From contig CAJOEO010000036.1 in the NCBI GenBank assembly GCA_905233535.1, positions 1-39,451 on the forward strand: a stretch of DNA of 39,451 bases, written 5' to 3'. The notes below the pieces were generated by a model that had not been told where the DNA came from, did no database searches, and was given only the letters and a program-made list of their open reading frames with translations. Within the stretch, counting starts at the first letter, position 1, and every line of letters begins with the position of its first letter. This DNA comes from an uncultured Treponema sp. (GTDB lineage Bacteria; Spirochaetota; Spirochaetia; Treponematales; Treponemataceae). The position numbers were made by a program, and so were the translations under genes. Positions 1 through 39,451 of the stretch are shown here, piece after piece.

Positions 1-105
1 AAAACCCGCTTCGGAGTAGAGGTTTTCTCTCTCCCCCAAAAAAAAGAGGATTGGCAATTTCGCCGAAAAAAAAGAGAGTTTTTAGACAACTTCTAAGGAA
101 TAAAA

Positions 106-870
106 ATGAGTGAAAATTTTTCGCCAGCGATTTTGATTCCAGTTTACAAACACGCAAAAGCGTGCCGAACGGTCGTGAAAAACCTTGCGCCGCTTTGCGT
201 TTCGCAAAAAATCCCCGTGATTTTGGTGGACGACGGAAACAGCGAAAACGAAAAACTGATTCTTTCGGAAATCGAAAGCGAAAACGATTTTGTTCACCTT
301 GTTTCGCTTGAAAAAAACGGCGGCAAAGGAAAAGCGTTCAGCGAGGGCGTTTTTTTTGCCAAATCGCGCGGAATTTCGCACATTTTGCAAATAGACGCAG
401 ACGGACAGCACGATTTTTCAAGAGCCGCGTTTTTTCTTGAAAAATCCGCCGCTTCGCCTTCCGCGCTAATCTGCGGATTTCCAGAATACGACGAATCCGC
501 GCCGAATCACAGAAAAAACGCCCACAGATTCGCGAATCTTTGGTGCAAAATCGTAACTTGGGAAAGCGGAATCGTCGATTCGCTCTGCGGATTTCGCGTT
601 TATCCCGTGGAAGAAACGGCGCGGCTTTTGAAAAAATCGCACATCGATTCAAGAATGGGATTTGACATCGACATTTTGATTCGGCTGATTTGGCGCGGCG
701 TGCGGACAGAATTTTACGGAGTTCGCGTAACTTATCCCGAAGACGGAATTTCGAATTTCCGCCCGTTCCGCGACAATGTGCGCATTTCTTGGGTTTTCAC
801 AAAATTCTTCTGCGGAATGATTTTGCGAAGCCCGATTCTTCTGGCGCGAAAACTGCGAAAAACAAAATAA
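106..870 (+). CDS. Family 2 glycosyltransferase, similar to the GT2 of aryl-polyene-type clusters
   Basis: ORF with N-terminal ILIPVYKHA, VDDG, NGGKGKAFSEG, QIDADGQHD motifs and C-terminal DSLCGFRVYP / YPEDGISNFRPFRDNVRISW; upstream AAGGAA ribosome-binding-like sequence. Confidence 0.85.
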   Translation: MSENFSPAILIPVYKHAKACRTVVKNLAPLCVSQKIPVILVDDGNSENEKLILSEIESENDFVHLVSLEKNGGKGKAFSEGVFFAKSRGISHILQIDADGQHDFSRAAFFLEKSAASPSALICGFPEYDESAPNHRKNAHRFANLWCKIVTWESGIVDSLCGFRVYPVEETARLLKKSHIDSRMGFDIDILIRLIWRGVRTEFYGVRVTYPEDGISNFRPFRDNVRISWVFTKFFCGMILRSPILLARKLRKTK

Positions 871-933
871 ATTCGGCAACAAAAAAAACACGGACATTGA
901 GGCTCTCGAAATGTCCGTTCTTCAACGAAAAAA

Positions 934-1799
934 ATGAAAAAACAAAATTGGTACGAAATCAAGCGCAAAAATAATCTTGGATTCTTTTTTATGCGCGTGC
1001 TGCTTTTTTTTCCCGCAGTTTCTATGCGCGTTTTGTGCTTTCCGATTGGATTTTTTTACTGGCTTTTTTGCGCGGGAGCGCGCGCGCAGTCCAAAAAGTT
1101 TTTTGTTGCCGCAGGCAAAAAGCCGCAGACGCTCCGCCACATCATCAGTTTTGCTCTGAATCTTGCGGAGAACATTCAGGCGTGGGCGGGCAAAATTCGA
1201 TTCGACAAAATCGAATGGCAGAACGACGACATTTCGATTTTCGTCAACGAAATCGATTCAAATCGCGGAACGCTTCTTTTGATTTCGCACCTCGGAAACG
1301 CGCAAATGCTCAAGGCTTTGGCGGCGGCGGGCGAATCTGGCACAAAGCGCAGAATGAAAATCACCACGATTATGGACAAAGCGCAGTCGGCGGGATTCAA
1401 CGCGCTTCAAAAAAGCGTGAACGAATCGGCGGATTTTCACATTGTGAGCGCGGACGAAATCGGCGCGGAAACCGTACTGCTGCTTGAAGAGCGGCTTTCG
1501 GCGGGCGAAGTCTTCCGTTTTTTCAGAAAAACGCGGATTTTCCGTACGGCGTTTTTTTGCTTGCTTCGCTTTTGAATGTGCCGACTTTTTTTGTGAACGG
1601 AATCCGCAAAGGCGACCTTTCGATTCAAGCGCAGTACAAAATGTTCGTCAAAAAAAGCGATGTGGATTTTTGCGTTCCAAGAAAAGAGCGCGAGAAAAAA
1701 ATCCGCGCGCTTGCCCTTGAATTTGCGCAAAACCTAGAAACGCTCGCGCGGCAAAATCCTCTTCAGTGGTACAATTTTTTCGATTTTTTCGCCGATTGA
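934..1799 (+). pseudogene. LpxL/HtrB-like lysophospholipid acyltransferase, frameshifted with apparent internal deletion
   Basis: ORF 934..1575 holds the N-terminal half (LLLISHLGNAQMLKAL...LLEERLSAGEV); ORF 1557..1799 in another frame continues (NADFPYGVFLLASLLNVPTFFVNGI). The two join near 1505-1520 with the expected intervening segment missing. Confidence 0.75.
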
Positions 1800-1877
1800 T
1801 TTCGCTCACTCGCCTTTCGTGTTTTTTTCGGCGGAAAGAACGAAAGCCGAAACCAACTTTGCGCAATGGTTTGGCAG

Positions 1878-2639
1878 TTATTTTTCTGCAAGAATTAACA
1901 TTGTTTGTAAATTTTCGTCGTAGGGGCGCAAATCCCAGCCGCCGTAGATTTGGACGTTTGAAAAGCCGATTTTTTTGAGCGTTTCTCCAAGTTCTGCGGC
2001 ACTGTATAGTCGTTGCACAAATTCATGGTCGATGATTTCGCCGCTTTTTGTGTCGGTCAGCGTCCAATGCGAACGCAAGCCTTCCCACGCGCCAACCACG
2101 CCAAAATCCGTAACGACTTTTTTTCCCGCCCGCTCAAATTCTTCGCCTTTTGTGAAAAATAAAATCGCACTTTCGCGACTTATGCACTCAAGAATGAATT
2201 TTCCGCCGTCTTTTAACGACAAAAAAATCGATTTCAAAATCAAAAAATCGTCTTCTTTTTTTTCGCAATATCCAAACGAATTGTAAACGTTCACCGCGCA
2301 ATCAAACTTTTCGATTCCGTGATTTTCCGTTCTAAACGAACGAAGGTCGGCGTTCACAAGAAAAAGCGAAACGTCCTGCGCTTCCGCACTTTCTTTTGCC
2401 GTGTCCAACTCGCTTTGAATTATGTCGATTCCCGTCGTGTCAAGCGCGAGCGCGGCAAGTTCAACGCAAATGCGCCCAACCCCACAACCCGCTTCCATTA
2501 CGCGCGCTCCGTCTTTCAAACGCGCAATTTCCTTAATTCTTTGCGCAATTCCCGCCGCTTCCGCCCAATGCTGCTCGTCAAACATAATCGGCGCGTAATT
2601 TTTCCAAAAATCTTCAGATTCAAACCATTCTTTTTTCAT
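1878..2639 (-). CDS. Class I SAM-dependent methyltransferase
   Basis: VMEAGCGVGRICVELAALALDTTGIDI motif I region; full-length ORF. Confidence 0.85.
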   Translation of the reverse strand: MKKEWFESEDFWKNYAPIMFDEQHWAEAAGIAQRIKEIARLKDGARVMEAGCGVGRICVELAALALDTTGIDIIQSELDTAKESAEAQDVSLFLVNADLRSFRTENHGIEKFDCAVNVYNSFGYCEKKEDDFLILKSIFLSLKDGGKFILECISRESAILFFTKGEEFERAGKKVVTDFGVVGAWEGLRSHWTLTDTKSGEIIDHEFVQRLYSAAELGETLKKIGFSNVQIYGGWDLRPYDENLQTMLILAEK

Positions 2640-2667
2640 TTTTTTCTCGATTCTTTGAATTTAAAAA

Positions 2668-2702
2668 ATACGGCAATTTCGTTTTTTGCGAAACTGCCGT
2701 AT
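2668..2702 (-). terminator. Rho-independent terminator downstream of the CE8-CE12 gene
   Basis: Inverted repeat atacggcaatttcg / cgaaactgccgtat followed by a T-run on the minus strand. Confidence 0.7.
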
Positions 2703-2723
2703 CTGCCGCTTTTTAGATTATTT

Positions 2724-5700
2724 TTAGAATTTGCTCAATTCGCTCTGCTCGATTTTTGTCCAGTATTCAGAATCGCAAGTGAACTTGCCTTCAGAATCCA
2801 CGGTGAACATAATCGAACCGTCCGCGTTTTCGCCGATTGCTTTTTTGGGGCGCACAACGCTTTTTGCAAGCGCGGGAATCTGCTTTTTTATTGCCTTTGC
2901 AAACTCACCCGCGATTACAAATCCGCCGAGTTTGTTGTTGTGCGTGCTTTCGCCCTGCGACATCAATTCCCTCGCGTAAGCGTCGTTTGAACCGTCCGCA
3001 AACGCTTTTTCGTATAGTGCTTTTGTGATTTCAAATCCGTCGATTAGAATCACATTTTCTTCCTGCGCCAACTGCCGAACCGCCTCAACATAAGCGTTTC
3101 CGCTCGTTGTCTGCGTTCCTGTCTGCGTGTCAGTTGAATCGTGGTGCGGTCTGATTTTTCCGTCCGTAAAATAAAGTCGGCTGACAGGCGTAACCAAAAC
3201 GGGAGTCGCGCCCGCATTTTTTGCAACGTCTATGTACTGCTTCAAATACCATTTGAACGAGCCACCCGAATCGTAAGCGTAAAAATTGTCGCCGTATTTC
3301 GATTTGTACGAATCTGGAGTTTTGACTTTTTTGCCTTCGCTGACGGGATATTTTCCAGAAGCGTCTGGCGTTCCGAGCGGAACATATCGGTCTTCCAAAT
3401 ATCCTGCGGAATTCGAGCAGTCGTTGTGTCCAAACTGAACGAAAAGATAGTCGCCTTTTGAGATTTTCTGCGCGATTTTTTCGAGCGAGCCTTCGTTGAT
3501 GAAGTTTCGCGTGGAGCGTCCGCCGTTTGCGTAATTCTGCACGGAAACCGCCGAATTAAAGAAGTTTTGCAAAAATTCTCCCCACGCGCCTTCGTTTCGC
3601 GTCTGGTTCGACGACCACATTCCGCCCGCGCTGTAATCTTTGACTGTGGAATCGCCCGCCAAAAACACATTCACTGCGCCCGCCGTCCGCGGTCTGTCTG
3701 AAATCGCGTTTGCTGGAACTGCGTAGCCTTCGTTTACGGTTGCGTCAAGTTGCGCCACCGCGCTTTCGCCCGCTTCTCCGCCGTAGATTTTCGGCACAAC
3801 GACCGCTTTGATAATCGAAAGAGAATCGTCTTTTGAAATCAAATATGTTTTGTCTGCAAAACCCGCCGTTTGTTTGACGAGCGTTTCTTTTCCGTCTTTT
3901 ACGCGATACCACTTTATTAAAGAAACATCGATTCCGCCCGAAGAAAGTTCGTAGTGAAGCGTAATCGTGTGGCCGGGATACGGCGTGTTGATGTCGTCGT
4001 CGGTGGTAAACGATGTCGTTTTTGCAAAAGATGCCGCGGCTCCCGCGGTTGTGGGCGTGTACGGCGAAGTCCAATTTCCTGCCTTTTACGCGCTCACCGA
4101 AAGACGCGCCTTCCCAAATCGTGTTGATTTCGCGGAAATGCGCGTTTTCTGGCTTGTTTCCGCTCATAGCCGTCCAGCCTTTCGCGTCGATGTTTTCTCC
4201 GCTGCCCAAAATCGTGTTCGCAAATGTAACATTCGCGTCCGCTCCCCACGGTCTGCCGAAAAATCCAGGAGCGTTCAACATTCCGTCGTCGCGGGAAATC
4301 ACGCAGTCCAAGAAAAGATAGCCCTTTGCGTCCCCGCTCGTGCGCGCCGCCGTAATGTAGCCCGCCGACGCTTTGTCGGTGTAACCGCACCAGCGGATTT
4401 CGCAGTTTTCAAAAACGAACGAGCCGTCGCCGAAAATAAAATCCGTCTGTCCTTCAAGAAAACAATTTCTAAGATAGCCTTTGATTCCTGCGCCTGTGTA
4501 GAATGTGTCCTGGCTTCCCAAAAAGCGACAGTTCACAAAACTTGTCTGGTCGGCTTCGATTAAAATCGCCGCGCTTCGCTCCGTTGCCGCTTTTGAGCGC
4601 ACATCGCTGTTGAGTTTTCGCGCAAAATTCAAACTGCCGTCCGCTTCCACGCCGTCTGCGATTTCTTCGTCGGTGATGTATTTGTTGAACGAAGTTTCAA
4701 ATGTGATTCCGTCCGCGCAAAATCCGTCCGCGCCTTTTTTGATGTATGTTGCGCCGCCCCATTTTGAAACGCCTTTTTTGTCGAATTTGTCGTAAGCCAA
4801 ATCCGCGTCAAAAAATCCGTTTTTGTCGGCAGAAAAATAATTGTACGCAATTCCATAGTACCAAGTGAGTTTGACTTCTCCGTCGCCCGCATTTTTGAAT
4901 GTGATGAACGGAGTTTCCACGGAAATCTGCTCGCGGTAAACGCCAGGCTGAATCAAAATCGTGATTCTATCTTCTTCGCTTTTCGGATTCATCGCCTTTG
5001 CCGCCAAAAGAGCCGCACCAACCGTTTTGAACTCTGCGTTTTTTCCAACATTCAGCGTTTTTTTGAGCGGAAGAGAAGCGAGTTCGTTTGATTTTTTGAC
5101 CAAATTGACATTTTTTTCAACGCCCGCGCCTTTTACCACAATGTGATTCTGCGTTTTTGCAGTTTCAGTTTCCGCCTTGATTTCGTAGCGTCCGTCGCGG
5201 AGCATTGCCGAATACGATTTGCTGCTGCTTGCAGGCAGAATCTGTCCTTCGTAAACATATCCGTCGTCGATGTTCACAAATTCGATTTTCTGCGGAATCG
5301 CGGAATTTTCCCCGACAAAATGACCCCAAACCTCGTAGACAGGCTTTTTTTGCGCCGAGATTTCTTGAGTCGCGTCGTCTGCAAAATCAAATTTTTCGCC
5401 CGCGGAAATGAAATAATCGTTCGCGCCCGTCAACGCCGCCGTATACGATACGCCAGGCTCAAGGTTCGCGGAAAAAGAAAGCGTCGAAGAATCCACGACC
5501 GCTTCCACGCTTTGATAAATGCTGCCCTCTGGCGGATTAAAAACCAAGCCGATTTTTGAAGAATCTGCGCCGTCGATTTTGATTTGCCCCGTCGCCTTGT
5601 ACGATTTTGCGTCTTCCACGGAAAGCGAAACCGTTCGGCTTTTTCCCGCTTCGCCTTTCGCAGTTTCCAAAACTCGAGTTTGCGCCGAAATCGATTTTCC

Positions 5701-6507
5701 TGGAACGCCTTTCAAAATTGCGGTCAGCGTGCGGTTTTCAGGCAGATTCGCCGTGAATTTTTTGCCGTTCACATTTGCAAAAAGTTCCTGATTCGTTTCT
5801 TTGACAATGAACGAAAGTTCGCCTTTGCCTTGCAAACCGTTCAAAGTTCCAGAAACTTGAACAGCGGGCGTTCGCACAAGTCGGAAAAACACGGGTTTTC
5901 CGACCGCCGCGTCCGCGTAGATTTTGTAACTTCCGTCCGAAATCGCGACATATTCGTATTTTCGCGCGTCCGCGTTCAAAAGTGCCGTTTCGTCCTGAAC
6001 GCCCGTTTTTGCTCCCGCAGAATCCACGCTCGCAAAGTGAATTTTCTCGTCGCCCGAATTGCTCGTCCTCGCGTAAAACGAAATTAAATCGCCCGATTTT
6101 ACATTCGCCAAAAGAAGAAACCGCTTTTCTTCGCCGCCTTTGCCGTTCGCGTAAAAAATTCCGTTTGATGTATAGCCGTCATCGAACGAGGTCTGCGCGT
6201 AGCCCTGCGTTCCGTAGCTTTTTGCGCCTGCGCCTTCGTCGCCGTAGTAGGCGCGGTCGTTGTTTTCAACATTCAGCGTCAAATCGCCGAAAACGACTTC
6301 GCCTTTTTTGAATTTGCCGTCAGACGCAAGCAAATCGTCGGAAATCGAATCGATGTCTTTTACGGAAATGTGATTCAGCGCGCCTTCTTCCTGAACGCCG
6401 CCAAAATCCCAAACTTCAGTTTGCCTTTGTGCCGAACCGCCACCCCCGCAAGATGCAAGCAGTCCCGCAAAAAGTGTAGCTACCATAAAAAAAATAGATT
6501 TTTTCAT
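2724..6507 (-). CDS. Secreted lipoprotein-like pectin methylesterase (CE8) fused to rhamnogalacturonan acetylesterase-like SGNH hydrolase (CE12); one frameshift near 4070-4085
   Basis: ORF 3745..6519 has signal/lipobox (LLASCGGGG) and CE8 motifs (SAAILIEADQTSFVNCRFLGSQDTFYT, GQTDFIFGDGSFVFENC, FGRPWG). After a one-base shift the other frame reads AGNWTSPYTPTTAGAAASFAKTTSF... into ORF 2724..3842 with CE12-like FLAGDSTVKDY, FVQFGHND, ESTHNNKLGG. Confidence 0.85.
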
Positions 6508-6610
6508 ATAAAACCTCATAAAATTACTTTAAATCTATTTTTTATAAATATTCAGATATATTTTTGATTCTTTTTGTAAAAATTTCGTTAGAATTATAAA
6601 CAAAAAAAAA

Positions 6611-6636
6611 GCGCGCTAAGTTTTTTCTTAGCACGC
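6611..6636. terminator. Bidirectional-type terminator between the MCP and CE8 genes
   Basis: gcgcgctaag-tttttt-cttagcacgc stem with A-run on one side and T-run on the other. Confidence 0.7.
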
Positions 6637-6656
6637 CGTTTTTTTTGCGGATTTTT

Positions 6657-8525
6657 TTACACGCGAAAGAAATACATTTGTGCGCCGATTTCTTGAATCG
6701 TGTTTTTTAGCACGCCCGCCATTTCTTTTAATTCCGCGCTACTTTGATTTATGTCGTCAGTTTCGCCTGCAATCGCTTCCACGCTGTTGTGAATGTCCTC
6801 CGTCGCACTTTGCAAATTCGTCATTTGCGATTGAATATGTGCTTTGCGTTCCTGCACGTCGTTTGCCGCGTTGCCGAGCGTTTCGCCACTTTCAACCATT
6901 TCGCGAAGTGCGCCACTGATTTGTTGCGAACCCGAAGTTTGTTCTTCAAGAGCCGCCTTAATTTCCGTAACGAGTTGTTCCGTTTGTTCGATTCCTTGCG
7001 CCGCCACGGAAAAAGTCGCCGACGTTTCTTCAGACATTGAAACGACCGATTCGATTGAACTGCGAATTGTTTTAAGTTGTGCGCTGATTGTTTTGGACTG
7101 CGCCGACGACGTTTCGGAGAGTTTTCGGATTTCGTCAGAAACCACCGCAAAACCGCGACCCGCGTCGCCCGCGTGCGCCGCCTCGATTGCCGCGTTCATC
7201 GCAAGCAAGTTCGTTTGGCTTGCAATGGACGAAATCGCGCGGTTCGCTTCGTTTAGCATTTCAGATTGTTCGCGGATTTTTTCTATGCTTTCCGTCATCT
7301 GCTTTTGCTTTGAAATGCCAACTCGCGATTTGCTCGCCAAGTTTTCAAAAGAATCCGCCATTTTGTCCATCGTGGTATTCACGGATTCGATGTTGCTAAT
7401 CATTTGTTCCACTGCACTGCTCGCCGTGGAAACGCTGTCGCGCTGCGTGCTGATTAATTCAGAAAGCGACGAAAGCGTCGAAGAAATGTCCGTTACCGTA
7501 ACGACCGCGCTTTTTACGCTTTCCGTTTGAGATTCCACCGACTGCGCGATTTTTCTGATGTTGCTTGTAATTAAAGAAATTCCGCCAGACGTATTTTGCG
7601 CGCTGTTCGTAACCGTTTCGCCAACGCTCAAAAGAGAATCTTTTGATTGCTTTACGCCAAAAACAACGTCGTGGATTTTTTCCATCGTTTTGTTGAAATA
7701 AAGACTAAGTTCAGAAATCTCGTCTTTTCCAGAAACTGGAAGACGACTCGTCAAATCGCCGTCGCCCTCGGCAATGTCTTGCAAACTCGTCGAAACGTTT
7801 TTAATCGGGCGGAGCATTATTCGCGCAATGGCGTACACAACACCTATACAAGAAAGCGTAATAACAATAAGGCTCAAAACCATGTATGTTATAACTGCAA
7901 GATTAAAATCTTTTGAAAGATTAGTTTGGAGTTTTTCGATTGCCGCGTCGATTTCGTCGATGTAATTTCCTGTGCCAACTACCCAAGAATATTTTGTAAA
8001 CGGAGCAGTGTACGACCGTTTCGGCTCTGGTTTATTTGAACCGAGTTTTGGATATTGGAAATTTGTAAAACCTCCACCTTTTTTTCCGATTTCAATAAAA
8101 TCACGAACCATGAATTTTCCGTCTTGGTCTTTCCAATCAAGGCGGTTTGTTCCTTCCGTTGCGGGTTTTGGCGGCAAAAGCACGTTCATTCCGTCGAACG
8201 TATCAATCCAAAAATAGCCCTCTGTTCCGTATCGTAAACCTCTGACAAGTTCTTTGATTCGAGTTTGTCGTTCGTTCAGGCTTAAACCTTGCTTTTCGTA
8301 TTCCGTGTCGTAAGTATTCAAAAGCGAAATTACATTTTGAACTTGCCATTGAATTTTTTCGTCGTAACCGTCAAGCAGAAGTTGCCGTTGCGATTCCACG
8401 CTACGCTTTTGTTGCCCGCCCATAATAAGAAGTGCAGAACCAACATAAAGAGCAGCAACCATTAACAACATACCTATACTCATCAGAGCCAACTTGAACA
8501 TCAAGGACTCTTTTTTTGAATTCAT
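6657..8525 (-). CDS. Methyl-accepting chemotaxis protein with sCache-type periplasmic sensor
   Basis: Two TM segments, [22 protein letters not shown]...[10 protein letters not shown] Cache-like region, HAMP, and the conserved signalling hairpin [39 protein letters not shown]. Confidence 0.95.
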
Positions 8526-8627
8526 ATATCCTCCAAAAATTTAACAACTATAAATGTTCTTCCATGATAACAACGGTATAATCTAGCGTCAAATAAGAAA
8601 TTGCGTTTTTTCAAAATTCTCCGTCTT

Positions 8628-8670
8628 TTCCCGAATATTGCAAAAAAAAACAAAAATCGCCATATATTTT
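8628..8670 (+). repeat. Left copy of ~42 bp direct repeat (promoter-like) upstream of brnT
   Basis: ttcccgaatattgcaaaaaaaaacaaaaatcgccatatatttt, nearly identical to 9474-9515. Confidence 0.9.
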
Positions 8671-8698
8671 CTTTGTATTTGTTTTATGTACAAAGTCA

Positions 8699-9037
8699 AT
8701 GTATTATAAAAATGTGGAACGAAATAAAGATTTTATTTATCTTGACGTGTTTATATGGGATACGGCAAAAAATGAATTGAATAAAACAAATCATAATCTT
8801 AGTTTTGAACTTGCAAGTCGTGTGTTCAACGACCCATTTTTATATCAAGATTATGATTATAAACATTCAGACGACGAGGACAGAGAAAAATACATTGGAC
8901 AAATAAATGGATACTTTGTAGTGAGTGTTATAAATACAGACAGAAACGGCTTAAAACGACTTATTTCTGCACGAAAAGCAACTAAAAAGGAGGTAAAAAT
9001 TTATGAAGAAAATGCAAAGAGAATACAAGGTAATTGA
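8699..9037 (+). CDS. brnT: BrnT family toxin
   Basis: YLDVFIWDTAKNELNKTNHNLSFELASRVFNDP ... DREKYIGQINGYFVVSVINTDR...LKRLISARKATKKEVKIYEEN; adjacent to brnA-like ORF. Confidence 0.88.
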   Translation: MYYKNVERNKDFIYLDVFIWDTAKNELNKTNHNLSFELASRVFNDPFLYQDYDYKHSDDEDREKYIGQINGYFVVSVINTDRNGLKRLISARKATKKEVKIYEENAKRIQGN

Positions 9038-9314
9038 TTTTCCGCCACTCACAGATGACGAAAAATCAATGTTGGAAAATCTGAAAAATATGCCCGATAG
9101 CGAAATAAATCTATCTGACATTCCAGAAAGCACAACAGACAATGGGGGATTTTATTATTTTCAGTCTTTAAAGTTGCCTAAGACTTCTATTCATACGAAA
9201 ATTGACAACGATACTCTTGAATGGTTAAAAAAGGCTGGAAAAGGTTATCAATCCCGATTAAACAATGTTTTGCGTTGGGCGCGACTGAATAATTGTCCGA
9301 TTGCAATGATGTAG
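9003..9314 (+). CDS. brnA: BrnA family antitoxin
   Basis: Overlaps brnT; strong aaggagg upstream; C-terminal LPKTSIHTKIDNDTLEWLKKAGKGYQSRLNNVLRWARLN. Confidence 0.85.
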   Translation: MKKMQREYKVIDFPPLTDDEKSMLENLKNMPDSEINLSDIPESTTDNGGFYYFQSLKLPKTSIHTKIDNDTLEWLKKAGKGYQSRLNNVLRWARLNNCPIAMM

Positions 9315-9320
9315 CGAAAA

Positions 9321-9352
9321 ATCCCCGAAAAATCGATTTTCGGGGATTTTTT
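9321..9352 (+). terminator. Rho-independent terminator after brnA
   Basis: Perfect palindrome atccccgaaaaatcgattttcggggat followed by T-run. Confidence 0.9.
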
Positions 9353-9364
9353 ATAAAAATATTA

Positions 9365-9436
9365 GACCTGGTGAGGAAATCGGTCATTTCCTCACAGGTC
9401 AGTCAGTTTCCTCAGGCTAAAGCCTTGCGAAAACTG
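9365..9436. repeat. Double palindromic element between brnA and parE
   Basis: gacctg(g)tgaggaaat-cggtc-atttcctcacaggtc followed by cagtttcctcaggct-aa-agccttgcgaaaactg. Confidence 0.7.
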
Positions 9437-9473
9437 ATTTCTTCAAAGTTGATGATTCGGATCTATTCTTAAT

Positions 9474-9515
9474 TTCCCGAATCTTGCAAAAAAAACAAAA
9501 ATCGCCATATATTTT
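9474..9515 (+). repeat. Right copy of ~42 bp direct repeat immediately upstream of the parE-like gene
   Basis: ttcccgaatcttgcaaaaaaaacaaaaatcgccatatatttt. Confidence 0.9.
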
Positions 9516-9520
9516 TTGTT

Positions 9521-11530
9521 ATGAAGAAAACGAAAGAATCAAAAGACGAACAGGAATCTGAAAGCGAATTTTTGGCTTGGAAAAAAGCAAAGACGATTGA
9601 TAAAAAATCAGCGGACAAATCAAAAAAAGAAGAATCGTTTGTGCCTGGCGTGAGCGAAAAGCAGACTGCGGAAAATTTGGCGAAGGCCCGCGCGATTGAC
9701 CCGTTCAAATCAAAAAAAGCGGCGGCAGAATACACGGACGCGCAGATTCAGCATTTGGACGCGCTTTCGCACATTCGCTTGCGCTCTGGAATGTACATCG
9801 GCCGCCTCGGCGACGGCTCAAATCAAAACGACGGAATCTACATTCTTCTAAAGGAAATAATCGATAATTCCGTGGACGAATTCATTATGGGATTCGGAAA
9901 TCGAATCGATGTTTCAATCGAAAACAATATTGTGAGCGTGCGCGACTTTGGGCGCGGAATTCCGCTTTCAAAAGTTGTGGAATGCGTTTCTGAAATCAAT
10001 ACGGGCGCAAAGTATAACGACGATGTTTTTCAGTTTTCAGTCGGAATGAACGGAGTCGGCACAAAGGCGGTGAACGCGCTTTCAAGTCATTTTCGCGTGG
10101 TGAGCGTGCGCGACGGAAACTTCACCGACGCGATTTTTTCAAAAGGCAGGCTTATTTCGCAAAAAAGCGGCGCGCTCAAAAATATGCAGGCAAACGGAAC
10201 TTATTTTGAATTTCAGCCCGACGAAGAGATTTTTGGAAAATACTCGTTCAATTTGGAATTCGTGGAAAAGCGGCTTTGGAATTACGCATATTTGAACACG
10301 GGCTTGACGATTCGTTTCGGCGGACGCGATTTTACAAGCGAAAACGGTTTGCTCGACCTTTTGAAAAGCGAAATCGAAAGCGAATCGATTTACAAAATCG
10401 GCAGTTACCGCGGCGAGCATTTGCAGTTTGCGTTCACGCACACGAACGCTTACGGCGAAAATTATTTTTCGTTCGTAAACGGACAGTATACATCTGACGG
10501 CGGAACTCATCTTTCGGCGTTCAAAGAAGGATTTTTGAAAGGCGTGAACGATTTTTTTCACGAAAACTACAAAAGCGAGGACGTGCGCGACGGAATCACG
10601 GCGGCGGTTTTGGTGAAAGTCAAAGACCCGATTTTTGAAAGCCAAACAAAAAACAAACTCGGAAACACCGACATTCGCGCATGGATTGTTGCGGAAACGC
10701 AAAGCGGTCTTGACGACTGGCTTCACAAAAATCCAAAGGAAGCGGAACTTTTAAAGCAAAAAATCGAAGCGAACGAAAAACTGCGCACCGAACTCAATTC
10801 CGTCAAAAAGGAAGCGAAAGAGGCGGCAAAAAAAATCTCGCTCAAAATTCCAAAACTTAAAGATTGCAGATTTCATCTTGAAGACGGCGAAAAAGGCGCG
10901 CAGTCGATGATTTTTGTAACGGAAGGCGACAGCGCGACAGGTTCGATGATTGGAAGCCGCGACCCCGCGTTTCAGGCGATTTTTTCTTTGCGCGGAAAGC
11001 CCGAAAATATGTACGGCAAAAAGCAGAGCGACATTTACAAAAACGAAGAACTATACAATTTGATGATGGCGTTGGGAATCGAGCAGGACACTTCGCTTTT
11101 GCGATATTCAAAAATCGTGATTGCGACCGACGCAGACAACGACGGATTTCACATCAGAAATTTGGTTTTGACATTTTTCCTCGGATATTTTGAAGAACTT
11201 GTAACGAGCGGGCGCGTGTGGATTTTGGAAACGCCGCTTTTTAGGGCGCGCAACAAAAAAGACACGATTTACTGCTACAGCGAAGCCGAACGCGACAAAG
11301 CCGTAAAAAAACTGGGCGCGGGCGCGGAAGTAACGCGCTTCAAAGGCTTGGGCGAAATCTCTCCGCACGAGTTTCGGCAGTTCATCGACCCAAAAACAAT
11401 GCACCTTACGCCCGTTGAGGTACAGGCGTTAAAAAACGTGCCACCACTTTTGGCGTTTTATATGGGCAAAAACACGCCAGAACGCAGGGATTTTATCGTT
11501 CATCATTTAAAAGAAGACATCGACGCTTGA
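9521..11530 (+). CDS. parE: Type IIA topoisomerase subunit B (ParE/GyrB-like) with a lysine-rich N-terminal extension
   Basis: LKEIIDNSVDEFIMGFGN, VRDFGRGIPL, QFSVGMNGVGTKAVNALS, FVTEGDSATGSM, LRGKPENMYGK, KIVIATDADNDGFHIRNLVLTFF. Confidence 0.88.
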   Translation: MKKTKESKDEQESESEFLAWKKAKTIDKKSADKSKKEESFVPGVSEKQTAENLAKARAIDPFKSKKAAAEYTDAQIQHLDALSHIRLRSGMYIGRLGDGSNQNDGIYILLKEIIDNSVDEFIMGFGNRIDVSIENNIVSVRDFGRGIPLSKVVECVSEINTGAKYNDDVFQFSVGMNGVGTKAVNALSSHFRVVSVRDGNFTDAIFSKGRLISQKSGALKNMQANGTYFEFQPDEEIFGKYSFNLEFVEKRLWNYAYLNTGLTIRFGGRDFTSENGLLDLLKSEIESESIYKIGSYRGEHLQFAFTHTNAYGENYFSFVNGQYTSDGGTHLSAFKEGFLKGVNDFFHENYKSEDVRDGITAAVLVKVKDPIFESQTKNKLGNTDIRAWIVAETQSGLDDWLHKNPKEAELLKQKIEANEKLRTELNSVKKEAKEAAKKISLKIPKLKDCRFHLEDGEKGAQSMIFVTEGDSATGSMIGSRDPAFQAIFSLRGKPENMYGKKQSDIYKNEELYNLMMALGIEQDTSLLRYSKIVIATDADNDGFHIRNLVLTFFLGYFEELVTSGRVWILETPLFRARNKKDTIYCYSEAERDKAVKKLGAGAEVTRFKGLGEISPHEFRQFIDPKTMHLTPVEVQALKNVPPLLAFYMGKNTPERRDFIVHHLKEDIDA

Positions 11531-11531
11531 A

Positions 11532-11559
11532 TGGTGATTTCGAGAACCTCAACCACCGT
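11532..11559. repeat. Dispersed palindromic intergenic repeat, divergent copy
   Basis: tggtgatttcgagaacctcaaccaccg; compare 30487-30516. Confidence 0.6.
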
Positions 11560-11712
11560 AGACGAATGAGAAAACACCGTTTTTCCGTTCTTTGTTCGCG
11601 GGGGAGAGTTTATCAAAAATACCACGTTTGTTAGTTGAACAAATCTTTCAAGTGCTATATTCCACAAATCTTTCTACAAAATTCGACGGGTTGTGGTATA
11701 ATCGTTGGAATC

Positions 11713-12465
11713 ATGGAAAAGACACTGTTGATTGCTGGAAAGGAACTGCCTGAGGGTACGAACTTTGCGGCTGGGGCGGTTACTCGTGGCAGGCGCACGC
11801 TTGTTACAAAAAGCCATTCCGATGCTGACGTTGCAGTTCCTTCTGGAACGACTGCCGCTGTGTGGAATCGTCCGTCTGCTCTTTCTGCTCGCTCGCTTGT
11901 TTTAAAATCGTTGAATGAATTTGGTCATCTTGACGAGTGCGTAATTTTATTCGATGAATCGTATTTTGATTCGCGTTTTGGAAAACTTACGAGTTCCGCC
12001 GAAAATGTGCGCGTCGTTGAAGAGTTGATTTCCAGTTACCAGTATCTTACGATGGAAGTTGTTGCACGGCTTCAAAAAAAATCAATCGAAAAATCAAAAC
12101 AACCGCTTCGTCTTGCCTTCGTTTATAAATCGAGTCCTTCGTTAATTGAAACCGTGCTTTCGCGCTCACCAAACAAGGCGGGAAAACGTCATTCTTCTCC
12201 GTTTTTGTCCACGGCGGCGGCAGCGTTCAAATGTTACGCCGAAAATGTCGCGGCGAGTTTGGTTGAAAGTGCCGACGTTCTGCCGCTTTTGGTTCAATGC
12301 GATTGCGATAACGCGCTTTACGACAACGACAACGCTCTCGCAGTGTGGCTTTTTGACTACATTAGCGCGCTTTCTTCCATGAGAAAACCTCTTTCCACAA
12401 AACAAAAACTCACTTGGATAAAAGCTGGTGCAAAAAGTCCAGGTGGTTTTGGAATTTTTGGTTGA
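11713..12465 (+). CDS. Conserved-type hypothetical protein, first gene of XPB helicase operon
   Basis: ATG at 11713 downstream of TGGTATAAT (11694-11702); the provided ORF start at 11635 lies upstream of this promoter-like box. Followed by helicase gene after a 14-nt gap. Confidence 0.75.
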   Translation: MEKTLLIAGKELPEGTNFAAGAVTRGRRTLVTKSHSDADVAVPSGTTAAVWNRPSALSARSLVLKSLNEFGHLDECVILFDESYFDSRFGKLTSSAENVRVVEELISSYQYLTMEVVARLQKKSIEKSKQPLRLAFVYKSSPSLIETVLSRSPNKAGKRHSSPFLSTAAAAFKCYAENVAASLVESADVLPLLVQCDCDNALYDNDNALAVWLFDYISALSSMRKPLSTKQKLTWIKAGAKSPGGFGIFG

Positions 12466-12479
12466 TTTGGTGAAAAAAA

Positions 12480-14240
12480 ATGAATCGATTTGAAAATCCG
12501 CTAATCGTACAGAGCGACCGTTCGCTTCTGTTAGACGTTCACGCCCCACGCGCAAACGAATGTAGAATCGCGCTCGTTCCGTTTGCAGAATTGGAAAAAT
12601 CGCCAGAACATCTGCACACATACAAACTTTCGCCACTTTCGCTGTGGAATGCCGCCAGCGCGGGATTTTCTGCCGCGGACGCGCTTCGCGTTTTGAACGA
12701 TTTTTCAAAATACGACGTTCCGCAGTCGGTGGAATCTTGGATTTTTGAAACCGCCGAACGATTTGGAAAATTGCGACTCGTTGAAGGCGATTCTCCAGAC
12801 ACGCTTTTTCTTGCCACGCCGAATCCGCTAATTTTTAGAGAAATTGCCGCAAGCAGAATCGGAAAAACGCTTTTAAGTCCGTGCGCAAATGCGGTTGAAT
12901 CTAACTTTTTGAACGACGAAGAAAAACGTCATTCTTTTAGACTCGAATTGACGAATCGTGGAACTGTAAAGCAACAACTTTTGCAAATTGGTTGGCCCGT
13001 TAAAGACGACGTTCCAATGCGCGAAGGCGAACCGCTAGAAATCGATTTGAAAAAAACGACTAGCGCGGGAAAACCGTTTTGCGTGCGAAAATATCAACTT
13101 GAAGCGGCGCAAGCAATCGTTGGAAACAAAGGCGCGGGAACGGGATTCGGCACTGTGGTTCTTCCGTGTGGGGCTGGAAAAACAATCGTTGGAATGACGT
13201 TGATGTCGATTCTAAAAACGAACACGCTTATAGTTACAACAAACATTAGCGCGGTTCACCAATGGATTGACGAACTTTTGGACAAAACCACGCTTTGTCG
13301 CGAACAAATCGCAGAATACACAGGAGAATCCAAAGAAATTCGCCCCGTAACAGTTGCAACGTATCAGATTTTAACTTGGCGAGCGGACAAAGAAGGCGAA
13401 TATCCGCATTTTTCGCTTTTTCGTTCGCGCGCTTGGGGTTTAATCATTTACGACGAAGTTCACACGTTGCCCGCGCCCGTTTTTCGCGTGGTGGCGGAAA
13501 TTCAAGCGGTTAGACGGCTTGGACTTACAGCGACGCTCGTGCGCGAAGACGGTTGCGAAGGCTACGTTTTTTCGCTCGTCGGGCCAAAGCGATACGACGT
13601 TCCCTGGAAAGATTTGGAAGCGAGCGGATTTATTGCAAGCGCGGAATGTATTGAAATCAAATTGAATCTCGACCGTTCGCAAGAATTAGAATACGCCGTT
13701 TGCGAGCCGAGAAAAAAACACAGAATCGCAAGCGAAAATCCAGAAAAATTGACGTTTGTAAAAGAAATCATAAATCAATCTCCAAACGACAAAATCCTCG
13801 TAATCGGGCAGTACATCGACCAACTAAAAAAAATCGCGCAAATGATTGGTTGCCCGATTATCACGGGAAAAACGCCAAACGCCGAGCGCGACCAAATATA
13901 CGCGGATTTTCGTTCGGGGAAAATAAAAGTTCTCGTCGTTTCAAAAGTCGCAAACTTTGCGATTAATTTACCAGACGCAAGTATGGCGATTCAAGTTTCG
14001 GGGACGTTCGGTTCACGCCAAGAAGAAGCGCAACGATTGGGGCGGATTTTGCGTCCAAAAGAACGAAAATCGCGATTCATCACGCTGATTACGCGGAACA
14101 CCGTGGAAGAAGATTTTGGAGCAAATCGACAAAAATTCCTTGCGGAACAAGGATATTCTTACAAAATCGTTAGAAACGAAGACAGACACGAAATTGAAAA
14201 CAACGTGGCATCTGCCCTCGGACAAAATTGCCTTTGTTGA
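12480..14240 (+). CDS. XPB/ERCC3-like DNA repair helicase (SF2)
   Basis: N-terminal NPLIVQSDRSLLLDVHAP...FAELEKSPEHLHTYKLSPLSLWNA; Walker A VVLPCGAGKTIVGM; DEVH box IIYDEVHTLPA; motif VI-like EEAQRLGRILRPK. Confidence 0.92.
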   Translation: MNRFENPLIVQSDRSLLLDVHAPRANECRIALVPFAELEKSPEHLHTYKLSPLSLWNAASAGFSAADALRVLNDFSKYDVPQSVESWIFETAERFGKLRLVEGDSPDTLFLATPNPLIFREIAASRIGKTLLSPCANAVESNFLNDEEKRHSFRLELTNRGTVKQQLLQIGWPVKDDVPMREGEPLEIDLKKTTSAGKPFCVRKYQLEAAQAIVGNKGAGTGFGTVVLPCGAGKTIVGMTLMSILKTNTLIVTTNISAVHQWIDELLDKTTLCREQIAEYTGESKEIRPVTVATYQILTWRADKEGEYPHFSLFRSRAWGLIIYDEVHTLPAPVFRVVAEIQAVRRLGLTATLVREDGCEGYVFSLVGPKRYDVPWKDLEASGFIASAECIEIKLNLDRSQELEYAVCEPRKKHRIASENPEKLTFVKEIINQSPNDKILVIGQYIDQLKKIAQMIGCPIITGKTPNAERDQIYADFRSGKIKVLVVSKVANFAINLPDASMAIQVSGTFGSRQEEAQRLGRILRPKERKSRFITLITRNTVEEDFGANRQKFLAEQGYSYKIVRNEDRHEIENNVASALGQNCLC

Positions 14241-14258
14241 TTTCCAAAAGGAGAAGAA

Positions 14259-16343
14259 ATGAAAGATTTTCGGGCAGAGCGGATTCTTGAATGGAGAGAA
14301 AGCATTGCGACTCTTCCAGACAGCCAATTTTTTGAACTGGTGCGAATGTATCTTGGCGGGTTTTCTTCTCCGTTTAATAAACAAAAACTCATCGAAGATT
14401 TGAGCGCGTTTCTTCGCAACGACGAAAACAAAAAAATCATCGCGTCGCTTTTAAGCGAAACCGATTTGAAAATCATTGCGGCGGTTTGTTGCATAAACGA
14501 AGCGAGCGTTGAAAAAATCGCGCAATTTTTTGACGGCACGATTTCGTTTGTTGAAATCAGCGAGCGCGTTTCAAATCTCGAAGAACGTTTGATTCTTTTT
14601 AGAAAAAAACGCGAAGACGCAAAAACGGAACTTTGCATAAATCCGCATTTGGACGACATTTTTGACAAAGACGCTTTGCGCGGCGTTCTTCTTCAAGAAG
14701 GAAACGTCGTTCGTCTAAATCAAAAATCGAATTTTCGACTTTCGCCAGAATTTTTGTCGGCGTTCATTTCGTTTGTAAATTTGAATCCCGACCTTTGTAA
14801 ATGCGACGGCACATTCAAAAAACGGATTTTGGGCGAAATCAAAAACGTTTTTGGCGAAATCGGCGACGAAATCTTCCTTTTAAAAAACGCATTTGAAAAT
14901 CTTGGAATAATCGTTTGCAGCGAAGACGGCAAACATTCCGTTGCACGCGAAAAACTAATCGCGTTTTCAAAATTGCCACAAACCGTGCAGAAAGCCTACA
15001 TTTGCGCCACCGCGCAGGCGCGACTTTCGCGAGCCGCCCTTTGCGCCGAGGCGAGAATTTTGATTCAAAGCGCGATTTCGATTCCAGCGGGCGGATTTTC
15101 GCGCTCCGTTTTGATTCGTTTGGCGTGGCTTTTAAGCGCGGACGACGGCACGCAAAAGAAAAGTCGATTTTCCAAAATGCTCGAAAAATATTCTGCGCCC
15201 TCCCCCACTTTTCAAACGGAAACGTTGACTAGCGGGCTTTCGCGTTTGATTGACAGCGCGATTCGTTTGGGATTTTTTAGAATTCGCGGAATCGAAGAAG
15301 ACGGCACGGACATTTTTGAAGCGAGCGAAGAAATTTTTGACGGTTTGGAAACGCACGAAAACGAAACGGCAAAAGTTCTTTCGATTGACGCGGCGTTTAC
15401 GGTGATGCTTTTTCCTGGACTTTCGCTTTTTAAACTCGTTTCGCTTTTGGATTTTCTTGAAATCCGAAAATTCGACACCGCTCTAACGTTTGAAATCACA
15501 AAAAAATCCGTGATGAAATCGTTTGACCTTTCGATTTTTGAAGACGAAATTACGCGACTTCTTGAAACGTTTTGCATGCACGCTCTTCCGCAAAATCTTC
15601 TTGTGCAGTTGGAAGATTGGCGAAAAGCCTACGGAAACGCGACGCTTTATTCGGGATTTGTGCTTCGCGTTTTGAACGACGACGCGGGTTTTAGCCTAAA
15701 AAATCCAAAGTTTGCCGAACACGTTGTAGAAACGCTCGCGCCTGGCGTTTTTCTTTTGGACGTTTCATCGGAAGCGGAGGCAAGAAAAATTGTTTCAAAT
15801 TTCGGTTCGGATTTTGTGGGAAAAACTCATTCTGCACAAAAAACGCGCGAAATCGCCGATTTTCCAGAAATTTTTGTGGAACGAAAAAAAGAATCGCCGA
15901 TTTTTCAAAATTCGATTCCAAAAATCTCGTCTGAAGAAGAACGAAAATCTCATTTTGAAAAATTGCGTTCAGCGTTGGAAAAAATGACGCTTTCAAAGGA
16001 AGAAAAAGAATGTTTGCTTTTTAGAATCAATCGAAAAATCATTTTGACAGAAAAGCAACTAAAAAGCGAAAGCGTAAAATTTTCGCGGCTTGAAGCGAGC
16101 GGAATGGATTTTTTGGGCAAAGTCCACATAATCGAACAATCGATGAACGAAAAAATCCCCGTGGAAATGACGTTTTCCGCGCCACCGCCAAACGGAGCAG
16201 TTGTGATTGGGCTTCCGCTTTTAATCGAAAAAAACGAAAACGACGTTTTTGTAACCGTGCGCCCCGCAGGAACAAACGTGGAACAACGATTTTCCGTGAG
16301 CCAAGCAAACCGCGTTCGACAAATCTATTCTTCAAAATTTTAA
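14259..16343 (+). CDS. Helicase-associated protein with XPB/Ssl2-like N-terminal-type domain
   Basis: Co-directional, 18 nt after the XPB-like gene; large helical protein ending NGAVVIGLPLLIEKNENDVFVTVRPAGTNVEQRFSVSQANRVRQIYSSKF. Confidence 0.6.
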   Translation: MKDFRAERILEWRESIATLPDSQFFELVRMYLGGFSSPFNKQKLIEDLSAFLRNDENKKIIASLLSETDLKIIAAVCCINEASVEKIAQFFDGTISFVEISERVSNLEERLILFRKKREDAKTELCINPHLDDIFDKDALRGVLLQEGNVVRLNQKSNFRLSPEFLSAFISFVNLNPDLCKCDGTFKKRILGEIKNVFGEIGDEIFLLKNAFENLGIIVCSEDGKHSVAREKLIAFSKLPQTVQKAYICATAQARLSRAALCAEARILIQSAISIPAGGFSRSVLIRLAWLLSADDGTQKKSRFSKMLEKYSAPSPTFQTETLTSGLSRLIDSAIRLGFFRIRGIEEDGTDIFEASEEIFDGLETHENETAKVLSIDAAFTVMLFPGLSLFKLVSLLDFLEIRKFDTALTFEITKKSVMKSFDLSIFEDEITRLLETFCMHALPQNLLVQLEDWRKAYGNATLYSGFVLRVLNDDAGFSLKNPKFAEHVVETLAPGVFLLDVSSEAEARKIVSNFGSDFVGKTHSAQKTREIADFPEIFVERKKESPIFQNSIPKISSEEERKSHFEKLRSALEKMTLSKEEKECLLFRINRKIILTEKQLKSESVKFSRLEASGMDFLGKVHIIEQSMNEKIPVEMTFSAPPPNGAVVIGLPLLIEKNENDVFVTVRPAGTNVEQRFSVSQANRVRQIYSSKF

Positions 16344-16403
16344 CAAAAACGATTGAATTTTTTTTTGTAAAAAATACACCCGCTCAAGACGCGGGCAAAA
16401 TGA

Positions 16404-16571
16404 AGTTTTGCGACAAAAGACGGCGGCGGCGCGATGAATCAGTTTATCACGGACATTTCGTTCCGTTTTGCTGGCTTTGAGCATTTTTCTGCAGGTTTGA
16501 ATGTGAACAGAAAGTTCTCTGCAAACAAAGCGCAGTTTGACGGCGGAATCAAACTCGGCTGGCGGCTGTAA
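16404..16571 (+). pseudogene. C-terminal remnant of an outer-membrane beta-barrel protein
   Basis: Frame after TGA at 16401 reads SFATKDGGGAMNQFITDISFRFAGFEHFSAGLNVNRKFSANKAQFDGGIKLGWRL-stop; alternating pattern with aromatic C-terminal strand; no start or signal sequence. Confidence 0.55.
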
Positions 16572-17719
16572 TGGATTCTTGTTCCAACTTGCAGTTTTGT
16601 TCTGCTCATCTGCTTCAGACGGTTTTTCTCTTTAGCGGTGAGCGTTTTTGTTTGCGCAGAATATTTTTTTAGCGTGGCAATATCCATAAAAAGCGGTTCA
16701 AATTCAATTTTTGTCTTCTTTTTCAAATGATTTAATATATAAAATCCGCCAATATCTATATCGCCAAAGTGCATATATTTTTTCTGCTTATTCTGTTCAT
16801 AAATCATACGAATAAAATCTCGTTTTACTCGATTATGAAATCCGCCAAGATAAATCACAAAATCGTCTGAATTTTTGTAATCGTGAAAAGATGTGAGATT
16901 TTCAACCGTAACGATTCGATTTCCCAAAATAACGATTTTTGTAATTTCTTTAAGAGTTTGTGTTGAAAATGCAATGTCGCCGTTCAACAACGAAAGATTA
17001 ATTATTTGAGTGTTTAATGTAATTATTCCATTACCTTTTACACATACATAAGTCGGAGTTTTTATTATATTATATTCTACTAAAATATTTTCTTTATCGT
17101 CGTAATCGCCGTATTGAGTAAGAATGGAAATAACCGAAGACTGGATTTTCTCGAATTTTTTGCTGTCGTTAAAAAGACGAATTGAAAAATCGCGGACAAA
17201 AATCTCTTCTTCGTTTTGCAAAACTGCGCGGGTTGCTTTTAAAATGCAATCGAATTCATCAAAATTTTGCGTTTCCTTGTTAAAATGCTCCACATTTTTG
17301 TTCTGCACGATTTTCGCTTTCTGCTCCAAAATAAATTTTTGCAAAGGCGAATCTTTATCCGACGGGTCGCTGTAAAAATCCAGCACGCGAAGCAAAGTTT
17401 TTTGAAATTCTTTTCTGTTTGCGCGATTAAGATTTTTGTAAATTTTTTGCAAAACATCTTCAGCCGCATTAAGTGTTGCTGACTTTATTTTTCCGCTTTT
17501 TTCTTTTTGAAGAGAAATAAAATTTTTTTGTTCCAACTGAGAAAGTTTTTCGTTTACATCAGCAAAAAAATCGTACTCGGCATTGTCGTCATATTTTGGA
17601 AAAAGTTTTGAAATCGACACCTTGAAAACCTGCTGAATTTTGTTTTCGCCAGAAAAAGTTTTGCTTTTTTCGTACAGGTCGAGAAGCGCGTTTAAGATTT
17701 TTGATTCAATATTGGTCAT
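16549..17719 (-). pseudogene. jetD: Wadjet JetD-like Toprim nuclease (DUF3322/DUF2220 type), C-terminus frameshifted with apparent deletion
   Basis: VENLTSFHDY...YLGGFHN...MHFGDIDIGGFYILNHLKKK Toprim-like motifs. The +1 frame after ...KNRLKQM reads AEQNCKLEQESITAASRV-stop, the expected JetD-type C-terminus. Start MTNIESK at 17719. Confidence 0.82.
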
Positions 17720-17927
17720 TTTTTTCTTCAAGATAATACTGATAAATATACGCCGCACCTTCACGATATAAGAGCGTTTCCTTATCAGATAATTTTTCAA
17801 AAATATGCGATTCGTATAATTTTTTTAGTGCTTCATCGTATTCAATTTTTTCATCTTCAATAATAAAAGCCGCTATTTTCTTAGTGAGCGAATCTATTAG
17901 CCAATCGATTTTGTCTGTTTTATCCAT
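17706..17927 (-). CDS. Small acidic helical protein, partner-type protein of the DUF3990 gene
   Basis: 73 aa; start overlaps the DUF3990-like stop by 8 nt (ATGGATAA); end overlaps jetD start by 14 nt. Confidence 0.75.
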   Translation of the reverse strand: MDKTDKIDWLIDSLTKKIAAFIIEDEKIEYDEALKKLYESHIFEKLSDKETLLYREGAAYIYQYYLEEKNDQY

Positions 17928-18432
17928 AAATCGTTCCTGCTTTTTTCAAAATCTTAATCGATTTTTCAGTATGAAAAGAGTACTGCATAGAAAGTTCCTT
18001 GTATGTCATTTTCTTTTTAAGCATTTCAAGGTCGATAAATTCCTGTTCATACTGCTGAAATAAAACCGCCATCATGTCGTTTGCAACTGGTCCGTGAACA
18101 ATGTCGTATTTGCAATCTTGATTGCAAAGCGGATTTTGAAATTCTGAAAAATAGCGATTTCGATTGTTCATAACAAACAAAGCCCACTCTTCAGTTGGAA
18201 TATTTGAAAAATCTTTTATGCGGAAAAACGAATTTTTCATAAAATCATCATCGCTTTCGAATATGTTTAAAACAGGTCTTCCGCCTTTGATTCTAGCAGT
18301 CCGTTTTGCCATATTTTCAGCCTGCTGCTGAATGTCTGTCAAATAAAATCCTTTTCCAAAATCGCGAAACGGTTTGCAGATTTTTAAATTTATTTCTTTG
18401 ATTTCAACATTGCTTCCGTGATATAAAATCAT
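17920..18432 (-). CDS. DUF3990-like putative ADP-ribosyltransferase-fold protein
   Basis: MILYHGSNVEIKEINL...FRDFGKGFYLTDIQQQAENMAKRTA...YDIVHGPVANDMMAVLFQQY...QYSFHTEKSIKILKKAG; ATG overlaps upstream stop (ATGA). Confidence 0.8.
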   Translation of the reverse strand: MILYHGSNVEIKEINLKICKPFRDFGKGFYLTDIQQQAENMAKRTARIKGGRPVLNIFESDDDFMKNSFFRIKDFSNIPTEEWALFVMNNRNRYFSEFQNPLCNQDCKYDIVHGPVANDMMAVLFQQYEQEFIDLEMLKKKMTYKELSMQYSFHTEKSIKILKKAGTIYG

Positions 18433-18659
18433 ATTTTTCCGCCATTTTGCCGACAAATTTCCGTCATATCTTCAACTGTTTCTTCTATCGACAGAGTGTG
18501 TTCAATTTCATAATGCTCTTTTAGAAACGCAATCGCATTATTTTTGTAGAGATAACAAAATGCGTCCTTTTTTGAAAGCCGCTGTTTTTGCGCAAAACTG
18601 CTCACGCAAGCAACCATATATGAAATTTGATTTGCAGTATGCCGTTGATTTATATCCAT
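18429..18659 (-). CDS. DUF3791-like small protein
   Basis: ISYMVACVSSFAQKQRLSKKDAFCYLYKNNAIAFLKEHYEIEHTLSIEETVEDMTEICRQNGG; starts 6 nt after the jetC stop. Confidence 0.8.
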   Translation of the reverse strand: MDINQRHTANQISYMVACVSSFAQKQRLSKKDAFCYLYKNNAIAFLKEHYEIEHTLSIEETVEDMTEICRQNGGKI

Positions 18660-18665
18660 TTTCTG

Positions 18666-21600
18666 TTACTCCAAATATCTAAAATCGTCCACAAAACTTG
18701 TTCGTCCATCGCGAATAACAGTTAGAACAGTGTTTGCTTTTTCGCCTATGTCCTGAATTTTTTGCGAAGGCGCAAACAAAATCACTTGAAATTCCAACTC
18801 GTTGAACAAATCCATCGTAGCGGAAATTCTCTGCTCGTCCATTCGGTCAAACGCTTCGTCCATTAAAATTATACGCACGCAATTTCCGTTTTTGTAAATA
18901 TTGTTGAGCGAAGCCGCCATTATCACATAAAACGGAACTTGCGATTCCCCGCCAGAATTTAAATGCACGGTCTCAGAAAGCCGCTGAATCGAACCGTCTT
19001 TTTTATGAATTTCTATGTCGTAGTCCAAATAATTTCGATAATCGGTGTATTCTCGCACAATCGAATCGCTGTTTTCTTTTACTTGCAATTTGCTGAACAA
19101 ATCTTCGATTTCGTCTTTGTATTTTTCTTCAAAATCTCCGCTGAACAAATTTTTCGTTTCCTGATTGTCTTCCGACATTATCATTTTATAAAGCGATTGT
19201 TTTTCTTTGCTTGCCGTCATTTTAAAATCATAAGAATCTTCTCCGTAAGACAGATTTTTTAGAGCCTTCCGCAGATTTTCGAATTCGTATTGCGATGTTT
19301 CAATCGCTTCTTTCATTTTGGAAAGGAATTCGTTTCTAAAAATATCTTCGCTGTCCGCCTTTGCCTGTCGGATTTTTTCTTCGTATTTTACGATTTCAAC
19401 GCCGTCAATTTTTTTGAAAACTTCAATATATTCTGCAAGATTTTCTACGCCGTGTTTAAAATCGCGAGTAAAATCCACATTGTATTTACACTGCTTTTGA
19501 ATTAACTGCTCTTTCAGCGATTCAAATTGATTTTTAAGCGTTTCGCGCCTCGGCGAAAAATTTTCAGAAATCGTTTGCGCAGATTTTATTTTTAACTCTT
19601 CCTTGAATTTTTTGCCAGCTTCGTCAAAAAGAGAAACCTTTTCGATTGAAATATTATCAAGATATTTCTTCAATTCCGCCGTTTGATTTTTTAAGGATTC
19701 CGTTTCTTTTTCATCGCTTTGAATTTTTACTTTCAGCGAAGATTTTTCGTCGCGAATTTTATTTTGCCTTTTGTAAAGTTCATTTTGCAACTTTTCCTGC
19801 TCTTCTATTTTTTTGACCAATTCAATGATGTCAGGATTCTTTTTCAATTCGTCCAAATCTTTTTTTGATTTTTCGATTTCCTTTTCATTTTTCAAAAGTT
19901 CATTCGGACTAGAAAGATTTTCAAACAGCGAATCAAAATTGATTTCGATATTTTTCAATTCTGAAAAAAAATTAATTTTTTCCCTCAATTCCTGCAATTT
20001 CTCTTTTAGTTTTTTTGAATTCTGCAGATATTGCTTCAACTGTTTTGCAATCGCATCTTTTCCAATGTATGGTTTTGCGTAAATCTCAGGATTGATTTTT
20101 CGCGCAACAAAATTTTTGTAAAGCATACAATCTTTCGTAACTGCACAATCAAATTTTTCCAATTCGCCAAGATTTTCCGCGCAAAAAACTTTTCCCAAAA
20201 TGTAATTCACAAAATTTTTTGCATAAAAATTTTCCGATTCCACAAAACGCGCAAGCGATTTTTCTTCAATTTGAAGATTTGTCGGAATTTTTCCTGTATT
20301 TATGATTCCTTGACTGTGAATCTTCGAGCAACTGTAAACTTCAAGCGCGATTTTATAATATTTTGGCTCAACGATAATATAAAACCGCTGAGTGTTCAAA
20401 AATCCTTCGATTGCGTTTGTCCAAGTTTTGTCAGAAATTTCCAAAAGTTCCGACAAAATATACACGCGGCTTTCAATTTCGCGCTCATCAAATTCTTTTT
20501 GAATCGCATCGCGAAACGCGGTCGTTTGCTGAGGAAACGGAATATTTTGCTTTTGCAAAATCTCTATCGCTTTTTCTTTTTCGCCGATTTCATTTTGAAT
20601 ATGCCGATATTCGTCTTGCGCGTGAACTTTCTGCTCGTCAAGATTCTGCATTTGATTTTGAACAAACGATTTTATTTTTTGCGCGATTTCCAATTTTTCC
20701 GATTCCGCATTTTCTTCCAAAAGAAAATTCAGTTCGTTTGGAGAAATGTCAACTTTCGCAATTTTTAAAAACAGGGCAAGCATCGAACGGATTTTTTCAA
20801 CTTGATTTTTAAGATTTTCGCGGCATTTTTTCAAATCGCGTCTTTTGTTTTGCAAATTGTTCAATTTTTCTTCAAGTTTTTCGATTGCTTTTGAACATTC
20901 GTTTTCCTTTTTCGATGATTCTAATTCAAGAAGAATTTTTCCCGCACCGCGAATGTCATTTTCCAAGTTTTGAATCTCGTTTTCTTTTAAGAAAAATCGA
21001 TTTTTATTTACGCTAATCAAATTTTCAAAATCTTTGATTTTATTTTTTAGATTTTCAAAATTTGCAAGAAGAATCAAAAGTTCAACAACTTCCTTGTCGT
21101 GCTGATTTTTTTCGATTTCATCATTTTTTTTGATTATTTCAGAAAGCGAATTTCGCTCCAATTTTGTTTTTTCAAGCGTTCGTTCAAGTTCGTTCAGCGC
21201 GTCAATGCTTTCTCTAAGCGAGTTTACATCGATTTCTTTTTCCGAAAGAACATATTTGTTGATAAATTCTTTTATATCGTCAACAGGTCGAAACGCGATT
21301 GTTTTCCTAATAACATCAAAAAATTTTTCTTCAAGATTTCCAAGTCTGTGGCGAAGTCTGTTTTTGTATTCATTTGCATTGTAAAACTGAATTTTATTTC
21401 CCTTATTTTTGAATTGCTCTGGAAGGCTGGGCTTTTGTTTGTCCGTCAAAAAAGAAATATCGTCAAAAGAGCCTGATTCAATGTACCATCGCCGTTTTAC
21501 CGCGTCCGTTTCGTCCGCCGAAAGCAAATGTATTCCGCAAACAAAAAAGCGATTTTCTTTTTCTTCGTAAAATTCCAGCGCGATATTTGAAATGACCGCA

Positions 21601-21881
21601 CCTTTTCGCATATATGTTTCATTCGTCGTGTTTACTTTACACCGAACATAGCCACGCAAATCGCGCTTGCTTTTTTCATTTGCAGCTTCATTAAAATGTG
21701 TTGTATTCCCCGTAAGAACCATTTGCATAGCATCAAGAATTGTGGATTTTCCTGCGCCATTGTTCCCAGTGATTAATGCCGAATTATTCTTTGCCGTCAA
21801 ATCTCCAACAAGAGAAATAGTTTCGTCTGAAAAATACATCCAATTTATAATTCGTATTCTAGTCAGCGTCGTCTTCTGCAT
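18666..21881 (-). CDS. jetC: Wadjet JetC-like SMC/MukB-type coiled-coil ATPase
   Basis: Walker A ALITGNNGAGKSTILDAMQMVLTG, long coiled coils, signature LNSGGESQVPFYVIMAASL, Walker B IILMDEAFDRMDEQR. Likely start MQKTTLTRI at 21881; ORF open to 21941. Confidence 0.92.
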   Translation of the reverse strand: MQKTTLTRIRIINWMYFSDETISLVGDLTAKNNSALITGNNGAGKSTILDAMQMVLTGNTTHFNEAANEKSKRDLRGYVRCKVNTTNETYMRKGAVISNIALEFYEEKENRFFVCGIHLLSADETDAVKRRWYIESGSFDDISFLTDKQKPSLPEQFKNKGNKIQFYNANEYKNRLRHRLGNLEEKFFDVIRKTIAFRPVDDIKEFINKYVLSEKEIDVNSLRESIDALNELERTLEKTKLERNSLSEIIKKNDEIEKNQHDKEVVELLILLANFENLKNKIKDFENLISVNKNRFFLKENEIQNLENDIRGAGKILLELESSKKENECSKAIEKLEEKLNNLQNKRRDLKKCRENLKNQVEKIRSMLALFLKIAKVDISPNELNFLLEENAESEKLEIAQKIKSFVQNQMQNLDEQKVHAQDEYRHIQNEIGEKEKAIEILQKQNIPFPQQTTAFRDAIQKEFDEREIESRVYILSELLEISDKTWTNAIEGFLNTQRFYIIVEPKYYKIALEVYSCSKIHSQGIINTGKIPTNLQIEEKSLARFVESENFYAKNFVNYILGKVFCAENLGELEKFDCAVTKDCMLYKNFVARKINPEIYAKPYIGKDAIAKQLKQYLQNSKKLKEKLQELREKINFFSELKNIEINFDSLFENLSSPNELLKNEKEIEKSKKDLDELKKNPDIIELVKKIEEQEKLQNELYKRQNKIRDEKSSLKVKIQSDEKETESLKNQTAELKKYLDNISIEKVSLFDEAGKKFKEELKIKSAQTISENFSPRRETLKNQFESLKEQLIQKQCKYNVDFTRDFKHGVENLAEYIEVFKKIDGVEIVKYEEKIRQAKADSEDIFRNEFLSKMKEAIETSQYEFENLRKALKNLSYGEDSYDFKMTASKEKQSLYKMIMSEDNQETKNLFSGDFEEKYKDEIEDLFSKLQVKENSDSIVREYTDYRNYLDYDIEIHKKDGSIQRLSETVHLNSGGESQVPFYVIMAASLNNIYKNGNCVRIILMDEAFDRMDEQRISATMDLFNELEFQVILFAPSQKIQDIGEKANTVLTVIRDGRTSFVDDFRYLE

Positions 21882-22485
21882 TGTCTTCAACTCCCGATTC
21901 ATATTCTTCAAGTCGATTTTTTGTTTGTTCGTACAGCGCATTTATTCCATCATCTGAAATTGCCATTAAAACAGACGGATATATTTCTATTCTAGCGTCT
22001 TCTTGTGTTATATCAGAATCTATAATTCTTATAATATTGTATCGTTTAAATATAGCGAGTGCATCTTTCTCTGTAGTTTTGTCAAGTTTTGTATTTAATT
22101 TCAACATATCGAATTTAGAACGAATTTCCTGCATTTTCACAGTTCTTTCTTCGCTTGAAGTTGAAATATCGTTTCTTTTTTCAAGGTACAGAAGACGCAA
22201 AATTAAAAGAAAAATGCTTTGCATTTTAGACAGAAATAACTTTCCAGTTCCCTGTTGATTTTTTATATAAATAAAACCAAGATTTTCGTTTATAAAAAGC
22301 TCATATCCTATCATATCCAAATATTCTATGAACAAATCTTTATTATCTCGTATAAAAATATAATCTTTTCTAGTATCTTCCTTGCGCTTTAAAATAAAAC
22401 ATTTGTTCAAAAGTTTGTTCGCGCTGCTGCGGAATTTTTCCTTTTGACTTTGAGATTCTGCGATTTTTTGTAAATCTTCAAACAT
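21859..22485 (-). CDS. jetB: Wadjet JetB-like (DUF6063/DUF4194-type kleisin-associated) protein
   Basis: Position between jetA and jetC with overlapping starts/stops; winged-helix-like sequence of expected length. Confidence 0.8.
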   Translation of the reverse strand: MFEDLQKIAESQSQKEKFRSSANKLLNKCFILKRKEDTRKDYIFIRDNKDLFIEYLDMIGYELFINENLGFIYIKNQQGTGKLFLSKMQSIFLLILRLLYLEKRNDISTSSEERTVKMQEIRSKFDMLKLNTKLDKTTEKDALAIFKRYNIIRIIDSDITQEDARIEIYPSVLMAISDDGINALYEQTKNRLEEYESGVEDNAEDDAD

Positions 22486-23854
22486 TGCGATTCCTTCTTA
22501 TAATCTTAAAATTGGAAAATTCATAATTTTCAGTTTTAACACGGTCATTCATATTTTCGATTTTGTAAACCTTTGAAATCTGTCCGTAAATTTTTATGTA
22601 TATTGCATACAAAAATTCTTTTCTTTCGTTTAAAGGCAAATCTTTTGCCTGCATTTCCATGCGATTTAAAAGAAGTTTCTGCACATATTCATCGATTTTT
22701 TTTAGATAAATACGATTTTTTTGCCTATTCACTTCATCGCGACGCTTTTTTTCGCGCTCTTCTTTTGAAATACATTCGCTATCAGAAACGCTTTCAATGT
22801 TTGCAAGTTTTCGTTTTGAAATGTATGTTCTAATCGATTCCTCACAAATATAATTCTGCGGAAAAATCGTAAGATAATCATTTATATCGATTTTAGATTC
22901 TTCATTTTCTGCAAAATAACGAAGAATTTGATTTATTTTTCCCTCTTGATTTGTATCCGACGAAAGCACGAATTTTGCGCGCGAAACGGCATTTGTAATG
23001 TAAAATCTATGTTTTCGGTCGATTTCCGCTATTATTTTGTCGAGGTTAAAAAACGAAGATTTTACATCATTAATCATTAAAAAAATCTGATTGCGGGCAA
23101 TTTCGTCATCATTTTCCTGTTCGATTTCCTTATAATTTTCAATAAGTTTATTCAAAATATTCTGGTCTTCGCTTAATTTGTCAAGATTTTTTGTGATAGA
23201 AATTCTAAATCTTGATATATTTTCGCTAGTTTTTAATCTCATATAAGATTTTGAAATGATTTCGTCCTTATAAACATTGAACAAATCTAAAATTTCGTTC
23301 CATTCTAGTTTTTGTGTTTGTCGGTCGATATGACGTTTTATACTAACATTTAATTTTTTTAGACTTGAAATTAATTTTTCTGTATTTACAGAAACATTTT
23401 TTAGAATATACTCATAAGGCTTTGCATACAATTCTTCATTTTGCAAAATTGCGTGAATCTGCGAAATATGACCCGCATATTCTGTTTCCTCGTTCTTCAC
23501 CGATTCTATCATCGTGCGAATAAACGGAATCGCGTATTCTTGAAGCACAATATTTTCCTGATAATTTTTTTCAGGTTCTGTGCATAGCCAGCCGCAATCT
23601 TCCAAATATCTTAAAATAAACAAAGCGCGGCTTCGAGAATCTTTTGGAGTGTCTTCCTCAAAAGAAATATCTATCTTAATTGAATCAAAATATTCTGTAA
23701 GTATAGAAATGATATTTTCCTTGTTTACGCCATAAGAAAGTTCTGATTTATAAGAATTATATATAGAAAAAATACAATCCGCATAAATTTCACGATTCGG
23801 ACTTGAAAGCGGATTAAAAAAATTTTGCGGTATTATGGAGAAAAGTTTTTTCAC
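22478..23854 (-). CDS. jetA: Wadjet JetA-like (DUF5716-type) kleisin protein
   Basis: MKKLFSIIPQNFFNPLSSPNREIYADCI...; GTG start at 23854; first gene of operon. Confidence 0.82.
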   Translation of the reverse strand: MKKLFSIIPQNFFNPLSSPNREIYADCIFSIYNSYKSELSYGVNKENIISILTEYFDSIKIDISFEEDTPKDSRSRALFILRYLEDCGWLCTEPEKNYQENIVLQEYAIPFIRTMIESVKNEETEYAGHISQIHAILQNEELYAKPYEYILKNVSVNTEKLISSLKKLNVSIKRHIDRQTQKLEWNEILDLFNVYKDEIISKSYMRLKTSENISRFRISITKNLDKLSEDQNILNKLIENYKEIEQENDDEIARNQIFLMINDVKSSFFNLDKIIAEIDRKHRFYITNAVSRAKFVLSSDTNQEGKINQILRYFAENEESKIDINDYLTIFPQNYICEESIRTYISKRKLANIESVSDSECISKEEREKKRRDEVNRQKNRIYLKKIDEYVQKLLLNRMEMQAKDLPLNERKEFLYAIYIKIYGQISKVYKIENMNDRVKTENYEFSNFKIIRRNRNV

Positions 23855-23860
23855 AAATTG

Positions 23861-23866
23861 ATTATA
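23861..23866 (-). promoter_or_regulatory. Putative -10 box of the Wadjet operon, 6 nt from the start codon
   Basis: TATAAT on minus strand followed by CAATTT then GTG start of jetA. Confidence 0.5.
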
Positions 23867-23922
23867 TTAAAAACTGGACTTTTGTGCATTTCGTGGCGGA
23901 TTTGGCACAAATCAATCCGTCG

Positions 23923-24435
23923 CTATTTTTTTGCGATTTGAGCGATTTTACTTTCAAAAACATCGCACAAAAAAGAATACGTTTCGGCAGCATCTTTTCG
24001 GATTTGCTCGGCGTATTCGCCAGAAAAACCGCGCTCGTTTCGCATTTCGCCGAACGATTTGTATTTTCCGTTTATCGAATACGGAACAGCGCGTTCATTT
24101 TGGGAAAAAATCAAAACTTCGCCGTCGCCCACCTTTACGCGCATTTCCGCGTAAAAATTCGACAAAACGCTCCAGCCATTTCCGTTTGATTCAAACTTTT
24201 TCGCGCAAAAAACTACTAGAATTCCGTTTTCTTCTTTCCAATTTTGATTTGAATCGTCGTTCAACCATTTTTTGATTTTTTCTTTCAAAACAGATTTTTC
24301 AATTTTCGTCGGAACAATTTGCTCGTAATTTGAAAGCGGAAAATTCGTTTGCCATTTTTTTGTATACGGAGAAGACGCGCAACTTTCAAACAAAAACAAA
24401 ACGCCCAAAAACACAATTTTCAAAAAAAATTTCAT
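23923..24435 (-). CDS. Hypothetical lipoprotein
   Basis: Signal sequence with lipobox-like LFESCASS; Treponema-style lipoprotein. Confidence 0.65.
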   Translation of the reverse strand: MKFFLKIVFLGVLFLFESCASSPYTKKWQTNFPLSNYEQIVPTKIEKSVLKEKIKKWLNDDSNQNWKEENGILVVFCAKKFESNGNGWSVLSNFYAEMRVKVGDGEVLIFSQNERAVPYSINGKYKSFGEMRNERGFSGEYAEQIRKDAAETYSFLCDVFESKIAQIAKK

Positions 24436-24438
24436 TCG

Positions 24439-24795
24439 TCAAATCCCAATTTTGTAGCCCGCGCCTTCGACAGCGCGTTTTATTTCGTCGTCATCGATTT
24501 TTCTGCTCATCGAAAGAACGGCGTTCGCTTTTTTTAAATCAACTTTTGCCGAAAGACCTTCTATTTTGTTTAGCGAATTTTGAACGTGCGCACTACAATT
24601 TTTACAAGTCATTCCGTCGATTTTTATAGTTTTAGTTTCCAAAATCGGCTCGGCGAGCGTTTTTTCTTGTGCAATCGTTACACCTCCGCCGCCACCGCAA
24701 CACGCGCTTTCGCCTTTTAGATGTTTTGCAACAGATTTCAACGCAAAAACCACAAAAACCACTATAATTCCAAGTATAATAACATTTGCAATCAT
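24439..24795 (-). CDS. FeoB-associated-type N-terminal TM/Cys segment fused to heavy-metal-associated (HMA) domain
   Basis: MIANVIILGIIVVFVVFALKSVAKHLKGESACCGGGGG followed by IKIDGMTCKNCSAHVQNSL. Confidence 0.85.
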   Translation of the reverse strand: MIANVIILGIIVVFVVFALKSVAKHLKGESACCGGGGGVTIAQEKTLAEPILETKTIKIDGMTCKNCSAHVQNSLNKIEGLSAKVDLKKANAVLSMSRKIDDDEIKRAVEGAGYKIGI

Positions 24796-24836
24796 ATTTT
24801 CCTCTTGATTTTTGCGTATTTTACAATAAAAAAAAC

Positions 24837-24867
24837 AAAAACGCCCGCATTTTTTACGGGCGTTTTC
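24837..24867 (-). terminator. Rho-independent terminator downstream of csoR-like gene
   Basis: aaaacgcccg...cgggcgtttt stem; long T-run on minus strand. Confidence 0.8.
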
Positions 24868-24881
24868 CTTGTTGAGAAAGA

Positions 24882-25169
24882 TTATCTCATAAATTTTAGA
24901 AGCATTCTCGTCAACTTTTCCGCTTCTTCTTCGTTTTCCTTAATTCTTTCTTTAAATTCCGTTTCGATGTAACGAACCAAATATTCTCTCGCAAAACCGT
25001 CTAAAGCAGATTTTGCCGCCGAAACTTGAATCAAAACATCTTCGCATTCAGCACGCTCTTCGACCATTTTTTTGATTCCGAGAATTTGACCGCTAAGACG
25101 ACTAAGCCTGTTTACAAGTGGACGATTATATTCGTCATATATTGCATTAATTTCTTGATATTCTGCCAT
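24882..25169 (-). CDS. CsoR/RcnR/FrmR-family metal-responsive repressor
   Basis: NRPLVNRLSRLSGQILGIKKMVEERAECEDVLIQVSAAKSALDGFAREYL (DUF156 family pattern). Confidence 0.88.
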   Translation of the reverse strand: MAEYQEINAIYDEYNRPLVNRLSRLSGQILGIKKMVEERAECEDVLIQVSAAKSALDGFAREYLVRYIETEFKERIKENEEEAEKLTRMLLKFMR

Positions 25170-25173
25170 ATTT

Positions 25174-25210
25174 TACCCCTTTTATGCGTATTTTATACGG
25201 TACTGGGGTA
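25174..25210. promoter_or_regulatory. Putative CsoR-family operator upstream of the csoR-like gene
   Basis: TACCCC (25174-25179) and TACTGGGGTA (25201-25210) G/C-tract half-sites around an AT-rich centre. Confidence 0.5.
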
Positions 25211-25214
25211 TATG

Positions 25215-25586
25215 TCAATCTAATTTTAGAATCTCGTCTTTCATGGCAGAAAGCACTATTTCTTGTTCGGAAATTTTTGCGATGAGTTCGTCTAATTCGT
25301 TTGGCGTACATTCTTTTTCGCTGGATAAAACACACATATTTAATGTTTTCATTCTATAAATCACGGATAGATTAAAATTTTGTGCGAGTTTATCAATATC
25401 TTCGTCGGTTACATCTTGTTTTAACGATACAATAACATTATGAAGCGAATACGATTCATTATTTTGTTCTACAAATTCCACAGAATCTTCGTGTTTCCAA
25501 GAATCGTCATGTATATTTGCGGGCGAAACTTTGTAAGACGAACACGAAAAAAACGCAAACGCAAAAAGAAAAATCAAATATTTCAT
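25215..25586 (-). CDS. Hypothetical lipoprotein with inhibitor-I9/propeptide-like region
   Basis: MKYLIFLFAFAFFSCSSYK lipobox; VIVSLKQDVTDEDIDKLAQNFNLSVIYRMKTLNMCVLSS. Confidence 0.6.
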   Translation of the reverse strand: MKYLIFLFAFAFFSCSSYKVSPANIHDDSWKHEDSVEFVEQNNESYSLHNVIVSLKQDVTDEDIDKLAQNFNLSVIYRMKTLNMCVLSSEKECTPNELDELIAKISEQEIVLSAMKDEILKLD

Positions 25587-25662
25587 TCAAAAAATCATAT
25601 CGAACGAAATTTCTTTTCGCAACAAGTCTTGATTTTTTGCTAAAATATCAGCGAGGTACTTT

Positions 25663-26347
25663 ATGAAAGGCTATATTCATCAACTTGAAAGTTTTGGCTC
25701 TGTCGATGGTCCTGGCGTTCGATTTATAGTTTTTGTGTCGGGCTGCCGCTTGCGACGACATCATCAAAGAGGCTTTGGCTTGTCGTTCGTATTGGGGGAA
25801 AAAAGGCGGAATCACCGTTTCGGGCGGCGAGCCTTTGGTGCAGATTGATTTTTTGATTGATTTATTTGAAAAGGCGAAAGCGCAAAAAATCAACACTTGT
25901 ATAGATACGGCTGGCGAACCGTTCACAAAAGACGGCGAATGGTTTTCAAAATTCAATCGATTGATGGAATTAACGGACATTCTTCTTGTTGATATAAAAC
26001 ATATTGACGAGGCGGAACACATTTCTCTCACAGGAAAAACAGGTAAAAATATACGCGAAATGTTTTATTACCTAGACGAAATAAAAAAGCCTATTTGGAT
26101 TCGGCACGTTCTTGTTCCTGGGATTACCGACAACGACGATTTTCTTTTGCAAACTCGCGATTTTATTCGCACTCTTTCAAACGTGGAGCGCGTAGAAATA
26201 TTGCCGTATCATGGTCTAGGCGTGTCAAAATACAAGGATTTGGGTATACCGTACTCGTTGGAAAATACGCAATCGCCAACGGAGGAGCGCGTGGAAAATG
26301 CTCGAAAAATCCTCGAATGTGAAAAATACAACAAATGGAAAGATTAA
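25663..26347 (+). pseudogene. pflA: Pyruvate formate-lyase activating enzyme-like radical SAM gene, frameshifted and missing the CxxxCxxC segment
   Basis: ORF 25663 starts [28 protein letters not shown]; the other frame continues [35 protein letters not shown]... to 26347; the iron-sulfur cluster segment is absent at the junction (~25742-25755). Confidence 0.85.
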
Positions 26348-26350
26348 AAA

Positions 26351-27043
26351 ATGGTAGAGATTTTTGATTCGACCGACAAATTTCCGCTTCAAAAAATTGG
26401 GCGTTTTGCTGGCGTTTGTTGGAATAGTCCAATCGACGATGTTCAAAAAAACGTTTTGCGTGCAAAAGATTGCATAAAAAGTGGACATGGGCGCGTTTTG
26501 GAATTTGTGGACGTTGAAATTTGCATATCGGGGTATTCCGCGCGTTGTATTCGTGAATACTATACACATATTGGCGGTGCGCCCACGCGGCTTCAAGAAT
26601 CGACGCGGTATGTAAATTGCGAAAAGTTCGATTATTTTTTGCCGCCGTCCGTTCTTACTGCGGGAAAAAATCGAAGCGTTTGCGACGAAAGCGCGGCGAA
26701 AATTTATCACGATTGCATGGATTTTATTCGTCAAAAATACGCCGAACTTTTGGACGCGGGCGTTTCGCGCGAAGACGCAGCGAACGTTCTTCCGCTTGGA
26801 ATGATGACAAAAATCGTTGACAAGCGAAATCTGCGAAATTTAATAAATCTGATGAATCAACGGCTTTGTTCTCGCGCGTATTGTGAAATCCAAAATCTTG
26901 CAAACGAAATTCGAGATTCTCTTGCTTCATATTCTGAAGAATGGGCGTGGATTTGCGAAGAATTGTTCGTTCCAAAATGCGAATTTTGTGGATTTTGTAC
27001 AGAAAAAAAATCTTGCGGACGACGACCAAAAAAAGAAGATTAA
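26351..27043 (+). CDS. thyX: Divergent flavin-dependent thymidylate synthase (ThyX)
   Basis: SGYSARCIREYYTHIGGAPTRLQESTRYVN, DAANVLPLGMMTKIVDKRNLRNLINLMNQRLCSRAYCEIQNLA; C-terminal CEFCGFCTEKKSCG. Confidence 0.85.
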   Translation: MVEIFDSTDKFPLQKIGRFAGVCWNSPIDDVQKNVLRAKDCIKSGHGRVLEFVDVEICISGYSARCIREYYTHIGGAPTRLQESTRYVNCEKFDYFLPPSVLTAGKNRSVCDESAAKIYHDCMDFIRQKYAELLDAGVSREDAANVLPLGMMTKIVDKRNLRNLINLMNQRLCSRAYCEIQNLANEIRDSLASYSEEWAWICEELFVPKCEFCGFCTEKKSCGRRPKKED

Positions 27044-27050
27044 AACAAAA

Positions 27051-27087
27051 AAAACGGGATTTCTTTTTAGAAAACCCGTTTTTTTCT
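27051..27087. terminator. Bidirectional terminator between convergent thyX and lytic transglycosylase
   Basis: aaaacggg ... cccgtttttt stem with flanking A/T runs. Confidence 0.65.
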
Positions 27088-27735
27088 ACCTTGCCATTGC
27101 GATTGCATTTTCTGCGTTTGAATCCGCTTTGTAGAAAGACGCAACTTCAGACGCAAATTGTTTGTCCAACGACCGCCGGTATTTTGAAATCTTTGCAACG
27201 TAATTTAGAGTGTGCTGTGGCGTGTTGTTGTTCTTTACTTTTGTTGTACCAGCGTTATACATTGCCAACGCGGTAATTTCATTTCCTGCCACGTCAAGAC
27301 AATATTTCAAATGAGTCATTCCGTATTTTGCATTAATATTTGGATTAAAAAAATCCGCTTCAGAAAGTTGTGGAAACGATGCTTCGTTCAACTGAAAAAG
27401 TCCGCGGTCAATCGTTTTATTCTTGTTTTTGTTCACGGCGTTTGTTTTGTAATTGCTTTCAACGTAAGCAAGCGCGAACGCCAACGACGGCGGAATATCA
27501 TTTTTTGCGGCATTTTTCAAAATCGCCTGCGCGATTTCGCGATTTCCCGTAACGTGCGTGTAAAACCATTCCACCGCAGGACGCGAAAGCGTCTGACGAT
27601 ACAACAAAAGCGCGCTGTCTTCTTCCGCTAAAACATCTTCTTTTGAAGAACTTTCTTCTCCAAAAGATTTTTCGATTCCCGTTTCAAATCCCAACAAAAA
27701 ATCGAGTCCGCTCAACTCCAAATCTTCCGTAACGG
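27086..27735 (-). pseudogene. Lytic transglycosylase (SLT/GH23-like) missing its native N-terminus
   Basis: IPPSLAFALAYVESNYKTNAVNKN...RGLFQLN...ALAMYNAGTTKVKNNNTPQHTLNYVAKI; ORF start runs into antisense of the infB fragment and no signal peptide is present. Confidence 0.75.
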
Positions 27736-27860
27736 CAACCGAAGCCGGAGGAATTACGCAGCACATCGGCGCATATCAGGTCATGTGCAAAGACAAAAAA
27801 ATTGTCTTTTTGGATACTCCCGGTCACGAAGCATTTACCGCCATGCGTGCTAAAAAAAGC
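27729..27860 (+). pseudogene. infB: Fragment of translation initiation factor IF-2 (infB) G-domain
   Basis: [42 protein letters not shown] matches IF-2 switch I through G3 regions; flanks are not IF-2. Confidence 0.85.
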
Positions 27861-28062
27861 CCGCTGACTAGAATTGTCCCAACAAGGGATTTAGATTTAT
27901 ACGAATTCATAATAGGGCGAATTCTTGCGCAAATGAGATTTTTAGTCAATCGCATTTGCACGAAATATTTTCAGAACAAGCCCAATTATTGCGTTTTATT
28001 TGAAGATTTTGCAAATATTGCGCTTTATTTCAGTTTTATTGAAAATCTATGAAATATTTTGA

Positions 28063-28479
28063 TTATTGCGCAATTTGAACCCAACCGTCCGTAGTAAAAA
28101 AAGAATAGTGATTATGCTTTTTTAAAAGTTCGCCGATAAATAAATTTTTGTCAATATCATTCGGCACAAAAAAACCAACCACGCTCGCGCAATCTTTGAT
28201 TCTTCTGGCGGTGTGTTTTGTCGCTTCCACAAATTGCGTTTTTTCGCCCGCGTTTTCGCACGATTTATCCGCCACAAAATCAATCACGACGAATTTTCCC
28301 TGCTCTTCAAGCGATTTTAATTCGTTTCGCAACGACGCAAGAAACGATTCGTTGTAATTTTCCGCTTCTGCTTCAACTTCGCTCCATTTTACCGTTCGTT
28401 TTTCTGGCAAAAATTCTTCGTTTGTGGATATTTTGTATAGTTTTCCGTTTCGTGCTTCAAATTGCCGTTCTAATTTCAT
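28063..28479 (-). CDS. Hypothetical protein
   Basis: 138-aa ORF with RBS-like AAAGGAG upstream; no recognised family. Confidence 0.5.
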   Translation of the reverse strand: MKLERQFEARNGKLYKISTNEEFLPEKRTVKWSEVEAEAENYNESFLASLRNELKSLEEQGKFVVIDFVADKSCENAGEKTQFVEATKHTARRIKDCASVVGFFVPNDIDKNLFIGELLKKHNHYSFFTTDGWVQIAQ

Positions 28480-28556
28480 TGAATCTCCTTTTACGACAAA
28501 AACAAAAAAACCTCCGCATTTTTTGCAGAGGTTTTCTCTGAATCAAAATTCTTTGT

Positions 28557-29003
28557 TTAATCTGTGAGAATTTTGATGACTTCGGCTTTGTCCTGCGTCT
28601 GCAAAATCTGCGCACGTTTCTCCGCGCTCTTAAACAAAAGGCTTACTTCTGCCAAGAACTGAAGATGCGGTCCAGTTTTGTTGATGGGCGAAAGCGTCAT
28701 AATAAAAATGCGACACGGCTCAGAATCCAATGAATCAAAGTCAACTGGATTATCCGAAATACCAATGCATGCAACCAAATCGGCGACAGTGTCTGTTTTT
28801 CCGTGCGGAATCGCGATGCCATGCTTCATGCCCGTGGACATCTTACGCTCTCGGTCTAGAACACAGTCGCGTGCCACAGCCTTATCGGCTACTTTACCTG
28901 CCTTAATAAGGATGTCCAGCATCTCATCGATAATCTCTTCCTTTGTTGTTCCTTTGAGATGAAGTTCAACCGTGTCAGGTGTGAGTACTGCTCTTAAGTC
29001 CAT
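28557..29003 (-). CDS. PTS EIIA type-2 (fructose/nitrogen PTS) domain protein
   Basis: KMSTGMKHGIAIPHGKTDTV (active-site His region), DPEXP-like DFDSLDSEPCRIFIMTLSP; start MDLRAVLTPD at 29003. Confidence 0.85.
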   Translation of the reverse strand: MDLRAVLTPDTVELHLKGTTKEEIIDEMLDILIKAGKVADKAVARDCVLDRERKMSTGMKHGIAIPHGKTDTVADLVACIGISDNPVDFDSLDSEPCRIFIMTLSPINKTGPHLQFLAEVSLLFKSAEKRAQILQTQDKAEVIKILTD

Positions 29004-29105
29004 ATTGAAAATTGTACGACCCCATAAAACAAAAGTCAAGGAAAAAAATAACAGTTTCTATTCAAAAAAGTGGAGAGATTTGAGTTTTTTTTCTATAATT
29101 TTGTT

Positions 29106-29510
29106 ATGACGATTACAGATAAATTCAATTCTGATATAAAAAAGGCGATTAAATTCGATAGAGCGAACAATGGCGGACGTTACGACGGTGGGCGCGCGTG
29201 CGTTCAAATTGCAAATCTTTTGGAGCGATATTGTCGCGACGTGCCTTCGCTTGCGCGACAAATCGGCGATTATTGGCTGAACACTTATATTCTTGAGTCC
29301 GACGACGTTCAAAATGAGCCGAGCGAAAAAAACGTCGAGCGATTTAGGGCGTTTTATGCGTTTCTTTCGGGCGATGACGATTTTCTTGACGTTCTTTCAA
29401 AAGATGATTGGGAAAATCTGCGCGATTTTGTGGACGACGAGGCGGATTCGCTGGATTTGGATTCTTTGCAAAAAATGATGAGCGTCCTTTTGGAAAAGGG
29501 GGCGTTGTGA
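29106..29510 (+). CDS. Hypothetical protein coupled to radical SAM gene
   Basis: MTITDKFNSDIKKAIKFDRANNGGRYDGG...; TATAAT 6 nt upstream; stop overlaps next start (GTGA). Confidence 0.65.
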   Translation: MTITDKFNSDIKKAIKFDRANNGGRYDGGRACVQIANLLERYCRDVPSLARQIGDYWLNTYILESDDVQNEPSEKNVERFRAFYAFLSGDDDFLDVLSKDDWENLRDFVDDEADSLDLDSLQKMMSVLLEKGAL

Positions 29511-30478
29511 ATTGCCTTGACTGCCCACGATTTTGTGGCGCAGACCGAACAAAATCGGCGGGATTTTGCGGCGAAAAAGACGCGCTTAGAATTGCTTGGG
29601 CGGGACTTCATTTTGGCGAAGAGCCGCTTTTGACGGTGGACGGTGGTTCTGGAACAATTTTTGTTTCGGGCTGCAATTTACGTTGCGCGTTTTGCCAAAA
29701 TTATCAAATCTCGCAGGACGGAATGGGGCGCGAAATTAGCGCGGAAGAATTCGCGGAAATCTGCCTAAAACTGCAAAGCGCGGGCGCGGAAAACATAAAC
29801 ATCGTTACGGGAAGCCATCACGCAAGAAAAATCGCAGACGGTTTGCGCCTTGCGAAAAAACGCGGGCTTTTAATTCCGATTTGCTGGAATTCCAGCGGCT
29901 ACGATTCGATTGAATCTCTGGAGTTTTTGAAAGATTTGGTTTCGATTTATCTTCCAGATTTGAAAACGCTAAACGAAAATCTTTCATCTTCGCTTTTTTC
30001 TGCAAAAGATTATCCTTTGACCGCGAAAAATTCGATTCAATATCTGATAAAAAATTTTCCGCTGAAAATCGAAGAAAAAAACGGAAAAGAAAAAATCGTT
30101 TCGGGCGTGATTGTGCGCCACCTTTTTTTGCCAGGGCGATTTGAGGAAACGGCGGAGGTTTTGGCGTGGCTCAAGGAAAACGCGGACGGAAAAGCAATCG
30201 TTTCGTTGATGTCGCAATATACTCCCGTTCCGTTTTCCGAAGACGAAAAAAAGTTGGAAAAACGGAAAAAATCTCTTTGTGCGATTGAAAATCGTTTAGT
30301 AAACAAAACAGAAGACGCGGATTTGCGCGATTTAATCGACGCTTACGATTTTGAATATCTTTTTTATCAGGATTTGTGCGCCGACACGGAGTGGCTTCCA
30401 GATTTTGAAAAAACGCAGCCGTTTCAAAATAAACTCGCTCGCCCGATTTGGCATTGGAAAACAGGCTTTGTAGATTAA
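29507..30478 (+). CDS. PflA-like/AmmeMemoRadiSam-type radical SAM protein
   Basis: VNCLDCPRFCGADR, FVSGCNLRCAFCQNYQIS (CxxxCxxC), NINIVTGSHH, YLPDLKTLN, SLMSQYTPV; GTG start overlapping previous stop. Confidence 0.85.
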   Translation: MNCLDCPRFCGADRTKSAGFCGEKDALRIAWAGLHFGEEPLLTVDGGSGTIFVSGCNLRCAFCQNYQISQDGMGREISAEEFAEICLKLQSAGAENINIVTGSHHARKIADGLRLAKKRGLLIPICWNSSGYDSIESLEFLKDLVSIYLPDLKTLNENLSSSLFSAKDYPLTAKNSIQYLIKNFPLKIEEKNGKEKIVSGVIVRHLFLPGRFEETAEVLAWLKENADGKAIVSLMSQYTPVPFSEDEKKLEKRKKSLCAIENRLVNKTEDADLRDLIDAYDFEYLFYQDLCADTEWLPDFEKTQPFQNKLARPIWHWKTGFVD

Positions 30479-30486
30479 AAACGCGA

Positions 30487-30516
30487 ACGGTGGTTTCGAC
30501 TTCGCTCAACCACCGT
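30487..30516. repeat. Dispersed palindromic intergenic repeat
   Basis: acggtggtttcgacttcgctcaaccaccgt. Confidence 0.75.
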
Positions 30517-30591
30517 TTCTTTGTGCAACTGTCGAAATCCCCGCGCGTTCGCTGATTCCAAAAGTTATCTGAAAGTTCTACAATTTTCTTT

Positions 30592-30954
30592 ATGCGTTTA
30601 GTAAAACAATTTTTGATAATCGCGTTTGTGTCGTTTTTGGGCGAAGTTTTGTCGCACTTTTTGCCGCTTCCAATTCCCGCCAGCGTTTACGGACTTGTTT
30701 TGATGTTTGCCGCGCTCAAAAGCGGAATCGTCAAAGTGAACGCAGTCAAAGAAGCGTCGTCGTTTTTGCTTGACGCAATGCCGCTGATGTTCGTGCCGCC
30801 CGCCGTCGGAATCTTGTCGAATCTTGATGTCTTAAAGGCGCACTGGTGGCAACTTCTTTTGATTTGCGCAGTTTCCACATTTTTGGTGATGGGCGTTTCT
30901 GGAGTCGTTACGCAGGCGGTGATTCGCTTTTCAAAATCAAGAAAATCAAAATAA
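30592..30954 (+). CDS. lrgA: LrgA/CidA family membrane protein
   Basis: FLGEVLSHFLPLPIPASVYGLVLMFAALKSGIVKV...ASSFLLDAMPLMFVPPAVGIL. Confidence 0.9.
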   Translation: MRLVKQFLIIAFVSFLGEVLSHFLPLPIPASVYGLVLMFAALKSGIVKVNAVKEASSFLLDAMPLMFVPPAVGILSNLDVLKAHWWQLLLICAVSTFLVMGVSGVVTQAVIRFSKSRKSK

Positions 30955-30969
30955 AAATTGGGAAAAATT

Positions 30970-31692
30970 ATGGAAAAAATCATTTTGATTCGCGACGCAT
31001 TTTCAGAATTTGCGTCTTCGTCCGCTTTTTTCGGCACGGTTCTAACGATTTCAACATATTCGCTAGGAAGTTTTTTAAAATCAAAACGCGGCTTGGGCTG
31101 GCTCAATCCGATGCTTTTTTCGATTTTGGCTTCGATTTTTGCAGTTTTGATTTTTAAAATCGACTTAAAAAAATACGCCGACGGAACAAAAATCATCTCG
31201 TATTTTTTAACGCCCGCCACCGTCTGCCTTGCGATTCCGCTCTACGAGCAGTTTCAAAAATTGCGCGATAATTGGCTCGCGGTGATTTTGGGCGTGTTTT
31301 CTGGTTCTTTGACGAGCGTTTTTTTGGTTTTGTGCGGAACGATTTTGTTTTCGCTTTCGCACGCGGAATACGCTTCGCTTCTGCCAAAATCTATTACGAC
31401 GGCGATTGGAATCGTGCTTTCCGAGCAGTACGGCGGAATTGCTGGAATTGCGGTTGGCGCGATTTGCTTTACGGGGATTTTGGGAAATGTATTTTGTGAA
31501 AAGATTTTGCGCGTTTTTCGCGTGAACGACAGCGTTTCAAAAGGAATCGCAATCGGCACATCAAGCCACGCGCTCGGCACAAGTCGCGCCCTTGAAATCG
31601 GCGAAGTGGAAGGCGCGATGAGCGGGCTTTCAATCGCGCTGGCGGGACTTTTGACGGTGATTTTGGCAAGTTTTTTCATCAAGCTCGCGTAA
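30970..31692 (+). CDS. lrgB: LrgB/CidB family membrane protein
   Basis: YFLTPATVCLAIPLYEQFQKLRDNW, LPKSITTAIGIVLSEQYGGIAGIAVGA, GIAIGTSSHALGTSRALEIGEVEGAMSGLSIALAGL. Confidence 0.93.
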   Translation: MEKIILIRDAFSEFASSSAFFGTVLTISTYSLGSFLKSKRGLGWLNPMLFSILASIFAVLIFKIDLKKYADGTKIISYFLTPATVCLAIPLYEQFQKLRDNWLAVILGVFSGSLTSVFLVLCGTILFSLSHAEYASLLPKSITTAIGIVLSEQYGGIAGIAVGAICFTGILGNVFCEKILRVFRVNDSVSKGIAIGTSSHALGTSRALEIGEVEGAMSGLSIALAGLLTVILASFFIKLA

Positions 31693-31709
31693 TCGATTTC
31701 TACAAAAAA

Positions 31710-31733
31710 CGCGGCGATTACAAAACCGCCGCG
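31710..31733. terminator. Hairpin between convergent lrgB and outer-membrane gene
   Basis: cgcggcg-attacaaaac-cgccgcg. Confidence 0.5.
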
Positions 31734-31745
31734 CGAAACGCTCAG

Positions 31746-32432
31746 TCAGCGAGTTCGTCGAATGTTGCCCGTTAAAATGCGCGTTGTTCCTGGCGCGTAA
31801 GTTGAAGACTCGTCCGAAGAAGATTTTGATTGCGCTTTTGGAGTTCTACTTCCAAAGTAATATTTTATGCCGAATGTAAAACAATTTTTCCAAGCACCAT
31901 CATCGAATTCTGCTTTTATATATCCAGAATTATCAATCTTCTTATCATCAAATTCTTCAAAAATATCCCAAATGCCTTTCCAGCCGAGTTTTATTTCAAA
32001 ATCTCTTAGTGCCGCTTGAAAACATATTGAAGGCGAAATATTTGCAGAAGGGTTGTCGCTCCATAGCGAAGAATACACAGGAGCAATAAGTTGAATACCA
32101 AAATTTAAGCCCATTTTCAAATCTCCGATTGAAATCGGAAGAAACGAGCGGTCAAGTTGAATATAAGTTCCTACTCTGTTCACAGATTCTGTGAATTTCT
32201 GATTGTTAAGCGAACTTAAACTATTCGAACTGGAAGAAGAATCGACTTTGTAATGCCCTTCTGCGTCGTGTCCGTCGTACAGAACGCCGTAGCCGAAATG
32301 CAAATTTCCGCTTCCGTGCGACAAGCCGAACGAAACGCCAGTTCCAGAAAAAAAGCTGAATTCAAGTCCCACGGAAAACGCAAAAGGAACAATCAAAAAT
32401 GCCAGCAAAACCGAAAGTATTGTTTTTCTCAT
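31746..32432 (-). CDS. Predicted outer-membrane beta-barrel protein
   Basis: Signal peptide MRKTILSVLLAFLIVPFAFSVG; alternating aromatic strands ending FTFGIKYYFGSR; gcgagg RBS. Confidence 0.65.
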   Translation of the reverse strand: MRKTILSVLLAFLIVPFAFSVGLEFSFFSGTGVSFGLSHGSGNLHFGYGVLYDGHDAEGHYKVDSSSSSNSLSSLNNQKFTESVNRVGTYIQLDRSFLPISIGDLKMGLNFGIQLIAPVYSSLWSDNPSANISPSICFQAALRDFEIKLGWKGIWDIFEEFDDKKIDNSGYIKAEFDDGAWKNCFTFGIKYYFGSRTPKAQSKSSSDESSTYAPGTTRILTGNIRRTR

Positions 32433-32448
32433 ATTTGTTCCTCGCAAA

Positions 32449-32948
32449 TTATTTTTTGAACTGAATAACTTTTGCCCTTACCGTTACTTTGTACTGAACT
32501 TTTCCGCCGACATAATTGTCTGGCGTGCCTTTTGCATTTTCCACAATTTTTTCGACCGTATAAACGGGGTCAAAAATCGAATCTCCGCCCATTTCATACG
32601 CCTGCTGAACCATATTGAAATTTCGGCATTTTGCAATTTTCTGCCTGTTCCCACATACATTTTGTCGCCGTTGTCCGTCTGTCCCAAAAAATTCTCCGCA
32701 GATTCGTAAATGATTCCGTATTTTCCAGAATCGCCAGCAAAATCCCGCGCCTGAGAATCGTAGTACACAAAATCCGACGCTCCTTCCGCCACTCCGATAA
32801 TCGAAAAATCGGAGCGGTCAAGAATCGTGTTCAAAACGATGTGTTCCGATTTGATTTCCGTTGTAACCGCTTGACGATTGATTGTGGAACACGCCATAAC
32901 CGACACCGAAGCCGCCAAAATCGCAGCCGTCTTAAAAAGTTTCTTCAT
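32449..32948 (-). CDS. Treponema-type lipoprotein, single frameshift near 32625-32640
   Basis: MKKLFKTAAILAASVSVMACSTINRQ; after a one-base shift the frame reads RQKIAKCRNFNMVQQAYEMGGDSIFDPVYTVEKIVENAKGTPDNYVGGKVQYKVTVRAKVIQFKK-stop. Confidence 0.75.
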
Positions 32949-33103
32949 AGAAAACTCCCCTGTAATAAAATATAATTACTGTACAAAAAAAAAGTTTTTC
33001 TACAATATATGATTCAATATTTTTGAAAAATGAAATCCCTCTTTCATCGAAAGAAAAATTCAAAGCGACTGCGCATTTTCTTAAAATGTGCTACTATTCC
33101 CGC

Positions 33104-33859
33104 ATGGGAAAAACCTTTGTTTTTGTGAATCAAAAGGGCGGAGTTGGGAAAACCACTTCCGCGATAAATATTGGAGCGTTCATGGCGAAGTCTGGGCGGC
33201 GCGTTTTGCTTGTAGACTTTGATTCGCAGGGAAATATGTCGAGTGGCGTGGGCGTTAGCAAGGAAAAGCCGAACGTTTACGAGTTCATAAACGGTGAAAG
33301 CGATGCTTCTGCCTGCATTCGTCATACAAAATTGGAGAATTTGGACGCAATCGCGTCTTCGATTGATTTTGCGAATGCCGCCGTGGAATTGGCGCGACAC
33401 AACGGAAGCCGCGAGTTTTTTCTGCGCGACGCTTTAAATCCGATTCGTTCTTTGTACGATTACATTTTGATAGATTGTCCGCCGTCGTTGGGGCTTTTGA
33501 CGTTAAACGGGCTTGCAGCAAGCGATTCGATTCTTGTGCCTGTGCAGTGCGAATATTTCGCGCTTGAAGGAATCAAATTGTTGAAGCAAACCGTCGAACA
33601 GGTTCAACAAACCATAAATCCCGCTCTAAAAATCGGTGGAATTTTTTTTACAATGTATTCAAAAACGATTCTTGCGCAAGAAGTCATTTCAAACGTAAAA
33701 AATCGTTTTTCAGACGAAGTTTTTGACACGGTGATTCCGCGAAACGTCCGACTTTCCGAAGCCCCGTCGCACGGACTGCCGATTTGCGCTTACGACCCGA
33801 ATTGCGTTGGCGCAAAAAGTTACAAAAAACTCGCCGAAGAGGTGATGAATCGTGGCTAG
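33104..33859 (+). CDS. parA: ParA/Soj chromosome partitioning ATPase
   Basis: MGKTFVFVNQKGGVGKTTSAINIGAFMA, VLLVDFDSQGNMSSGVG, DYILIDCPPSLGLLTLNGL. Confidence 0.95.
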   Translation: MGKTFVFVNQKGGVGKTTSAINIGAFMAKSGRRVLLVDFDSQGNMSSGVGVSKEKPNVYEFINGESDASACIRHTKLENLDAIASSIDFANAAVELARHNGSREFFLRDALNPIRSLYDYILIDCPPSLGLLTLNGLAASDSILVPVQCEYFALEGIKLLKQTVEQVQQTINPALKIGGIFFTMYSKTILAQEVISNVKNRFSDEVFDTVIPRNVRLSEAPSHGLPICAYDPNCVGAKSYKKLAEEVMNRG

Positions 33860-34817
33860 AAAGTTTGGGCTTGGAGCGGGCGCAAACGCGCTTTGGGACG
33901 ATTCTGCGCCGTCTAAACAAAAATCAGAACAAAAAAAAGAATCTGAATCTTCCAAAGATTTTCAAGTTTCAATTCCGCAAGATTCACAAAACGAAAAAAA
34001 ATTTCCCGCAGGCGTTTCGATTGGCGAAGACGGGCAGCTTTTTGTGGAAATCGAGCGTCTTCGGGCAAATCCTGAGCAACCACGCAAAGATTTCGACGAA
34101 GAAAAACTCGAAGAACTCGCGTCGTCCATAAAAGAACACGGCGTTTTGCAAGCGATTACCGTCGAAGATTCGGGCGACGGATTTTTTTACATAATCACGG
34201 GAGAACGGCGGTCGCGGGCGGCAAAAATTGCGGGTCTTACAAAAATCCCCGCGCAGTTTAGACATTACGACGACAAAAACAAACTCGAAGTCGCGCTTAT
34301 TGAGAATATTCAGCGGGCGGATTTAAACGCGGTGGAAGAAGCGCGAGCGTACCAAAGACTTTTGCAGATTTCTGGACTTTCGCAGGAACAAATTGCGGTG
34401 CGCGTTGGAAAAAGCCGAACGGCTATCGCGAACGCGCTTAGACTTTTAAAATTGCCGTCAGATATGCAAGACGCGCTTGTTTCTGGCGGAATTTCTGCGG
34501 GACACGCGCGCGCGCTTTTATCGGTTCGCGATTTTCACGACCAGCGACTTCTTTTTTCAAAAATCGTCGGGCAATCGATGAGCGTTAGAAAAGCCGAACA
34601 AACCGCCGCCGATTTGAATTCGGGCGCAAGAAAACACACGCAAAATTCGGCTCCCGAAGTACGCGACCCAAATTTGACGGAAATCGAACAAAAATTCATC
34701 GAAGCGTTCGGCACAAAAGTTTCGATTTCTGGCAAGATGGAAAAAGGCACGATTGAGATTTCTTATTTTTCCAAAGAAGACCTCGACCGCCTTTATAAAA
34801 TTGTCATCAAAGACTGA
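33852..34817 (+). CDS. parB: ParB/Spo0J chromosome partitioning protein
   Basis: IERLRANPEQPRKDFDEEKLEELASSIKEHGVLQAITV, ITGERRSRAAKIAGL, ALIENIQRADLNAVEEARAYQRL, HTH VGKSRTAIANALRLLKLP; GTG start overlaps parA stop. Confidence 0.95.
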   Translation: MARKFGLGAGANALWDDSAPSKQKSEQKKESESSKDFQVSIPQDSQNEKKFPAGVSIGEDGQLFVEIERLRANPEQPRKDFDEEKLEELASSIKEHGVLQAITVEDSGDGFFYIITGERRSRAAKIAGLTKIPAQFRHYDDKNKLEVALIENIQRADLNAVEEARAYQRLLQISGLSQEQIAVRVGKSRTAIANALRLLKLPSDMQDALVSGGISAGHARALLSVRDFHDQRLLFSKIVGQSMSVRKAEQTAADLNSGARKHTQNSAPEVRDPNLTEIEQKFIEAFGTKVSISGKMEKGTIEISYFSKEDLDRLYKIVIKD

Positions 34818-34818
34818 A

Positions 34819-34888
34819 GAGATTTCGACTACGCTCAACCGCCGTTTTTTTTCGCACCGTCCACGGTGGTTGAGTCTATCGAAATCTC
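34819..34888. repeat. Two inverted copies of the dispersed palindromic repeat
   Basis: gagatttcgactacgctcaaccgccg ... cggtggttgagtctatcgaaatctc. Confidence 0.75.
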
Positions 34889-34889
34889 C

Positions 34890-35173
34890 GCGTTTTTTCG
34901 CGGTCTTAAAATTTCTAATCCTTCCGTCAAAATTAATTTTCATTCCTTCTAAGACTTCCGCGAAGTGAAAATGCCCGACTAAACGTCCGTGATTTTCTGT
35001 GTCAATTACAGCCGCATAAATTTTTCCCCAAGACCGCACCAAAGAAACAATGCCGGTTTCATTCGTGAAAGATTCTTCGTGAACATCAGGGACAGACAGC
35101 GCGAAAAAAATTCTCGCCGAACACAAAATCGCAATAGCAAGACCGGCAAAAAAAAGATTAGTTTTATTGGCAT
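34890..35173 (-). pseudogene. Small secreted/membrane-anchored hypothetical gene, frameshifted at a homopolymer and truncated by the repeat
   Basis: AGGAGG-aaaa-ATG at 35173; frames join only if the T8 run (35150-35157 region) changes length, giving MPIKLIFF(F)AGLAIAILCSARIFFALSVPDVHEESFTNETGIVSLVRSWGKIYAAVIDTENHGRLVGHFHFAEVLEGMKINFDG. Confidence 0.5.
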
Positions 35174-35199
35174 TTTTCCTCCTTTCAATTCGACTCGAT

Positions 35200-36630
35200 T
35201 TAATTTTGAACGAGCGTTCCGCGAAATGTGCTTCCCAAAAGCGAATCGATTTTTACAGTCGCAAACGTCCCGATTAAATCGGCACTCGCACTAAACGCCA
35301 CTCGCTCGTCCCGCGTTGTGCGCCCAAGCATTTCTGTTTTGTTATCGCGCGTTTGTTTTTCCACAAGCACTTTCACCGTTTCGCCAACGTGTTTTTCCAT
35401 TTCGATTTTTGTCATTTCTTGCTGAAAATCGATGATTTTTTGAAGCCGCGCCTTTTTTTGCGAAATCGGAATCTGCTCCGCCATGCTCGCCGCAGGCGTT
35501 CCTTCTCGCGGATTAAAATAATACATGAACGCGCCTTCAAATCGCGCTTTTTTCATCAAATCGAGCAATTCTTCAACGTCGTCTTCCGTTTCGCCAGGAA
35601 AACCCACCATAACGTCGGTAGTCATCGAAACTGTTGGGATTTTCGCGCGGATTTTTTCGACGAGCGAAAGATAATCATTTTTTGTATAGTGTCGATTCAT
35701 CGCTTTTAAAACGCGGTCGCTTCCGTGCTGAACCGCAAGATGAATGTGTTTGCAAATTACGTCGTTTTTTGAAATCGCGTCGATTACGTCGTCGCCCAAA
35801 TCTTTTGGGTGGCTAGATTCAAAACGAACCCAGCCAATCGTCGATTTCGTTTCTTTCAAATGCACGGCGATTTTTTCAAGAAGATTTGCAAACGTCAAAA
35901 ATTCGCCCGAACCTTTTTTCGTTTCGCCGTGATACGAATTTACGTTCTGCCCCAAAAGCGTGATTTCTCGAACACCGTTTTCTTTCAATTTGTCTAGTTC
36001 CAAAAGAATTTCGTCAAGTGGACGGCTGATTTCGCGCCCGCGTAAATACGGAACGATGCAATATGTGCAGAAATTATTGCAACCGTGCATAATCGGCACG
36101 AACGTTGAAAACGCGCCTTTTTCTGCACTAAACGCGCTAAACGTATACGCCGCATCTTCTTCTACGATTCCGTCGCGCCCGATTTTCGCGCTTTTTCGTG
36201 TCGCGCCCGCCTTAGATTCCACGTCGTCGATTATGTCTTCAAAATGTTCTTTTGCGTAAGTTCCCACAACGTAATCCACCACGGGATAATCGCGTTTTAA
36301 CGATTTTAAAAGACGCTCCGCCATGCACCCCATCACCGCAAGATAAACGGGTTTCGCGCCGTCTTTTACAAAATCCGCGGCAAGCGTAAGCGATTTGTCC
36401 TTCGCGCCTTGTTTTTTCGCCCGAACCGCTTTTAGCCCCGCGTACCAACCAAATCGCCCAAAAATGCGATTTTCCGCGGTCGCTCGCACGGAACAAGTGT
36501 TTATCACGGCAAGGTCGCACGTTTGCGCGCTCTCGGCACGAGTCCAACCACGCGCCAAAAATTTCTGCTCCGCAGCCGCGCTTTCGGCAATGTTCATTTG
36601 GCAACCATAAGTTTCAAAAAAATACGTCAT
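35200..36630 (-). CDS. miaB: tRNA-2-methylthio-N6-dimethylallyladenosine synthase MiaB
   Basis: FFETYGCQMNIAESAA, VMGCMAERL, PIMHGCNNFCTYCIVPYLRGREISRP, HLAVQHGSDRVLKAMNRHYT, C-terminal TRAM-like region. Confidence 0.95.
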   Translation of the reverse strand: MTYFFETYGCQMNIAESAAAEQKFLARGWTRAESAQTCDLAVINTCSVRATAENRIFGRFGWYAGLKAVRAKKQGAKDKSLTLAADFVKDGAKPVYLAVMGCMAERLLKSLKRDYPVVDYVVGTYAKEHFEDIIDDVESKAGATRKSAKIGRDGIVEEDAAYTFSAFSAEKGAFSTFVPIMHGCNNFCTYCIVPYLRGREISRPLDEILLELDKLKENGVREITLLGQNVNSYHGETKKGSGEFLTFANLLEKIAVHLKETKSTIGWVRFESSHPKDLGDDVIDAISKNDVICKHIHLAVQHGSDRVLKAMNRHYTKNDYLSLVEKIRAKIPTVSMTTDVMVGFPGETEDDVEELLDLMKKARFEGAFMYYFNPREGTPAASMAEQIPISQKKARLQKIIDFQQEMTKIEMEKHVGETVKVLVEKQTRDNKTEMLGRTTRDERVAFSASADLIGTFATVKIDSLLGSTFRGTLVQN

Positions 36631-36670
36631 ACAAGAATTTCCATAAATTATTCGATTATTTTAATTTTTT

Positions 36671-36700
36671 GTTGTGGTTTCGACTTCGTTCAACCACCGC
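36671..36700. repeat. Dispersed palindromic intergenic repeat
   Basis: gttgtggtttcgacttcgttcaaccaccgc. Confidence 0.7.
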
Positions 36701-36721
36701 AAAAAAAAGGAAGATTTTGAT

Positions 36722-38242
36722 TCAATCGACAAAAATTTCGCGAACGTTTTTCTTAAAAGTGTTTCCGCGGTCGAATTCGTTTTTGAACATTCCAAAACTC
36801 GTCGCGCCTGGCGAAAAAACGACGGGCGTTCCGCGAGCAATTTTTGCGTTTTCAAACGATTTTTTGAGTGCGCAAAGCAAATCAAAAAGCGAATCAAAAA
36901 CGCCGTCGATTTTGATTTTCTGCGATTCAAAAAGTTTTTGCAATTTGTCGGTCGCTGTTCCCGAAAGCATAAAAATCGCCGCGGGAAAAAGTTTTCCAGA
37001 ATTTGCAAGCGAATTTGAAAGCGGCGAAAGGTCGAGTCCTTTGTCCGTGCCGCCACAAATCAAAACGACGGGTCGTGCAAAACTCTTTGCCGCCGCCGCC
37101 GCGCTTTCTGGAACGGTCGCCGCAGAATCGTTGTAGAATTTGGAATTCTGCCATTCGTGGAAAAATTCCAAGCGGTGTTCGATTCCTTTCCATTTTCCAA
37201 GAATTTCTAAAATCCGCGAAGAATCCACGCCAAAGATTTTTAAAACGAGAGCGGCATTTAGCGCGTTTGTGCGAATGTGCGTTCCTGGTGTCAAAAGTTC
37301 GCCCAAAACTTTGTCTTCGCGTCCGTTAAAACGCACGATTCCGTCGCCGTTTTTAAAAAACGCGCCTTCCGTTCCGTTCGGCAAAGGAATTTTTGAATAA
37401 CGCAAAACTTTGGCTTTGCTTTCTCGCGCAAAAATGTCGCCCCAATTTTTGATTAGCGTTCCGCCGTCCGCCGCTTCGTCGTCGTCAAAATCAAAAATCG
37501 AAAAATCGGATTTTGTTTGGTCTTGAAAAATGATTTTTTTGTCGGCAACGTAAGCAATCATCGAATGGTAGAAATTTTGGTGGTCTGGGACGATTTTTGT
37601 TATCACGGAAACTTTTGGTTTTAGAAGATTTCGTCCGCGCAAATCTGCAAGTTGCCAACTGGAAAGTTCCAAAACAACGGGCGTATTTTTGTTCGTTTTT
37701 TCAAGAAACGTGAGCGGGCTTACGGTGATGTTTCCGCCCAAAAACGCCGTGAATCCAGCCTCGCAAAGTCCAAAATGAATCGCACTAACCGTGGACGATT
37801 TGCCTTTGCTTCCCGTTACGGCAATTATTGGAGAATTGGTGAACGCCAAAAAAAGCGAAATGTCCGTTTCGATTGCACGTGCTTTTGAAAGATAAACGTT
37901 TCCGTCAAATTTGACTCCTGGATTTTTTATAACGCAATCGGCTTCGGAAAAATCTTCGATTTTGTGTCCGCCAAGATGAAGCGTAAGACGCGAAAAATCC
38001 AACGTCGAATCTGCAAAAATGCGTTCCAACGTGGGCGAAAGTTCCGCCTCGCTTTTCATGTCGGTTACTGTAACAAACGCGCCTTTTGAAAGCAAATATC
38101 GAACGCTCGCTTCGCCACCGCCGTTTAAGCCCAAGCCCATTACCGTGATTTTTTTCCCTTCGATTTCTTGCGGATTCTTAAAAACGCAACCGCTAGGATA
38201 AATGTGCGCACGCGGAACTAGATTTTCTGCGTCAGTTTGCAT
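36722..38242 (-). CDS. murD: UDP-N-acetylmuramoylalanine--D-glutamate ligase MurD
   Basis: ITVMGLGLNGGGEASVRYLLSKGAFVTVTD, IIAVTGSKGKSSTVSAIHFGL, VLELSSWQLADL, VLICGGTDKGLDLSPL, VVFSPGATSFGMFKNEFDRG. Confidence 0.93.
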   Translation of the reverse strand: MQTDAENLVPRAHIYPSGCVFKNPQEIEGKKITVMGLGLNGGGEASVRYLLSKGAFVTVTDMKSEAELSPTLERIFADSTLDFSRLTLHLGGHKIEDFSEADCVIKNPGVKFDGNVYLSKARAIETDISLFLAFTNSPIIAVTGSKGKSSTVSAIHFGLCEAGFTAFLGGNITVSPLTFLEKTNKNTPVVLELSSWQLADLRGRNLLKPKVSVITKIVPDHQNFYHSMIAYVADKKIIFQDQTKSDFSIFDFDDDEAADGGTLIKNWGDIFARESKAKVLRYSKIPLPNGTEGAFFKNGDGIVRFNGREDKVLGELLTPGTHIRTNALNAALVLKIFGVDSSRILEILGKWKGIEHRLEFFHEWQNSKFYNDSAATVPESAAAAAKSFARPVVLICGGTDKGLDLSPLSNSLANSGKLFPAAIFMLSGTATDKLQKLFESQKIKIDGVFDSLFDLLCALKKSFENAKIARGTPVVFSPGATSFGMFKNEFDRGNTFKKNVREIFVD

Positions 38243-38333
38243 AAAATTCCTCCGCTTTTTAGTATATCACGGCATTTCATCTCGCGTGAACAGCCAAAAC
38301 GTCGCGATTTTCCATAAACCGAAAACAAAAAAA

Positions 38334-38354
38334 ACGGCGACTTAAAGTCGCCGT
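38334..38354 (-). terminator. Terminator downstream of pfk
   Basis: acggcgac-ttaaa-gtcgccgt with T-run on minus strand. Confidence 0.75.
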
Positions 38355-38370
38355 CGCCGTTTTTCAAAAA

Positions 38371-39451
38371 TCAGTCTGCAATTCGCAAATGTCGCGGAAG
38401 TCCGTCAACCATAATCGGCGAAAGTTCCGCCTGAATCAACGGGTGAATGTAATGAATCAAATCCTGCGTAACGTAATCGTCGTCCGTAATCCATTCGAGC
38501 GGGATTTTCTTTTCCACGTTCGCGATTTGGTGAACGTCCGCCGTTTCCGTGATGCTCATATACGGGTCGTCGGAAACGCGCTTTATGACAACGACTTTGC
38601 CCGTTTCGCCTTCAAACGCCGCTTTGACCGCCGCGCCGCCCACATTGTACGCTTCCGTGATGTCCGTGCGGCTTGTCATGTGCGCCGCGCATCGCTGCAA
38701 AGTGGAAAGTTCAATCGCGCGACTTTTTACGCCAATTTCTGCCGCGATTTTATTTGAAAGGAATTTTGCCGTTCCTGACATTTGTTTGTGTCCGAACGAA
38801 TCCACGAATTCAACGTGGTCGGCAAGTTCAAAAACGTATCGTCCGTCCGCAACTTTAATGCCTTCGCTGACCGCAATCACCGCCGAGCGATTTTTCTCCG
38901 CAAGCGATTTGACTTTCTGCATAAAACGGTCGATGTCGAACGCTTTTTCTGGAAGATAAATGAGGTCAACGCCTTCGCAGTCGTCGCTTCGCGAAAGCGC
39001 AGTCGCCGCCGTAAGCCAACCCGCGTTTCGACCCATGATTTCCACAACGGAAATCGTCGGATAATCGTAAACGAGACCGTCGCGGATAATTTCTTTCATC
39101 GTTGCCGCAATGAATTTTGCCGCGCTTCCATAGCCTGGCGTGTGGTCTGTAACGGCGAGGTCGTTGTCAATCGTCTTTGGAACGCCCATAAATTTGATGT
39201 CGCTACTCGTTACAATCGCGTAATCGGAGAGCTTTTTTATGGTGTCCATCGAATCGTTGCCGCCGATGTAGAAGAAATATTTGATGTTGAGTTCGTTCAA
39301 AATCTTGAAGATTTTTTCAAAAGTGGCTGGGTCGTCTTTGATTTCTGGAAGTTTGTAGCGGCACGAACCCAAATACGAAGACGGCGTTCTCTTCAAAGGG
39401 TCTATCGCCATTGTAGAATCGAGCTTTTCGGACAGTTCGATGTATACGTAA
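38371..39451 (-). CDS. pfkA: 6-phosphofructokinase family (probably pyrophosphate-dependent type), 5' end outside the window
   Basis: RTPSSYLGSCRYKLPE, YFFYIGGNDSMDTIKKL, GVPKTIDNDLAVTDHTPGYGSAAKFI, VEIMGRNAGWLTAA; reading frame stays open to the window edge upstream of the ATG at 39411. Confidence 0.92.
   Translation of the reverse strand, partial: YVYIELSEKLDSTMAIDPLKRTPSSYLGSCRYKLPEIKDDPATFEKIFKILNELNIKYFFYIGGNDSMDTIKKLSDYAIVTSSDIKFMGVPKTIDNDLAVTDHTPGYGSAAKFIAATMKEIIRDGLVYDYPTISVVEIMGRNAGWLTAATALSRSDDCEGVDLIYLPEKAFDIDRFMQKVKSLAEKNRSAVIAVSEGIKVADGRYVFELADHVEFVDSFGHKQMSGTAKFLSNKIAAEIGVKSRAIELSTLQRCAAHMTSRTDITEAYNVGGAAVKAAFEGETGKVVVIKRVSDDPYMSITETADVHQIANVEKKIPLEWITDDDYVTQDLIHYIHPLIQAELSPIMVDGLPRHLRIAD

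Follow-up and report, generated by a model that had tools for sequence, protein, structure and literature searches.

A putative toxin-antitoxin module of the ADP-ribosyltransferase type lodged between jetC and jetD in the type I Wadjet operon of an uncultured Treponema

The type I Wadjet operon described here probably carries an embedded, independently functioning module of the toxin-antitoxin type, inserted precisely at the junction of jetC and jetD. The operon lies in a 39,451-nucleotide stretch of DNA from an uncultured Treponema sp. (contig CAJOEO010000036.1), which we call the window. The gene calls, profile matches and overlaps support the reading of the three inserted genes as a coherent ADP-ribosyltransferase (ART)-type toxin-antitoxin-like module, translationally coupled to the Wadjet genes. 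None of the 101 other Wadjets compared has the cassette in this place, which makes it look more like a passenger than a newly gained Wadjet component.

Results

Layout of the operon

The seven genes lie on the minus strand in the order jetA-jetB-jetC, DUF3791, DUF3990, small acidic gene, jetD (Table 1), and re-reading of the sequence bears out the position, strand and order proposed in a first-pass annotation of this DNA. Its Wadjet and DUF3791/DUF3990 assignments agree with the profile HMMs. JetA, JetB, JetC and JetD, the four components that define a type I Wadjet, are encoded in one operon and recognized by Pfam and by the PADLOC type-1 models, so that on these matches the locus is Wadjet by descent. 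JetC homology begins near residue 20-25 of the longest ORF, and Pfam matches to AAA_29 and SbcC_Walker_B, together with invariant alignment columns, show that the protein keeps the Walker A and Walker B/signature regions of the SMC type. The jetB gene overlaps jetA by 8 nt. The jetC stop at 18666 is followed after 6 nt by the DUF3791 gene, which runs into the DUF3990 gene through an ATGA overlap; the DUF3990 and small acidic genes share 8 nt, ATGGATAA, and the latter overlaps the start of jetD (ATG at 17719) by 14 nt. These four junctions are exactly those first reported, and the three-gene insert they delimit spans about 940 nt. Chance ORFs are ruled out as an explanation by three HMM-supported genes in exact coupling. 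Promoter and terminator scans within the operon gave scores at the level of shuffled sequence.

Table 1. Features of the Wadjet operon and its insert (positions in the window)
Feature	Positions	Strand	Support
jetA (kleisin-like), 458 aa	22478..23854	-	Pfam JetA PF18982 312 bits; PADLOC JetA1 399 bits
jetB (KITE, DUF4194/MksE-like), 208 aa	21859..22485	-	PF13835 99 bits; PADLOC JetB1 211 bits
jetC (SMC-like ATPase), 1091 aa by longest ORF	18666..21941	-	PADLOC JetC1 947 bits
DUF3791 protein, 76 aa, putative antitoxin 1 (PDC-M13A)	18429..18659	-	PF12668 77 bits; PADLOC PDC-M13A 1e-30
DUF3990 protein, 170 aa, putative ADP-ribosyltransferase toxin (PDC-M13B)	17920..18432	-	PF13151 153 bits; PADLOC PDC-M13B 173 bits
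Small acidic protein, 73 aa, putative antitoxin 2 or accessory (PDC-M13C)	17706..17927	-	PADLOC PDC-M13C 2.9e-19; hhalign
jetD (Toprim nuclease) as assembled	16439..17719	-	JetD_C 72 bits; PADLOC JetD1 338 bits
jetD C-terminus remnant, +1 frame (AEQNCKLEQESITAASRV, then stop)	16549..16605	-	Frame comparison with relatives

Identity of the cassette

The three small genes correspond to the PADLOC candidate system PDC-M13, with components A, B and C adjacent and in order; this candidate reportedly originates from Payne et al. 2024 (bioRxiv 10.1101/2024.01.29.577857). The product of the small acidic gene, with a calculated pI of 4.6, is related to its neighbors: it matches PDC-M13C and aligns with the DUF3791 set (hhalign probability 91%, E 1e-6, 52 columns), and by this alignment it is a divergent DUF3791 relative. 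In the cassette, an ART-like gene is thus flanked by two genes of a single small-protein family, and its gene size, order and overlaps fit a putative type II toxin-antitoxin system.

An AlphaFold model of the DUF3990 protein (pLDDT 84) adopts an ART-like fold. The top PDB folds are RES (of Xre-RES), PARP4, ParT, PARP-2, tankyrase and Arr; these matches are weak by E-value (best 7e-3), yet the top ones are nearly all ARTs. A PDB sequence search with the DUF3990 alignment returned a chance match to a phosphodiesterase only. Across 71 homologues H5 is conserved in 96%, Y30 in 100% and Q150 in 99%, and the window protein has all three residues. From motif resemblance to PARP-like positions (HGS; GKGxY), we read them as the H-Y-E set of PARPs with Q in third place, a set of the H-Y-[E/D/Q] type. 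Pfam places DUF3990 in the ART clan (PMC7955679), and a DUF3990 domain forms the C-terminal domain of a T6SS Rhs protein whose gene adjoins a putative immunity gene (PMC4524185). From the model and these conserved positions we infer that the DUF3990 protein is a candidate NAD-dependent ADP-ribosyltransferase toxin.

Insertion site and base composition

The start codon of jetD lies inside the end of jetC in same-genus relatives, with an 11-nt overlap (...GATTTCAGATATTATGGCGAATAA..). In the window, jetC has its own stop, the cassette begins 6 nt on, and the last cassette gene overlaps the jetD start. Comparison with these uninterrupted relatives therefore places the insert exactly at the gene boundary, with the genes still coupled. 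No long flanking direct repeat, transposase or integrase was found at the insertion, nor any footprint of the event. The block at 16.5-24 kb has a G+C content of 30-36%, against about 42-47% in most of the flanks, and that of the cassette is as low as that of the Jet genes. Owing to this shared low G+C, the Wadjet operon and the cassette look like one horizontally acquired block, and base composition gives no visible sign that the cassette came in later than the operon. The source genome is a 2.2 Mb draft in 237 contigs, 92.7% complete with 1.4% estimated contamination.

A frameshift near the end of jetD as assembled

The first-pass annotation ended jetD at 16549, which is the stop of a different reading frame, and overlooked a frameshift that removes the LEQE motif. 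Read from 17719, jetD stays open and conserved until about residue 375, and this part holds ENLTSF and GDIDIGGF. The reading beyond that point is out of register, the stop at 16439 belongs to this shifted reading, and the PADLOC JetD1 model aligns only up to position 375 of 407. Relative to nine relatives, a deletion of about 35-41 nt leaves the conserved NCKLEQE in the +1 frame only; the JetD proteins compared have some 15-17 residues or more there, then NCKLEQE or a similar LEQE motif. The assembled gene thus has the ENL and GDID elements of an intact Toprim domain and lacks the C-terminal EQE in frame. E349 and E351 of MksG are the counterparts of two conserved JetD glutamates that have been proposed as nucleophiles (PMC10123090), and by position and spacing the EQE motif of this JetD would correspond to that pair. 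Since the frameshift removes the LEQE motif, the nuclease arm may be inactive or impaired in this genome, unless the deletion is an assembly error in the draft.

The cassette in other Wadjets

Our comparison covered 125 different JetC loci, drawn from Spirochaetota, Bacillota and others. Genome contigs gave matches when scanned with a JetC alignment and none with the single JetC protein. The sample favors relatives of the window's JetC and includes draft contigs. A jetD gene could be placed downstream of jetC in 101 of them, and the 24 loci with no detectable jetD were left out of the junction count. The cassette was found at none of these 101 other junctions, where the gap between jetC and jetD is at most 130 nt throughout. 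Nine of the 101 are same-genus relatives with 47-51% JetC identity (51% for the closest full-length one), all uninterrupted. The proposed check for recurrence between jetC and jetD in distant taxa is therefore negative in this sample, and we reject the reading as a Wadjet subtype because the relatives have no cassette.

One Bacillota MAG (JAGAHX010000035.1, locus L092) has a module 5' of jetA instead: an HTH-like/DUF3990 gene and its PDC-M42B-like partner, which together share 8 nt with the start of jetA. As in the window, a DUF3990-domain gene is translationally coupled to a type I Wadjet operon; it differs in its position, in its N-terminal HTH-like fusion, in its PDC-M42B-like partner and in a DUF3990 domain that is only distantly related. 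Judged by gene layout, it is a second but differently placed attachment of DUF3990 to Wadjet.

DUF3990 genes occur in about half of 33 JetA-positive Lachnospirales genomes; none of them is near jetA, the nearest on a shared contig being about 16 kb away. Across 296 genomes of the window's phylum, JetA was found in 12 and DUF3990 in 39, and DUF3990 genes in this phylum are often fragmentary. Viral contigs scanned with the JetC alignment gave short or weak matches only (best E 2e-6) and no Wadjets. Among plasmid records, 21 had JetC-like matches, only one of which covered 80% of the query; the one plasmid Wadjet inspected (H4, Agathobacter) is free of the cassette.

The cassette outside Wadjet

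Among 51 DUF3990 loci of non-viral origin, most have the module standing alone, the same order and short overlaps being common, and this three-gene arrangement recurs in many unrelated contexts. Seven of the 51 (L061, L288, L265, L280, L282, L285 and L065, several of them assigned by Pfam/PADLOC) have type I restriction-modification (R-M) or DarTG genes on the same strand no more than 500 nt away. The cassette of L061 sits inside the R-M operon (hsdM-DUF3791-DUF3990-hsdS), L288 reads hsdS-DUF3990-PDC-M10B-hsdR, and L265 has DarTG, DUF3990, two small genes and hsdR. A Moraxella osloensis plasmid carries hsdM-DUF3990-small-DUF3791-hsdS with a 4-nt overlap at every junction. The nearest relatives of the window's DUF3990 protein (54-62% identical) belong to Lachnospirales cassettes that are free-standing or beside hsdS (L352, L353), none of them beside Jet genes; in the DUF3990 tree the window protein groups with L286 and L292 (support 0.88). 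The location of the closest cassettes outside Wadjet, together with the nesting in type I R-M operons, indicates that the module travels independently of Wadjet.

Discussion

The reading we favor is that of a mobile three-gene module (DUF3791, DUF3990, DUF3791-like) that shares the transcript of the Wadjet operon. Its two small proteins of the DUF3791 type would bind and silence DUF3990. If the shared transcript were shut down or lost, through phage takeover or loss of the element, the small proteins would decay first and the freed ART would modify a host target, whereupon growth would stop. The module would then act independently, in abortive infection or addiction, and would profit from being expressed and inherited together with Wadjet; it would not be a subunit of JetABCD. 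Wadjet-specific activation of the module is not indicated. In this genome plasmid cutting may be impaired already, as the truncation of jetD suggests.

The first-pass annotation had gone further and suggested the ART toxin-antitoxin module as a possible guard, addiction device or second effector of Wadjet. The coherent, coupled module has stood; a role dedicated to Wadjet is not supported, given 0 of 101 junctions, closest cassettes that are free-standing or beside hsdS, and a module that nests in type I R-M operons. A cassette tied to JetABCD and released on Wadjet inhibition, or activated by plasmid sensing, would agree with the tight translational coupling between jetC and jetD, and with L092, a distant Wadjet whose HTH-DUF3990 gene and PDC-M42B-like partner overlap the jetA start. 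However, the same coupling is seen in R-M operons and so is no sign of a Wadjet-specific function, and the jetD of this locus is broken as assembled; with the cassette absent from the other junctions and its closest relatives lying outside Wadjet, we regard such a tie as improbable. Still harder to credit is an exchange of effectors, in which JetD is disabled and JetABC signals to the ART toxin instead, so that ADP-ribosylation would have become the effector activity of this Wadjet. The sole sampled Wadjet with the cassette at this junction does also have a JetD with no in-frame C-terminal motif, but this is a single instance whose jetD deletion may be artefactual, the module is also found in unrelated settings, and no contact between JetABC and DUF3990 is known. 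In its fullest form, with JetABC having swapped JetD for a DUF3990 that is freed from two DUF3791-type proteins after plasmid loop extrusion and arrests growth, the proposal is very improbable.

The locus might instead be decaying, with jetD inactivated, the operon on its way out and the passenger cassette kept by addiction or itself inactive. The deletion and frameshift that remove the LEQE motif of jetD, with glutamates matching MksG E349/E351 by position, would fit such a course, as would the fragmentary state of many DUF3990 genes in this phylum. Every other frame in the operon is nevertheless intact, as are the conserved DUF3990 positions, and in a draft of 237 contigs the jetD deletion could itself have arisen in assembly. 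Decay of the whole locus is therefore rather unlikely, though it is partly compatible with the embedded, independent module that we prefer. That the cassette is a misjoined contig piece would be in keeping with the fragmented draft and its estimated contamination, but none of the four junctions shows a seam (the genes overlap in coding sequence or lie 6 nt apart), the site is exactly a gene boundary, the Jet genes to either side of the insert run on unbroken and base composition is continuous, which makes a chimera very improbable.

These data add an SMC-type anti-plasmid operon to the R-M systems known as hosts of embedded toxin-antitoxin modules, and show the insertion at the gene boundary to be precise and coupling-preserving. 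If the module is active, the locus offers a natural test of whether embedding reflects a functional link to the host system or shared expression and inheritance only. It also carries a warning: a cassette inside a defence operon is, by itself, no evidence of a new subtype.

DUF3791 and DUF3990 are hardly named in the full-text literature, where we found no experimental validation of any PDC-M13 member (toxicity, antitoxicity, NAD cleavage or anti-phage defence) and, the tables of the PDC-list preprint aside, no description of such a Wadjet insert. PDC-M13 is common in rumen bacteria, with 3,324 occurrences (PMC13356809), and PADLOC's PDC list is reported to come from a 'guilt-by-embedding' approach (PMC12988326). 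That defence modules nest inside other defence operons is well established.

Compared with known systems, the window has the four genes of type I Wadjet (JetABCD/MksBEFG) in canonical order, all fitting the PADLOC type-1 models, and departs from it in the three-gene insert and in a jetD that, as assembled, has no in-frame C-terminal LEQE. It shares with PDC-M13 the components A, B and C in order, but its host is a Wadjet, whereas the other hosts observed are type I R-M, DarTG/R-M or none. Xre-RES and ParST have small ART-type toxins with the closest solved folds to the DUF3990 model; their antitoxins belong to unrelated families, and DUF3990 has no meaningful sequence similarity to any PDB chain. 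A parallel in arrangement is DarTG2, an ART toxin-antitoxin module embedded in a defence operon between hsdS and hsdR (PMC12255303). In both cases a different defence operon harbors a toxin-antitoxin pair of the ART type, but DarTG2 belongs to another ART family, has a macrodomain antitoxin in place of the DUF3791 proteins and is hosted by R-M. The embedding of ART toxin-antitoxin modules is thus already known, and what is unusual here is Wadjet as the host, with one clear instance in the window and one differently built neighbor case in L092.

Origin and turnover of the operon and its cassette

Between positions 16500 and 24000 of the window the G+C content falls sharply to 30–36%, versus about 42–47% in most flanking DNA, and because this low-G+C stretch coincides with the Wadjet operon, our data suggest that the operon block was gained as one unit. 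The XPB/RAD25-like helicase gene and the gene that follows it, whose product has a weak helicase-C domain match, are convergent to the operon. The out-of-frame C-terminus of jetD was missed in the first-pass annotation.

In a survey of the phylum, many DUF3990 genes were multi-copy and several were fragments or stop-interrupted, as expected of a fast-turnover module. The second DUF3791 gene of the same genome lacks an adjoining DUF3990 and is possibly a leftover putative antitoxin.

Coordinates of the features discussed
Feature	Locus	Positions	Strand	Remarks
XPB/RAD25-like helicase, then 694-aa protein	window	12480-16343	plus	
jetD conserved C-terminus, out of frame	window	16549-16605	minus	small deletion precedes
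Second DUF3791 gene, orphan, 65 aa	L003	1486-1683		own genome, contig 35
DUF3990 with fused HTH-like region and PDC-M42B-like partner	L092 (Bacillota Wadjet)	6681-9392		overlap with Wadjet operon start
DarTG and DUF3990 cassette, together	L265	3160-9140		inside type I R-M operon
hsdM-DUF3990-small-DUF3791-hsdS	L347	5454-8602		Moraxella osloensis plasmid NZ_CP069435.1

DUF3990 cassettes also lie within type I R-M operons. The Moraxella array, in which each junction from hsdM to hsdS is a 4-nt overlap, is carried by a mobilizable plasmid. At L265, a single host operon carries two ART-type modules.
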